In this document: one piece after another, positions 1 through 64,000 of the stretch
Position numbering within the stretch: the stretch's first letter is position 1
How the letters are laid out: each line of letters begins with the position of its first letter
Origin: an uncultured Pelagibacteraceae bacterium
Lineage (GTDB): Bacteria > Pseudomonadota > Alphaproteobacteria > Pelagibacterales > Pelagibacteraceae
Length of the DNA: 64,000 nt
NCBI GenBank assembly: GCA_902578935.1
Contig: CACHEU010000001.1
Location: forward strand, 186,001-250,000
Reading direction: 5' to 3'
Position numbers and translations under genes: made by a program
Notes under the pieces: model-generated
What the model was told of the DNA's origin: nothing
What the model saw: only the letters and a program-made list of their open reading frames with translations
Database searches by the model: none

Positions 1-636
1 ATGTGTGAAACAGCAATGGGAGAGTCAGGCATTAAAGTTATACCCGATTGGTGTTTAAAAGATTTAAGAAAAATTTGTAATAAGAAAAAAATCTTATTAA
101 TTCTAGATGAAGTTCAATGCGGAATAGGAAGATCGGGAAAATTTTTTGCTTTTGAACATGCAAAAATAAAACCTGATATCGTGCCAATTGCCAAGGGAAT
201 AGGCGGTGGTTTTCCAATTGGGGCGCTTTTGATGAACAAAAAAGTAGCATCTGCTATGACACCAGGATCACACGGAAGTACTTTTGGTGGAAATCCTTTG
301 GCTATGAGCGTGGGTAATGCGGTGTTAGACCAAATATTCAAAAAAGGTTTTTTAAAAAATGTACAAAAATCTTCCAAATACTTTATCTCTGAACTAAACA
401 AAATACAGGAAGATTATCCGGAAATAATCAAAGAAGTTAGAGGAATTGGTTTACTGATAGGGTTGCAGCTTTATAATGATCAAACTAAATTTATTAAAAA
501 ATTAGAGGATAACAAGTTGCTTACAATGAGAGCCGGAGAGAATGTAGTCAGAATCTTGCCTCCTTTAAATGTTAGAAAACAAGAAATAGATCTTGCAATA
601 AAAATTATAAGAAAAGTGTGTGATAAATTAAATTAA
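1..636 (+). CDS. argD: Acetylornithine aminotransferase, C-terminal part (5' end cut by window)
   Basis: Class III aminotransferase motif LILDEVQCGIGRSGKFFAFEH...PIAKGIGGGFPIGA; followed by argF. Confidence 0.9.
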   Translation: MCETAMGESGIKVIPDWCLKDLRKICNKKKILLILDEVQCGIGRSGKFFAFEHAKIKPDIVPIAKGIGGGFPIGALLMNKKVASAMTPGSHGSTFGGNPLAMSVGNAVLDQIFKKGFLKNVQKSSKYFISELNKIQEDYPEIIKEVRGIGLLIGLQLYNDQTKFIKKLEDNKLLTMRAGENVVRILPPLNVRKQEIDLAIKIIRKVCDKLN

Positions 637-639
637 TAT

Positions 640-1563
640 ATGAATCATTTTATAAATATTTCTGATTTGTCAAAGAGCGAATTAAGATCCATCATTGATG
701 GTGCTAAGAAAAGAAAGTCCGAAAGAGGTGAAAAACTCAACTCCCAGCCCGATTCAGATCAACCAATCAAAGGGAAGACAATGATTATGCTTTTTGCAAA
801 ACCCTCAACAAGAACAAGAATTTCTTTTGATTTAGCGATCAAGCAGCTGGGTGGATCATCTATTATTTTAAATGAAGACGAAATTCACTATGGCAAAGGG
901 GACGAAACGATAAAAGATACAGCTAAAGTTTTATCTCAATACGCAGATATTCTTATGATCAGAACAGACTCACACAAAGACATTAATGAATTTAAAAAAT
1001 ATTTAGAAATTCCAATCATTAATGGACTCACTAATTTAAGTCATCCATGTCAGATTATGTCTGATATTTTAACCTTTGAAGAGTTGAAAGGAGAAATCGA
1101 GGGAAAAACTATTGCCTGGCTTGGTGACGGAAATAACGTTGCAAATTCTTTTATTGAAGCAGCCACTAAATTTAAATTTGAGTTAAAAATTGCTTGTCCT
1201 AAAAAATATCAACCTGACAAAAAAATAATAGAAGCAGCTAAAAAAAATAATTGTAAGCTTTTAATCACAGAAGATCCTCATAAAGCAGCAAGAGATGCGG
1301 ATTGTATTATGACTGATAAGTGGATTTCTATGGGAGATAAGGGCGATAAAAAGAAAAAAAAGAAAGTTCTTAAAAAATATCAGGTAAATAGAAAAATTAT
1401 GAAGTCTGCAAAATCAGATGCAATTTTTATGCATTGTCTTCCCGCAAGTAGAGAGGAAGAGGTAACCAGCGAAGTTATGGATGGGAAACAATCTGTTGTT
1501 TGGTTACAGGCTTTTAATAGAATTCACGCACAAAAAAGTATTATTGAATGGTGTATAAAATAA
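640..1563 (+). CDS. argF: Ornithine carbamoyltransferase
   Basis: KPSTRTRISFD and HCLPA motifs; adjacent to argD. Confidence 0.96.
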   Translation: MNHFINISDLSKSELRSIIDGAKKRKSERGEKLNSQPDSDQPIKGKTMIMLFAKPSTRTRISFDLAIKQLGGSSIILNEDEIHYGKGDETIKDTAKVLSQYADILMIRTDSHKDINEFKKYLEIPIINGLTNLSHPCQIMSDILTFEELKGEIEGKTIAWLGDGNNVANSFIEAATKFKFELKIACPKKYQPDKKIIEAAKKNNCKLLITEDPHKAARDADCIMTDKWISMGDKGDKKKKKKVLKKYQVNRKIMKSAKSDAIFMHCLPASREEEVTSEVMDGKQSVVWLQAFNRIHAQKSIIEWCIK

Positions 1564-1564
1564 A

Positions 1565-2098
1565 CTAAGGCTTAGGAAGCGGGCTATCGCTTTTACTATT
1601 CATGTAAAGTATAACTGAAGCTCTGTCTTTTTCACTTTTTAATCCAGCGTAAGCCATTTTAGTACCTTTGATATGTGCTGAAGGTTTTATTAAAAATCCA
1701 TTCATCTCAGCAAACGACCAAACTTTCCCGTGAGCGATCAAAGCTTTTGAGTATTTATAATCTGATACCGAAGCAGACTTTTTTCCTAAAACACCATACA
1801 GAACAGGTCCTATTTTATTTTTACCACCTTTAGCAATCACGTGACATGCGGAACATTTTTTAAATACTTTTTCACCATGTTCTATGGTGCCCAGAGCAAG
1901 CAGTGCCTTTATGTCCACACTTCCAGAACTAGACGATTCTGCGCTTGCTGTTTTTACAGCGGGAGCCTCAACTTTGTATGCTGCCTCAGAGGGTTTTTTT
2001 ACCTGGAATATCAGATCGGTGATTTTTCCTATTCCAAAAACGACCAAAACAGTAAAAATAACTGCAGCTATAATTTTATTTATTTCAAAACCATTCAT
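1565..2098 (-). CDS. Membrane-anchored class I cytochrome c
   Basis: N-terminal TM segment and CSACH haem-binding motif; distal Met region TKMAYAGL. Confidence 0.88.
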   Translation of the reverse strand: MNGFEINKIIAAVIFTVLVVFGIGKITDLIFQVKKPSEAAYKVEAPAVKTASAESSSSGSVDIKALLALGTIEHGEKVFKKCSACHVIAKGGKNKIGPVLYGVLGKKSASVSDYKYSKALIAHGKVWSFAEMNGFLIKPSAHIKGTKMAYAGLKSEKDRASVILYMNSKSDSPLPKP

Positions 2099-2194
2099 AA
2101 ATTTGATAACTAATGTGTTAGATATATCACGAGTTGGTATAAAAAACTTTAAGTAAATTGCACAACGTTGCGTCTTTGAGCCGCATAAATATTT

Positions 2195-2929
2195 ATGAGA
2201 AATACAGTTGTTATTATCCCTTCACGCTTAAAAGCCAGAAGGCTTCCCAACAAGCCTCTAGAATTAATTAATGGAAAAGAGATGATATTACATGTTCATG
2301 ACTTGGCAAAAAATTCTAGATCAGCGGATGTGTTAGTTGTTACACCAGATAAAAGTATTGCACAATTGATAAAAAAAAATGGGGGAAATTCATTTCTTTC
2401 CGTAAGTCAACACGAAACAGGCACAGATAGAGTGTTTGAAGGATTTAAAAATTTTTATTCTGCCGAACCTAAAATTATCATAAATTTACAGGGCGATATG
2501 CCTAATTTAGATCCAAATGCTATTAACCAATTAAATGAATATATGCAAAAAGATCTCTGTGATGTAGCTACTTTAGCATCATCTGTCAAAACCAAGGATG
2601 AAATTCAAAATCAAAATATTGTAAAAGTAATTGCAAAGGACAACATTGAAAAATCAGGTTTTTCTGAGGCACTGGATTTTAAAAGAGATTTAGCCAATCA
2701 AGAGGATAAATTTATTTATCATCATATTGGTATTTATGCCTTTACTAGTAAAGCTTTAATGCGGTATGTAAATTTAAAAAGAAGTAAATTAGAAATAGAG
2801 AGAAATTTAGAACAAATGAGAGCTTTAGAAAATAAAATGAAAATCCATGTTGGATATACATCTTCTAATCCACTTAGTATTGATACAAAGGCTGATTTAG
2901 AAGAAATTAAAAAAATCATGGAGAAATAA
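2195..2929 (+). CDS. kdsB: 3-deoxy-manno-octulosonate cytidylyltransferase
   Basis: IIPSRLKARRLPNKPL N-terminus and INLQGDMP motif. Confidence 0.95.
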   Translation: MRNTVVIIPSRLKARRLPNKPLELINGKEMILHVHDLAKNSRSADVLVVTPDKSIAQLIKKNGGNSFLSVSQHETGTDRVFEGFKNFYSAEPKIIINLQGDMPNLDPNAINQLNEYMQKDLCDVATLASSVKTKDEIQNQNIVKVIAKDNIEKSGFSEALDFKRDLANQEDKFIYHHIGIYAFTSKALMRYVNLKRSKLEIERNLEQMRALENKMKIHVGYTSSNPLSIDTKADLEEIKKIMEK

Positions 2930-3775
2930 ATGGCGAATATAAAAATAGCATTTCAAGGAGAGATGGGGGCGTATTCACATATTGCTTGTGAACAACTTTT
3001 TCCAGGATCTTCAATTAAGGCTTGTCCAACATTTGAGGAAACCTTTAGAACAGCCAATCAAGACGAAAACTGCAAAATAGTTATTCCTATAGAGAATTCT
3101 TTAGCTGGGAGAGTTGCTGATATTCATTATTTATTGCCTAAATATAAATTACAAATTTATGCCGAACATTTCCAAACCGTTGAACATAATCTTTTGGTTA
3201 AAGAGGGTGTTGAATTAAAAGATATCAAATATATAAGAAGTCATGCACAAGCCATAGATCAATGTCAAAAAATTATTCAAAAACATAATTTTCAAACAAT
3301 AATTTCAGCAGACACAGCAGGATCAGCCAAAGAACTTTCTAAAGGAAGTGACAAATCAATAGCAGCAATCGCCTCAACACTTTCGGCCCAAATATATAAA
3401 CTTAAAGTGTTGGTAAAAAATATTGAAGATGAAAAGAATAATGTTACTAGATTTTTAATCATGGGAAAAAACATCAGTCAACCTGCATATGAAAAAAATA
3501 AAAATTATATTACGAGTTGTATATTTAGGTTAAAAAGCATTCCTGCAGCATTGTATAAATGTCTAGGAGGATTTGCCACCAACCAAGTAAATCTCACAAA
3601 ATTGGAAAGTTTTTCTGTAAAGAATACATTTGATCAAACAAATTTTTACCTGGATTTGGAAGGCCATATTGAAGATGTTCGAGTTCAAAAAGCTTTAGAG
3701 GAGCTTGGATTCCATACTCAAAGTTTGAATATTCTGGGAGTTTATGAAGCTTCTCCTTTTAGACAAAAGAAATAG
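2930..3775 (+). CDS. pheA: Prephenate dehydratase with C-terminal ACT domain
   Basis: FQGEMGAYSHIA, VIPIENSLAGRV and NNVTRFLIMG motifs; ACT-type C-terminus. Confidence 0.93.
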   Translation: MANIKIAFQGEMGAYSHIACEQLFPGSSIKACPTFEETFRTANQDENCKIVIPIENSLAGRVADIHYLLPKYKLQIYAEHFQTVEHNLLVKEGVELKDIKYIRSHAQAIDQCQKIIQKHNFQTIISADTAGSAKELSKGSDKSIAAIASTLSAQIYKLKVLVKNIEDEKNNVTRFLIMGKNISQPAYEKNKNYITSCIFRLKSIPAALYKCLGGFATNQVNLTKLESFSVKNTFDQTNFYLDLEGHIEDVRVQKALEELGFHTQSLNILGVYEASPFRQKK

Positions 3776-3798
3776 TCCACAAATCTGAGATTCGAGAC

Positions 3799-3828
3799 TT
3801 GTAGAGTTCAATTTGATACTGATATAAT
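3799..3828 (+). promoter_or_regulatory. Putative sigma70-type promoter of the SRP RNA
   Basis: TTGTAG (3799-3804), 18 nt spacer, TATAAT (3823-3828), 5 nt upstream of the RNA 5' helix. Confidence 0.6.
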
Positions 3829-3833
3829 AATTT

Positions 3834-3922
3834 GGAGGCCATCCAGGCGGTTTCGATATGTTTAATGTGTCAGGGTGTAACAACAGCAGCACGAACTTTT
3901 GAAAGCGGGTTGTTTGGTCTCC
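3834..3922 (+). ncRNA. ffs: Signal recognition particle RNA (small bacterial 4.5S type)
   Basis: Closing helix GGAGGCC (3834-3840) with GGTCTCC (3916-3922); GTCAGG...AGCAGC symmetric-loop motif with UAAC (URRC-type) apical tetraloop; location upstream of dnaX as in other alphaproteobacteria. Confidence 0.9.
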
Positions 3923-3926
3923 TTGT

Positions 3927-5600
3927 ATGGAAAACAATAATAAATCAAAAATTCTAGCCTTAAAATATAGACCAAGAATATTTGGCGATTTGATCGGGCA
4001 GGAAGTAATTGCAGAAACTATTTCTAACGCCATAAAGATAGGAAAAACACCAAATGCATATCTTCTGACCGGAATTAGGGGTGTTGGAAAAACAACTACA
4101 GCAAGACTTATTGCCAAGGCCTTAAATTGTACGAAAGATTCAGATCAGGGTTCCAAATATAGCGAACAGAATTTATGTGACCATTGTAAACAGATTGAAA
4201 GCTCAAATCATATTGATGTTCTTGAAATGGATGCTGCATCTAAGACAGGAATTGACGATGTTAGAGAATTGATAGAAAATTCTAAATACAATCCAACAAG
4301 CGCAAAATATAAAATATTCATAATAGATGAAGTTCACATGCTGTCCAAACAAGCTTTTAATGGACTTTTAAAAACATTGGAAGAACCGCCAGAAAAACTT
4401 AAATTTATTTTAGCAACAACTGAATCAAGAAAAATTCCAGTGACAATTTTATCTAGATGCCAAAGATTTGATCTAAGGAGAGTTGGTTTGGAAAAAATTT
4501 ATGAACATATTAAAAAAATTTCAAAAACAGAACAAGGAAAAATATCAGATGCCGCTTTAAAATTATTAGCAAGAGCTTCCGAAGGCTCCGTAAGAGATGC
4601 AATTTCTTTATTAGACAGAGCATTAGTGTTCCAAAGCCTTGACAACAATAAAACTATAGAGGATTCAGATATTAGAAAAATGCTTGGCTTGGCAGACAAA
4701 TCCAAGCTTATTCATTTGCTCAATCATGTTTTTGAGGGAGATGAGAAAAGAGCTATGGAGCTATTGAGAGAGCTTATAGATAACGGTTTAGATCCAAAAA
4801 ACTTTTTAAACGATCTTTTAGAGCTAATCTACTTGTTTGGAAGAAGAATTAATCTTGGTCCTATCGAGAAAGATATGCTTGTTTCCGAAGCAGAATTAGA
4901 GCTAATAGAAAGTGGAAGCCAAAACCTAAACATGCAAGATCTAGGTTTGTTTTGGCAATTAACCTTAAAAACTATTGAAGATCTAAAATCGGTTTCAAAT
5001 GAAAACATAGCATTAGAAATGTTTTTGATGCAGCTTATGCATGTAAAAACTTTAGATGATCATTCCGAGGATAAAACATTTAGCCATGAAAAACTAACAG
5101 ATCCTAAGGCAACAAAAAAAAAAATTGAAGAAAACAACATAAATGCCAATCCAATTAATTTCACCAAAGATCAAATGAAAAATACAGAGCAGATTAAGAC
5201 TCTAGCAAACAAGGAAGCGGAAGCAAAAATTAACGTTCAAGTTAACTCCTTCTCCGATCTTATTGATCTGGCTGAAAAAAACAAAGAGATGGAACTAAAA
5301 TATGATCTTGAGAGAAATGTAAAATTAGTAAGATTTCAGAATGGAAAAATTGATATCAATTTTAACGAAAATTTAAATAAAAACTTTATAAAAAGATTGT
5401 CCCAGAGTCTTTATGAGTGGACAGGCAAAAGATGGATAATTAGTTTGAGCAAAGAAGAAAACTCAAAAACTTTTCATCAGAAAAAAATTGATGATAGAGA
5501 AAAAATATTAGCGCATGAAAAAAATAGCAAAACTTTTAAAGAAATGCTGCAATCTTTTCCTGATGCAGATTTAATAGAGGTCAAAAAAGAAGATGAATAA
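3927..5600 (+). CDS. dnaX: DNA polymerase III subunits gamma/tau
   Basis: LKYRPRIFGDLIGQE, GIRGVGKTTTARL Walker A, C-x8-C-x2-C zinc motif, EVHMLSKQAFNGLLKTLEEPP. Confidence 0.97.
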   Translation: MENNNKSKILALKYRPRIFGDLIGQEVIAETISNAIKIGKTPNAYLLTGIRGVGKTTTARLIAKALNCTKDSDQGSKYSEQNLCDHCKQIESSNHIDVLEMDAASKTGIDDVRELIENSKYNPTSAKYKIFIIDEVHMLSKQAFNGLLKTLEEPPEKLKFILATTESRKIPVTILSRCQRFDLRRVGLEKIYEHIKKISKTEQGKISDAALKLLARASEGSVRDAISLLDRALVFQSLDNNKTIEDSDIRKMLGLADKSKLIHLLNHVFEGDEKRAMELLRELIDNGLDPKNFLNDLLELIYLFGRRINLGPIEKDMLVSEAELELIESGSQNLNMQDLGLFWQLTLKTIEDLKSVSNENIALEMFLMQLMHVKTLDDHSEDKTFSHEKLTDPKATKKKIEENNINANPINFTKDQMKNTEQIKTLANKEAEAKINVQVNSFSDLIDLAEKNKEMELKYDLERNVKLVRFQNGKIDINFNENLNKNFIKRLSQSLYEWTGKRWIISLSKEENSKTFHQKKIDDREKILAHEKNSKTFKEMLQSFPDADLIEVKKEDE

Positions 5601-5913
5601 TTTTTCAGACATAATCTCTAGAGCAAAAAAAATGCAAGAAAAGATGAAAGAAGTCCAGGAGGGTTTAAAAAAAATTGAAGTTACAGGTGTATCTGGTGGA
5701 AACTTAGTAAAAGTCACTTTGACCGGAGACTATGAAATGAAATCTATTGTTGTTGATGAAAATGCAAAAAAGGAAAAAGACGAAATTGTTAATGATCTTA
5801 TTGTTGCAGCTTATAATGATGCAAAAGAAAAACTCAGAAAAAAAACTTCTGAAGAACTCGGGAAAGCCACAGGAACTACAAATTTGCCCTTCGATCTAAA
5901 ACTACCTTTTTAA
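5593..5913 (+). CDS. YbaB/EbfC family nucleoid-associated protein
   Basis: Small protein between dnaX and recR; MKSIVVDENA...VAAYNDA pattern. Confidence 0.92.
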   Translation: MNNFSDIISRAKKMQEKMKEVQEGLKKIEVTGVSGGNLVKVTLTGDYEMKSIVVDENAKKEKDEIVNDLIVAAYNDAKEKLRKKTSEELGKATGTTNLPFDLKLPF

Positions 5914-6522
5914 ATGGACAACCATACTCCAGAAATAGAAGAATTGATTAAACAGTTTTCTAAACTACCGGGTCTTGGACCTAAATCTGCAAAAAGAATA
6001 ATTTTGAAACTTATTAATAACAAGGAAAACATGATTAAGCCTTTAGCAAAGTCTTTGGCAAGCGTTTATAAAAATATAGTTCGTTGCCGAGATTGTGGGA
6101 ACCTTAAAGCAATAAATGATAAATGCATTTGTGAAAAAAATATTAATAATTATGACAAAATTTGTGTAGTTGAAAATTTAGCCGATATGTGGGCAATTGA
6201 GTCATCAAATACCTTTAAAGGACATTTTCATATTCTGGGGGGCACTCTAAATGCTAATGAAAATTATGAACAAAAAAATTTATTAATAGATTCGCTTGTA
6301 AAAAGAATCAAACAAAACAACCTAAAAGAAGTTATCATTGCTACGAGTGCCACCGTTGAAGGTCAAACAACTGCTCATTATATAGAAGATACCATCAAAA
6401 ACGGTAAAATTAAAATTTCTAAACTTGGCCAAGGCTTACCAGTTGGAGGCGAGATAGAACAGCTGGATGATGGAACATTGATTTCCGCTTTTAAAAATAG
6501 AGTACCAGTTTCTAGTGATTAG
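5914..6522 (+). CDS. recR: Recombination protein RecR
   Basis: [13 protein letters not shown] HhH, CRDCGN...CICE zinc motif, Toprim VVEN...FHILGG. Confidence 0.96.
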
Positions 6523-8644
6523 ATTTTTTTTCCAATCTTTTTTTGTGTAGCAAAGGTTCGGTGTAGCCAGACGGTTGTTCCCTACCTTTGAATACTAAGT
6601 CACAAGCCGCAGAGAAGGCTATAGATTTTTCAAAATTAGGAGCCATTGGCAAATAATTTTTATCTTCACTATTTTGTTTGTCTACAATCGCGGCCATTTT
6701 TTTCATAACACCCATAACCTGATCTTTTGTGCATATATTGTGGTGCAACCAATTTGCCATGTGTTGAGATGATATTCTTAACGTTGCTCTGTCTTCCATT
6801 AAGCCTACATTATTTATATCGGGTACTTTTGAACAACCAACTCCTTGGTCAATCCATCTGACCACATATCCCAAAATTCCCTGAGCATTATTTTCTAATT
6901 CTTTATTAATGTCATCAACTGACCAATTAGGCCTGTCTGCTTTTGGTATTTTTAATATATTTTCAAGTTTCGCTCTTTTTCTAGATTTAATCTCGGAATG
7001 TTTTTTAAAAACATCTAATTTATGGTAATGAGTTGCGTGAAGCGTTGCAGCTGTTGGAGAAGGTACCCACGCGCAATTAGCGCCCGATTTAGGATGACCT
7101 ATTTTTTGTTCCATCATGTCAGCCATTCTATCAGGCATAGCCCACATTCCCTTTCCTATTTGGGCTTTACCAGAAAATCCGCATGACAAACCTACATCAA
7201 CGTTCCAGTCTTCATAGGTATTTAGCCAAGTAGATTTTTTCATTTCACTTTTAAAAATCATTGGTCCAGCCTCGAACGAGGTATGCATTTCATCGCCAGT
7301 TCTATCTAAAAATCCAGTGTTAATGAACACAACTCTTTCTTTAACTTTTCTAATACATTCTTTCAAATTTACCGTTGTTCTTCTTTCTTCATCCATTATA
7401 CCAACTTTAATAAAGTATTTTTTTAGTCCTAAAATTTCTTCAACTTTTGTAAAAAGATCATTTGTAAATCTAACTTCATCTGGACCATGCATTTTGGGTT
7501 TAACTATGTAGAAAGAACCTGTTCTAGAATTTTTTTTGTTTTTAAAGTCATGTATTGCGCAAAGTGTTGAAATAAAAGCATCCATTATTCCTTCGGGAAT
7601 TTCTGAGCCATCACTTAAAAGTATTGCTGGATTTGTCATAAGGTGACCTACATTTCTATTAAGCAACAAAGACCTACCATGTAACACGACTTTTGATCCA
7701 TCCGCTCCAGTGTAATCTCTGTCAGGATTTAGTTTTCGAGTAAATCTTTTTCCATTCTTTTCGATTTCTGCTTGTAAAGTACCCTTCATTAGACCAAGCC
7801 AATTTCTGTAGCATTTGATTTTGTCTTCAGCATCTACCGCAGCAACAGAGTCTTCGTTGTCCACAATTGTTGATATTGCTGATTCAATAATTACATCACT
7901 TATATTTGCCAAATCATTTTTTCCTATTGAGCTATTTGGATCAATTATAATATCTATATGGAGGTTATTATTTTTTAACAAAATTGACTTTGGGTTATTT
8001 TTATCCCCATTAAATCCAATAAATTGTTTTTTATTTTTTAAATGTTTATTTTTATTATTAATAATTATTGTTAAGTTTTTTTCTTCTACTTTGAACTTAG
8101 AAACGTCTCTCCAGCTTCCTTGATCAATTGGTGATATTTCGTCTAAAAAGCCTCTAACATAATCTATAACCTTTTTCGCTTTTTCTTGGTTTTTATTTTT
8201 TGATATAGCATCTGTTCCATAAAGCGAATCATACAAACTTCCCCAGCGTGCATTAGCAGCATTCAGCGCATATCTAGCGTTATCTACTGGTACAACCAAT
8301 TGTGGTCCAGCAATATTTGCTATCTCCTCATCTACATTAGATGTTGTAATTTTAAAATCTTCTTTTTCTTCAACAATATAATTTATTGATTTTAAAAAAT
8401 TAAAATACTCATCTTTATTAAAAGCAGTCCCTTTCCTTGACAGATGCCATTCATCTATTTTTTTTTGAATTTGATCTCTTTCTTCTAATAATTTTTTATT
8501 TATGGGCGCCAAATCATGAACAGTTTTGCCAAAACCACTCCAGAAATTGTCAGCATTTATGTTTGTGCCTGGAATAGCTTCCTCATTAACAAACTTGAAC
8601 AACCCTTCCTCAACTTGTAAATTGTTAATATTAATTTTTTTCAT
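6512..8644 (-). CDS. glcB: Malate synthase G
   Basis: Full-length 710 aa; [55 protein letters not shown] motifs. Confidence 0.97.
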
Positions 8645-8743
8645 TTAATAGATAATAGAGCAAATAATAAGTACTTTAACAACACTTTATTGACACATTT
8701 GAATTTTATTAAAATTACTAATAGTATTTTTCTTTAAGAATTT

Positions 8744-9853
8744 ATGAGAAATTATTTAGAATTTGAAAAAGAAATAAAAAACCTCGAAGAAGAACTTGAT
8801 TCTTCAAAAAACCCCTTTGACAAAGACGGAATCTCCGAAGTTGACACAGCCAAGATTGAAAAAATTCAAGAAGAAATTAATGAAAAACTAAAAATAACAT
8901 ACTCCAGTCTTAATAGTTGGCAAAAGACCATGGTTGCTAGGCATGAAAACAGACCAAGGGCTAATTTTTATATTAAAGAAATATTTTCAGATTTTACTTT
9001 GCTATCCGGGGACAGACTTTTCGGTGAAGATAAATCTATAATTGCGGGTTTTGGAGTGATTGAAAATAAATCTGTTCTAGTTTTAGGTCAGGAAAAAGGA
9101 GAAGACCTAAATAGCAGAATGGAAAGAAATTTTGGAATGATGAAGCCAGAAGGGTATAGAAAATGTATAAGACTTATGAATCTTGCTAATCGTTTTAGAA
9201 TTCCAGTTGTTAGTTTTATTGATACACCGGGAGCGTATCCTGGTATAGGTGCCGAACAAAGAGGCCAAGCAATGGCAATAGCCAACTCAATAGAATGCTG
9301 CATGTCTTTAAAGGTTCCAAACATTTCAATAATAATTGGAGAAGGTGGATCAGGCGGAGCAATTGCACTAGCATCTTCTAATAAAGTTATAATGTTAGAA
9401 CACTCAATCTATTCAGTTATATCACCTGAAGGATGTGCTTCTATTTTATGGAGAGATCCAAGCAAATCTTTGGAAGCAGCAGATGCAATGAAATTAACCG
9501 CCAAAGAACTTTTAAATCTGGGAATCGTAGACGAGGTAATCGACGAACCTTTAGGGGGAGCACACCGTGATAATAAAGAAATGTCAAAAAAAATTAAAAA
9601 ATCAATACTACAAAATCTAGAAACTTTTAAAAACTTATCTGGTGAAGAAATTTTTAATCAAAGAAAAACAAAATTTCTTAAAATTGGTAGAGACCAAGGA
9701 TTCAGGAAACCGTCAGATGCTCTTGGAGAGCAATTGGGCTATGTTGAGCCAAGCATATCTAAAATTACAAGGTTTATACAAGAAAGAAAAAATTTATTTA
9801 TAGGCGCTATAATTGCTCTGATACTAGCTGTAATATTGACTATATTAATGTAG
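8744..9853 (+). CDS. accA: Acetyl-CoA carboxylase carboxyltransferase subunit alpha with a C-terminal hydrophobic tail
   Basis: DTPGAYPGIGAEQRGQA and GEGGSGGAIA motifs; ends LFIGAIIALILAVILTILM. Confidence 0.95.
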   Translation: MRNYLEFEKEIKNLEEELDSSKNPFDKDGISEVDTAKIEKIQEEINEKLKITYSSLNSWQKTMVARHENRPRANFYIKEIFSDFTLLSGDRLFGEDKSIIAGFGVIENKSVLVLGQEKGEDLNSRMERNFGMMKPEGYRKCIRLMNLANRFRIPVVSFIDTPGAYPGIGAEQRGQAMAIANSIECCMSLKVPNISIIIGEGGSGGAIALASSNKVIMLEHSIYSVISPEGCASILWRDPSKSLEAADAMKLTAKELLNLGIVDEVIDEPLGGAHRDNKEMSKKIKKSILQNLETFKNLSGEEIFNQRKTKFLKIGRDQGFRKPSDALGEQLGYVEPSISKITRFIQERKNLFIGAIIALILAVILTILM

Positions 9854-9933
9854 CAAACAGGTAATTTTATTAATTTTTTTATTTAAAAGCTGATCATTCA
9901 CTTGACATTTAATCTATAAATCTATTTAAGGGC

Positions 9934-9958
9934 AATATTAGTAATTTTTACTAATATT
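9934..9958 (+). repeat. Perfect inverted repeat in the csp leader
   Basis: AATATTAGTAA-TTT-TTACTAATATT, 11 bp arms, ends 28 nt before the csp start codon. Confidence 0.85.
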
Positions 9959-9986
9959 ACGTTAATAACTAAGTAAGGAAGAACAA

Positions 9987-10196
9987 ATGAGTCTAAAAGG
10001 TAAAGTTAAGTGGTTCAATGGAACTAAAGGATATGGTTTTATTGAAAGAGAAGATAAGGAAAAGGACGTTTTCGTTCATTCTTCAGCAGTAAGAGCAGCT
10101 GGTTTAAAATATTTAAACGAAGGTGATGAGCTTACTTTTGATGTAGAGAACGGAGAAAAAGGACCTGCCGCGGTAAATCTACAGAAAACATCTTAA
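9987..10196 (+). CDS. Cold-shock domain protein (CspA family)
   Basis: [20 protein letters not shown]1 and [12 protein letters not shown]2 motifs. Confidence 0.97.
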
Positions 10197-10222
10197 ATCT
10201 TATTACCAGCACATTGAAAATT

Positions 10223-10270
10223 GGGGCAGCGGTTACCTAGGATTTAGGTTGTTGTCCCAGTAATCTGGGG
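10223..10270 (+). ncRNA. Candidate structured RNA element with two competing hairpins
   Basis: GGGGCAGC (10223-10230) can pair with GTTGTCCC (10251-10258); alternatively CCCAG (10256-10260) pairs with CTGGG (10265-10269); inner ACCTA/TAGGT. Confidence 0.45.
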
Positions 10271-10306
10271 TTGAAATTAATTTTTAATTTGTTAAAAGAA
10301 CTATAA

Positions 10307-10381
10307 ATGTTAACGAGAATAAACATTGCTATATCTCACACACACTCTCACAGAGTGCACGCTAAGCTATTGCTTAGCTAA
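10307..10381 (+). CDS. Candidate histidine leader peptide (24 aa) MLTRINIAISHTHSHRVHAKLLLS
   Basis: ATG at 10307, TAA at 10379-10381; His codons at 10337, 10343, 10349, 10358; overlaps hairpins; upstream of tRNA-His-hisS-hisZ-hisG. Confidence 0.65.
   Translation: MLTRINIAISHTHSHRVHAKLLLS
10343..10378 (+). promoter_or_regulatory. Tandem hairpins of the candidate his attenuator
   Basis: CACTCT-CAC-AGAGTG (10343-10357) and GCTAAGC-TATT-GCTTAGC (10361-10378). Confidence 0.6.
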
Positions 10382-10436
10382 ATCACTACATATTTAAAAT
10401 ATAATTTTATAAACAATTAATATAAAAAGGAGTTAT

Positions 10437-10513
10437 GCAGCAGTAGCTCAGTTGGTTAGAGCACTAGTTTGTGGAACTAGGGGTCGGTGGTTCGAATCCA
10501 CCCTGCTGTACCA
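10437..10513 (+). tRNA. tRNA-His(GTG), CCA encoded
   Basis: Cloverleaf: GCAGCAG/CTGCTGT acceptor, CTAGT-TTGTGGA-ACTAG anticodon arm, GGTTCGAATCC T arm, A73, CCA. Confidence 0.96.
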
Positions 10514-10517
10514 GAAA

Positions 10518-11852
10518 ATGGTAAAAGATAAAAAAACAAAACCCTCTAAGGAATTGCCTTTAGGTTTTGTAGATAGACAAGAAAAGGAACTATTAATCCG
10601 TGATTTTGTAATTTCTAATATTAAAGAAGTTATGATCAAGTACGGTTTTCAATATCTCGAAACACCAAGTTTTGAGTATACAGATAGTATTGGCAAATTT
10701 TTGCCCGACAAAGAAAGACCTGATGCTGGAGTATTTTCTTTTAAAGATGAAAATAAATGGTTGTCTCTTCGGTATGATCTTACTGCCCCACTAGCAAGAT
10801 ATGTTGCAAAAAACTATCTTGAATTACCCAAACCTTTTAAACGTTACCAATTGGGTTCAGTTTGGAGAAACGAAAAACCAGGGCCCGGGAGATTTAGAGA
10901 ATTTTTACAATTCGATGCAGACTATGTTGGAACAAAAAATCTACAAGCTGATGCTGAGCTTTGTGTATTAATATCTGAGATATTAGAAAAGTGCGGGTTA
11001 GACAAGACGGATTACACCGTAAAAATTTCCTCTAGAAAATTTACAGATAAATTATTTGAACAATTAAAAATTAAATCAAAAGATCAAATATCAACCACAT
11101 TACGCGCACTTGATAAAGTCGATAGACTTGGCTGGGCAGAAGCAAAGAAGCTTCTTGGCGAAGGTAGAAAAGATAAATCCGGGGATTATACAAAGGGTGC
11201 GAAACTTAAAAACGATCAGATTAAAATAATTGAAAATGCCCTAAAGAACAAAGCACCTGATAGCGAAGATGTATTAGAAATTATAAAAATATTTCAAGCT
11301 TATAACTTCAAAAATTATAAATTTGACCCATCAGTTATACGAGGGTTGGAATATTACACAGGCCCTATTTTTGAAGTTAACTTAAATTTTGAGGTAAAAA
11401 ATTCAAAAGGACAAACAATTCAGTTTGGATCGATAGGCGGAGGAGGAAGGTATGATAATTTAGTAAATAATTTCGGAAACCTTGATTGTCCCGCAACAGG
11501 AATATCAATTGGTCTTGATAGACTTGTTTTTGCCTTGATGCAGAAAAAAGATTTTAAAATAAAGTCTACACGACCAGTAATCATATGTGTTTTTGATAAA
11601 GATAAAATCAAAGAATATGTCAATATATTAAATAAACTGAGAGCTTCAAACGTCAGTTCTGAGATTTATCCAGGGGAAGGGAAGTTAAAAAAACAAATGG
11701 AGTATGCAAACAAAATAGGCTCCCCAGCTGTTATTTTGTATGGCGATGATGAAATAAAATCAGGAAAAGCAACTTTAAAAAATCTTGAAAACGGAAATGA
11801 GAGTTTCGTTGCAATCGAGGATCTATCAAATGAAATCAAAAAACTACTCTGA
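10518..11852 (+). CDS. hisS: Histidyl-tRNA synthetase
   Basis: YDLTAPLARY, VWRNEKPGPGRFREF.QFD, GGGGRYDNL motifs; ATG at 10518 chosen because the longer ORF runs through tRNA-His. Confidence 0.95.
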   Translation: MVKDKKTKPSKELPLGFVDRQEKELLIRDFVISNIKEVMIKYGFQYLETPSFEYTDSIGKFLPDKERPDAGVFSFKDENKWLSLRYDLTAPLARYVAKNYLELPKPFKRYQLGSVWRNEKPGPGRFREFLQFDADYVGTKNLQADAELCVLISEILEKCGLDKTDYTVKISSRKFTDKLFEQLKIKSKDQISTTLRALDKVDRLGWAEAKKLLGEGRKDKSGDYTKGAKLKNDQIKIIENALKNKAPDSEDVLEIIKIFQAYNFKNYKFDPSVIRGLEYYTGPIFEVNLNFEVKNSKGQTIQFGSIGGGGRYDNLVNNFGNLDCPATGISIGLDRLVFALMQKKDFKIKSTRPVIICVFDKDKIKEYVNILNKLRASNVSSEIYPGEGKLKKQMEYANKIGSPAVILYGDDEIKSGKATLKNLENGNESFVAIEDLSNEIKKLL

Positions 11853-12882
11853 AAATATAATAAAAGTTTTTAAAAGAGATGGTTTTGTTTTATCGGAACC
11901 AGATGTTCTTTTAGATTCAGACTACATTATTCAAAGATCAGGTGAGAATTTTAGAAAGCTAATGCTTACTTTTGAGGATGATACCGGGAAAAGCATGTGT
12001 TTAAGACCAGATTTGACAGTTGCTTCTTGTATAAAATATCTAAAAGATAATTCTAAAGCAAATTCAAAAATTTTTTATTCAGGACAGGCTTATAGAAGGT
12101 CTAATAGTTCAAAAGATAAAGTCATCAATGATCAACTGGGAATAGAGATTTTGGGTTCTAAAAATAAACCCAATGATGATTTAAAAGTTTTAAAAACAAT
12201 TGCTAATTCAATTGAAAAAATAAAAATAAAAAATACCTCAATTAAGGTGGGCGATGTAAGTTTATTCCAAAAGTTAATAGAGTCTTTAAAAATCCCGGAA
12301 AGATGGAAAATGAGACTAATAAGACACTTTTGGAGACCTAAATATTTTGAAGATTTGCTTAATAGACTTGAAACCAACTCTGATGTGGATCCTGTTGCAG
12401 TTGACTTAGATAAAAAAAAATTTTCTGAAATGAAAAGCCTTGATCAAAGCAAAGAAATTGCAAGTCGTAAAGTTTCTGAAATTTTGTCTAGATTTGATAG
12501 AAAGATAAAAGACCCAAGGTCATTTAAAGAAAATAAAAAAATTGTTAAAATTATTAGAGATTTTTTAAAAATTAATTGCTCAATTGACAAAGCAGAGAAA
12601 ACCTTGCAAAGTTTTGTTAAAAAAAATAATTTAAGCAAGAGTGTTTTCAAAGATCTTTCAACTATAAAAAATTTATCAAAAATAAATTCCCAAACTATGT
12701 TCTCAACAAACTTTGGCAGAGATATTGAGTACTACACAGGAATAGTTTTTGAGATATATAATTCTTCAAAAAAGGAGATAGCAAGAGGGGGAAGATACGA
12801 CGGACTATTAAAAAGTCTTGGATCTAAAAGAAATATTTCAGCAGTCGGAGCAGCAATTAATTTGAATAATTTAAAAATATGA
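11833..12882 (+). CDS. hisZ: ATP phosphoribosyltransferase regulatory subunit
   Basis: HisRS-like paralog (MCLRPDLTVASCI, ARGGRYDGL) between hisS and hisG; start probably 11833. Confidence 0.9.
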   Translation, partial: KSKNYSENIIKVFKRDGFVLSEPDVLLDSDYIIQRSGENFRKLMLTFEDDTGKSMCLRPDLTVASCIKYLKDNSKANSKIFYSGQAYRRSNSSKDKVINDQLGIEILGSKNKPNDDLKVLKTIANSIEKIKIKNTSIKVGDVSLFQKLIESLKIPERWKMRLIRHFWRPKYFEDLLNRLETNSDVDPVAVDLDKKKFSEMKSLDQSKEIASRKVSEILSRFDRKIKDPRSFKENKKIVKIIRDFLKINCSIDKAEKTLQSFVKKNNLSKSVFKDLSTIKNLSKINSQTMFSTNFGRDIEYYTGIVFEIYNSSKKEIARGGRYDGLLKSLGSKRNISAVGAAINLNNLKI

Positions 12883-13556
12883 AAAATTTAACAACCATAG
12901 GTTTACCAAGCAAAGGCAGATTAAAAGAAGGCTCAATAGAATTTCTTGAAAAAAATAATTTAAAACTGATATCTAATGGAGCCGAAAGAAACTATTTTGC
13001 TCAGATTGAAAATTTTCCTAATATTAAAATTATTTATTTACATGCAAAAGAAATTATACAGAGACTTGGCGATGGTACTCTTGATATAGGAATATCGGGA
13101 CTAGATCTTTTAAGTGAATCTCCAATCAATCTTCAGAAAAAAATTGAAGTGAAAAAAAAATTAGATTTTGGTATGGCCAATCTCGTGGTCGCCGTTCCCA
13201 ATGACTGGATAGATGTTCAAACTGTTGCCGATTTAGAAGAAGTATCTTTTGATTTTAGAGATAAAAAAAATACTAGATTACGTGTTGCAACCAAGTATCC
13301 GAATTTAACTAATGGTTTTCTTTTTTCAAAAGGAGTTACCCAGTACAAACTTGTTGCTAGTCTTGGAGCTACGGAAACCTATCCATTTATTGGATCGTCA
13401 GAGATTATTACAGATATAACTTCGAGTGGAAAAACTTTAAAAGATAACAATCTTAGAACTCTTAAAGATGGATTGATTTTAAAATCACAAGCGTGTGTGT
13501 TTTTTTCAAAAAAAAAGGCTGCAAAATTGCAGCCTTTTTTAAATTCATTAACTTGA
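12879..13556 (+). CDS. hisG: ATP phosphoribosyltransferase catalytic subunit (short form)
   Basis: GLPSKGRLKE, GDGTLDIGISGLDLL, RVATKYPNLT motifs. Confidence 0.95.
   Translation: MKNLTTIGLPSKGRLKEGSIEFLEKNNLKLISNGAERNYFAQIENFPNIKIIYLHAKEIIQRLGDGTLDIGISGLDLLSESPINLQKKIEVKKKLDFGMANLVVAVPNDWIDVQTVADLEEVSFDFRDKKNTRLRVATKYPNLTNGFLFSKGVTQYKLVASLGATETYPFIGSSEIITDITSSGKTLKDNNLRTLKDGLILKSQACVFFSKKKAAKLQPFLNSLT
13508..13540. terminator. Bidirectional intrinsic terminator inside the hisG 3' coding end
   Basis: A-tract, then GGCTGCA-AAAT-TGCAGCC (13517-13534), then T6; serves hisG (+) and groEL (-). Confidence 0.85.
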
Positions 13557-13562
13557 TTGGGA

Positions 13563-15215
<1,653 letters not shown>

Positions 15216-15236
15216 TTAAATCTCCTTTTAAATAAT

Positions 15237-15530
15237 TTATTTACTTTTTGAAACTCCCATAATGTCTGATTCCTTCATTATGCTATATTCTTTTCCATCT
15301 ATTTTTACTTCAGTTCCAGACCACTTTCCAAATAAAACTCGATCTCCAACTTTCACATCCATTTTTATGATTTTTCCATCTTCAGTTTTAGCGCCAGGAC
15401 CTACAGCAACAACTTCTCCTTCTTGAGGTTTTTCTTTGGCCGTGTCTGGTATAATTATACCACCCTTGGTTTTTTCTTCGCTATCAAGCACTTTAATCAA
15501 AACTCTATCGTGCAAAGGTCTAAATTTCAT
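15237..15530 (-). CDS. groES: Co-chaperonin GroES
   Basis: [13 protein letters not shown]...[22 protein letters not shown]. Confidence 0.98.
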
Positions 15531-15560
15531 GAAAACTCCTATAATTTATAATATTGAGAA

Positions 15561-15588
15561 ATATGGTATGTATTTAGAATATTTCAAG
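15561..15588 (-). promoter_or_regulatory. Putative sigma32-type heat-shock promoter of groESL
   Basis: On minus strand CTTGAAA, 13 nt spacer, TACCATAT (cf. CTTGAAA-N13-CCCCATNT). Confidence 0.65.
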
Positions 15589-15631
15589 AGTATGATAAAA
15601 AAAAAATTAATCAAAAAACCTTGAATTTCCT

Positions 15632-16444
15632 ATGAAAATTAAAAAATTAGATCACCTATCTGAAATATACCACGAATATGATGCCTTTCTAATCGATTTA
15701 TGGGGGGTTATGCATAATGGGATTGAATTAAATGCATCTGCAATAAATACAGTTAAAAAACTTGAAGACAAAGGCAAAAGAATTATTTTTTTAACAAACG
15801 CACCTCGTCCAACAGAAAAAGTTGTAAAATTTTTGAAAAAATTAAAAATGGAAGAAAAACTTCTTAAAAATGTTGTAACTTCTGGAGAGGCAGCATTGAA
15901 TTCTCTCAAGCAAAAAAAATTTGGTCAAAAGTTTTATCATCTAGGTCCCAAAAGAGATGATTCTTTATTTTCTCATATGAAAAAAGATAAAACCGTAATT
16001 GAGAAATGTGATTTTATTTTGTGCACAGGACTATTCGACGAAGAGGAAGAAAATTTAAAGTATTACGAAAACCTTTTGAAAGATTTTACACACAAAAAAT
16101 TAGTGTGTACAAATCCAGATTTAACTGTTCACAGAGGAGGAACGGAAGAATATTGTGCAGGGAAAATCGCTGAAATTTTTGAAGACCTGGGTGGAGAGAC
16201 AATATATTTTGGAAAACCTTACAAAGAAGTTTATCTCTCATGTTTGGACACAAATCAAAAAACTTTAGTAATTGGAGATAATCTTAAAACAGATATTAAG
16301 GGTGCAAATAGCATGAATTTAGACTCTATATTTATCACTGGCGGGATACACAAATCTAAAATAAATAATGTAGAAGGTTTAGAAGAATTATTAAAAAAGC
16401 ATAATGTTTCGGCTAACTACTTTCAAAAAGAATTAACTTGGTAA
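15632..16444 (+). CDS. HAD-superfamily hydrolase, subfamily IIA
   Basis: DLWGVMHNGI, FLTNAPRP, KPYKEVY, VIGDNLKTDIKGAN motifs. Confidence 0.9.
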   Translation: MKIKKLDHLSEIYHEYDAFLIDLWGVMHNGIELNASAINTVKKLEDKGKRIIFLTNAPRPTEKVVKFLKKLKMEEKLLKNVVTSGEAALNSLKQKKFGQKFYHLGPKRDDSLFSHMKKDKTVIEKCDFILCTGLFDEEEENLKYYENLLKDFTHKKLVCTNPDLTVHRGGTEEYCAGKIAEIFEDLGGETIYFGKPYKEVYLSCLDTNQKTLVIGDNLKTDIKGANSMNLDSIFITGGIHKSKINNVEGLEELLKKHNVSANYFQKELTW

Positions 16445-17353
16445 ATGAAAATTTATAAAAATTTTAATATTGGAAAGAAATTTAAAAATTCAGCAATTGC
16501 CATAGGTAACTTTGATGGTTTTCATTTAGGGCATCAGAGGGTTATAAAAAAAGGAAAGGAAATTGCAAAAAGAAATAAACTTAAATTTGGTTTAATGGTA
16601 TTTCAGCCTTTGCCGGTAATGTTTTTTAATAAAAAATTAAAAAATTACAGAATAGATTCTTTGCCACAAAAAATTAATTCAGCAAAAAAACATGGAATAG
16701 ATTTTCTGATAGTTAAGAAATTTGATAAAAAGTTTTCAAATATAAGATCAGAAGATTTTATAGAAAAAATTATTTATAAAAAGCTGAAAACCAAATTAAT
16801 TTTTATAAGCAAAAATTTTAGATTTGGAAAAAATAGAACTGGCGATATAAGATTGCTTAAAAATAAAGAAAAATTTTTTCAATATAAAACCAGCACAATT
16901 ACTCCTTTAAACAAAAAAGGTTACACGATCTCGTCAACATTAATAAGAAAAAATATTGCAAAGGGTAAAATTGATCATGCAAACAAGTTGCTTGATAGAT
17001 TTTGGACAATAGAGGGTCTCGTAAAAAGAGGTGAAAAAAGAGGAAGAAAAATTGGTTTTCCAACATGTAATTTAGATTTATCAAACTACATAGTCCCAAA
17101 GCTTGGAGTCTATTCTGCCAAAGTAATTATAGATAAAAAAATTAAAAAGAAGAGCATAGTAAATATAGGCTATAGGCCAACTTTTGGAAAAAAAAAGCTT
17201 ATGTTAGAAGCTCATATTTTTGGTTTGAAAAAAAATTTATATGATAAAAGGATAAAAGTAATGCTAATTAAATTTATTAGGAAAGAAAAAAGATTTAAAA
17301 GCATTATTCAATTAAAGAAACAAATTAAAATAGATATTAGAAAAGCGAAGTGA
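16445..17353 (+). CDS. ribF: Bifunctional riboflavin kinase/FAD synthetase
   Basis: AIGNFDGFHLGHQ, ISSTLIRKNI, RGRKIGFPTCNL. Confidence 0.95.
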   Translation: MKIYKNFNIGKKFKNSAIAIGNFDGFHLGHQRVIKKGKEIAKRNKLKFGLMVFQPLPVMFFNKKLKNYRIDSLPQKINSAKKHGIDFLIVKKFDKKFSNIRSEDFIEKIIYKKLKTKLIFISKNFRFGKNRTGDIRLLKNKEKFFQYKTSTITPLNKKGYTISSTLIRKNIAKGKIDHANKLLDRFWTIEGLVKRGEKRGRKIGFPTCNLDLSNYIVPKLGVYSAKVIIDKKIKKKSIVNIGYRPTFGKKKLMLEAHIFGLKKNLYDKRIKVMLIKFIRKEKRFKSIIQLKKQIKIDIRKAK

Positions 17354-17358
17354 TTTAG

Positions 17359-20079
17359 ATGCCTGAAAATAATTTACAACTTCCCAAAACAGCTTTTTCT
17401 ATGAAAGCGAATCTTCCTTCTAAGGAGCCAAAAATTTTAGAATCTTGGGATAAGACAAAACTTTACGAAAGATTAAGAAAAAAATCAGCAGGAAAAGAAA
17501 AATTTATACTTCATGATGGTCCGCCCTACGCAAACGGTCATATTCATATGGGTACGGCATTAAATAAAATTTTAAAAGATATTGTTACAAAATTTCATCA
17601 AATGGACAATAAAGACTCAGTTTATGTTCCGGGCTGGGATTGCCATGGACTACCCATAGAATGGAAAATTGAGGAAGAATATAAAAAAAAGAAAAAAAAT
17701 AAAGATGAAATTCCAACAAAAGAATTTCGAAAAGAATGTAGGGAGTTTGCAGAAAAATGGATTGGTATTCACAAAAAAGAATTTAAAAGATTAGGGGTCA
17801 TAGGTGATTGGGAAAACTATTATTCTACCATGAGCTTTGATGCGGAAGCTCAAATAGTAAGAGAACTGGGAAAATTTCTTTTAGAAGGAAGTCTTTATAG
17901 AGGGTTTAAACCAGTTTTGTGGTCGACAGTAGAAAAAACAGCGCTGGCAGATGCTGAGGTAGAGTATAAAGATCACAAGTCAAACACTATCTACGCAGAA
18001 TTTCAGGTAAAAAAATCAGATAAAGATTTTTTGAAAGATGTCTCCATTATTATTTGGACAACTACACCCTGGACGATTCCAGCCAATAAAGCTTTGGCTT
18101 ACAATAAAGACATCAACTATTCGGTTTTAGAACTCGGTAACAAAAAGATCGTTATTGCCGAAAAGCTAGTCAGTTCTGTAATAGAAAGTTGTGAACTAGG
18201 AGAATTTAAAGTTTTAAAATCTTTTAAAGGTGATGCGTTTAAAAACACAATATGCTCGCATCCTTTTAAAAATCTAGGTTATAAATTTGACGTTCCAATG
18301 CTTGAGGCAAATTTTGTAACTCTTGAGCAAGGTACCGGAATTGTTCACTGCGCTCCTAGCCACGGCCCAGATGATTTTAATTTATGTCTGAAACACGGAA
18401 TGAAAGCTGTTGAAACAGTTAATGATGATGGCAGATACACGAAGAATATACCTATTTTTGAGGGAACCCATGTTTTTAAAGCGGATGAAATTATTATAAA
18501 AAATTTACAAGAACAAAAAAATCTTTTGGGAAGTGGCACCTTAGTTCATAGCTACCCTCATTCTTGGAGATCGAAAGCACCTCTTGTGCACAGAGCAACG
18601 CCTCAATGGTTTATTTCAATGGAAAGTCACAAGTTGAGAAAGAAAGCTTTAGATTCTATTGATCAGACTGCATTTTATCCAGAAAAAGGAAAAGCGAGAA
18701 TAAGAGCCATGATTGAGACTCGTCCCGATTGGTGCATTTCAAGACAAAGATCATGGGGGGTTCCATTACCAATTTTTGTAAATAAAAAAACAAATGAACC
18801 TTTAAGAGATTCTGAGGTTGTGGAAAATATAGCTAAGATTTATGAAAAAGAAGGATCCGACTGTTGGTTTTATGATGATCCACAAAAATTTTTGGGAAAA
18901 AAATATAAAAAAGAAGATTACATAAAATCAAACGATATAGTTGAGGTTTGGTTTGACAGTGGCTCAACACACTCTTTTGTTTTAGAGAAAAGGAAAGATT
19001 TGAAGTGGCCAGCATCTATGTATCTTGAAGGTTCGGATCAACACCGAGGCTGGTTCCATTCATCTCTTTTAGAATCATGCGGAACCAGAGGTCGAGCCCC
19101 TTTTGATAGTATCTTATCCCACGGTTTTGTTGTCGATGGAAAAGGAATGAAAATGTCAAAGTCCTCAGGCAACATCATTTCACCGGAAGAAATTTTGAAA
19201 AAATATGGTGCAGATATTCTAAGGTTATGGGTTGCTTCTTCAGATTACGCTGAGGACTTGAGGATAGATCATTCTATACTGGAGCAACATGCAGAGTCCT
19301 ACAGAAAAATAAGAAATACTTTTAGATTTATATTAGGTAATTTAAAAGATAATTTTAGCCCAAAGGATTTTAAAAAAATTAAACATCAAGATTTTCCTGA
19401 GCTTGAAAGGTTGATTTTACACAAGCTTTTTGTCTTAGATTCAGAAATTAAAAATAATTTAAAAAACTACAATTTTCACAAATTACAGAAAGATCTTTTG
19501 AATTTTTGTGCTCTAGATCTATCCTCATTTTATTTTGATATAAGGAAAGATATTTTGTATTGTGATGATTTAAGCTCAAAAAAAAGAAAGTCTTGCGTAA
19601 ATTTGCTCAACATAATTTTAGAATGCCTTATAAAATGGTATGCGCCAGTCCTTTCATTTACCACTGAAGAAATTACCGAGCTAGTACAAAAAGGAAAAAA
19701 AACAAGTATTCACGAAGAAAACTTTCCTGAAATTCCTAATAATTGGAAAAATGAAGCTTTATCTAAAAAGTGGGAAAAGTTGTTGCATGTCAGACAACAG
19801 GTCAACGTTGCAATAGAAGAAAAGAGATCAAACAAGATAATTGGGTCAAGTCTTGAGGCCGACGTGGAGATTACTTTGCCAAAGGTTGAATTTGGTCTTT
19901 TGGAAGAAATAGATGCAAAAGAATTATTTATCACGTCTAATGTGATTCAAAATATTTCTAAGGAAAAAGAAATATCCATAACCGTAAAAAAAGCTAAAGG
20001 CACAAAATGTTCTAGATGTTGGAAAATTGTAGAGAAAGTTAAGGATAACAAATGTTCAAGATGTTCAGAGATAAAATAA
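17359..20079 (+). CDS. ileS: Isoleucyl-tRNA synthetase
   Basis: DGPPYANGHIHMG, KMSKSSGN, C-terminal CSRC...CSRC zinc motif. Confidence 0.98.
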   Translation: MPENNLQLPKTAFSMKANLPSKEPKILESWDKTKLYERLRKKSAGKEKFILHDGPPYANGHIHMGTALNKILKDIVTKFHQMDNKDSVYVPGWDCHGLPIEWKIEEEYKKKKKNKDEIPTKEFRKECREFAEKWIGIHKKEFKRLGVIGDWENYYSTMSFDAEAQIVRELGKFLLEGSLYRGFKPVLWSTVEKTALADAEVEYKDHKSNTIYAEFQVKKSDKDFLKDVSIIIWTTTPWTIPANKALAYNKDINYSVLELGNKKIVIAEKLVSSVIESCELGEFKVLKSFKGDAFKNTICSHPFKNLGYKFDVPMLEANFVTLEQGTGIVHCAPSHGPDDFNLCLKHGMKAVETVNDDGRYTKNIPIFEGTHVFKADEIIIKNLQEQKNLLGSGTLVHSYPHSWRSKAPLVHRATPQWFISMESHKLRKKALDSIDQTAFYPEKGKARIRAMIETRPDWCISRQRSWGVPLPIFVNKKTNEPLRDSEVVENIAKIYEKEGSDCWFYDDPQKFLGKKYKKEDYIKSNDIVEVWFDSGSTHSFVLEKRKDLKWPASMYLEGSDQHRGWFHSSLLESCGTRGRAPFDSILSHGFVVDGKGMKMSKSSGNIISPEEILKKYGADILRLWVASSDYAEDLRIDHSILEQHAESYRKIRNTFRFILGNLKDNFSPKDFKKIKHQDFPELERLILHKLFVLDSEIKNNLKNYNFHKLQKDLLNFCALDLSSFYFDIRKDILYCDDLSSKKRKSCVNLLNIILECLIKWYAPVLSFTTEEITELVQKGKKTSIHEENFPEIPNNWKNEALSKKWEKLLHVRQQVNVAIEEKRSNKIIGSSLEADVEITLPKVEFGLLEEIDAKELFITSNVIQNISKEKEISITVKKAKGTKCSRCWKIVEKVKDNKCSRCSEIK

Positions 20080-20552
20080 AGTTACAAAAAATTGATTTAT
20101 ATAGCTTTATTATAATATTGATAACTTTTGGAATAGACAGATTATCAAAAACATATGTTATAAAATTAATACAATCCCAGGAAAGAGAAATATTTGTATA
20201 TGATTTTTTAAATTTAACGCTAAATTGGAATACAGGAATAGCTTTTGGTATACTAAGTTCTAACGCTAATCTATTCTACCATTTAATTTCTGCCTTAATT
20301 TTGTTAATAATTATTTATTTAATATATCTCATGGTAATATCAGACAATTCAGGAAAAGTTATAATATCACTTATCATAGGTGGCGCAGTGGGCAATTTGT
20401 ATGACAGATTAACATACTTTGCTGTTCCAGACTTTATTGATTTTCACATAGAAAATTATCACTGGTTTACATTTAATATTGCAGATGTTTTTATTTCCCT
20501 AGGAATCTTTGGTATGGTTGTTAAAGAATTCATTTTTAAGAAAAAAATATGA
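20052..20552 (+). CDS. lspA: Lipoprotein signal peptidase (start may be slightly downstream)
   Basis: NWNTGIAFGIL and GGAVGNLYDRL...VPDFIDFH...FNIADVFISLG motifs. Confidence 0.95.
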   Translation: MFKMFRDKIKLQKIDLYSFIIILITFGIDRLSKTYVIKLIQSQEREIFVYDFLNLTLNWNTGIAFGILSSNANLFYHLISALILLIIIYLIYLMVISDNSGKVIISLIIGGAVGNLYDRLTYFAVPDFIDFHIENYHWFTFNIADVFISLGIFGMVVKEFIFKKKI

Positions 20553-20845
20553 AAAATTTAAAAATAGTTTTATTATTATTTGTCTTTGTAAGTAATTGCG
20601 CTGGTGTTCAAGAAGTCATGAGCGGAAAAGACAGGACAACAGATGAGTTTTTGGTAAAGAAAAAAGATCCGTTAGTTTTACCACCAAAATATGGAGAATT
20701 ACCTTTGCCAAAAAGCAAAGGGGAAGAATCACAAGATGCGTCAATCAAAAAAATGCTTGGTTCATCTGAAGAGCAAGGGAGTGACTCCAAATCTACATCG
20801 AATTTAGAAAATATGATTTTAAAAGAACTGAGAAAAAATAATTAG
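20549..20845 (+). CDS. Small lipoprotein, DUF3035/BamF-like
   Basis: Lipobox-like VSNCAG; DEFLVKKKDPLVLPPKYGELPLP pattern; follows lspA. Confidence 0.7.
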   Translation: MKNLKIVLLLFVFVSNCAGVQEVMSGKDRTTDEFLVKKKDPLVLPPKYGELPLPKSKGEESQDASIKKMLGSSEEQGSDSKSTSNLENMILKELRKNN

Positions 20846-20846
20846 A

Positions 20847-21995
20847 ATGATATCAGCTAAAAAGATAGTTGATGAGTTGATTAAAAAAAACAATAACTTA
20901 TTTAAATCCTTCATCCCAAACTCAAATTATAATTTTAATTTTAGAGATATAAAAAGTTTTAAAAAATTACATACAGTGATTGTAATTGGTATGGGAGGTT
21001 CTATTCTTGGAACTAAGGCAATTTATTCATTCTTAAAACACAAAATTAGAAAAAAGTTTATTTTTATAGATAATCTTGATCAAGAATTTTTAAAAAAAAT
21101 CAAAAAAGAAAACAACTTGTCCAGAACTCTTTTTTTGATCGTATCAAAATCTGGTAATACCAACGAGACAATAATAAACTTAAGTTATTTCAAACCGTTT
21201 TTAAAAAAGTCAAATGTTATAGTTATATCTGAGAATAAAAATAATATTTTGTCTGGTTTTGCAAAAAGAAATGGATTTAATTTTATAAAGCACAATCCAT
21301 TTATTGGTGGAAGATATTCTGTATTTTCAGAAGTAGGGATGTTGCCTGCTTATTTGATGGGTTTAAAGCCTGAAAATTTTAAAAAAAATCTTCCTAGATT
21401 TTTAAATAATAAAAAACTTTTTTCTAATTCTGTTAGAGAACTTTTAAAACTAAACATCAAAAAATCCAAAATTTTAATTCTTTTCAACTATGTGCCAGAA
21501 TTAAACGACTTCATGTTATGGTGCCAGCAACTTTTAGCAGAGAGTTTGGGAAAAAACAAAAAAGGGTTTATTCCAGTTATTTCCAATGCTCCCAAAGATC
21601 ATCATAGTCTATTACAATTATATTTGGATGGACCAAGAGATAAAATTTTTTATGTTTTTAGTTCAAAATCTAAAAAGAATTTAAAATTAAATTCCAGTTT
21701 TTTGGGAGAAAAAGCTAGATATATAAATAAAAAAAACTATCATGACATTAAACTTTCACAAAAAAATGCTTTTATACAGACTCTGAAAGAAAACAAAACT
21801 CCTTTTAGAGAAATAATTATTAAAAAATTTAATGAAGAAACTATCGGACAATTATTTTTATTATTCATTTTTGAAACTATTGCTCTTAGCAAAATGATAA
21901 AAGTAAATCCTTTTGATCAGCCGGCAGTTGAGAGGGTTAAAATTTTAACAAAACAATTTTTAACCTCAAAAAAATCTTCCAAAAAAAATTTCTGA
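20847..21995 (+). CDS. pgi: Glucose-6-phosphate isomerase (short form, 382 aa)
   Basis: VIGMGGSILGTKA, SKSGNTNET, NPFDQPAVERVK. Confidence 0.85.
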   Translation: MISAKKIVDELIKKNNNLFKSFIPNSNYNFNFRDIKSFKKLHTVIVIGMGGSILGTKAIYSFLKHKIRKKFIFIDNLDQEFLKKIKKENNLSRTLFLIVSKSGNTNETIINLSYFKPFLKKSNVIVISENKNNILSGFAKRNGFNFIKHNPFIGGRYSVFSEVGMLPAYLMGLKPENFKKNLPRFLNNKKLFSNSVRELLKLNIKKSKILILFNYVPELNDFMLWCQQLLAESLGKNKKGFIPVISNAPKDHHSLLQLYLDGPRDKIFYVFSSKSKKNLKLNSSFLGEKARYINKKNYHDIKLSQKNAFIQTLKENKTPFREIIIKKFNEETIGQLFLLFIFETIALSKMIKVNPFDQPAVERVKILTKQFLTSKKSSKKNF

Positions 21996-22538
21996 ACGTC
22001 CATAAACTCTCTTTTCAATAATATTTAAGCATTTATCTATATGGTCCTCAGATTTTATTTCTCTATGGATTACAATTATATGTTTTTTATTTAATAACTC
22101 TTTTTTTTTTATTATTTTAACAACTTCAACACATTTTTTATCTTGATACGGGGGATCTAAAAAAATTATATTAAATTTTTCCTTATATAATTCTAGTGTT
22201 AAAAGATTCAAGAATTCTAAAACATCTTGGTTAAGCAAGATCGTTTTATTTTCAGAATTTAGATTTTTAATATTTTTTTTTAAATTTGTTAAAGCATCTA
22301 AGTCATTTTCGACAAAAACAACTTTAGATGCTTCTCTAGAAACACACTCAAGACCAAAAGACCCTGTGCCAGCATATAGGTCTAGAACTTCAGAGTTTTT
22401 TATATCGATAGCAACATTATTTGAGTGACTTAAGATATTAAAAACATTTTCTCTTACACTATCTTTTAATGGTCTTGTTTTTGGATTTTCTGGGAAATGA
22501 AGTTTTTTATTTTTAAGTTTGCCACCTATTATTCTCAT
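21966..22538 (-). CDS. rsmD: 16S rRNA (guanine966-N2)-methyltransferase
   Basis: MRIIGGKLKNKKL, TRPLKDSVRENVFNIL, DLYAGTGSFGLE, FLDPPY. Confidence 0.95.
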   Translation of the reverse strand: MRIIGGKLKNKKLHFPENPKTRPLKDSVRENVFNILSHSNNVAIDIKNSEVLDLYAGTGSFGLECVSREASKVVFVENDLDALTNLKKNIKNLNSENKTILLNQDVLEFLNLLTLELYKEKFNIIFLDPPYQDKKCVEVVKIIKKKELLNKKHIIVIHREIKSEDHIDKCLNIIEKRVYGRSEIFFGRFF

Positions 22539-23803
22539 TATTTTTTAATGGCCCTCCAACCTATATCTTTTCTAAAAAAACCATTAATCCAATTTATTTT
22601 TTTTAAATTAACCAAAGACTGATCTCTAGCTTTACGAAGATTTTTGGCTGAACAGGTTATATTTAAAACCCTCCCTCCTTTTGAGAAAATTTTATTATCT
22701 TTTTCATAAGTTCCTGCGTGGAATATTTGATTATTTTCATCTGAAGTGATTTTAGACAAATTGTGGATTTCTTTGTCTCTAACGTAATCACCAGGATAGC
22801 CGTTTGCACACAAGACAATCGTCATGCATTTATTTTTATTCCACTCTATTTTTAAATTATTCAAATTATTTTTTGTTGCAGAATCTATAATTTCAAGAAA
22901 ATCTGTTTTTAATTTCATCATCAAAACCTGACACTCTGGATCACCCATTCTGATATTATATTCAATTAAATAAGGTTCATTTTTTTTAATCATTAGTCCT
23001 GCATACAAAAAACCTTCATAGGGATGACCTAGATTTTTCATTGCTTTTAATGTTGGTTCTATAATTTTCTTTTTAATTTTTTCTTCTAGTTCATCGGTCA
23101 ACATTCTTGCGGGTGAATAAGCTCCCATACCACCAGTATTAGGTCCTATGTCTCCTTCACCAACTCTTTTATGATCTTGTGCTGAACCAAAAAAATGATA
23201 AGAGTTTTTGTCTACTATTACAAAGTAACTCAATTCTTCTCCCTCAAGAAATTTTTCCAAAACTACTCTTTTTGAAGATTTAAATTTTCCCTCTAAAATT
23301 TCCTTTGTTTCTTTAATAGCTTCATCAGCGGATTCACATATAGTTACTCCTTTGCCTGCAGCCAAACCATCTGCCTTAACTACTATGGGAATACCATTTT
23401 TTTTTATAAAGTCTTTAGCTTCATCTAAATTGTCAAAGACTCCATAATTTGCAGTTGGAATGTTATTTGTTTTACATAAGTTTTTCATAAAAGCTTTTGA
23501 ACCTTCAAGTTGAGAAGCAAATTTATTTGGACCAAGCACTCTTACCGATCTTTCTTTTAGATAATCTACAATTCCATCGGTCAATGGCTGTTCTGGACCA
23601 ACAATAACTATATCAATATTTTTTTTTTTAATTATTTTGTAAATTTTTTCAAAATCACCAATATCTTCACTAATATTTTCTGCTATTTCATGAGTGCCAG
23701 CATTACCGGGTATACAAACCAATTTGCTTATTTTTTTTGAGAGGCTTAATTTATAACAAATTGCATGTTCACGACCACCACTTCCTATAACTGCTAAATT
23801 CAT
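22538..23803 (-). CDS. purD: Phosphoribosylamine-glycine ligase
   Basis: VIGSGGREHAI, VKADGLAAGKGV, NIRMGDPECQVLM. Confidence 0.97.
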   Translation of the reverse strand: MNLAVIGSGGREHAICYKLSLSKKISKLVCIPGNAGTHEIAENISEDIGDFEKIYKIIKKKNIDIVIVGPEQPLTDGIVDYLKERSVRVLGPNKFASQLEGSKAFMKNLCKTNNIPTANYGVFDNLDEAKDFIKKNGIPIVVKADGLAAGKGVTICESADEAIKETKEILEGKFKSSKRVVLEKFLEGEELSYFVIVDKNSYHFFGSAQDHKRVGEGDIGPNTGGMGAYSPARMLTDELEEKIKKKIIEPTLKAMKNLGHPYEGFLYAGLMIKKNEPYLIEYNIRMGDPECQVLMMKLKTDFLEIIDSATKNNLNNLKIEWNKNKCMTIVLCANGYPGDYVRDKEIHNLSKITSDENNQIFHAGTYEKDNKIFSKGGRVLNITCSAKNLRKARDQSLVNLKKINWINGFFRKDIGWRAIKK

Positions 23804-23834
23804 ATATTGTAGAAATCTCGAAAATTAAATTAAC

Positions 23835-24035
23835 ATGAACAGAAATAAAGCAAAACTTAAATTTCGCCCCAATAGTTTTGAAATTATTGAAAATGGGGAT
23901 TATGTTGTTTGTGCTGTTTCTGGAAAAAATATACCACTAGATCAGCTGACTTATTGGAATGTAGATTTACAGGAGGCTTATTATTCTCCCAAAGAAGCCA
24001 AAATAAGATTCGAAGAAATAAAAAAAAATAAATAA
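23835..24035 (+). CDS. DUF2093 family protein
   Basis: AKLKFRPNSFEIIENGDYVVCAVSGKNIPLDQLTYWNVDLQEAY. Confidence 0.85.
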   Translation: MNRNKAKLKFRPNSFEIIENGDYVVCAVSGKNIPLDQLTYWNVDLQEAYYSPKEAKIRFEEIKKNK

Positions 24036-24911
24036 TCACTTCCATCTGTTGTGAGTCCAAATCCACTGTTTTGGATTATTGAGTATCATTTTTTCTATTA
24101 ACTTGTTAACTTTAAGCGTAATATTTTTTGCATCTTCTTTATCATTACCTGTTTTTTCAATTTTATATGGTTGATGAATAGTCATTTCAAAATTGGGACC
24201 TTCTTTTCTTTTCAATGAAACCGGAACTAACTTACAGTCATATTTTAAAGCGATTTGAGCAGGTATAGTTGTGGTGTGTGCAGGTTTATTAAAAAAAAGA
24301 GTTCTGGGTCCCTCACTAACACGTTGGTCTACCATTAAAGCTATACTGTAACCATTTTTTACCTTATCAATTATTTCTCTCATACCCATTCTGCCTTTTG
24401 GAATTTGATTGGGACAAATATATTTTATTCTCAAATATTCCATTATTGGATTTAAAAAATAATTATTTAGAGGACGATAAATTGCAGCACATTTAATGCC
24501 CGACTTATTTAATTCCATTGCCATAAGTTCAAAATTTGCTAAGTGGGCCGAGTAAAAAATTACAGCTTCATTATTTTTTTTAATCTCCTCAAGATATTTA
24601 ACACCATTAATTTTCATATGGCTGAACTTTGTTCTATTTAATTTAAATTCTTTTAGAAATATATATTCAGCAAAAGTTCTTCCAATATTTGACCACATGG
24701 AAAGAATAATTTCAGATTCTTTTTTTTTATCAATTGTTCCTAATCCGGTTTTAATATTTTCTTTAATAATTTTTTTTGACCTAAACAGCGGACCAACAAA
24801 CCTAGCCAACATGCCTCCAAGAGCTGATGCATTATTTAAGCCAATTATTTTAAAAATAGAAAATAATGAAATTATTACTATAAATTCAAAAAAATACTTA
24901 AAAATTTTCAT
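24036..24911 (-). CDS. Lipid A biosynthesis lauroyl/myristoyl acyltransferase (LpxL/HtrB family)
   Basis: FYSAHLANFELMA (HX4E-like), GMREIIDKV, DQRVSEGPRTLFFNKPAHTTT; precedes lpxK. Confidence 0.88.
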   Translation of the reverse strand: MKIFKYFFEFIVIISLFSIFKIIGLNNASALGGMLARFVGPLFRSKKIIKENIKTGLGTIDKKKESEIILSMWSNIGRTFAEYIFLKEFKLNRTKFSHMKINGVKYLEEIKKNNEAVIFYSAHLANFELMAMELNKSGIKCAAIYRPLNNYFLNPIMEYLRIKYICPNQIPKGRMGMREIIDKVKNGYSIALMVDQRVSEGPRTLFFNKPAHTTTIPAQIALKYDCKLVPVSLKRKEGPNFEMTIHQPYKIEKTGNDKEDAKNITLKVNKLIEKMILNNPKQWIWTHNRWK

Positions 24912-25837
24912 TCTATGAACTTTTTTATCATTTGAACAAATTTTTCTTCATCATGAATATTTACTTTTATTGGTACCACTCCAAAACTACGTCTATTAAA
25001 CGAACTTATTCTTAAATAATCTTTTTCTGTGGTAATCAATTTGGCATTATATTTTTTTTCCATACCTAATAGATCCTCAAGATCTTTTTGTGTGTATTCA
25101 TAGTGATCAGGAAAATCTATTTCTTTAATTATATTCAAATGATTTTCTTTTAATAATTCAAAAAAATTTTCTGGATTTCCTATGCCAGCAAAGGAAATTA
25201 ATTTCCTGTTTTTAAATTCGTTTAAATTTTTTATATAATAATTAAAATAAAAAAACTCTAATTTATTATTATATATTTTTAATTTGTTTTCGAATTCTAA
25301 GCTTTTTTTGCCATTAATTAAAACTATTTGGCAATTTTTTAAAGATTCTAAGTTTTCTCTAAGAGGCCCAGATGGTATGGTCTGACCATTTCCAATTCCC
25401 TGTTGGGCATTGAAACAAACAATATTTAAATTTTTTTTAATTTCAAAATCTTGATAACCATCATCCATTATTACTAAATTAAACTTTTTTTCTATTGCAC
25501 GATTTACTCCTTCACTTCTTTTTTCAGGCGTTATAACTTTGCTATACTTTTTTATTAGTTCTATTTCATCCTTGTGAGTTTTATAATTTTTTTTTATTAT
25601 TACTGGTCTATTTTCATTTTTGAACATTTCCCATATTTTTATAGAAAGGGGCGTCTTACCAGTTCCGCCTATGTAGATGTTTCCAACACATATTATTGGT
25701 ATAGAAAAATTTTTTTTATTAGCAGCAGATTTTTTTATTGAAATGATAATTTGATAAAAAAAAGATATTGGCCACAGTATTATTGAAAATAATGTGTGAT
25801 ATTTCTTGTCCCAAAATTTAGGTTTTTTTATTTTCAT
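24908..25837 (-). CDS. lpxK: Tetraacyldisaccharide 4'-kinase
   Basis: VGNIYIGGTGKTPL and MDDGYQD motifs. Confidence 0.93.
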   Translation of the reverse strand: MKIKKPKFWDKKYHTLFSIILWPISFFYQIIISIKKSAANKKNFSIPIICVGNIYIGGTGKTPLSIKIWEMFKNENRPVIIKKNYKTHKDEIELIKKYSKVITPEKRSEGVNRAIEKKFNLVIMDDGYQDFEIKKNLNIVCFNAQQGIGNGQTIPSGPLRENLESLKNCQIVLINGKKSLEFENKLKIYNNKLEFFYFNYYIKNLNEFKNRKLISFAGIGNPENFFELLKENHLNIIKEIDFPDHYEYTQKDLEDLLGMEKKYNAKLITTEKDYLRISSFNRRSFGVVPIKVNIHDEEKFVQMIKKFIE

Positions 25838-27099
25838 GTAATAAATTTATTATATTCTTCAATAACATTTTTAAAAATTTTATTGCTATAATCATTTAAC
25901 TTTTCTTGGTTCTTATTATTTTCTTTAAAGCTAGAATTAAAATTTTGTATTAATTTTTGAGCTAAAATTTCTGGTTTATTTACTTCCTCAGAAATCTTTT
26001 GATTATTTAAATAGTCATAAATTTCTTGAAAGTTATAGACGTACGGCCCATGAAATATATGACACCCCATCTTTGCTGCATCTATAGGATTTTGCCCACC
26101 AACTTTTTTTAGTTTCATTAATAGAGATTTTCCAAAGAATACTTGTTTAATTTTATTAAGATATTTTGTGACAGATCCATAATAATTAACTAAGACAATT
26201 TCAGCTGATTTTTCAATAGGATCATTTTCATTTTTTATTTGAACTTTAAGTCCCATATTTTTTAAGTTCAAAGATATTTTTTTTAGCCTATGTATGTGTC
26301 TTGGTATTATTATTGTCACTAATTCGTTATGAGATTTTTTTACAATTTGATGAACTTTCCCACAAAATATTTCTTCACCTGGATGTATGCTAACAGCACA
26401 CCAATTTTTTTTTGAGATTTCATCAAATTGATTGTTCTCAAATTCTTTTAAGCTTTTAAGTGATGAACAAAATTTAATATTTCCAAAATATTTTGTTTTT
26501 TTTGCATTAAAATAATTCAGATAATCTACAGTTTCTTTATTTGCAGCAATAGATACGGATAGAGATTCGAACAATTGAGATGCAAAACCTCTTACCAAAG
26601 ACCATCTATCAAAACTTTTTTTTGTAATTCTCGCATTTAAAAGAATAAAGGGAAGATTTTCTTTTTTGATTTTTAAAAAAAAGTTTGGCCATATTTCAGA
26701 GTCTACAAAAGAAACAAGATCAGGTTTCCAATTTTTGAAAAAATTGTTGATTAGTAAATTTGAGTCATAAGGCAAAAATTGATGAAAAATTCTATTATTT
26801 TTTTTGTATTTTCTTTCTAATTCATTAAACGAACTTAATGTAACCGTTGTAATTAAAAAATTATATTTTGAGTTTTTCTGTAAAAAAAAGTCAATTATAG
26901 GAAAAATGCTTATTAGTTCTCCCATGCTAGCCACGTGAAACCAAAATAAAAATCCATTTGGTCTATTGATTTTTTTAGGTAAGATTTTTTCTTTAAATTT
27001 TAACTTATGTTCCTTACCAAAAAATATTCTAATAAAAATTATTACACAATATGGAAGATAAAAAATTTTAATCAAAAAGTTATATAAAACTTTTAACAT
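25834..27099 (-). CDS. waaA: 3-deoxy-D-manno-octulosonic acid (Kdo) transferase
   Basis: FWFHVASMGEL, VDSEIWPNF, GGQNPIDAAKMGCHIFHGPYV. Confidence 0.93.
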   Translation of the reverse strand: MLKVLYNFLIKIFYLPYCVIIFIRIFFGKEHKLKFKEKILPKKINRPNGFLFWFHVASMGELISIFPIIDFFLQKNSKYNFLITTVTLSSFNELERKYKKNNRIFHQFLPYDSNLLINNFFKNWKPDLVSFVDSEIWPNFFLKIKKENLPFILLNARITKKSFDRWSLVRGFASQLFESLSVSIAANKETVDYLNYFNAKKTKYFGNIKFCSSLKSLKEFENNQFDEISKKNWCAVSIHPGEEIFCGKVHQIVKKSHNELVTIIIPRHIHRLKKISLNLKNMGLKVQIKNENDPIEKSAEIVLVNYYGSVTKYLNKIKQVFFGKSLLMKLKKVGGQNPIDAAKMGCHIFHGPYVYNFQEIYDYLNNQKISEEVNKPEILAQKLIQNFNSSFKENNKNQEKLNDYSNKIFKNVIEEYNKFIT

Positions 27100-27104
27100 A
27101 ATTA

Positions 27105-28847
27105 TTAAACTACTTGTTTGCTGTAAAGATTCTCATAATCTTTTGATTTTTTTAATAGTTCGTCATGTTTGCCCGATCCGACAATATTTCCATTCTTCAT
27201 TACAATAATTTTATCTGCCCTTTTTATTGTTGAAAGTCTATGAGCAATTACCAAGGTTGTTTTGTTTTTTGTTAAGTTAAATATAGCATTTTGAACTTTT
27301 TCCTCTGACTCTGCGTCCAACGAAGATGTTGCTTCATCCAATAAAATAATGGGAGCGTTCTTGATTATGGCCCTAGCTATTGAGAGCCTTTGTTTTTGGC
27401 CTCCTGATAGGCGGACACCGTTTTCTCCAATAACTGTTTTATATTTTTCTGGTAGTGCTTCAATGAATTCACTGGAAGCAGCTAATTCACAAGCATTTTT
27501 TATCTCATTTTCTGTAGCATCAAATTTTGCATACTTGATATTATTTTCGACACTATCATCAAACAAAACTATTTCTTGGCTAACTAAAGAAATTTTATTT
27601 CTAAGAGAATACAGTGAAACTTCATTTATGTTTTGTCCGTCGATAAATATTCTGCCTTTTTGTTGTTGATAAAATCTAGGTATTAAATTCATTATTGTAC
27701 TTTTTCCTGCACCGCTATGCCCAACTAATGCAGTTACTTTTCCACCATCGATGTTTAAATCAATATTTCTTACCGCACTGTCTTTACCAGATTTATATTG
27801 AAAGCTTACATTTTTAAATTGTATTTCAGCATTTTTTATTTCTATTTTGGGTAATTTTTTTTGGTCTGCTATCTCTATTTTTTCATCCAAAATTTTAAAA
27901 ACCCTTTCCGCTGCGGTGGCACCTTGATAAATTGCCATGTTTAGGGTGGCAAGAGATCTTACGGGCTGATAAGACAACATCATTGCAGCTAAAAAAGAGA
28001 AAAAATTATTTATACCAATTTCTCCATTTGCGATAAGGAATCCGGCAAAGTATATGAATCCAGCTATCATCAAACCTGTAAGAGTTTCCATTATTGGCGT
28101 AGCTCTAATCATTATTTTACCAATCTTAATTTGTTTATCGGCCATATCTTTAATTGCTAATTTAGATCTTTCTTTCTCTATTTCTTCTCTTTGATAAATT
28201 TTAATTATTCTTGAGCCTTTTAAGATTTCTGTAAGTATCGTTGTAAAACTTGCTGTAGATTCAGCGCCAGCAGTAGTGGCTTTTCCCATTCTCTTACCAA
28301 GTGATTTTGCAAAAAATGCAGCGAGTGGCATAATAAGCATTGAAAATAATGCTAGTTTCCAGTTTTGATAAAACATCACTACAAGTAAAGTTACCAGCGT
28401 TAATGTATCCTTCATTAAATTTAAAACACCTGTACTGATAAGGCTTTGGATTTGACCAACGTCATACATAAAACTAGTTATGTGTCTTCCACTGTGTTTT
28501 GACTCAAGGTTTTGAGTGTCAGACAACAAAACATGTTTTGCCATTTGACCCTGTATTTCTTGTATTACCCTATATCCTAAAGTAAGTATTAAATTTCTAG
28601 CTGCATAAAGCGAAGCACCCTTTGCAGTAAATACTACAATTATTGCAATAGGTATTAATACGGCAAAAGTTCTATCATTATCTATGAATATTTTTTTTAC
28701 AGCTGGGTCTAATAACCAAGCTATAGCAGATGTGGTACCAGCTATAATTACAGAAAAAAACAACGCAGCGAAGACTCTCCACAAACGTTTTTTTACGTAA
28801 TTTTTATAAAGTCTTTTAGAGTTTGATATAATTTTTTCAAATTTCAT
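27105..28847 (-). CDS. msbA: ABC transporter, permease-ATPase fusion, MsbA-like lipid flippase
   Basis: GHSGAGKSTIMNL, LSGGQKQRLSIARA; in waaA-lpxK-lpxL cluster. Confidence 0.85.
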   Translation of the reverse strand: MKFEKIISNSKRLYKNYVKKRLWRVFAALFFSVIIAGTTSAIAWLLDPAVKKIFIDNDRTFAVLIPIAIIVVFTAKGASLYAARNLILTLGYRVIQEIQGQMAKHVLLSDTQNLESKHSGRHITSFMYDVGQIQSLISTGVLNLMKDTLTLVTLLVVMFYQNWKLALFSMLIMPLAAFFAKSLGKRMGKATTAGAESTASFTTILTEILKGSRIIKIYQREEIEKERSKLAIKDMADKQIKIGKIMIRATPIMETLTGLMIAGFIYFAGFLIANGEIGINNFFSFLAAMMLSYQPVRSLATLNMAIYQGATAAERVFKILDEKIEIADQKKLPKIEIKNAEIQFKNVSFQYKSGKDSAVRNIDLNIDGGKVTALVGHSGAGKSTIMNLIPRFYQQQKGRIFIDGQNINEVSLYSLRNKISLVSQEIVLFDDSVENNIKYAKFDATENEIKNACELAASSEFIEALPEKYKTVIGENGVRLSGGQKQRLSIARAIIKNAPIILLDEATSSLDAESEEKVQNAIFNLTKNKTTLVIAHRLSTIKRADKIIVMKNGNIVGSGKHDELLKKSKDYENLYSKQVV

Positions 28848-29713
28848 TAATTAGTTAGAGCCATTAGAGAGAGAGTTAAAAAGACAAAAAAACCGGACAA
28901 GTTATTAGACTTAAATGCTTTTAGACACATAGCGGGGTTTTTAATGTCACAAATTTTTATTTGATAAAATAGACTGATCATAAAAAATAGTAAAAATATC
29001 AAAAAATAATTTATTTCTAAACTTATAACCACAAACAATAACAATATCGAACTGATAATATAGGAGCTCCCTAAAAACAAATTAAGATTATCTTTAAACT
29101 TAATTGATGTAGATTTTACTCCTATTACCTCATCATCAGATGCATCTTGTAGTCCGTAAATCGTGTCATATCCTAGTGTCCAAAATATGGCCCCAACATA
29201 AAGAAGTACCGGCAGCAAGGAAATTTCATTTGTTATGGCTGTCCAGGCCATTATTATTCCCCAATTGAATGTAAAACCCAAGAATAGCTGAGGCCAATAT
29301 GTAAGCCTTTTCATGAATGGATAGCTAAATGCAAAAATCATTGAAAAAATTCCAAGATATATAGTTAATAAATTAAATTGAATCAAAATAATAAAAGCCA
29401 GTGAACATAAAATTAATACATAAGCCCAAGCTAATTTTTTACCCAGTGACCCAGATGCAATTGGTCTAGTTCTTGTTCTGGAAACTTTTTTGTCTATTTT
29501 CTCATCTACAATATCATTAACGATACATCCTGCGCTTCTCATTAAAACCGATCCACAAAAGAAAAGAAACAGATAATAAAAAAAAGTATCCATGTCTTTA
29601 TGAAAATAATTTCCAAGAGATAGCCCCCAAGAACATGGCCAAAAAAGCAATAGAAAACCTATTGGTTTGTCCAATCTTGTTACGCTAATGAAATTTTTTA
29701 GATGTGTGGACAT
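28847..29713 (-). CDS. ubiA: 4-hydroxybenzoate polyprenyltransferase
   Basis: AGCIVNDIVDEKIDKKVSRTRTRPIASG and GYDTIYGLQDASDDEVIGVKST. Confidence 0.95.
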   Translation of the reverse strand: MSTHLKNFISVTRLDKPIGFLLLFWPCSWGLSLGNYFHKDMDTFFYYLFLFFCGSVLMRSAGCIVNDIVDEKIDKKVSRTRTRPIASGSLGKKLAWAYVLILCSLAFIILIQFNLLTIYLGIFSMIFAFSYPFMKRLTYWPQLFLGFTFNWGIIMAWTAITNEISLLPVLLYVGAIFWTLGYDTIYGLQDASDDEVIGVKSTSIKFKDNLNLFLGSSYIISSILLLFVVISLEINYFLIFLLFFMISLFYQIKICDIKNPAMCLKAFKSNNLSGFFVFLTLSLMALTN

Positions 29714-29765
29714 TATTAGTTCTTGTAAATATCAAACAGCGAATACATAATCAATTTGATTCGAT

Positions 29766-30170
29766 ATGAACATAGATTACACGGTAGCAGCACTAATGTT
29801 TCCAGCCATAGCTCTTATAATGGGTGTTTATAGCAATAGGTTTCATACCCTCAGCTCATTGGTGAGAAAGTTGCACGACGAATATGTTTTTGAAAAACAC
29901 ATACCACCTGAGTGGAAAAAACAGCTTAAAAATTTGAGCAGGAGAAGTGTGAATTTAAAATATGCTATTGGATTGGCCGGCACTGGTTTTCTGTTCAACA
30001 TGACCACAATATTTGCACTTTATCTAGGACAAATCTTTGCAGCAAGATTGCTTTTTGGAATGTGCTGTCTTCTTATGATTTTTTCCATATTATTTTTTCT
30101 GTGGGAGATAATCGTTTCAACCAAAGCACTATCTCTTCACTTGTCTGACATGAAGATAGACGAAGAATAA
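29766..30170 (+). CDS. DUF2721 family membrane protein
   Basis: AALMFPAIALIMGVYSNRFHTLSSLVR; multiple TM segments. Confidence 0.8.
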   Translation: MNIDYTVAALMFPAIALIMGVYSNRFHTLSSLVRKLHDEYVFEKHIPPEWKKQLKNLSRRSVNLKYAIGLAGTGFLFNMTTIFALYLGQIFAARLLFGMCCLLMIFSILFFLWEIIVSTKALSLHLSDMKIDEE

Positions 30171-30175
30171 TCTTT

Positions 30176-30328
30176 ATGAAAATTAATGCTATTAGAGCTT
30201 TTATAATTGCATCAATCGTTATAATTCTTTTATATGCTTTAGGTTTATTTTTGCCTATTATTATGACCTCAAAAGCGGATCCAGGAAAAGTACAAGAAAA
30301 TACAACAGCTATACAAGATCTTTATTAA
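30176..30328 (+). CDS. Small single-TM protein (50 aa), not in the supplied ORF track
   Basis: ATG 30176 to TAA 30328: MKINAIRAFIIASIVIILLYALGLFLPIIMTSKADPGKVQENTTAIQDLY; same strand, between two small membrane protein genes. Confidence 0.6.
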   Translation: MKINAIRAFIIASIVIILLYALGLFLPIIMTSKADPGKVQENTTAIQDLY

Positions 30329-30330
30329 TC

Positions 30331-30522
30331 ATGTTTAGCAAACCAATTATACTTATAATCATATTAATTTTATTACTTGCATTTTATCTTGTCATTAGAT
30401 TGGGCGCAGGCAAGAAAAAAGATATAGAAGATTCAAAAAGTCTCACAAATTATCTTTTCGGTGTAAGAATATTAATAGTTATATTGGCGATCGTAGCTTT
30501 AGTCTTATGGTTTTTTCTTTAG
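30331..30522 (+). CDS. Small two-TM protein (63 aa)
   Basis: Two hydrophobic helices flanking a basic/acidic linker; 2 nt after the upstream small ORF. Confidence 0.7.
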   Translation: MFSKPIILIIILILLLAFYLVIRLGAGKKKDIEDSKSLTNYLFGVRILIVILAIVALVLWFFL

Positions 30523-30771
30523 GTTGTTAGAATAAACCAACTTTCCAAACTCAAGCTTATCTTTATACGACTGTTCAAAAGTTTTAAGCTGAGGTTTATT
30601 CATTCTGCTCATTAGAATATCTAAATTTTCTTTTTTCCACTGATTTGTTGTATCTGGATTTTTCCAGATTTTTTTTTCTTCGTCTGTTCTAGCACAACCA
30701 TAGCAAAAATTTGTAGCAGGATCACTTTTACAAATACTAATGCAAGGGCTTATTATTTTTGTATTATTCAT
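30505..30771 (-). CDS. DUF1289 family protein
   Basis: SPCISICKSDPATNFCYGCARTDEEKKIW cysteine pattern. Confidence 0.85.
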   Translation of the reverse strand: MNNTKIISPCISICKSDPATNFCYGCARTDEEKKIWKNPDTTNQWKKENLDILMSRMNKPQLKTFEQSYKDKLEFGKLVYSNNLKKKP

Positions 30772-31744
30772 TAGGAATTAACAAAGCTGGGCCTATAATT
30801 TTTCTTGCCTCCAGGTCTTCGTGGGCTTTTCTAACATCTGATAACGCATATTCCTTAAAAATTTTTATTTTTATTTTACCAAATTTTATTGCTTCAAATA
30901 GTGAGGCAGCTGATTCTTCAAGCTCACTTCTTTCCGATACGTAATTTGTTAGCCCTGGTCTTGTAAAAAAAAGACTTTTTGCAGCTATGTGTTTTTTAAC
31001 ATCTATTGGATTTAAAGGACCAGATGAATTTCCAAAAGATACCATCATTCCTCTTGGCCTCAGGCAGTTAATGGATTTTTCAAAAGTGTCTTTACCCACG
31101 CCATCGTAAACAACACCAATTCCTTTGTTATTAGTTATTTCAAGAACTTTTTTATCAAAGCTTTCCTTATTGTAGTTAATAACAAAATCACATCCATTTT
31201 TTTTTGCAATATCAATTTTACTATCTGACCCGACAGTACCAATTAATTTGCATCCAATACTTTTTGCCCATTGGCAAAAAATTTGACCAACACCACCCGC
31301 GGCCGCGTGAAAAAGAATCGTTTCACCACCGCTAACCTTGTAAGTTTTAAATAAAAGATAGTGTACCGTTAAACCCTTTGTCATAATGCTGGCAGCAATT
31401 TTATGAGTTATTCCCTCTGGTATTTTAACAGCAATTTTTTCTGGTATAACTCTTTCGTCAGAATACGAACCTAAAGGCGGAGACGCATAAGCCACATTAT
31501 CACCTTTGCTAAAAATTTTTACTTCAGAACCAACCTCTTCAATAACTCCAGCGCCTTCCATTCCTAAGCCACAAGGTAATTTGATTGGGTAAAGACCGGT
31601 TCTATGATAAGTATCAATAAAATTTAAACCAATAGCTAAATTTTTAATTCTAATATGTTTTGGACCAGGAGATCTAACTTTAGTATCTACCAATTCCAAA
31701 ACTTCTGGACCACCATGCTTATTAATAATAATTGATTTTGCCAT
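30764..31744 (-). CDS. Quinone oxidoreductase / zinc-type alcohol dehydrogenase-like
   Basis: HAAAGGVGQIFCQWAK and VVYDGVGKDTFEKS motifs. Confidence 0.9.
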   Translation of the reverse strand: MAKSIIINKHGGPEVLELVDTKVRSPGPKHIRIKNLAIGLNFIDTYHRTGLYPIKLPCGLGMEGAGVIEEVGSEVKIFSKGDNVAYASPPLGSYSDERVIPEKIAVKIPEGITHKIAASIMTKGLTVHYLLFKTYKVSGGETILFHAAAGGVGQIFCQWAKSIGCKLIGTVGSDSKIDIAKKNGCDFVINYNKESFDKKVLEITNNKGIGVVYDGVGKDTFEKSINCLRPRGMMVSFGNSSGPLNPIDVKKHIAAKSLFFTRPGLTNYVSERSELEESAASLFEAIKFGKIKIKIFKEYALSDVRKAHEDLEARKIIGPALLIPNE

Positions 31745-31765
31745 TCTAGCTTATATAAATTCTTC

Positions 31766-32485
31766 ATGACTTCAAAAGCAAGACTTTTTTATCATAAAGA
31801 ATTAAAAAGCGGTCTTATCTCTAAACTTTCAGAAAGCCAATCTCATTATATTAAAAATGTTATGAGATTAAAGCCAGGTGATAAAATCTCTCTTTTTAAT
31901 TCTTCTAACGGTGAATGGGATGTCAGTATCCTTGTTCATGGCAAGGATTTAACAGAGTTTAAAGTAGAAAAACTATCTAGACCTCAAGAAGAAGCAAATA
32001 ATTTATGGCTAGCTTTTTCACCTATAAAGAAAAATCCACAAGATGTAATGCTACAAAAAACAACAGAACTTGGAGTTCAAAAATTTGTTCCACTTTTATG
32101 CGAAAGAAGCGTTGTTAGGGAAATTAATATTGAAAGAGCAGAAAAAATTGTTACCGAAGCGTCCGAACAATCTAATAGAATTTCAGTTCCTACAATCTTA
32201 AAAATTGAAAATTTAGAAAATTTTCTAAAAAACTTTCCAGAAAATGGACATCTCGTTTTTTGTGATATTAATTCTAAGTCTAGTAATCTGAAGAATATTT
32301 TATCACGCAAAAATCCCATTTGTATTTTAATTGGGCCAGAAGGGGATTTTTCAGAAAAAGAAAGACAATTAATATCCAATCATAAAAAATCCATTTCCAT
32401 CTCACTTGCAAAGAATATTTTACGCGCCGAGACAGCAGCTATCGCTGCAACTACAATTTTAAGTTACAATTTAAATTTTAAGTAA
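31766..32485 (+). CDS. rsmE: 16S rRNA (uracil1498-N3)-methyltransferase
   Basis: KTTELGVQKFVPL, IGPEGDFSEKE, LGKNILRAETAAIAA-like end. Confidence 0.94.
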   Translation: MTSKARLFYHKELKSGLISKLSESQSHYIKNVMRLKPGDKISLFNSSNGEWDVSILVHGKDLTEFKVEKLSRPQEEANNLWLAFSPIKKNPQDVMLQKTTELGVQKFVPLLCERSVVREINIERAEKIVTEASEQSNRISVPTILKIENLENFLKNFPENGHLVFCDINSKSSNLKNILSRKNPICILIGPEGDFSEKERQLISNHKKSISISLAKNILRAETAAIAATTILSYNLNFK

Positions 32486-32500
32486 TTTACCCTTTAAATC

Positions 32501-32517
32501 TGGGCATAATTTGCCCA
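32501..32517. repeat. Inverted repeat upstream of the oxidase operon
   Basis: TGGGCA-TAATT-TGCCCA. Confidence 0.75.
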
Positions 32518-32581
32518 TGCAAAAGTGTCGCAAAAACCTATTAAACATGCATTAAACTCTTTAATATAGTAAATTCAAAAT

Positions 32582-32842
32582 ATGAGTAGCTCTTATGCAT
32601 TACTTCTTGGATTGGTCATTTTTTTGATCCTATTCATTTATTTTGTTTTCTTTTCAGTTTCTTTAAGACTGGAAAAAAATGAAAATGAAGCTGAAATTGC
32701 CGTTAAAAGAAAAGCGGTTCCATTTAGATGGAAGGATTTGGTGGATGCAAAAAATAAGAAGCTAGGCTGGATTGATTTAGGAAATCATATTTTAGTTGTT
32801 GGAATTATTTTATTTGCAATTTTTATTATTACGAATGCTTAG
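32582..32842 (+). CDS. Small two-TM protein heading the cytochrome oxidase operon
   Basis: 86 aa, two hydrophobic helices, 6 nt before coxB. Confidence 0.75.
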   Translation: MSSSYALLLGLVIFLILFIYFVFFSVSLRLEKNENEAEIAVKRKAVPFRWKDLVDAKNKKLGWIDLGNHILVVGIILFAIFIITNA

Positions 32843-32848
32843 GATTAT

Positions 32849-33691
32849 ATGCCAGTAACGGTAGCAATAGTTTTTTTATTAATAACAGTTGGATCAGTAG
32901 TATTTCACTTTTGGTCGCCTTGGTGGTGGACTGAAGTTGCGTCTAATTGGGGTGGGATGGACGATACTATAATCTTAACTTTTTGGATAACAGGTTTTGT
33001 TTTTGTTGTTATATGTTTGTTTGTTTCATATTGCGTTTGGAAATTTGCCTATAGAAAAGATAGAAGAGCAGAATACAAACCAGAGGACAACAAACTAGAG
33101 AAGAGATTAACATGGATAACTACTTTAGGTGTAGCCGCGTTGTTAGCACCAGGCTTAGTAGTTTGGAATAACTACGTTACCGTGCCAGAAAACGCTTACA
33201 AGATAGAAGTTTTTGCCTATCAGTGGGGATGGAAATATAGATTACCCGGTAATGATGGAGTTTTAGGTAAAACAGATATCAAATATATCAGTGACGAAAA
33301 TCCTTTTGGTTTAATTTTAGAAGATCCCAAGGGAAAAGATGACCGTTTAGTTGATGGAGACGAGCTTCATCTTTTAATAGATCGGCCAGTTAAGTTTGAA
33401 TTAAGAACGATTGATGTTTTACACAACTTTTATGTTCCACAATTTAGAGGAAAGATGGATATGGTTCCTGGAATAATCACTTATTATTGGATAACCCCAA
33501 CCAAGACAGGGGACTTCGAGGTTCTTTGTGCTGAATATTGCGGCTCAGGACATTACGCTATGCGTGGACGAGTAATAGTGGATAAAGAACAAGACTATAA
33601 AAAATGGGAAGCAAAACAAATAACTTTTGAAAAAATGTTGGCAAAAAATAAAAATATTAAGAATTTACAACTAGCAAAAAGCACTAAATGA
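32849..33691 (+). CDS. coxB: Cytochrome c oxidase subunit II
   Basis: YQWGWKYR, HNFYVPQFRGKMDMVPG, CuA motif CAEYCGSGHYAM. Confidence 0.95.
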   Translation: MPVTVAIVFLLITVGSVVFHFWSPWWWTEVASNWGGMDDTIILTFWITGFVFVVICLFVSYCVWKFAYRKDRRAEYKPEDNKLEKRLTWITTLGVAALLAPGLVVWNNYVTVPENAYKIEVFAYQWGWKYRLPGNDGVLGKTDIKYISDENPFGLILEDPKGKDDRLVDGDELHLLIDRPVKFELRTIDVLHNFYVPQFRGKMDMVPGIITYYWITPTKTGDFEVLCAEYCGSGHYAMRGRVIVDKEQDYKKWEAKQITFEKMLAKNKNIKNLQLAKSTK

Positions 33692-33712
33692 ATTATATAA
33701 AGGATAAAAAAA

Positions 33713-35542
33713 ATGTCAGATGAATACGAACATAAATTAGAAGCCAAATCAGATATTGTTTCTGATGCATCTTCAGTTGGAACACCCGGTATTGATTCAG
33801 TTCCTGAGGCAGAAATACCAGATCAAGAATTATACCATTCACATAGCTGGTGGACCACTTATGTTTTTTCTCAAGATGCGAAATACATTGGAGTACAATA
33901 TGCTTTAACGGCGGTGGGAACTGGACTTCTAGGTTTAGTTCTGTCCTGGTTAATGCGAATTCAACTTGCTTGGCCTGGATTGGGTTGGCTTGAACCGGCA
34001 GCTTATTATCAATTTGTTACTATGCACGGAATGATAATGGTAATTTATCTTCTTACAGCTTTATTTCTAGGAGGATTTGGAAATCTTTTAATACCTTTAA
34101 TGTGTGGATCTAGGGATATGGCATTTCCATATGTTAATATGCTCAGTTACTGGGCTTTTGTTGTTGCTGTTATAGTTTTACTTGCTAGTTTTTTTGTTCC
34201 AGGCGGTCCCACGGGAGCTGGTTGGACTTTATATCCACCACAAGCCATAACCTCTGGTACACCAGGGAGCAACATGGGAATTATACTAATGTTAGTATCC
34301 CTTATTTTATTTGTCGCTGGTTTTACTATGGGCGGCCTCAACTACATAATTACTGTTTTACAACTTAGGGCAAGAGGAATGACTCTAATGAGAATGCCTC
34401 TTACTATTTGGGGAATATTTACAGCTACAGTTCTTGCACTGTTAGCTTTTCCTGCACTTTTAGTTGGTTGTTTGATGATGACACTTGATAGTATGTTAGG
34501 AACAAGTTTCTTCATGCCAGCGATGGTTTCTCTAGGAGAAAAATTATCTTATGATGGTGGAAGTCCTATATTATTTCAACACCTCTTCTGGTTTTTTGGA
34601 CACCCAGAAGTTTATATAGTTGCTCTTCCTGCGTTTGGAATTGTATCCGATTTACTTTCTGTCCATGCTAGAAAAAATATTTTTGGTTATAGAATGATGG
34701 TTTGGGCCATAGTAGGAATTGGAGCTTTAAGTTTCTTTGTATGGGCTCACCACATGTATGTTAGCGGAATGAATCCTTGGTTTGGTTTCTTTTTTGCAAC
34801 CACAACTTTGATTATTGCCGTTCCCACAGCACTTAAAGTTTACAATTGGATTTTAACTCTTTGGAATGGAAATATTCAATTATCGTTACCCATGTTATTT
34901 TCTCTTGCGTTTATAGTAACGTTCTTAAACGGTGGTTTAACCGGATTATTTTTAGGGAATGTAACTGTGGATGTTCCTTTGTCTGACACTTATTTCGTTG
35001 TAGCACACTTCCATATGGTAATGGGTATTGCTCCGATATTAGTAGTTTTTGGAGCTATATATCACTGGTATCCATTAATTACAGGCAGATTGCTAAATGA
35101 GACACTCGGAAAAATCCACTTTTGGATAACCTTTGTAGGATCATACGCAATTTACTTTCCAATGCATTATCAAGGTTTTGTTGGTGTTCCGAGACGTTAT
35201 TTTGAAATTTACGAAAGTCCTTATATTGAAACATCTACTTTACTATTAAACCAGTTTATAACTATTGCTGCTTTAATTGTAGGAGCGGCTCAACTTGTAT
35301 TTTTATACAATCTAATTACAAGTGCGCGTTTAGGAAAAAAAGCGGAAAAAAATCCTTGGAAAGCCTGCTCACTAGAATGGCAAACTCCTCAAATGCCACC
35401 TGAGCATGGAAACTGGGGCAAAGAGACTCCAAAGGTTTATAGATGGGCATATGATTTTAGTGTTCCTGGAGCAAAAGAGGATTACATTCCCCAAAATGTT
35501 CCACCAAGCGAGGTAATGGGAGCGAAAGTTGAAAAAACGTGA
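33713..35542 (+). CDS. coxA: Cytochrome c oxidase subunit I
   Basis: MHGMIMV, HPEVYIVALPAFG, WAHHMYV, FHMVMG metal-site motifs. Confidence 0.97.
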   Translation: MSDEYEHKLEAKSDIVSDASSVGTPGIDSVPEAEIPDQELYHSHSWWTTYVFSQDAKYIGVQYALTAVGTGLLGLVLSWLMRIQLAWPGLGWLEPAAYYQFVTMHGMIMVIYLLTALFLGGFGNLLIPLMCGSRDMAFPYVNMLSYWAFVVAVIVLLASFFVPGGPTGAGWTLYPPQAITSGTPGSNMGIILMLVSLILFVAGFTMGGLNYIITVLQLRARGMTLMRMPLTIWGIFTATVLALLAFPALLVGCLMMTLDSMLGTSFFMPAMVSLGEKLSYDGGSPILFQHLFWFFGHPEVYIVALPAFGIVSDLLSVHARKNIFGYRMMVWAIVGIGALSFFVWAHHMYVSGMNPWFGFFFATTTLIIAVPTALKVYNWILTLWNGNIQLSLPMLFSLAFIVTFLNGGLTGLFLGNVTVDVPLSDTYFVVAHFHMVMGIAPILVVFGAIYHWYPLITGRLLNETLGKIHFWITFVGSYAIYFPMHYQGFVGVPRRYFEIYESPYIETSTLLLNQFITIAALIVGAAQLVFLYNLITSARLGKKAEKNPWKACSLEWQTPQMPPEHGNWGKETPKVYRWAYDFSVPGAKEDYIPQNVPPSEVMGAKVEKT

Positions 35543-36171
35543 GCAAATCAAAAGGAATTATAAAATCATTATTTGAAAAACCTTGGGAGAAGGATCAAAT
35601 TGTAATTGATAACGAACACCAGGGGCAAACATTAAGTTTAAGCAAATATAAAGTAGGACTAAGAACTATCATGGTTGTTAGCACAGTTATATTTTCTTTA
35701 TTTATTGTTGCTTATTCCGACAGAATGTTGGTTCATGACTGGAGAAGTATGCCAGAACCATGGCTTCTTTGGTTAAATACAGGAATTATTATTTTAGGTA
35801 GTTTGGTATTCCACTTTACCAAATTAGCATCAGATAAAAATCAGAATGATAAAACAAAAAATGGATTGTTTCTTGTTGGTATTTTGGCTTATTCTTTTTT
35901 AATTGGTCAGTTGTTAGCGTGGTACCAACTTATGAACTCTGGTTATTATGCAACAACTAATGTAGCAAATGCATTTTTCTATCTTTTTACTACGTTGCAC
36001 GGTTTACACTTGATTGGTGGTTTATATTTTTGGGGAAGAACAACATCAAAATTTTTAAGAAAAAATTCTAAAGCAGAAGATGTAAAACACAGCATAGAAC
36101 TTTGTGCAATTTACTGGCATTTTTTACTAGCCGTTTGGTTGGTGCTGTTCGGCTTAATGTTATTTACATAA
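35539..36171 (+). CDS. Cytochrome c oxidase subunit III-like protein (first copy; GTG start)
   Basis: Multi-TM, LFTTLHGLHLIGGLYFWG and IYWHFLLAVWLVLFGLM subunit III pattern. Confidence 0.82.
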   Translation: MSKSKGIIKSLFEKPWEKDQIVIDNEHQGQTLSLSKYKVGLRTIMVVSTVIFSLFIVAYSDRMLVHDWRSMPEPWLLWLNTGIIILGSLVFHFTKLASDKNQNDKTKNGLFLVGILAYSFLIGQLLAWYQLMNSGYYATTNVANAFFYLFTTLHGLHLIGGLYFWGRTTSKFLRKNSKAEDVKHSIELCAIYWHFLLAVWLVLFGLMLFT

Positions 36172-36181
36172 AGAGGATAAA

Positions 36182-36886
36182 ATGGATCAATCATCTATAA
36201 GCAAACTTCCAAAGGGTTGGAAAAGTGTACCTAGCGATCTTGGTTCGGATCAAACCGCTTTTAAAGGCGTTCAATGGGGAAAAGCCATGATGTGGATTTT
36301 TCTATTAAGTGACACGTTTATTTTTAGTTGCTTTTTAATTTCTTACATGAAGGGCAGAGCATCTACAGTTGTGGAATGGCCAAATCCAAGCGAAGTATTT
36401 GCACTGGATTTTATGGGTGTTCCCGTACCCCTATTGCTAATAGCTATTATGACCTTTGTTTTAATTACTAGTAGCGGAACCATGGCGCTAGCAGTTAAGT
36501 ATGGGTATGAAAAAAATAGGAAAATGTGCGGATGGTTTATTTTGTTCACTGCACTGGGAGGCCTTACATTTGTTGGAATGCAAGCTTTTGAATGGTCTAA
36601 ACTTATTCACGAAGGTGTCAGACCTTGGGAAAATCCTTTCGGAGCTGGACAGTTCGGTTCTTACTTCTTTATGATAACCGGTTTTCACGGAACTCACGTC
36701 TCTATAGGTGTAATTTTTCTATTTATCTTTGCAAGAAAAGTCTTCAGAGGAGATTTTGATACTGGCAAACGTGGTTATTTTACTACAATGAAATCAGACT
36801 ATGTTGCTATAGAAATATTAGGCCTTTACTGGCACTTTGTGGATTTAGTTTGGGTTTTTATTTTTGCTTTCTTCTATCTTTGGTAA
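36182..36886 (+). CDS. Cytochrome c oxidase subunit III (second copy)
   Basis: FFMITGFHGTHVSIGVIFL and LYWHFVDLVWVFIFAFFYLW. Confidence 0.9.
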   Translation: MDQSSISKLPKGWKSVPSDLGSDQTAFKGVQWGKAMMWIFLLSDTFIFSCFLISYMKGRASTVVEWPNPSEVFALDFMGVPVPLLLIAIMTFVLITSSGTMALAVKYGYEKNRKMCGWFILFTALGGLTFVGMQAFEWSKLIHEGVRPWENPFGAGQFGSYFFMITGFHGTHVSIGVIFLFIFARKVFRGDFDTGKRGYFTTMKSDYVAIEILGLYWHFVDLVWVFIFAFFYLW

Positions 36887-36894
36887 GGTAAACT

Positions 36895-37239
36895 ATGACT
36901 GACAATACAGAAATAAATAAAGAAAAAAAAACAACAACACATAAAATTGGAATTTATCTTTGGATTTGGGGATTGTTATTTGTTTTAAGTTTTTTTTCTT
37001 ACATGGTTGACTGGTATCAATTTCAAGGTCTATTAAGATGGACTTTAATTTTATTTTTTATGTTTTTAAAAGCAGGACTTATCATGGCTTTCTTTATGCA
37101 TCTTTTTTGGGAACGTTATACTCTCGTAAACGTTTTACTATGGCCTATGACAGCAATAGCATGTTTCGTAGGGCTAATGGTTGCTGAAGGAAAGTATACC
37201 GTTTTTACAAGATTTATTTATTTTGTTCTAGGAGAATAA
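36895..37239 (+). CDS. Prokaryotic cytochrome c oxidase subunit IV-like protein
   Basis: Three TM segments; FLKAGLIMAFFMHLFWE pattern of COX4_pro/CyoD-like subunits. Confidence 0.8.
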   Translation: MTDNTEINKEKKTTTHKIGIYLWIWGLLFVLSFFSYMVDWYQFQGLLRWTLILFFMFLKAGLIMAFFMHLFWERYTLVNVLLWPMTAIACFVGLMVAEGKYTVFTRFIYFVLGE

Positions 37240-38186
37240 TGAACAAATGGACAATGGATGTTAATTTTAGACACGACCGTTTAAAGAAAAATCATCCATC
37301 ATTAAAATTAGACAATATTGAATATCTAAAAGCTTTATACGATTTAATGAAGCCGAGAGTGATGTCGTTAGCTATTTTTACATGTGTAGTAGGCTTCCTG
37401 ATTGCTCCTTTTAAAAATGTAGATTATTTGAATGCAATTTTTTCTATCATGGCAGTTGCCCTTGGTTCTGGAGCCGCAGGGGCTTTGAACTGCTGGTACG
37501 AGGCAGATGTGGACTCTGTAATGTCAAGAACCTGTTTAAGACCAATTCCAACAGGCAAGTTAACCAGAAAACAAGCACTTATTTTTGGAACGATATCATC
37601 TTTTGTTTCAGTAGGAGCTTTATATTTATTTTCAAATCTTATGGCGGCTTCTTTATTAGCGCTAACCATTCTATTTTATGTTTTTGTTTACACGATATGG
37701 CTTAAGAGAAAAACTCCCCAAAATATTGTAATTGGTGGTGCAGCAGGAGCACTACCTCCAGTGATTGGATGGTCAATAGCAACAGGAGGAGTCTCTATAG
37801 AACCAATTGTTTTATTTCTTCTTATTTTTGTTTGGACACCATCTCACTTCTGGGCTCTAAGTTTATTCAAATCTGACGATTACAAAAAAGCTAATATTCC
37901 TATGTTGCCAGTGACATCCGGAATTGAAACCACAAAAAAAAACATACTAATCTATTCTATACTTTTGTTTCCCGTAGCTTTAGCTCCATTTTATTTAAAA
38001 TTTTTAGGTTTGATTTACTTATCACTCTCTCTTCCATTGAGCGCATATTATATTTTTATTTGTTTCAAACTTTTCAAAGCAAAGGATACAAAATCAGAAA
38101 AAATTATTGCTAAACAAATATTTGCTTTTTCAATTCTTTATCTGTTTGCAATTTTTATATCGATTTTAGTGGATAAATTTGCTTAA
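37239..38186 (+). CDS. ctaB: Protohaem IX farnesyltransferase (haem O synthase)
   Basis: LMKPRVMSLAIFT, NCWYEADVDSVMSRTCLRPIPTG, WTPSHFWALSL. Confidence 0.96.
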   Translation: MNKWTMDVNFRHDRLKKNHPSLKLDNIEYLKALYDLMKPRVMSLAIFTCVVGFLIAPFKNVDYLNAIFSIMAVALGSGAAGALNCWYEADVDSVMSRTCLRPIPTGKLTRKQALIFGTISSFVSVGALYLFSNLMAASLLALTILFYVFVYTIWLKRKTPQNIVIGGAAGALPPVIGWSIATGGVSIEPIVLFLLIFVWTPSHFWALSLFKSDDYKKANIPMLPVTSGIETTKKNILIYSILLFPVALAPFYLKFLGLIYLSLSLPLSAYYIFICFKLFKAKDTKSEKIIAKQIFAFSILYLFAIFISILVDKFA

Positions 38187-38625
38187 AAAAAAATATCCAA
38201 ATAAACTAATTTTAGTTCTTTCACTTTTTTTAATTATAACTTTTTTTGTTTCAATTTTTCTTTACAAAGAAAACGACGGGAGTGTTCAGCCTATCAAAGC
38301 AAAATTGATTACAAGTGTTCACAAAGATCTTCCATTTGAGTTTGAAACAGAAGAAGAAAACATATCTATAATACCAGGTGAGGTAAAAACAATAAATTAC
38401 ACAGTAAAAAATTTGAGCGATAAAAACATGAATGGACTTGCTACTTTTCAAGTTTATCCAAGCGAACTAAAAGATTTTATTACTAAAATGAACTGCTTTT
38501 GCTACGAAGAACAGACTTTGAAGGGAGGAGAAGAAGAAAGATATTCTCTGGTTTTGTTAGTTGACCCTAAAGTGACAAAGAATATAAAAGAGGCTATAAT
38601 CCAATTTGTTTTTTTTAAGAAATGA
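38179..38625 (+). CDS. ctaG: Cytochrome oxidase copper-assembly protein CtaG/Cox11, reduced (TTG start)
   Basis: CFCYEEQTLKGGEEERYSLVLLVDP Cox11 motif; RPI-like beta-domain; ATGA overlap with the next ORF. Confidence 0.85.
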   Translation: MLKKKYPNKLILVLSLFLIITFFVSIFLYKENDGSVQPIKAKLITSVHKDLPFEFETEEENISIIPGEVKTINYTVKNLSDKNMNGLATFQVYPSELKDFITKMNCFCYEEQTLKGGEEERYSLVLLVDPKVTKNIKEAIIQFVFFKK

Positions 38626-38795
38626 CCATAGATACATTAAATTCTGAAACAATTAATTTATGCTCAGTCTGTATCTCAGATACATCGGGAGGGCAGATTG
38701 CTTTATTTGTTATTCTGCTTTCATTTGTACTACTAGGTTTATTAAATTTAACTTGGAAAAAATATTTCAAAAAAGGTCAAAAGTCGTCTAGCTAG
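38622..38795 (+). CDS. Small TM protein with a CxxC (57 aa), not in the supplied ORF track
   Basis: MTIDTLNSETINLCSVCISDTSGGQIALFVILLSFVLLGLLNLTWKKYFKKGQKSSS; overlaps ctaG stop and thrC start. Confidence 0.65.
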   Translation: MTIDTLNSETINLCSVCISDTSGGQIALFVILLSFVLLGLLNLTWKKYFKKGQKSSS

Positions 38796-40177
38796 TGGAA
38801 TACATAAGCACCAGAAATAAAAATTTAAATTTTAGTTTTAAAGATGTTTTTTTACATGGATTGGCTCCAGACGGAGGACTATTTATTCCAAAGAAAATTA
38901 AACAATATTCTGAGAATGAACTTAAAAATATAGCAAAATTAAATTATATAGATTTAACCAAAGAGATTTTATGCAAGTTTTGTGGAAAAGATTTAGAAGA
39001 GAAAGAATTAGAAAATATAATTAAAAGGTCCTATTCAAATTTTTCAACAAAAGATGTTGTTAATTTAAAAAAGATAGGAAAAATTTCTCTCGTAGAACTT
39101 TTTCATGGCCCAACTTTGGCCTTTAAGGATATTGCCATGCAACCAATTGGCAACATTTATGAAAAATTTATCAAGGTAGATAATAAAAAAATTAATATTA
39201 TTGTTGCTACATCCGGCGATACAGGATCGGCTGCAATTGCAGGTTTGAATGGAAAATCCAATATTAACGTCTTTGTATTACATCCGGAAAACAAAATTTC
39301 AAACGTTCAGAGAAGATTGATGACTACAGTTGATTCTAAAAACATTTTTAACATTGCTGTGAAAGGAAATTTTGACGATTGTCAAAGGTTGGTCAAAGAT
39401 ATGTTTGCAGATAAAAATTTTAAAGAAAAAATAAATATGTCTGGTGTTAACTCTATTAACTGGGCAAGGATAGCTTTTCAGATTGTTTATTATTTTTTTG
39501 TTGGTTTGAAATTTTTAAACAAACCTATAAGTTTTTCTGTTCCCACAGGTAATTTTGGTGATGTCTATGCTGGATATATTGCGAAAAAAATGGGCTTACC
39601 AATTAAAAAACTTATAGTTGCAACCAATGAAAACGATATCTTAAGCAGGGTTATAAACTCAGGAAAATACAAACCTTCAACAACAAAACCATCTATATCT
39701 CCAAGTATGGATATACAGGTAGCGAGTAATTTTGAAAGACTTCTATATGATGTCGTTGGCAAAGATGATCTGAAGGTAAAATCATTAATGGAAAAACTAA
39801 AAAATGAAGGAGGCTATTCTTTGAGCGAGAAAGAAATAAGCCATATAAAAAGTGATTTTTCAGCATCAACTATTTCAGATAGATCGACCAAGGAAACTTT
39901 GAAGAGAGTTTATAAAGAAAACCAGGTGTTAATTGATCCACATACAGCAACAGCATTTAAATCAGCAGAAATTCACTCAACGGGTGAGGAAATGTTGGTT
40001 TTGGGCACAGCACATCCTTGTAAATTTCCTGAGTCAGTCAAAGAGGCAACTGGAGTCGAACCAAAAATTCCAGAAAGCATAAAAAATATTTTAAACAAGA
40101 AAGAAAGCTATGCTACGCTTGATAACAATATAGATGTTGTTAAAAATCATATTTTGGAAAGAATAAATGAAAGTTAA
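38795..40177 (+). CDS. thrC: Threonine synthase (GTG start)
   Basis: FHGPTLAFKDIAMQ, VATSGDTGSAAIAG. Confidence 0.96.
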   Translation: MEYISTRNKNLNFSFKDVFLHGLAPDGGLFIPKKIKQYSENELKNIAKLNYIDLTKEILCKFCGKDLEEKELENIIKRSYSNFSTKDVVNLKKIGKISLVELFHGPTLAFKDIAMQPIGNIYEKFIKVDNKKINIIVATSGDTGSAAIAGLNGKSNINVFVLHPENKISNVQRRLMTTVDSKNIFNIAVKGNFDDCQRLVKDMFADKNFKEKINMSGVNSINWARIAFQIVYYFFVGLKFLNKPISFSVPTGNFGDVYAGYIAKKMGLPIKKLIVATNENDILSRVINSGKYKPSTTKPSISPSMDIQVASNFERLLYDVVGKDDLKVKSLMEKLKNEGGYSLSEKEISHIKSDFSASTISDRSTKETLKRVYKENQVLIDPHTATAFKSAEIHSTGEEMLVLGTAHPCKFPESVKEATGVEPKIPESIKNILNKKESYATLDNNIDVVKNHILERINES

Positions 40178-40655
40178 AATTGGCGACGATCTTCCTTCCG
40201 CTCAAGTTTTTTTTCTGGACAACAGTAATTTAGTTCAAAAAAAAGACATAAGAGATTTTACTGTTGGTGGAAAAATAATTATTTTTGGATTACCAGGAGC
40301 TTTCACTTCTGTTTGTTCGGTAAAGCATTTGCCAGGATTTATAAAATCATACGAGGATGCTCTCAAGAAAGGCGTACAAAACATTTTTTGTCTATCTGTA
40401 AATGATCCATTCGTTATGAAAGCGTGGGGAGATCAAAATAATGTAGGCACTAAAATAAAAATGTTAGGGGATCCTTTTTGTGAATTTACAAAGCTTATGG
40501 GTCTGGAAACTGACAAATCAGAAAAAGGTTTAGGAATTAGATCGTCTCGATACACCATGCTTGTGGATGAAGGAAAAATTAAAAAAATAAGTGTGGAAAA
40601 AGATACTGGTCATTGCGAAATCTCAGCTGCAGAAAATTTTTTAAAAGAAATCTAA
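40167..40655 (+). CDS. Peroxiredoxin (Prx5/AhpC-TSA type)
   Basis: LPGAFTSVCSVKHLPGF. Confidence 0.93.
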   Translation: MKVKIGDDLPSAQVFFLDNSNLVQKKDIRDFTVGGKIIIFGLPGAFTSVCSVKHLPGFIKSYEDALKKGVQNIFCLSVNDPFVMKAWGDQNNVGTKIKMLGDPFCEFTKLMGLETDKSEKGLGIRSSRYTMLVDEGKIKKISVEKDTGHCEISAAENFLKEI

Positions 40656-41036
40656 CTATTTGATTGGCAGTTTATTGTTTTTCCAGCCAATCTTTTCTGC
40701 TTCGTTTCCTCTAAAGCCGTCTGAAACATTTGCACAATTATAACCCTCTTTAGTTAATAACTCAGCTGCTCTTTGAGATCTATTACCTGATCCACATAAG
40801 ATTAAGATCTGACAATCTTTTCCTATATTTAAATTTTTAAATTCTTTTACAAAATTTTCATTGATAACTCTTCCCTGAAACTGGGAAGATAAAAAATAAG
40901 TTTTTAACCCAATTTTATCACCATCAGGTTTGCCAATTTCATCCCACTCTTCTTTCGTTCTTACATCAAGCAAAACACTTTTTGGATTATTTTTTATATA
41001 ATCTTTTATTTCTTTGGTCGGTATTTGTTTAATCAT
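40656..41036 (-). CDS. Rhodanese-like domain protein
   Basis: VLLDVRTKEEWDEIG, LILCGSGNRSQRAAELL. Confidence 0.92.
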   Translation of the reverse strand: MIKQIPTKEIKDYIKNNPKSVLLDVRTKEEWDEIGKPDGDKIGLKTYFLSSQFQGRVINENFVKEFKNLNIGKDCQILILCGSGNRSQRAAELLTKEGYNCANVSDGFRGNEAEKIGWKNNKLPIK

Positions 41037-41464
41037 TTATTTTTTATAGCTCCTTGGGCAAGTTCGTCAACAAGATTATTATATTTGTCCTGGGCATGGC
41101 TTTTTACCCAAATCCACTTTATAGAATGCTTAGAAGATAAGTTTTTTAATTTTTTCCACAACTCTTTATTTTTTACAGATTTTTTTGACGCAGTTTTCCA
41201 TCCATTTTTTTCCCACCGCTTAATCCAAATTGTGATCCCATCTCTTACATAAGTAGAGTCGGTAAAAATTGAAATTTCTGATTTTTTTTTAAATTTTTGA
41301 ATTGCTTTAATGGGAGCTAAAAGTTCCATTTGGTTATTGGTTGTATTTTTTTCACTTCCAAAAAACATTTCTTTTATTTCATTATTTACCAGAATTATAG
41401 CCGCCCAACCACCAGGACCAGGATTACCCGAACATGCGCCATCCGTATATATTTTGTATTTCAT
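41033..41464 (-). CDS. rnhA: Ribonuclease HI
   Basis: YTDGACSGNPGPGGWAAI, NNQMELLA, FTDSTYVRDGI; start placed at MKYKIYTDG. Confidence 0.96.
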   Translation of the reverse strand: MKYKIYTDGACSGNPGPGGWAAIILVNNEIKEMFFGSEKNTTNNQMELLAPIKAIQKFKKKSEISIFTDSTYVRDGITIWIKRWEKNGWKTASKKSVKNKELWKKLKNLSSKHSIKWIWVKSHAQDKYNNLVDELAQGAIKNK

Positions 41465-41465
41465 T

Positions 41466-42434
41466 TTAAATAAGATAATCCTCAAAACCTTTTGCGTTCT
41501 TGTGAAACTCAAGTCGTTTTAAATATTCAATGGGATCCTTAATTTTTACGACTGCACCATCTACAATATTGATATAGTCAAACACTCTAGTTAAAAGGAA
41601 TCTTAAAGCAGCACCTTGAGAAAGAACTTTGATAGATTTTCTCTCTTCATCAGAGATTTTTCTAAATTCATTGTAGCCTTCTATAAATTTTTTGGCTTTA
41701 GTTACGTTAAAACTTAAGTTTTGTTTGACTCCATCAAAACATAAAGCATTAAAACATATCGCGATTTCAAAAGCATAAAAATCATTGCACGAAAAATAGA
41801 AGTCAATAAAACCAGAAAATTTATTATTTTTAAAAAAAATATTATCGTTAAAAAGGTCTGCATGAATAATTCCAGCAGGAAGATTATTTGGCCAATTTTT
41901 TTCTACATCAGTCAAATTTGCTTCTATTAACCTAGGAAGATCGGGATGAACTTTGTTGCACTCATTTTTCACCTGATCAAAAATTTTTCTCCATGATTTT
42001 ACGGACAAATCATTTTGTCTTTTAAAATGAAAATTTTTTGTAATCTCATGCAGTCTTGCAGATTCTCTGCCCACTATTTTACAATCTGACGGAGACAGAT
42101 TTTTTTTTGCTTTACCTTCTAAAAAGCTTGCAATCATAAATTTTTTATTCTGCAAATCAGATATATATAAGTTATTTTTGTTTGATATCGGTTTTGGGCA
42201 AACAAAACTCTTGTTGTTCAATCCCAACATCAATTCAGAAAAAAAAGGAAGATCATGTTTGTTAACTCTTTTTTCATAAATTGTTAAAATATACTTTCCC
42301 TTATCAGTTTCTATTGAATAGTTTGTGTTTTCAATTCCCTCTTTAATACCTTCAAATTTTTTTAAATTACCCAGACTGTAATTTGAGAGAATAGAGTTAA
42401 TTTTTTCTTTATCTAATTTTGTATAGATGGCCAT
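41466..42434 (-). CDS. thrB: Homoserine kinase, ThrB type II (APH-like fold)
   Basis: GIENTNYSIETDKGKYILTIYE, IHADLFNDNIFF...GFIDFYFS. Confidence 0.93.
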   Translation of the reverse strand: MAIYTKLDKEKINSILSNYSLGNLKKFEGIKEGIENTNYSIETDKGKYILTIYEKRVNKHDLPFFSELMLGLNNKSFVCPKPISNKNNLYISDLQNKKFMIASFLEGKAKKNLSPSDCKIVGRESARLHEITKNFHFKRQNDLSVKSWRKIFDQVKNECNKVHPDLPRLIEANLTDVEKNWPNNLPAGIIHADLFNDNIFFKNNKFSGFIDFYFSCNDFYAFEIAICFNALCFDGVKQNLSFNVTKAKKFIEGYNEFRKISDEERKSIKVLSQGAALRFLLTRVFDYINIVDGAVVKIKDPIEYLKRLEFHKNAKGFEDYLI

Positions 42435-43370
42435 TTAGTTTAATTCTTTTGGTAATTTAAAAACTACTTTTTCATTTGCTGTTATAACTTCCTCAATAGA
42501 AACTTGCATATCTTTTTTTATTTCTGAAATAAAATTTTTAACCAACTCTTCCGGAGCAGAAGCGCCAGAAGATAAGCCAATAGTTTTGCAGTTTTTTATT
42601 TTTTCCATAGGAGTTTTTTTTCCATCAAAAATTAGTTCAGAATTTTTACACCCTGATTTCTTCGCAACCTCCACCAACCTTGCGGAATTCGAGGAATTTT
42701 TGCTTCCTATTATAAAAAACATTTCACAGTTAGCTGCAATTTTTTTTACTGCAGCCTGCCTATTTGTTGTTGCGTAACAAATATCTTCTTTAATTGGACC
42801 TTTTATATCTGGAAATTTTAGTTTTAAAGCATCAATAATTTCCTTTGTGTCGTCAACCGACAAGGTTGTTTGAGTTACATAAGCCAATGGTTTTGTAAAA
42901 TTTAAATTTTTAATCTCGTCGACAGTTTCTATAAGTTTGATGGATCCATTAGGCAGTTGCCCCATAGTACCAACAACTTCAGGATGATTTCTGTGTCCTA
43001 TTAAAACAATATCAAAACCTTTTTTATATAATTGTTCAGTTTCACGATGTACTTTGGAAACTAAAGGACAAGTAGCGTCAACATAAAAAATTTTCTTAAG
43101 CTTTGCTTCTTCGGGAACCTTTTTAGGAACACCATGGGCTGAAAATATAACAGGTCTTGACGAGTCTGAAATTTCTGAAATTTCTTCTACAAAAATAGCT
43201 CCTAATTTTTTTAACGATTCAACAACATTTTTATTGTGAACTATTTCATGCCTTACATACACCGGCGAACCATATTTATCTAAAGTTTTTTTAACTATTT
43301 CTATAGCCCTATCAACTCCAGCACAAAATCCTCTTGGTGATGCTAAAAAAATTTTAAGTTTATTTTTCAT
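42435..43370 (-). CDS. ispH: 4-hydroxy-3-methylbut-2-enyl diphosphate reductase
   Basis: LASPRGFCAGVDRAIEIV, VRHEIVHNK, FSAHGV, CYATTNRQ. Confidence 0.97.
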   Translation of the reverse strand: MKNKLKIFLASPRGFCAGVDRAIEIVKKTLDKYGSPVYVRHEIVHNKNVVESLKKLGAIFVEEISEISDSSRPVIFSAHGVPKKVPEEAKLKKIFYVDATCPLVSKVHRETEQLYKKGFDIVLIGHRNHPEVVGTMGQLPNGSIKLIETVDEIKNLNFTKPLAYVTQTTLSVDDTKEIIDALKLKFPDIKGPIKEDICYATTNRQAAVKKIAANCEMFFIIGSKNSSNSARLVEVAKKSGCKNSELIFDGKKTPMEKIKNCKTIGLSSGASAPEELVKNFISEIKKDMQVSIEEVITANEKVVFKLPKELN

Positions 43371-44295
43371 TTTTTTCTATTAGGTATTCAAGCAATATAT
43401 GCGGAAATGTTAATGACGCCAAACCAATAAATATTACTTGGATAATTACATCATTTAAACCATACAAATTTGAAAGATAAATCACCGACAACAAATATAG
43501 CAAAGCTGTCAAAATTGTTAACGGTAATGCTTTCTTAATAAACATTTTAACTCCATTTAAAAAACTGTTTTCATCCAATTCATAGGATATTGATATTATG
43601 TGTCTGATAGAATGTAGGAAACAAAAATAAATTGTAAAAGCAATTAAAGGAGAAAAAACAAAATTTAAAATAAGAATAGAAAGTATATCTAGAAGTAAAA
43701 TTTCAAAATCTTTAAATCTGTTTTTAAAAATAAAATACAAATATCCGAAAGTGCCCAAGCCTAGACAAATATTAATTATCCAATGTTGATCTTTAATAAA
43801 AAATAAAACTTCATCGTTTATTAACAAAACTTCAAAAATTTTTAAAGTTTCATCAATATAAAAAAATAGTGGTGCAAATATTATCAAAGAGCCTTTTATT
43901 AAATAAAAAAACTGATCAAAATTAGAATTTCCTATATTCAAGAAAGAAGTGTCCTCCCTGCCAAAATGATAAGAAGCAATAAGTAAAAAAACTAATAAAG
44001 TTAGCGATGCAAAGAAAAACCAAAATATGATTACCGCAAGTGAGATTAGTACATAAATTAAATAAAATATTATTTTATTATTTGTTTTGTAAATTTTCAA
44101 AATTTTATTTGCCTTATAGTTATCCATTGCCCCATGGGATATTCCTACTGATAAAATCAAAAATAAACAAACGAATGGAATTATTAATTCATTTGAAAAT
44201 TCTACATTACCTCCAATTATTAATGCAATTGCTGACAATGCAATTGTCAAAACAGAGAAATAAAACGTATGTTTGCCGTAAATTTTTTTAATCAT
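43360..44295 (-). CDS. blh: Brp/Blh-family beta-carotene 15,15'-dioxygenase (retinal-forming)
   Basis: Polytopic; SHGAMDNYKA, SYHFGREDT, FLHSIRHI histidine motifs; next to crtY. Confidence 0.9.
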   Translation of the reverse strand: MIKKIYGKHTFYFSVLTIALSAIALIIGGNVEFSNELIIPFVCLFLILSVGISHGAMDNYKANKILKIYKTNNKIIFYLIYVLISLAVIIFWFFFASLTLLVFLLIASYHFGREDTSFLNIGNSNFDQFFYLIKGSLIIFAPLFFYIDETLKIFEVLLINDEVLFFIKDQHWIINICLGLGTFGYLYFIFKNRFKDFEILLLDILSILILNFVFSPLIAFTIYFCFLHSIRHIISISYELDENSFLNGVKMFIKKALPLTILTALLYLLSVIYLSNLYGLNDVIIQVIFIGLASLTFPHILLEYLIEKNEK

Positions 44296-44297
44296 TT

Positions 44298-45359
44298 TTA
44301 ATTGAAAATAGATCTAATAAATATCCATTTGGGCATTTTTGAAATTATCGATAAATCTTCTAAAACATTACTTTTATTTGATAAAAATTTAATAGCAGCA
44401 ACAGAAGAAGTTCCAAACATATTGAAAAATATATGGGGCATTTTTTCCGGATGTTTTTCCAAAACTCTCAAAAATATTTTATCCAAAAATTGATATTTTT
44501 TTCCTATTTCATATTTTTTTGTATTTTTAATATTTTCAATATTCATTCTTATGAATTTACTATGTTCCTGGATGTTAAGAAACGTATAACCGGTACTTAA
44601 TCTTGTCATGCCACCAGCTGTTCCAATATTTATCCTATTCTTTTCTTTTTCATTAATAGGATGAAAAAGGGGAATAGACCCTTCTTCTTTAAAATTTACT
44701 TTGTAATCTTTTAAACCTAGACGATTAATATGGTTTTTTATTTGAGATTCGTAATCTTTTAGAACCCCATCTTTTTTGGACAACCACGTGGTTTCAATCA
44801 TTGCTTTGTTTTTATTAAAAGGCAAAACGTAAAAGAAATGAACATTATTTCTTTGATCACAATCAAAATCCATCAAATCTACGGTACTATCATTAAAAAA
44901 TTCTTCACTAGTTTCAATTTCAATTCCGTGAAAATGTTGCCAAAGATTTGATTCAGCATTTTCTAATGAAGGCACGCTGTTAAAGATAAAAGCATTGTTT
45001 GTATTCAAATCTTTAATATTTTTAAAAAATTTAATATTTTTATTTTTTCCTAATCTTTCATTAATTTTATTGTAAAAAAGCCCACTATCAATACTTTCAT
45101 AAGGAAAACTATCGCATTTAATAACTTTAGAATCAGAAGATGTTTTTATAGAAAATTTTTTCCAACTTTTCTTAACACAGTCATCAAAGTTATGAGAACT
45201 AACATTCCAAAAAGACCAAGTTTTATCTCTCTTGTATTCTGTTCTTGGTTCAACAATTGCTAGTGTTTTTTTATTTAGTTTTTGATGGATATCTAATTCA
45301 TAGGCAAGTGATAACCCTGCACATCCACCACCAATAATTACATAATCAAATTCTTTCAT
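44298..45359 (-). CDS. crtY: Lycopene beta-cyclase
   Basis: FDYVIIGGGCAGLSLAYEL, KTWSFW, TAGGMTRLSTGYTF. Confidence 0.93.
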   Translation of the reverse strand: MKEFDYVIIGGGCAGLSLAYELDIHQKLNKKTLAIVEPRTEYKRDKTWSFWNVSSHNFDDCVKKSWKKFSIKTSSDSKVIKCDSFPYESIDSGLFYNKINERLGKNKNIKFFKNIKDLNTNNAFIFNSVPSLENAESNLWQHFHGIEIETSEEFFNDSTVDLMDFDCDQRNNVHFFYVLPFNKNKAMIETTWLSKKDGVLKDYESQIKNHINRLGLKDYKVNFKEEGSIPLFHPINEKEKNRINIGTAGGMTRLSTGYTFLNIQEHSKFIRMNIENIKNTKKYEIGKKYQFLDKIFLRVLEKHPEKMPHIFFNMFGTSSVAAIKFLSNKSNVLEDLSIISKMPKWIFIRSIFN

Positions 45360-46209
45360 TTAAAACTATATCCTCACTAATTAAGTTATATTCATTTTCT
45401 TTTTCATGCTTTCTTGGTTTTATAAAAAAAAGCATTATTAAATCTGACAAAGAAAAAATGGTTTGAATTATTTTACCAAAATTTGATACATAAATTTTTC
45501 CAGCCTTTCTGTAACTGCCAATGTCTTTTTTTTGTAAGATTTTTTTTCCTATTTGTCTGTAAACTCTTCTAGCAACAATTATTGAAAAACGACAATTAAG
45601 AGGAATGTCCTTTATACCAACAAAAGAGCTATCGTAGAAAGAATCGGCTTTATAGATAATTTTTTTTATGTCCAAAAATGCATCTTCAGAATTTTTTATT
45701 AGGTAAATTCTATTTTTATTTTCATCTTCCACAACATCTCTTGCGATGTTTGTTAGCTGCATTGCAATTCCTAAATCAATGGCTCTTTGTAGGGATTCTT
45801 TTTTTTTAACACCAAGTATTTTTGCCATCATCAAACCTACAGTTCCAGCAACTCTGTAAGAATAAACCAATAATTCTTTTTCTGTTTTTATCCTAACCTC
45901 TTTTTTAAGATCAGACTTTACTCCATCAAATAAATCGTTCACTATTTTTTTTGAAATATTAGACTCACTCATTAAATCACACATATTTTTTATCACAGAA
46001 TCTTGCTGATTTTTTTGCTCAAATTTCATTTTAAATTTTTCAAGCTCTTTTTTTTTGATTTCTAAATCAGCATTTTGATCCGCAATATTATCTATTGTTC
46101 TACAAAAATCGTATAGTTTAGAGCATCTAGAATAAATTTTTTTTGGCAAAAAGAATCCAGACCAATTAAAAGATTTTGCATAAATAGATAAATAATTTTT
46201 TGTTGTCAT
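45346..46209 (-). CDS. crtB: Phytoene synthase
   Basis: YDFCRTIDNIAD, GIAMQLTNIARDVVED. Confidence 0.94.
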   Translation of the reverse strand: MTTKNYLSIYAKSFNWSGFFLPKKIYSRCSKLYDFCRTIDNIADQNADLEIKKKELEKFKMKFEQKNQQDSVIKNMCDLMSESNISKKIVNDLFDGVKSDLKKEVRIKTEKELLVYSYRVAGTVGLMMAKILGVKKKESLQRAIDLGIAMQLTNIARDVVEDENKNRIYLIKNSEDAFLDIKKIIYKADSFYDSSFVGIKDIPLNCRFSIIVARRVYRQIGKKILQKKDIGSYRKAGKIYVSNFGKIIQTIFSLSDLIMLFFIKPRKHEKENEYNLISEDIVLNERI

Positions 46210-47672
46210 TATAAAATTTTGTCCAAAACCTTTGCAGACGATAGAACTCCTGGAACACCAGCGCCCGGATGAGTTCCGGCTCCTACAAAATAAAGATTTT
46301 TAAATATTTCTGATTGGTTATGAAATCTGAAATAAGCAGATTGTGTAAGTCGAGGCTGTATGGAAAATCCTGAGCCATGATGTGTTGAAAGTTCATTTTC
46401 GAAATAGTCTGGAGTTAAATAGAAATCTTCAACAATATTATCTTTTAAGTTAGGCAAAACTGTTTCACTCATTTTCTTAACGACAAGGTTTTTAAATTTT
46501 TTTCCTTCAGTCTTCCAATCTATTTTAGAAAGATTATTTGGCACAGGAACTAAAACGTAAAAAGCATCATGATTTTGAGGTGCCATATCAGGGTCTGTAG
46601 CTGAAGGTCTGTGTAAGTAAAAACTTATATCTTCAGACAGTGTTTTTTTACTAAAAATTTTATGTAAATGCTCTTTATAACTTTTTCCAAAACATATTGT
46701 ATGGTGAGCTACATTTTCATATTTTTTTTTAGTCCCAAAGTAATATACAAATAGTCCCATTGAGTAGTTCATTCTTTTTAATTTTAAATTAAACAAAAAA
46801 TTGTATTCTTTTTTATTTTTGATTAGATTATTATAAACATATGGAGGATCTGAATTACATATTAAGTAATTACAATTGTGTATCTGACCTTTGCTTTTAA
46901 TGCCCGTAACTTTTTTTTCTTGTATTAAGATTTCTTCAATCTCAGAATTTTTGTGTATTTTAATACCTTCTTCTTTCATTAAAGTCTCCAGTGCCTCTAT
47001 AACTTTCCCTGTTCCACCAAGAGCATAATGAATTCCCCATTTTTTTTCTAAAAACAAAATTAATGTGTAAATTGACGTGGTAGTAAAAGGGTTACCACCC
47101 ACAAGCAAAGGGTGCATGCTAAACACTCTTCTAAGTTTATCATTTTCAACAAAATTACTAACTAAGGAATATACTGATTGATAACTTTTCAGCTTTAACA
47201 AAGAAGGGATTTGTTTTGACATGAAGACAAAATTGTTAAAAGGCACAGAAGCAAGTTCCGTAAAACCTTTGTCAAAAATTTTTGAAGTAAAAGCCAATAA
47301 TTTTTTGTAACCATCTATGTCTTTAGAAGATAGTTTTCTAATTTCTTTTTCTATTGCTTTTTCATCACCTGAGTAATCAAATTTAGAACCATCACTAAAA
47401 AGAAATCTGTACCAAAGTTTTAAAGGCGTTATACGAACGTATTTTTTTATATCTTTTCCAAACAATTCAAAGAGTTCACCCAACAAATGCGGTGCAGTTA
47501 TAACTGTTGGTCCAGCGTCAAAAATGAAATTTCCTCTTCTAAAAACTCTTGCTCTACCACCAAGATCAGGTTGTTTTTCAAAAATTGAAACATCATAACC
47601 TTTTGATTTTAATCTTAGGGCTGAGGCTAAACCACCAAAACCTGATCCGACAACAATAACTTTTTTTGTCAT
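46209..47672 (-). CDS. crtI: Phytoene desaturase
   Basis: VVGSGFGGLASALRL, C-terminal YFVGAGTHPGAGVPGVLSSAK. Confidence 0.97.
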   Translation of the reverse strand: MTKKVIVVGSGFGGLASALRLKSKGYDVSIFEKQPDLGGRARVFRRGNFIFDAGPTVITAPHLLGELFELFGKDIKKYVRITPLKLWYRFLFSDGSKFDYSGDEKAIEKEIRKLSSKDIDGYKKLLAFTSKIFDKGFTELASVPFNNFVFMSKQIPSLLKLKSYQSVYSLVSNFVENDKLRRVFSMHPLLVGGNPFTTTSIYTLILFLEKKWGIHYALGGTGKVIEALETLMKEEGIKIHKNSEIEEILIQEKKVTGIKSKGQIHNCNYLICNSDPPYVYNNLIKNKKEYNFLFNLKLKRMNYSMGLFVYYFGTKKKYENVAHHTICFGKSYKEHLHKIFSKKTLSEDISFYLHRPSATDPDMAPQNHDAFYVLVPVPNNLSKIDWKTEGKKFKNLVVKKMSETVLPNLKDNIVEDFYLTPDYFENELSTHHGSGFSIQPRLTQSAYFRFHNQSEIFKNLYFVGAGTHPGAGVPGVLSSAKVLDKIL

Positions 47673-47688
47673 ATGTTTGGATCTTACT

Positions 47689-48186
47689 CTAGATAGATTT
47701 GTTTTTTAAAATTTTTTTTGCCTCGTCAATGCTTGAAATATAAATTTTATCTAGTTTTTTCTTGTCGATTGAGTTTTTAATGATTTTTTCGATAGAACGA
47801 ATAGCTATATCTACTGATGAATTTTTTACGTCTTTTATGGCTTGAGTTTTCATTTGCTTTATTTTTTCTTCTGCAGCTTTTTTTCTATTTTCAACAATAT
47901 TGTGAAATTCCTCGTTAGTTTTAATTATATTAGCTTCCGCTTGTTTTTCTGCTTTGTGGATTAAATTTTTAATTTCTTCCTTTGATTTACCAACTTTAGA
48001 TTCATATTCACCCAATATATTTTTAGCTTCATCTTTTAATTTTTCTGCATTATCTATTTCTTCTTTTATTTTTTTTATGCTCTCGTCTAGGGACCGACCG
48101 ATTTTTTGAGGAACTTTAAGATAAAAAATTAAACCAACAAAAATTAAAAACGAAACAGCAACCCAAAATGTAGCATCAATATTCAT
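47689..48186 (-). CDS. atpF: F0F1 ATP synthase subunit b
   Basis: N-terminal TM plus long coiled coil; in F0 operon. Confidence 0.9.
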   Translation of the reverse strand: MNIDATFWVAVSFLIFVGLIFYLKVPQKIGRSLDESIKKIKEEIDNAEKLKDEAKNILGEYESKVGKSKEEIKNLIHKAEKQAEANIIKTNEEFHNIVENRKKAAEEKIKQMKTQAIKDVKNSSVDIAIRSIEKIIKNSIDKKKLDKIYISSIDEAKKILKNKSI

Positions 48187-48758
48187 ATTTTTTTAACCTT
48201 ATATTCTTTGAGTACTTGAGACACCGTAGCTTTTATGCTGCTTCTATTTAAATCTTCTCCAAATATGTCTTTAACCAAAGTAGAAACAATTTCTTCAGAA
48301 ATTGTATTTACCTTATTTAGAGATTCAGACTTAAATTTTTGAATTTCTTTTTCAGCATTACGAGTTTCTTGTTCAATTTCTTTTTGAATCTTATTTTTTT
48401 TTGCCTGCATATCCTCATTTAATTTTTGACTACTTTCTGAAAGAATTTTTTTTGCATCTACTTTTGCAGACTCCATTAAATCTTTGTAAGCTTTAAGTTT
48501 TTTTTCTGCTTCTTCTCTAAATGTCTTTGCTTCCTCCAAGTCCTTTCTTATTTTGCTTTCCCTCATATCAATATTACTTTTGATTTTTGGAATAAAAATT
48601 CTGGATATCAATATATAAATTGATAAAAAAATAATAATTAACCAAAAAGCCTGTGATGCCCAATATTTAGGATTAAGCTGAGGCATGCCAGCCTCAGCTG
48701 CAAAAAGACTTTCCCCCAATAGAGTAGGGAAAACTAAAACAATTAAAAACTTCTTCAT
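48183..48758 (-). CDS. F0F1 ATP synthase subunit b'
   Basis: MPQLNPKYWASQAFWLIIIFLSIYI then coiled coil; second b-type subunit in F0 operon. Confidence 0.9.
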   Translation of the reverse strand: MKKFLIVLVFPTLLGESLFAAEAGMPQLNPKYWASQAFWLIIIFLSIYILISRIFIPKIKSNIDMRESKIRKDLEEAKTFREEAEKKLKAYKDLMESAKVDAKKILSESSQKLNEDMQAKKNKIQKEIEQETRNAEKEIQKFKSESLNKVNTISEEIVSTLVKDIFGEDLNRSSIKATVSQVLKEYKVKKI

Positions 48759-48773
48759 AAACTTTAAATAAAA

Positions 48774-49001
48774 TTAAAAAGCAAAAAGTATTATGAGCGC
48801 TACAACCAATCCAAAAAGACCAGTAGCTTCAGCCAAAGCAAATCCCAAAAGTAGATTAGGGAATTGTTTTTGAGCTGCAGACGGGTTTCTCATCGCTCCG
48901 GACAAATAATTTCCGAATATTAACCCGATACCAACACCAGCTCCAGCCAAAGCAATTGCGGCCAATCCTGCACCGATCATTTTTGCTGCTTCTAGTTCCA
49001 T
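48774..49001 (-). CDS. atpE: F0F1 ATP synthase subunit c
   Basis: Two-helix hairpin, AGAGVGIGLIFG...ALAEATGLFGLVVALIILF. Confidence 0.97.
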   Translation of the reverse strand: MELEAAKMIGAGLAAIALAGAGVGIGLIFGNYLSGAMRNPSAAQKQFPNLLLGFALAEATGLFGLVVALIILFAF

Positions 49002-49019
49002 TTTTCCTCCTTTTTTTTG

Positions 49020-49754
49020 TTAGTGATGTAAATTTAATGCATCATTTAAATAGATGCATGTCAAAATTGCAAAAACATAAGCTTGTAAAAATGCTACCAA
49101 AATTTCTAATCCAGTAAGTGCAACTGAAAAACTTAATGGCAACCATCCACCAATCAACCCTAAACTGATGACAAAACCACCAAACACTTTTAGCATGGTA
49201 TGACCAGCCATCATATTGGCGAATAATCTTACAGATAAACTAACAGGTCTACTCAAATACGAAATAATTTCAATTATGGTTATAATTGGCAACAAAACTA
49301 TCGGAACCCCACTGGGAACAAATATTTTTAAATATTTAAAACCATGAATTACAAACCCCAAGATTGTTACTCCAATAAAAATAAATATTGCAAAAGTTAA
49401 TGTTACTATTATGTGACTAGTAACAGTGAAAGAATAGGGCAACATACCAATCATATTGCAAAACAATATAAAAATAAAAAGACTAAAAATAAATGGAAAA
49501 TAAGGCTTAGCTTTTTTTCCTGCGGTGTCACTAATCATTTTTGCTATAAAGTTATATAACATCTCTGACATCAACTGTATTTTACTCGGTACTAGTTTTT
49601 TTTCTCTAGTCCCGAATAGTAATAGTGCTGTGATTAATACGGCACTGATAGTCATAAAAAGGCTTGAATTCGTAAAGGATAAATCTATACCAGAAATCTT
49701 TATCTCCGGTCCAATTCTGTGCACTTCAAATTGTTGCATTGGATTTGCGGCCAT
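49020..49754 (-). CDS. atpB: F0F1 ATP synthase subunit a
   Basis: LSVRLFANMMAGHTMLK, VAFLQAYVFAILTCIYLNDA. Confidence 0.97.
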   Translation of the reverse strand: MAANPMQQFEVHRIGPEIKISGIDLSFTNSSLFMTISAVLITALLLFGTREKKLVPSKIQLMSEMLYNFIAKMISDTAGKKAKPYFPFIFSLFIFILFCNMIGMLPYSFTVTSHIIVTLTFAIFIFIGVTILGFVIHGFKYLKIFVPSGVPIVLLPIITIIEIISYLSRPVSLSVRLFANMMAGHTMLKVFGGFVISLGLIGGWLPLSFSVALTGLEILVAFLQAYVFAILTCIYLNDALNLHH

Positions 49755-49757
49755 AAT

Positions 49758-50060
49758 CTAATTCCCATCTCCTTGCATTTTCTTTGCGGCTTTAAAAACA
49801 TTAACGATTCCAGCTGCAGCCCCAAAAAGAAAAAAAACAATAATTAATATTGGTTTAGTACCAAACCAGTTGTCCAAAATAAACCCAATAATTGTCCCAA
49901 CCGCAACTGCTGCAACAAGCTCTGTTCCGAGTTTAAAAGCATTTCCTAGAAAAACACCTTTTTTGTCAGCTTTTTTTAAATTTTTATTTTGCAATTTAGA
50001 TTTTGCAATTTTAAGGCGAGTTTTAAGATCCTCTAAATCACTCATTTGATTTTTATGCAA
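49758..50060 (-). CDS. atpI: ATP synthase-associated AtpI-type protein
   Basis: GTIIGFILDNWFGTKPILIIVFFLFGAAAGIVNV; start of F0 operon. Confidence 0.88.
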   Translation of the reverse strand: MHKNQMSDLEDLKTRLKIAKSKLQNKNLKKADKKGVFLGNAFKLGTELVAAVAVGTIIGFILDNWFGTKPILIIVFFLFGAAAGIVNVFKAAKKMQGDGN

Positions 50061-52632
50061 CCAGCTCTTCTGCTTTTTCTAAGTTTACAGCTACGAGTTT
50101 GCTTATACCTTTTTCTGGCATTGTAACACCATACAGCCTGTTCATTTTTGACATAGTTAAAGCATGGTGGGTGATAATTATAAATTTAGTTTTTGTTATT
50201 GAAATAAGTTGATCTAAAAGCGCACAAAATCTAGTAACATTTGCATCATCTAATGGAGCGTCAACCTCATCCAAAATGCAAATAGGAGAAGGATTTGTTA
50301 AGAAAATCGCAAAAACTAAAGAAATGGCAGTTAATGCCTGTTCACCACCGGACAGAAGGGTAATTGATTGTAATCTTTTTCCAGGAGGCGAGACCAACAT
50401 TTCCAGACCAGCTTCTAAAGGGTCATCCGAGTCTACCAGTTCAAGCTTAGCGGTTCCGCCATTAAATAATTTAGTAAAAACTTCATTGAATTTTCTATTA
50501 ACTTTATTGAAAGCCTCTAACAGCCTTTCCCTTCCTTTTTGATTTAATTCATTGATGCTTGCTTTTAATTTTATAATTGCAGATACAAGATCAGCTCGAT
50601 CATCTTCCATTTTTTTTATTGTTTTTTTAAACTTTTCTGTTTCTACATCTGCTCTTAAATTTACTGAACCTAGAGATTCTCTATCTTTTTTAATGTTTGT
50701 TAATTTTTCTTCCTGTTCTTCAACAGAGGGCATTTTTTCAATATTACTTAAATCCGAAAGAGATAGTAGGTTATTAATATTTTCTATTTTTAATTCATTC
50801 TTCACCAAATAAACAAGATCCATTTTTCTTTGATCTATCCCTTCTATTGTTGCCCCAAGTCTTGCTTTATTTTCTCGCAAAACTGTAAATTTTTCTTGTA
50901 CCGTTTTTAGCTTTTCATTCATTGAACCATATTTAGCCTCAACCTTTTCGATCTCTTTGTCTAAATCTTCGTTTTGTTTTTTTGTATTTTCAAGATTTTG
51001 TATATTTTGTCCTTTACTAATACCAATTAGTTCTGGATTTTTTTGATTTTCTTCTAGCTCCAGCTCTACTTTTTTTATTCTCTCACTTAACTTCAAAATC
51101 ATTTTTTCAGAGTTTAGCTTGAGGTCTTTCCAGTTTTCTAATTCTTGATCAATATTTTTAATTCTCTCTTTTCTTTTTATAGAGTCACTTCTAATTGTTT
51201 GGTTTTTTCCATATGAGGTAGCATATTTTTCTTGAGAAGATGTTATGTCTGAAATCAATTCTTTTAGATTAACAGTTAAATCATTTCTATCGACAGATTC
51301 AATATTTTGAATTTGATTTTTTAATAAATCATTAAGTTTATTTAGATTTTTTTTTGCTTCATCAACATTAGAATTTTTTAAATTTTGTATTGCTGAGCTG
51401 TTTATCTCTTCAAACTCTTTAAGTATTTTTAGTTGTCCCTTAAAATCAATTGAATCTAACTTTTTTCCCAAAAAACTATCAAGCTTAATTTGCTGATCCT
51501 TCAACTCACTTTTTGAAACATCAAGATCTATTTCTGATTTTTTTTCAATATCAAAAAGTTGTTTTTCTGTTTTTAATAATTCATTTTTTTCTTCCAATAT
51601 TCTTTTTTCATTTAAAGAGGCATCAAGAGATATGCTTTTTTCCCTTTCAAGGTCAGATTGAATAACTTTTATATTATTTAAAAGTTTTATATTTAAATCT
51701 TTAACTCTTTTTTCCTCTTCATTTAAATTTGCAATTTCCAGATTTATTTTTTGGAGTATGGAAAGATTTTCAATCTTTTTGTCTCTTAATGGTTGGAGCT
51801 TTTTATTTTCTTCTTCTATTAATTCGTTATTGTGTCCCATGTCTGTTTTTACTAAGCTCATTTCTTTGTCAACTTCACCTAATTTTTCCTTAATTTCATT
51901 TGTTTCTTTTTCTATATCCTGAAGTTTAAGATGATAAAGACCTGCCTCTATAGATTTTATTCTTTCTGACATCTCCTTATACTTTGTTGCTTCTTCAGCT
52001 TGTTTCTCTAAATTCTCTAATTGCTTTTCTTGTTGTTTTTTTAATTCATCCGCTCTTTTGAGATTATTTTCAGCAGCGTTTAATCTCGTTTCCGCCTCGT
52101 GCCTTCTTAAATGTATACCCGAAATACCAGCTGCCTCTTCTAAAACAGATTTTCTTTCTGCTGGTTTAGCAGTCACAATCATGCCTATTCTTCCTTGGCT
52201 AATTATTGACGGGGAGTGAGCTCCTGTAGACAGATCTGCAAAAAAAGTTTGTACATCTTTTGCCCTGACTTCTTTTTCATTAATAAGGTACTTCGATCCC
52301 TTTTCACGTTCAATTTTTCTTCTGATTAAAATTTCATCTAGTTCAATATACCGACCTTGTCCTTCTTTTTCAGAATTGTCGATTGTTATAGTTACTTCTG
52401 AAATATTTTTGGCAGCTTTGTTGGATGTACCGGAGAATATTACATCTTCCATTCCAGAACCTCTCATGCTTTTTGCAGAAGTTTCACCCATACACCATCT
52501 TAAAGCTTCAACAATATTTGATTTACCACAACCATTTGGACCAACTATTCCGGTTAAGCCGGGTTCAATAAGAAAAGTAGTTTTATCAAAAAAAGACTTA
52601 AAACCAGTTAGTTCTAATTTTTTAAAGTTCAT
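50053..52632 (-). CDS. smc: SMC-family chromosome segregation ATPase (short, 859 aa)
   Basis: FKSFFDKTTFLIEPGLTGIVGPNGCGKSNIVEALRWCMGE Walker A; LLSGGEQALTAISLVFAIF signature; ILDEVDAPLDDANV Walker B. Confidence 0.95.
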   Translation of the reverse strand: MNFKKLELTGFKSFFDKTTFLIEPGLTGIVGPNGCGKSNIVEALRWCMGETSAKSMRGSGMEDVIFSGTSNKAAKNISEVTITIDNSEKEGQGRYIELDEILIRRKIEREKGSKYLINEKEVRAKDVQTFFADLSTGAHSPSIISQGRIGMIVTAKPAERKSVLEEAAGISGIHLRRHEAETRLNAAENNLKRADELKKQQEKQLENLEKQAEEATKYKEMSERIKSIEAGLYHLKLQDIEKETNEIKEKLGEVDKEMSLVKTDMGHNNELIEEENKKLQPLRDKKIENLSILQKINLEIANLNEEEKRVKDLNIKLLNNIKVIQSDLEREKSISLDASLNEKRILEEKNELLKTEKQLFDIEKKSEIDLDVSKSELKDQQIKLDSFLGKKLDSIDFKGQLKILKEFEEINSSAIQNLKNSNVDEAKKNLNKLNDLLKNQIQNIESVDRNDLTVNLKELISDITSSQEKYATSYGKNQTIRSDSIKRKERIKNIDQELENWKDLKLNSEKMILKLSERIKKVELELEENQKNPELIGISKGQNIQNLENTKKQNEDLDKEIEKVEAKYGSMNEKLKTVQEKFTVLRENKARLGATIEGIDQRKMDLVYLVKNELKIENINNLLSLSDLSNIEKMPSVEEQEEKLTNIKKDRESLGSVNLRADVETEKFKKTIKKMEDDRADLVSAIIKLKASINELNQKGRERLLEAFNKVNRKFNEVFTKLFNGGTAKLELVDSDDPLEAGLEMLVSPPGKRLQSITLLSGGEQALTAISLVFAIFLTNPSPICILDEVDAPLDDANVTRFCALLDQLISITKTKFIIITHHALTMSKMNRLYGVTMPEKGISKLVAVNLEKAEELVA

Positions 52633-52634
52633 GT

Positions 52635-53243
52635 TTATAAAAACTTTTCAATTGCTTTTTTAAAGTCCTGATACTTATGTTCTCCCTTATACTCTTTTTC
52701 ATTTATGAAGATCGTTGGCGTTGATTTAATCGAATATTTCTTGTGTGCATTTATTCTATTATTCAAAATTTCTTCTTCCAATCCCTCATCGTTCAGACAG
52801 TTTTTCACTTTATCATCATTTAAACCATAATTCTTTGCCATTTTTGTTAATTTTAAATTAATGCTGTTAATATCCGGGCCTACTGCCCAAACACCCTGTT
52901 TTTCATAAAGCTCATTTAAAAACACCAACTTTTTTTCGACGTTATTTAAACAACCTAGAATCTTTTCAGCATTTAATGCAGCCAAATCCAGAGGAAAACC
53001 GTGATGTTCAAACCTTACAACATTTGTTTCAATAAAATCTTTTTTTAATTTTTTAAAGATTTTGCTATGGAAATGGGCACAATGAGGACATGTGAGCGAA
53101 GAAAAAACTTTGATCGTTACTTTTGAATTTTTATCACCCAAAGAAATCAAGGTATTATTTTCTGAGGAATGAGTAATAGTTGTAAAGCAGAATAATGCTA
53201 TAACAAAAAATGTATAATAATAGATTTGTATTTTTTTTAACAT
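52635..53243 (-). CDS. DsbA-like thiol:disulfide oxidoreductase
   Basis: Signal-like N-terminus; SSLTCPHCAHFH; STPTIFINEKEYKG. Confidence 0.9.
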   Translation of the reverse strand: MLKKIQIYYYTFFVIALFCFTTITHSSENNTLISLGDKNSKVTIKVFSSLTCPHCAHFHSKIFKKLKKDFIETNVVRFEHHGFPLDLAALNAEKILGCLNNVEKKLVFLNELYEKQGVWAVGPDINSINLKLTKMAKNYGLNDDKVKNCLNDEGLEEEILNNRINAHKKYSIKSTPTIFINEKEYKGEHKYQDFKKAIEKFL

Positions 53244-53244
53244 T

Positions 53245-53736
53245 TTAAATTCTTTTTTTACCAAAAACCCCAATTAAATCTTCCAGCTTTTTTTTTAATT
53301 GAGAGTTTTGAATATTTTCTATTTTTTTATGATATTTTAAAATCTGATTTTTGTCTAAATCATGTTTTTTTTTAATCTCTACTCTTTCTCTTACAAGTAT
53401 AAGCCTAATCTCTTTTATAAATTGGTATCCAAAGAAAACATTAATTTTATCTATTATATCTTTTTTACTGTATTCTACTAAAAGCTGATCACCATGAGTA
53501 ACATTTAAAAACAAAATTCCATCCTTTAACTCTTTGCCAGTTTTAATTGATTTTGGGTAGCAAACTCCAGCAATTTTTTTGCCAACCAAGCTAGACCAGT
53601 TGTTGATTATCGAGGAATAGTTGTGGCCGCCTTTTTTTAAGATTGTTTTTAATCCACGAGGAAGAGCCTTTGACACAGGCCTAAGTCCTTGAATAGAATA
53701 TGGTGTTTTATTAGTATATTTTTTTTTGTCATGCAT
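53245..53736 (-). CDS. DUF721/DciA-like protein
   Basis: W-SLVGKKIAGVCYPKSIK...LFLNVTHGDQLLVEYSKKDIIDKIN pattern; mutY-DUF721-dsbA-smc order as in other alphaproteobacteria. Confidence 0.8.
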   Translation of the reverse strand: MHDKKKYTNKTPYSIQGLRPVSKALPRGLKTILKKGGHNYSSIINNWSSLVGKKIAGVCYPKSIKTGKELKDGILFLNVTHGDQLLVEYSKKDIIDKINVFFGYQFIKEIRLILVRERVEIKKKHDLDKNQILKYHKKIENIQNSQLKKKLEDLIGVFGKKRI

Positions 53737-54735
53737 ATTGAAACTAATTTATCAAAAAAAATAATTGCTTGGTATGATAATAATAAACGTACTTTGCCTT
53801 GGCGTGTACCATTTAATTCGTCGCAAAAGCTTTATTACAGATTATTAAGTGAATTTATGCTGCAACAAACCCAGGTAAAAACTGTAATTCCTTATTTTCA
53901 AAGATTTGTAAAAGAGATTAAAAATTTAAAAAAGCTTTCTACAACCAGTGAAAGAAAAGTTTTAAAGCTTTGGGAGGGATTGGGTTATTACAGAAGAGCT
54001 AGAAACTTAATCGCCACAACAAAGATTATTGTTAATCAAAACAAATCAATATTACCCAAAACTTTAGTTGATATAAAAAAACTTCCGGGAATAGGGGACT
54101 ACACCGGAAATGCATTGTTGGCACTGGTCTATAATCAACCCAGACTAGCTTTAGATGGCAATGTTAAAAGAGTTTTATCTAGAATATTAAATAAACATGA
54201 AAAAAAATTAGACTTTGAAAACATTATTAGTAAAAATAAAAAAAAATTATTTTACTCAAAAAGAAATTCAGATTTCGCGGAAGCTATGATGGAATTTGGT
54301 GCTTTAATTTGTAAACCAAAAGAACCTTCTTGTAGAATTTGTCCTATTAACAAAATTTGCAAATTTTATAAATCTAATAAAAGTGTAAAGTTAACCGACA
54401 CCATTAAACAAAGTAAAAAAAGCTATAATATTTTTTGTTATCTGAATAAAAAAAAACAAATTGCTCTAACAAAGAAAAATGATCTGGGCTTTCTGAACAA
54501 ATATAGTCTTCCCATAATAAAAGAAAAATCAAATAAGCATAAATTAAAAAGCTGGAATTTTTTGTGTAATTATAAAAATTCTATTTCAAACAAAAAATTA
54601 GATATTAATTTGTATTATAAATTTTCAGATAAAATTCCAAAAGATTTGAACTGGTATTCTATATATAATAACAAAGAATTTATACCTACTTTTACCAAAA
54701 AAATATTTAGACAAGTAGAAAATTTATATTTATGA
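53731..54735 (+). CDS. mutY: A/G-specific adenine glycosylase
   Basis: LPWR, EFMLQQTQVKTVIPYF, LPGIGDYTGNAL, CxxxxxxCxxCPINKIC Fe-S loop. Confidence 0.96.
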   Translation: MHIETNLSKKIIAWYDNNKRTLPWRVPFNSSQKLYYRLLSEFMLQQTQVKTVIPYFQRFVKEIKNLKKLSTTSERKVLKLWEGLGYYRRARNLIATTKIIVNQNKSILPKTLVDIKKLPGIGDYTGNALLALVYNQPRLALDGNVKRVLSRILNKHEKKLDFENIISKNKKKLFYSKRNSDFAEAMMEFGALICKPKEPSCRICPINKICKFYKSNKSVKLTDTIKQSKKSYNIFCYLNKKKQIALTKKNDLGFLNKYSLPIIKEKSNKHKLKSWNFLCNYKNSISNKKLDINLYYKFSDKIPKDLNWYSIYNNKEFIPTFTKKIFRQVENLYL

Positions 54736-55868
54736 GAAAAAAAATTGTAATAATAGGATCTGGAATTGCCGGTTTAACTGTTGGAAGTTTATTAAAATCA
54801 CATTCTAACTTTGATGTAATGGTTTATGAAAGGGAAAAAATATTAAGTCTCGACGACGGCTATGGAATACAATTAAGCCCCAATAGCGTTTCTATTTTGA
54901 ATAAAATAGGATTTTCTAATATAGAAAATAATAATTTCTTTAACCCTTCAAGATTAAATTTTTATTCTATTAATAATAATAAAGTTTGTGACTTAAACTT
55001 AACTAGATTTAATACAGACTCAGCCAGATACACAACTTTGAAAAGATCAACTTTAATTGAATTTTTGAAGGATGGTTTATTTGCAAATAATATTAGGTTT
55101 GGAAAAGAAGTTAAAAAAATTTCAAAAATTAAAGAAAAACTATTAGTTAATTTTTCCGACAACACAAATGATCTGGCAGATTTTGTAATTGTTTCAGATG
55201 GTGTTTTTTCCAAAACAAAGTCAATAATTGAAAATAAAAATACTAAACCTTTTTATAGCGGATCAATTGCCATTAGAACAACAATCAAATCTTCGGAAGG
55301 ATTTAATTATGAAAGTGAAAATATATCACTAATAATGTTTCCAAGGGCACACCTTGTTATTTATCCCATGAATAAAAAAAATGAGTTAAATTTAGTTTGT
55401 GTTGTAAGACAAAAGTTATCCAAGAATAACGATATACATTCGATAATTAAAAAAGAAATACTTTCTCAAAATAAAAATTTAGAAAACTTATTTAAAGGCA
55501 CTCTAGAATCTTGGCCAATTTACATAACAAAAAAACCCTCTAAATCAATTTATAAAAATTTATTTTATTTAGGAGATGCGTTTTATACATTTTCTCCAAC
55601 TATTGCTCAAGGAGCGTCACAATCTATTGTGGGAGCAAATCAGTTATTTGATTTACTATCTAAAGAGACAAAAGAGATACAAGATATTTATTTTAAACAA
55701 AGATTAGAAAGCACCAAGTTAATTGATAGCAGAGCTAAATTAAATTATTTTTCTTTTCACTTATCAAATCCATTTATAGTACGATTCAGAAATATGATGC
55801 TAAAAACAATTACAAAAAATGAAAAACTTTTAGACATATACTTAAGAAATATTTATGAAACAGTCTAG
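54732..55868 (+). CDS. FAD-dependent monooxygenase (UbiH/salicylate-hydroxylase-like)
   Basis: VIIGSGIAGLTVGSLL, YLGDAFYTFSPTIAQGASQSI. Confidence 0.85.
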   Translation: MRKKIVIIGSGIAGLTVGSLLKSHSNFDVMVYEREKILSLDDGYGIQLSPNSVSILNKIGFSNIENNNFFNPSRLNFYSINNNKVCDLNLTRFNTDSARYTTLKRSTLIEFLKDGLFANNIRFGKEVKKISKIKEKLLVNFSDNTNDLADFVIVSDGVFSKTKSIIENKNTKPFYSGSIAIRTTIKSSEGFNYESENISLIMFPRAHLVIYPMNKKNELNLVCVVRQKLSKNNDIHSIIKKEILSQNKNLENLFKGTLESWPIYITKKPSKSIYKNLFYLGDAFYTFSPTIAQGASQSIVGANQLFDLLSKETKEIQDIYFKQRLESTKLIDSRAKLNYFSFHLSNPFIVRFRNMMLKTITKNEKLLDIYLRNIYETV

Positions 55869-56932
55869 GAAGCAGGCCTTAATCTTGCTCTTAACTCATC
55901 AATAGGTTTCAAATTATTACCCGATTGATAGTGCCAGTAGGTCCAACCATTACAACTTTCCGCGCCTATTATTTTTGCAGCAACCTTATGGATTGAGCCT
56001 TCAGTTTGCTTGCATTTTAAACTACCATCAATCATAATTTTCGCATTATATCTCTTTTTTTGATCAAACAACAAAGTTCCTGGTTTAATCAAACCCATCT
56101 CGATCAAAGATCCAAAGGGGACTCTTGGTTTAGATTTATTATTCTGAAGTGTATCTAGACAATCGTCTTCTATAATATTTGTTTTATTTATTCTTTGATT
56201 TGCAGCTACAAAATATTTTTTATCCTTCTCTATACCAAAATATTCTCTACCTAATTTTTTTGCAACGACTGCTGTGGTTCCTGTACCTAAAAATGGATCA
56301 AATATTGTGTCACCTTTATTTGTTGTTGCCAATATAATTCTGTGAAGCAAAGCCTCAGGTTTTTGTGTTGAGTGAACCTTTTTTCCGTTTCTTTTTAGTC
56401 TTTCTTTTCCATTGCAAATAGGGAATGTCCAGTCCGATCTCATTTGTAGGTCGTCATTTAAGCATTTTAAAGATTGGTAATTGAATGTGTATTTGGATTT
56501 TTTATTTTTTGAGGCCCAAATCAAAGTTTCGTGTGCATTAGTAAATCTTGTTCCTTTAAAATTTGGCATCGGATTGTTCTTTCTCCAAATAACATCATTC
56601 AATATCCAGTAATTTAAATTTTGTAAGTGATACCCTAATCTAAAAATATTATGGTAGGTGCCGATGACCCAAATGGTACCATTATCTTTTAAAATTCTTT
56701 TGCACTCTTTTAACCAAGTTTTGCAAAAATCATCATAGTGTTTAAAGTTTAAAAATTGATCCCATTTATCATTAACCCCGTTCACTTTACTGTTATCAGG
56801 TCTTTTTAATTTTTCTCCAATCTGCATGTTGTAAGGAGGATCGGCAAAAACTAAATCAAAAGTTTTATCTGGAATCCTCTTTAATATTTCCAAAGAGTTT
56901 CCGTTTATAATCTTATTAGAAAATTTTGACAT
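55865..56932 (-). CDS. ccrM: CcrM-type adenine-N6 DNA methyltransferase
   Basis: FADPPYNMQ, FDPFLGTGTTAVVAKKLGREYFGIE, C-terminal RAMA-like domain; next to rnhB; start probably MSKFSNK. Confidence 0.93.
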   Translation of the reverse strand: MSKFSNKIINGNSLEILKRIPDKTFDLVFADPPYNMQIGEKLKRPDNSKVNGVNDKWDQFLNFKHYDDFCKTWLKECKRILKDNGTIWVIGTYHNIFRLGYHLQNLNYWILNDVIWRKNNPMPNFKGTRFTNAHETLIWASKNKKSKYTFNYQSLKCLNDDLQMRSDWTFPICNGKERLKRNGKKVHSTQKPEALLHRIILATTNKGDTIFDPFLGTGTTAVVAKKLGREYFGIEKDKKYFVAANQRINKTNIIEDDCLDTLQNNKSKPRVPFGSLIEMGLIKPGTLLFDQKKRYNAKIMIDGSLKCKQTEGSIHKVAAKIIGAESCNGWTYWHYQSGNNLKPIDELRARLRPAS

Positions 56933-57011
56933 TATTGAATTCAACCCGAAATTGAATCCAGCGTCAAATTTTTTTTTCAAAAAAATTGAGTCTATAGTGT
57001 GCTAAGGATTC

Positions 57012-57581
57012 TTATTTGGACAAGATGTTGTGTACGGGCTTATAACTTTTTCTGTGGTAATTAGTAACCCCGAATTTTTTTAGGGCACCCAAATGTTGCC
57101 AAGTACCATAACCAAAATTCTTATTCCATTTGTATTCCGGAAATTTATTTCCTAACTTTATCATATAAAGATCTCTATATGCTTTTGCTACAATGGAAGC
57201 TGCAGAAATACACTTAATTTTTTGATCTCCCTTGATAACCGTTTTAGAGTTCTTTAATTTTTTTGGAGCATGTGTTCCATCAATTAGAAAAAGATGAGGT
57301 TTCTTTTTTAATTTTTTTACAGCTCTTTCCATTGAAAGCAATGTAGCATTAAAAATATTATATTTATCTATTTCATCTACAGATGCCAAACCAATGGCAT
57401 ACCAGGAATTTTTTTTTATATGTTTAGCAATCTCTATTCTGTCTTTAAATGCAATGGTTTTTGAATCTCTTAAAAATTTTTTATTAATATTTTTTTTTAA
57501 AATAAGCGCACAAGAAATAACAGGGCCAGCCAAACAACCTCTTCCAACCTCATCTACACCTGCAAGAATTTTGTTAGCCAT
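57012..57581 (-). CDS. rnhB: Ribonuclease HII
   Basis: AGVDEVGRGCLAGPV, SIVAKAYRD. Confidence 0.96.
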   Translation of the reverse strand: MANKILAGVDEVGRGCLAGPVISCALILKKNINKKFLRDSKTIAFKDRIEIAKHIKKNSWYAIGLASVDEIDKYNIFNATLLSMERAVKKLKKKPHLFLIDGTHAPKKLKNSKTVIKGDQKIKCISAASIVAKAYRDLYMIKLGNKFPEYKWNKNFGYGTWQHLGALKKFGVTNYHRKSYKPVHNILSK

Positions 57582-58293
57582 TTAATTTTATTTTTAATCC
57601 AGACATTTTCTTTCTAATCATTTTTAAATCTTCCCAAGCGTATTTTTTTTGGTCTGGTTGTCTCATTAGAAAAGCAGGGTGAAACGAAGCAATTACTTCT
57701 GGATTGGCACTACCAATTTTTTTATTCACCCATTTTCCTCTGGCTTTAGAAATTACTACCTCATTACCTATAAGCGCATTCAACGCAGTACTGCCTAGCA
57801 ATAGTAAGATCTTGGGGTTAATCAACTCTATATGTTTAACAAGGAAGGGGAGATATCTTTTTATTTCTTCATCTGTTGGCTTTCTATTCATTGGAGGTCT
57901 AAAATTTACTACATTTGAAATATATACATTTTTTCTATTTAGCTTGATCGCTTCTAACATTTTATCAAGAAGTTTTCCGGCTCTACCCACAAAAGGCTTT
58001 CCCTCTTTATCCTCATTTGCACCAGGACCTTCGCCGATTATCATTATTTTGGCAAAAGGATTTCCGTCAGAAAACACTAAATTTGTAGCATTCTTTTTTA
58101 AATCACAATTTTGAATGGAATTAATTTTCTCTTTTAGCATGTTTAGCTGTTTTAGTCTGGAGTTAGAATTGTCATTTTTTCCATTGTTTTTCTTATATCT
58201 ACTTATAGAATTATTATTGTATACGACTTCATTATTTATAAGTTTATGATAAAATTTACTTTTGCTACTTTTAAGAACAGGTTTATTTTTCAT
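57574..58293 (-). CDS. Uracil-DNA glycosylase, family 4/5-like
   Basis: IIGEGPGANEDKEGKPFVGRAGKLLDKML, ASFHPAFLMRQPDQK. Confidence 0.92.
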   Translation of the reverse strand: MKNKPVLKSSKSKFYHKLINNEVVYNNNSISRYKKNNGKNDNSNSRLKQLNMLKEKINSIQNCDLKKNATNLVFSDGNPFAKIMIIGEGPGANEDKEGKPFVGRAGKLLDKMLEAIKLNRKNVYISNVVNFRPPMNRKPTDEEIKRYLPFLVKHIELINPKILLLLGSTALNALIGNEVVISKARGKWVNKKIGSANPEVIASFHPAFLMRQPDQKKYAWEDLKMIRKKMSGLKIKLNG

Positions 58294-58299
58294 GGATTT

Positions 58300-59997
58300 A
58301 TGAAGGTTCGTTTTTTCATTTTTAGAATTATATTATATACTTTTATATTTGTAGGTATATTTAATTCATCTCACTCTAAAGTTTCCAAATTCAATTATGA
58401 CGCTAAAAGTATTTCTAACTATTTTTCCGGTTCAATTTATTTTGACGATCTTGATTATGCGAAATCCGAAAAGGCTTTTAAGAAACTTGATGATTTTGAG
58501 GGGAAAAGCACTAAATATTCCTCTAAATTTATTCATTCCCTAATAAATTTAGGGAAATATGACGAGGCTTATAAATATTCAAAAAAACTAGAAAAGAAAA
58601 ATCTATCTAATTTTGAAAGCAATCTTTTTTTAGGCTTATATCAATTTAAAGTGGAAAATTATACTAAAGCCAAATTTTATTTTGACAAATTGGAAAATAA
58701 TTTTGAGCATCAACTAATATTTGATATTCTAAAAATCTCTCTAAATTCTTGGACTGAAATAGCGCAATCAAAAAAAACAGAAAAAATAAAACTTATTGAT
58801 ATCTCACGTCCTGGCTACAACAATTTAATTTTAATTCAAAAAGTGTTTGCTCATTGTCACACTGGTAGCGCTGACACAGAGCAAGAGTTTAAGAGAATAA
58901 TTGAAAATAAAAAATTTGGTTTTTCAAGATACAATTTCTTTTTTGCTAATTATTTGCTCAACAACAATAAAGAAACTGAATCAAAAAATTTTATAAATTT
59001 AGCCTCTGAAAGATATCCTGGAAATTTACTTATTAATCAATTCAAAAAAAATCTAAATAATAAAGAAAAAACTAAAATCCGGTTTAATTGCACAAGCAGC
59101 TCCGATGTTATGGGGGAAATATTTTATATTTTTGCAAACGCCTTGTCTTCGCAGGGAGATTATAAGCTTTCAAATTTTTATATTAGTCTTTCTAAATTTT
59201 TAAATCCAAATTTTTTATCATACGACGCATTATTAGCAGAAAACTTTTTTATTCTAAAAAAAAACCATGATGCAAAAAAGATTTATAAAAAAATATCGAA
59301 ACTTGGTTCTATTTATAAATGGTACGCAGCAAAAAAGATTTCGGTAATAATGGATGAAGAAAATAAAGATTCTGTTAATTTTTTATTTGAATCTTATAAG
59401 GAAATAAATCCTGGTATTTACGAGACTTTTGATTTTGCAAATTTTTTAAGAGGAAAAGAAGATTATGAAAAATCAATTGAACTTTATTCAAAGTTGTTAT
59501 TAACAATTAACAAAAATCACGAATTGTATCCCAAGATTTTGGAGAGAAGAGGGATGGCATACGAAAGAAGCGACAAATGGAAGCTTGCCGAAAAAGATCT
59601 TCTTAAGTCTCTAGAGGCATTGCCGAAGGAACCTTATGTAATGAACTATTTGGCTTACTCCTGGGTGGAAAAAAATAAAAATATTCAAACAGCTTTGAAT
59701 ATGTTGAGAGAAGCAAATGAACTAAAAAAGCACGATGGTTACATAACAGATTCTCTTGGATGGGCATTGTATAAATTAAAAAATTTTTCAGAAGCCAAAA
59801 AATATCTTGAAAAGGCAATTATACTTATGCCTCAAGATCCCATAGTAAACGATCACTTCGGTGACTGTTTATGGATGAATAATTATAAAATCCAAGCCCG
59901 TTATTATTGGAAGAATGTTCTTAATTTAAAAAAAGCTGATAAAGAGTTAAAAAAGAAAGTTGAGAAAAAACTTTTACTTGGTTTGCAAGGTACGTAA
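58300..59997 (+). CDS. TPR-repeat protein, probably exported or membrane anchored
   Basis: N-terminal hydrophobic segment; helical repeats, C-terminal TPRs (DSLGWALYKLKNFSEAKKYLEKAIILMPQDP). Confidence 0.85.
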   Translation: MKVRFFIFRIILYTFIFVGIFNSSHSKVSKFNYDAKSISNYFSGSIYFDDLDYAKSEKAFKKLDDFEGKSTKYSSKFIHSLINLGKYDEAYKYSKKLEKKNLSNFESNLFLGLYQFKVENYTKAKFYFDKLENNFEHQLIFDILKISLNSWTEIAQSKKTEKIKLIDISRPGYNNLILIQKVFAHCHTGSADTEQEFKRIIENKKFGFSRYNFFFANYLLNNNKETESKNFINLASERYPGNLLINQFKKNLNNKEKTKIRFNCTSSSDVMGEIFYIFANALSSQGDYKLSNFYISLSKFLNPNFLSYDALLAENFFILKKNHDAKKIYKKISKLGSIYKWYAAKKISVIMDEENKDSVNFLFESYKEINPGIYETFDFANFLRGKEDYEKSIELYSKLLLTINKNHELYPKILERRGMAYERSDKWKLAEKDLLKSLEALPKEPYVMNYLAYSWVEKNKNIQTALNMLREANELKKHDGYITDSLGWALYKLKNFSEAKKYLEKAIILMPQDPIVNDHFGDCLWMNNYKIQARYYWKNVLNLKKADKELKKKVEKKLLLGLQGT

Positions 59998-60010
59998 AAT
60001 TTTTGAATAA

Positions 60011-60871
60011 ATGAATAATGTAGTCTTAAAATCATACGCTAAAATTAATTTGTTTTTAAAGGTTGGAAAAAAATTAAGAAAAACAAAACTTCATAACATT
60101 CAATCCTTAATTTTTTTAATCAACTTAAAAGATGAAATTATTATTAAAAAAATTTACGGTTCAAAAGATATTGTAAAATTCACCGGAAAATTTCAGACAA
60201 ATATTAAAAAAAAGAATAACTCTATTACTAAATCTCTTTTACTGTTAAGAAGAAAGAAATATATTGAAAAAAAAACCAATTATCAAATAGTTGTTAAAAA
60301 AAACATTCCAGTTTTTTCTGGACTTGGTGGAGGCTCAAGTAATGCAGCTTCAATTATTCGGTATTTTTTAAAAGGGAGAAAGATTTTAAAACAAGATATT
60401 GATTATTTTTCAAAGCATCTTGGTTCTGATTTAAAATTGTTCTTTAGATCAAAAAAAGTATTTCAAAAAAATTTGTCAACAATTGTAGATTTTAAAAAAC
60501 ACTATACATTTTATTTTTTACTCACCTATCCTTTTTTAAAAGGTTCTACTAAGGAAATTTATTCTAAATTAAGAAAGTTTGAATTAATCAAAAATAAAAA
60601 TAACTACAAAAAAAATTCAAGATCAAACTTTATTAATGCATTACAGCTGTCAAAAAATTCTTTAGAGAAAGTAGTAATTTCTAAATTTCCAGTAGTTGGA
60701 AAGATTTTAGAAGAAATGAAGTTAATTAAAAATTGCCAACTTTCAAGAGTGACTGGATCAGGATCTGCATGTTTTGCCTTATTTTTGAACAAAAAAGATG
60801 CAGCTTTGGCTTTGAGTCAAATTAAAAAGAAGTTTCCTAAATTTTGGTGTGTTCTTTGTAAAACTATTTAA
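60011..60871 (+). CDS. ispE: 4-diphosphocytidyl-2-C-methyl-D-erythritol kinase
   Basis: SYAKINLFLKVG, PVFSGLGGGSSNAA, SRVTGSGSACFALF. Confidence 0.94.
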   Translation: MNNVVLKSYAKINLFLKVGKKLRKTKLHNIQSLIFLINLKDEIIIKKIYGSKDIVKFTGKFQTNIKKKNNSITKSLLLLRRKKYIEKKTNYQIVVKKNIPVFSGLGGGSSNAASIIRYFLKGRKILKQDIDYFSKHLGSDLKLFFRSKKVFQKNLSTIVDFKKHYTFYFLLTYPFLKGSTKEIYSKLRKFELIKNKNNYKKNSRSNFINALQLSKNSLEKVVISKFPVVGKILEEMKLIKNCQLSRVTGSGSACFALFLNKKDAALALSQIKKKFPKFWCVLCKTI

Positions 60872-60904
60872 ATTTCTCTTTTTATGGTATATCAAAAAAT
60901 ACCT

Positions 60905-60978
60905 TGGGGCGTAGCCAAGCGGTAAGGCAGTGGTTTTTGGTACCACCATCCTAGGTTCGAATCCTAGCGCCCCAGCCA
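60905..60978 (+). tRNA. tRNA-Gln(TTG), CCA encoded
   Basis: TGGGGCG/CGCCCCA acceptor, GTGGT-TTTTGGT-ACCAC anticodon arm, GGTTCGAATCC T arm, G73, CCA. Confidence 0.96.
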
Positions 60979-60983
60979 ACGAT

Positions 60984-62228
60984 ATGTTTTTGATAAATAA
61001 TATTAAAAAAATTTTATTCCCATTTTATAAAGAGAAAAAAATTAAGGAAATTTTTCAAATACTAAATAGTGATAAAAAAAATAACGCAATGTTAGTAGGA
61101 GGATGTGTTAGAAATTTTTTAAACAATGAAAAAATAGGGGATGTCGATATAGCAACCATTTTTACACCCGCGGAATTAATAAAAAAATTCTCAGGCGCTA
61201 ATTTTAGACTTATTAAAAGCGGCATTGATCACGGAACAATAACTTTATCAAAAGACAATAAAAACTTCGAGATAACAACCTTGAGAGAAGATGTGGCTAC
61301 AGATGGTAGACATGCAAAAGTTTCTTTTACCAAAGATTGGAAAAAAGACTCCGAAAGAAGAGATTTTACAATCAACGCAATTTATTTAGATCAAAATGGA
61401 AAAATATTTGACCCCCAAAATGGTATTCAAAATTTAAAAGAGAAAAAAATTAAATTTATAGGCGATCCTCAAAAAAGGATAGAGGAAGATTACTTAAGAA
61501 TTTTAAGATTTTTGAGATTCTCAATACAATATCAAGATTTTGATGAAGATGATCAGACTTTTAGAATTATTCAAAAAAATCTTAATGGGATAATAAAACT
61601 TTCAAAAGAAAGAGTTTTCAGCGAATTAATTAAAATTATAAGTTTAGATAACATAAAAGATCTTTTTTCTAAGAAGAAATTTTACGAGATTTTTAGAGTA
61701 ATTTTTCCTGAACTTAAATATTCGGACAAACTAAAAGGAATGAACCAAGAAATATATAAAAAATTTGTTCAATCCGAGCAAAATTTATTACTAGCATTAT
61801 TGTTAGTAGATGACACAGATAACCACATTTATTTTGCACATAAATATAAAGTTTCTAGTTATTTGAAGGAATCTCTTATTTTTTTTCATCAATGCTTTTG
61901 TGAGGCAAAAAAGAATAAAAACTTTTTTGAAAAAGATTTAAAAAAAAATATTTTCTATTATGGAAAAAATAAAATAGCATCTTTAGCTAAATTTTATTTT
62001 CTTTCTCATACCAAAAAAAATTATGCAAACCTAGCAAATATTTTAAAAAAAATTGAATCAACCAATATTCCAGAATTTCCAATAACTGGGAAACATCTTT
62101 TGGAACAAGGTTTTAAAAGCGGAAGAAAAATTGGAGAAATTTTAAAAAGAATCGAGAAAGAATGGATTAAAAATGATTTTAATTTAGAAGATGAGGAATT
62201 AAAAAATTTAATAAAAAAATATATTTAA
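60984..62228 (+). CDS. tRNA nucleotidyltransferase/poly(A) polymerase family (CCA-adding)
   Basis: MLVGGCVRNFLNNEKIGDVDIAT, RRDFTINAIYLD, ARI-type EEDYLRILRFLRFS; ATG at 60984, since the longer ORF runs through tRNA-Gln. Confidence 0.94.
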   Translation: MFLINNIKKILFPFYKEKKIKEIFQILNSDKKNNAMLVGGCVRNFLNNEKIGDVDIATIFTPAELIKKFSGANFRLIKSGIDHGTITLSKDNKNFEITTLREDVATDGRHAKVSFTKDWKKDSERRDFTINAIYLDQNGKIFDPQNGIQNLKEKKIKFIGDPQKRIEEDYLRILRFLRFSIQYQDFDEDDQTFRIIQKNLNGIIKLSKERVFSELIKIISLDNIKDLFSKKKFYEIFRVIFPELKYSDKLKGMNQEIYKKFVQSEQNLLLALLLVDDTDNHIYFAHKYKVSSYLKESLIFFHQCFCEAKKNKNFFEKDLKKNIFYYGKNKIASLAKFYFLSHTKKNYANLANILKKIESTNIPEFPITGKHLLEQGFKSGRKIGEILKRIEKEWIKNDFNLEDEELKNLIKKYI

Positions 62229-62241
62229 GTTAAATATATTT
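62217..62241. repeat. Perfect 12-bp-arm inverted repeat spanning both stop codons of convergent genes
   Basis: AAATATATTTAA-G-TTAAATATATTT. Confidence 0.9.
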
Positions 62242-62706
62242 AACTTCCAAAATTTCAAAATTTTTCTCTCCAGACGGAGTGTTTACAGTTACTAGATCTT
62301 TAATTACCTTTCCGATTAATGACTTTCCCATCGGTGACTTAAAATAAATTAAACTTTTTCCAATATCAGCTTCATCTTTTCCTACAATTTTAAATGATTT
62401 TTTTTTTTCGTTCTCTATATCTTTTACAGTTACTGTTGATCCGAAAATAACTTTACCATCATTTTCCATTTTAGTTACATCAATAACATTTGCTATTGCA
62501 ATAATGTTATTAATCTCCAAAACTCTACCCTCAATGTGACCCTGTTGTTCTTTGGCCGCATGATATTCTGCATTTTCTTTTAAATCACCATGAGCTCTAG
62601 CTTCAGCTATGGCCGTAACCACTTTTGGTCTTTTATTATTTTTTAAATCCTCCAGCTCTTCTTTAAGTTTTTTTAATCCCTCAACTGTAATTGGCTCTTT
62701 TTCCAT
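62230..62706 (-). CDS. greA: Transcription elongation factor GreA
   Basis: AIAEARAHGDLKENAEYHAAKEQQG. Confidence 0.97.
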   Translation of the reverse strand: MEKEPITVEGLKKLKEELEDLKNNKRPKVVTAIAEARAHGDLKENAEYHAAKEQQGHIEGRVLEINNIIAIANVIDVTKMENDGKVIFGSTVTVKDIENEKKKSFKIVGKDEADIGKSLIYFKSPMGKSLIGKVIKDLVTVNTPSGEKNFEILEVKYI

Positions 62707-63558
62707 TTATTTCCATTTCGCTTTTGGTGGAAGTGACATAAAAATCGCATCAAGATTTCCACCGGTATTAAGACCAAACTTGGTTCCTCTATCGTAAAGC
62801 AAATTAAATTCTGCATATTTACCCCTTTTGATCAACTGATTTTTTTTCTGCATTTTAGACCATTCAGAAAAAATTTTCTTTTCTATAATAGCTTTGGAAA
62901 TATTAAGAAAGCAAATTCCAATCTCCCTAATAAATTTAAAATTTCTTTGCCAATCTTTGTATAGGTAATCAAAAAAAATTCCACCAATACCTCTGGCTTC
63001 TTTTCTGTGTTTAAGATAGAAATATTTATCACACCAGTTTTTATATTTATTATAATTTTTTTTGTTATTTTTACATAAAATTTTTAATTCTTTGTGAAAT
63101 AATTTTTTTTCATTTAAATCCCTAAAACTTGGCGTAACATCCATTCCTCCTCCAAACCAATTCTTTGAAGTTACAACAAATCTTGTATTGAAATGCATGG
63201 CTGGTATTTTTGGATTTTTCATATGGGCTACAATCGATATACCAGAAGCCCAATAAGAATTATTTTTTTTTGTTCCAGGAATATTTCCTCTAAATTTTTT
63301 TGGGAAAATACCTTCAACTGTTGAATGATTAATTCCAACCTTCTCAAAGAGTTGGCCATTTTTTAGAATATAGTATGTACCTCCACCTTCACCAAAATTT
63401 TCTTTTTTCCAATCATTTTTTTTAAAATATTTAGGTACAACTTTTTTTTTTTTAGAAAATTCCTTCTCAAGATATTGAAATTCTTCAAGGATTTTTAGTT
63501 GTAAAAATTTAAACCATTCACTAGCTAATTTTTTTTGTGTTTCTAGATCTAGCTCCAT
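62707..63558 (-). CDS. hemF: Oxygen-dependent coproporphyrinogen III oxidase
   Basis: HFNTRFV, WFGGGMDVTPSF, RGIGGIFFD, KRGKYAEFNLLYDRGTKFGLNTGGNLDAIFMSLPP. Confidence 0.97.
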   Translation of the reverse strand: MELDLETQKKLASEWFKFLQLKILEEFQYLEKEFSKKKKVVPKYFKKNDWKKENFGEGGGTYYILKNGQLFEKVGINHSTVEGIFPKKFRGNIPGTKKNNSYWASGISIVAHMKNPKIPAMHFNTRFVVTSKNWFGGGMDVTPSFRDLNEKKLFHKELKILCKNNKKNYNKYKNWCDKYFYLKHRKEARGIGGIFFDYLYKDWQRNFKFIREIGICFLNISKAIIEKKIFSEWSKMQKKNQLIKRGKYAEFNLLYDRGTKFGLNTGGNLDAIFMSLPPKAKWK

Positions 63559-63598
63559 AAAAAACCATTAATCTGTTTATAAATCCTCGAATTTCTCA

Positions 63599-63635
63599 TT
63601 TCCAGGTAATCCGTGTGTCATTCTGACCCTGGGAA
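63599..63635. repeat. Hairpin-forming element in the hemF/petA divergent intergenic region
   Basis: TTTCCAGG (63599-63606) pairs with CCTGGGAA (63628-63635); inner GTCA-TTC-TGAC stacks on it. Confidence 0.6.
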
Positions 63636-63686
63636 GTCTTTCAAATAGTCTTATTTTTTAATAAAAAACGATGATAATATAATTTA

Positions 63687-64000
63687 ATGGAGAAATCAGG
63701 AAAAAAAAGCGATAGAAGAGATTTTCTTTTTACAGCTACCTATACTGTTGGGGCAGTGGGAATAGGCGCAACAATTTGGCCATTTATAGATCAAATGAAT
63801 CCGGACAACTCTGTCAAAGCTTTAGCAACTACAGAGGTAGATATAAGTCAAATTCAACCAGGAAAATCAATAACAGTTCTTTGGAGAGGTAAACCAGTAT
63901 TTATCAAAAGACGAACAGAAACTGAAATTTCTGAAGCCCAATCAGTTAATTTGGAGGAATTAAAACATCCAGAAAAAGATGCAGACAGAGTAAAAAAGCC
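63687..64000 (+). CDS. petA: Ubiquinol-cytochrome c reductase Rieske Fe-S subunit, N-terminal part (cut by window end)
   Basis: Translated by eye: MEKSGKKSDRRDFLFTATYTVGAVGIGATIWPFIDQMNPDNSVKALATTEVDISQIQPGKSITVLWRGKPVFIKRR. Confidence 0.95.
   Translation, partial: MEKSGKKSDRRDFLFTATYTVGAVGIGATIWPFIDQMNPDNSVKALATTEVDISQIQPGKSITVLWRGKPVFIKRRTETEISEAQSVNLEELKHPEKDADRVKK

Follow-up and report, generated by a model that had tools for sequence, protein, structure and literature searches.

A short open reading frame (ORF) with clustered histidine codons precedes the genes for tRNA-His, its synthetase HisS and the histidine-pathway proteins HisZ and HisG in an uncultured member of the Pelagibacteraceae. 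Comparative sequence supports this frame well as a leader peptide, and on that point our confidence is high. We also consider it likely that the peptide senses charged tRNA-His and, through ribosome stalling, sets read-through into tRNA-His-hisS-hisZ-hisG.

The leader frame and the operon behind it

In the window, by which we mean the whole 64,000-nucleotide stretch of DNA that was analysed, the frame occupies positions 10307-10381, with 24 codons from an ATG at 10307 to a UAA stop codon at 10379-10381, and translates as MLTRINIAISHTHSHRVHAKLLLS-stop. The leader, its hairpins and predicted promoters, and the genes of the operon all lie on the forward strand. Histidine is encoded by codons 11, 13, 15 and 18 (10337-10360). 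The original prediction, which had described a 24-codon ORF, four histidine codons and two hairpins, gave coordinates that are right base for base. It had also remarked that the histidine codons are all CAC; this is true of the window but not a general feature, as 97 distinct leaders of the family use CAT (184 codons) and CAC (174 codons) roughly equally.

The leader is thus a short ORF with clustered codons for the amino acid of the downstream pathway. At least four histidines within 10 codons were found in only 4 out of 2,875 short ORFs in 431 kb of the window's genome, the leader being among them. Given that such a cluster is rare among the short ORFs of the genome and is kept across the family, the His-rich frame before tRNA-His is not a product of chance.

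The first gene of the operon is tRNA-His (GTG anticodon, 10437-10513), separated from the leader by a G-poor, AU-rich spacer (10382-10436). It is followed by hisS, encoding histidine--tRNA ligase (10518-11852; TIGR00442, 365 bits, cut-off 287), hisZ for the regulatory subunit of ATP phosphoribosyltransferase (11830-12882; PF13393, with the best NCBIfam matches being HisZ models, below their cut-offs), and hisG for ATP phosphoribosyltransferase itself, step one of histidine biosynthesis (12879-13556; TIGR00070, 172 bits, cut-off 76). The downstream genes are therefore as originally claimed, with the tRNA located and the protein genes identified by NCBIfam/Pfam profiles. The leader stands upstream of the cognate synthetase and of pathway genes, with an inner promoter possible in between.

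Upstream of the leader, the same profiles identified a cold-shock gene (csp). A long hairpin after csp (10218-10268, GGGGCA...UGUCCC) is variable in sequence yet pairing in relatives; it has no U-tract and is probably the 3' end of the csp mRNA. Within the operon, the hisS ATG lies 4 nt after the CCA end of the tRNA (about 3-8 nt in most family loci read), so near that hardly any leader would remain on the hisS mRNA once the 3' end of the tRNA had been processed. At the far end, the hisG/groEL boundary (13509-13549) carries a proper bidirectional terminator, AAAAAAGGCTGCAAAATTGCAGCCTTTTTT, which shows that the genome does have terminators of the ordinary U-tract kind.

Conservation of the leader across the family

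Apart from the window's genome, a search of 100 relatives recovered the region in 26 members of the same genus, as well as in other genera of the family. In each locus the frame opens with a Met and a variable N-terminal half, followed by a His cluster, a hairpin and a stop, as in MLKRKYIAISHKHSHRVHARLLLS from the window's genus and MIENLKIINLLNAKHHFAHARLLLS, MKKIVFRHSHHLMHAKHMLG and MIKIYRSTHRHHFHAEHLLGQ from other genera. Conservation of the frame and of its His cluster in relatives had been proposed as a check on the original prediction; over more than 90 distinct loci it held, and the prediction was not refuted. Because loci were recruited by similarity to the window, these counts describe relatives and not independent events.

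The codon directly before the second hairpin (hairpin 2) encodes histidine in 57 of 57 leaders, as CAC in 30 and CAT in 27. Codon -4 is histidine in 52 of the 57 and codon -6 in 42, and two His codons only were present in 5 of 97 distinct leaders. The cognate codons are thus kept as codons in relatives, and the free third base (C or T) at an otherwise invariant, unpaired triplet argues that selection acts on the codon.

A covariance model built from 47 leaders matched 202 of 397 family genomes, with one copy each. By the union of two model surveys, at least 253 of the 397 have, ahead of tRNA-His, a His-rich frame with a hairpin at its end; this is a lower bound given the strict filters and the many incomplete genomes. 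Twelve of 14 genera carry the leader (the twelfth, in genome L089, by direct reading), and the remaining two yielded no hisS. When 296 genomes across the class were searched with the model, matches were confined to family members, with none outside the order. No second copy before other his genes was detected: the model gave no genome more than one match, and neither hisD nor hisA/hisF is preceded by a His-rich ORF. A search of a phage collection returned, among the matches listed, only tRNA or cold-shock similarity.

The largest genus, here called g3, was mostly missed by the first covariance model, and the first survey had suggested that the leader was absent from it. Reading anchored on hisS ruled this out by revealing a divergent leader, MIKIVKTLVLTHRHHFHAGCTLAI, with the hairpin GCUGGC-UGCAC-GCUAGC, and a second model found the leader in 57 g3 genomes. 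HisS in part of g3 is only 45-48% identical to that of the window, and tRNA-His occurs with several quite different bodies, the leader being retained. Considering that the leader persists while the upstream genes, the tRNA-His body and HisS change, hitch-hiking with a conserved tRNA gene does not suffice to explain its presence.

Radically different tRNA-His bodies occur within g3 (L075-L139), for instance GCACGGGTAGCTCAG..., GCCCTGGTGGTGAAATGG... and GCCGCCTTCGGATAATGG..., and nearly all have a G1:U72 pair and A73 and are without G-1. The pattern resembles that of a tRNA body replaced or remodelled several times, and HisRS, too, is of more than one type. In some g3 genomes (L120, L123, L126 and L127), where the locus has possibly been rearranged, the tRNA-His is unusual, with an odd D-arm or a shortened CCA end, or is not directly followed by hisS.

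A second design was found in the sister family f2 of the same order. In the two of its genera that show both genes, tRNA-His lies 5 nt after tRNA-Phe without a leader. The sister-family hisS has its own leader of 11 codons (MFKFKHHHYHI, MIVFTHHHIHI, MFNFKHHTAHI or similar), located about 130 nt upstream of hisS with no tRNA-His between (L080, L081, L175-L191). A covarying hairpin starts at the base after its stop codon (GUUYGCUGA...UCAGCRRRC, GUUUGCUAG...CUAGCAGAC, GUUUGUUAG...CUAACAAAC) and is followed by a conserved ACCCCY, and TTGAC is found 35-36 nt before its ATG, as counted by eye. Some members also show a hairpin around the ribosome-binding site of hisS (ACGAUU-GG-AAUCGU). Since a different His leader stands before hisS in the sister family, His-leader control of hisS seems to recur within the order in two designs. 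Other alphaproteobacterial hisS loci that were read had no His-rich ORF upstream, although several of these "hisS" ORFs were picked by length and position and are possibly not hisS.

Hairpins, promoters and the 5' end

The two hairpins differ in their evolutionary reach. Hairpin 2 (10361-10378, GCUAAGC-UAUU-GCUUAGC) has its first base directly after the last His codon and ends where the stop codon begins. In 39 distinct sequences, 100% of cells were paired, the changes being G-U wobbles only, and across genera the stems show two-sided changes (GCUAAGC/GCUUAGC, GCUGGC/GCUAGC, AUAGCC/GGCUAU, GCAAGC/GCUUGC, AUGGUAGC/GCUAUCAU). To judge from the loci compared, hairpin 2 is a universal, conserved structural element of the leader. 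Hairpin 1 (10343-10357, CACUCU-CAC-AGAGUG) overlaps His codons 13-15; in a neighbouring genus it has undergone a compensatory change from C-G to U-A. As a family-wide element it was rejected, with 67.5% of cells paired over the family, and we regard it as lineage-specific. The expectation of covarying stems was therefore borne out for the second hairpin and not, beyond its lineage, for the first. Folding of 10306-10437 as a whole gave -22.1 kcal/mol, compared with -13.8 +/- 3.0 for shuffled sequences (z -2.75).

Of 95 leaders, 77 have the first base of hairpin 2 immediately behind the last His codon, and the stop codon falls inside the hairpin in 8, within 2 nt of it in 37 and 3-4 nt after it in 50. 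These positions bear on the idea that the frame encodes a functional small protein, or a metal-binding His-rich peptide, which stands upstream of tRNA-His by happenstance. Such a product would be in line with a frame kept across a family, and some leader peptides also act in trans, for example peTrpL of Sinorhizobium meliloti (PMC7298713). We nevertheless regard this as extremely improbable. The sequence of the N-terminal half is not conserved, the C-terminal codons go with the hairpin and not with any peptide motif, the position of the stop codon wanders, even into the hairpin, and the place before tRNA-His, HisRS, HisZ and HisG is a histidine-sensing context.

In many genera, the start-codon region of the proposed leader can pair over 8-13 bp with a segment just after hairpin 2. 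Summed over groups, the score was 186.6 for cognate pairs and 149.9 for deranged ones, with 0 of 400 derangements as high as the cognate value. We treat this test as supportive only of a co-evolution of the start region with the post-hairpin segment in most genera, because the best helix was chosen freely in AU-rich sequence and the groups were set by hand after viewing the sequences. The same pairing was rejected for the window's genus, where the cognate score (10.7) was below the swapped scores (11.3 and 12.4), and we do not claim it for the window. A start-proximal hairpin, AUGUU/AACAU, in the window's genus gave a weak, mixed signal, and we do not propose it.

A promoter, P1, is predicted for the leader at 10271-10298, comprising TTGAAA (10271-10276), 16 nt, TAAAAG (10293-10298) and a further 8 nt to the ATG. 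Of 97 distinct leaders, 93 have a TTG that starts 33-38 nt ahead of the ATG, compared with 15% of control windows of equal width. From this constant spacing we predict a leaderless leader mRNA, with transcription from P1 starting at about 10305-10307, no more than about 2 nt from the AUG.

A TATAAA box at 10421-10426, 10 nt before tRNA-His, is a candidate inner promoter (P2) without a good -35 element. In the relatives read by eye, the box recurs almost without exception at 10-12 nt before the tRNA gene, which suggests a second, inner promoter; if so, part of the tRNA-His transcription probably escapes control by the leader. The near-constant distance of the box, together with a spacer that is nearly invariant within the window's genus, would also fit a conserved element that serves tRNA-His only as a promoter or RNA 5' leader and in which translation plays no part. 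To this we assign only the slightest probability. Neither a promoter nor an RNA element would lead one to expect that the unpaired CAY before hairpin 2 keeps its C and A with a third base split 30:27 between C and T, or that frames stay open across variable N-termini.

A proposed histidine sensor without an intrinsic terminator

The absence of a U-tract after the second hairpin, pointed out in the original prediction, was borne out: the window has no terminator-like site and no U-tract terminator between the leader ORF and the first gene. We also found no mutually exclusive terminator/antiterminator pair in the window, where hairpins 1 and 2 are adjacent and can co-form, and no alternative pairing partner for the hairpins in the window's genus. 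With no terminator and with hairpins that are not mutually exclusive, the region departs from the classical hisL design.

Classical attenuation might still operate through a weak intrinsic terminator, with hairpin 2 terminating in lineages with U-rich tails and the window's version being degenerate. In 34 of 95 leaders the first 8 nt past the hairpin do contain 5-6 T (e.g., UAUUUAAU or UUAUUUAU), but in all 27 loci of the window's genus the same 8 nt contain only 2-3 T (mostly UAAAUCAC). Considering also that the window has no terminator-like site and that the hairpin lies inside the ORF, so that translating ribosomes disrupt it, this explanation is very unlikely.

For a leader peptide that responds to tRNA charging, we propose the following sequence of events. 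Transcription from P1 would begin at the leader AUG or beside it, and a ribosome would load on the leaderless 5' end directly behind the RNA polymerase. When His-tRNA is ample, the ribosome would pass the His codons and halt at the UAA, and the leader RNA would then fold into hairpin 2, together with the start-region pairing in most genera or hairpin 1 in the window's genus. With the leader folded, most polymerases would stop in the AU-rich stretch before the tRNA. When His-tRNA is scarce, the ribosome would stall on the His codons, the folded state would be prevented, and the polymerase would read through. As the last His codon abuts hairpin 2, a ribosome stalled there would cover the 5' arm of the hairpin. 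The inner promoter P2 may provide a basal supply of tRNA-His.

We infer the stalling, the read-through and the direction of the response. The weakest step, also one that we infer, is termination in the AU-rich spacer, for which Rho is the leading candidate; a rho gene is present in the window's genome, and the spacer is G-poor and not C-rich. The original reading of the region as a histidine leader peptide or attenuator thus has the support of conservation, with the qualifications that attenuation itself is the proposed part of it, that hairpin 1 is lineage-specific and that an inner promoter is suggested.

The same leader could instead act on RNA stability or processing, if the folded leader were cut or degraded unless held open by a stalled ribosome, thereby altering the survival of tRNA-His and hisS mRNA. 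This would accommodate the lack of a terminator in the window; in most genera the leaderless 5' end is paired and could control access to the 5' end, and with hisS beginning a few nucleotides past the tRNA, tRNA processing already shapes the hisS mRNA. We think it unlikely, given that known leader peptides of amino-acid operons act mostly on transcription and that the 5' pairing is missing in the window's own genus.

Within the preferred reading, in which the leader sets read-through, a more specific model is tentative, and we would call it possible rather than probable. Here a leaderless leader without an intrinsic terminator would let translation at the 5' end decide folding (in most genera, of the start region with the segment after hairpin 2) and thereby set read-through. 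A single sensor would then govern how much tRNA-His is made and how far it is charged, and it would have outlived the replacement of tRNA bodies and of the synthetase.

In enterobacteria, hisL is a short ORF with clustered His codons, a run of seven, upstream of hisG, with hairpins adjoining the His codons. The window shares the His-codon cluster in a short ORF upstream of hisG and the hairpins adjoining it. Unlike hisL, it has neither a U-tract terminator nor an antiterminator alternative, its four His codons are separated, a leaderless start is predicted, and tRNA-His and hisS come first in the operon. The Rfam His_leader model gave no match at its gathering score or at E values up to 5, and only tRNAs or sub-threshold chance matches were returned. 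Leader control can also be Rho-dependent, as in tnaC, where TnaC senses free tryptophan through the nascent peptide. The proposed system resembles tnaC in having a leader peptide without an intrinsic terminator and a stalled ribosome that would decide read-through; in contrast to tnaC, the clustering of His codons points to tRNA charging, and Rho is a candidate.

Precedents exist for several individual features. In Bacillus, His leader peptides were predicted before hisS* and hisZ (Naville and Gautheret 2010, PMC2965389); they were found via premature terminators, and no sequence similarity to proteobacterial leaders was seen. The window likewise has a His-codon ORF before genes of the hisS and hisZ families, but it has no terminator and tRNA-His intervenes. 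The trpL mRNA of S. meliloti begins at its AUG, as predicted for the leader in the window, and is likewise an alphaproteobacterial leader peptide; unlike the window's leader, it senses Trp, ends in a transcription terminator and controls trpE(G) (PMC7298713). In Streptomyces, synthetase genes such as trpS and leuS are under classical leader attenuators, and the same study saw no conserved structure ahead of histidine operons (PMC1262725); the parts consulted mention no tRNA gene preceding the synthetase. Leader attenuation of a synthetase gene is therefore a likeness to our proposal, and the classical form of those attenuators a difference. Histidine goes unmentioned in the main text of a 2009 survey of structured RNAs in Pelagibacter ubique. 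The papers searched, few of them from subscription journals, describe no SAR11 His leader and no leader peptide standing before tRNA-His.

In gene content, size and AT-richness, the genomes of the family look like those of SAR11 bacteria (Pelagibacteraceae), which rank among the sea's most abundant bacteria and are poor in known regulators. If our reading is true, they would carry a widespread, unannotated, translation-based histidine sensor, and a tRNA gene would be placed under leader-peptide control together with its own synthetase. That the leader stays while the tRNA-His sequence and the HisRS type change suggests a regulatory element more stable than the genes it possibly controls. Being without an intrinsic terminator, it raises the question of how attenuation ends transcription in streamlined, AT-rich genomes.
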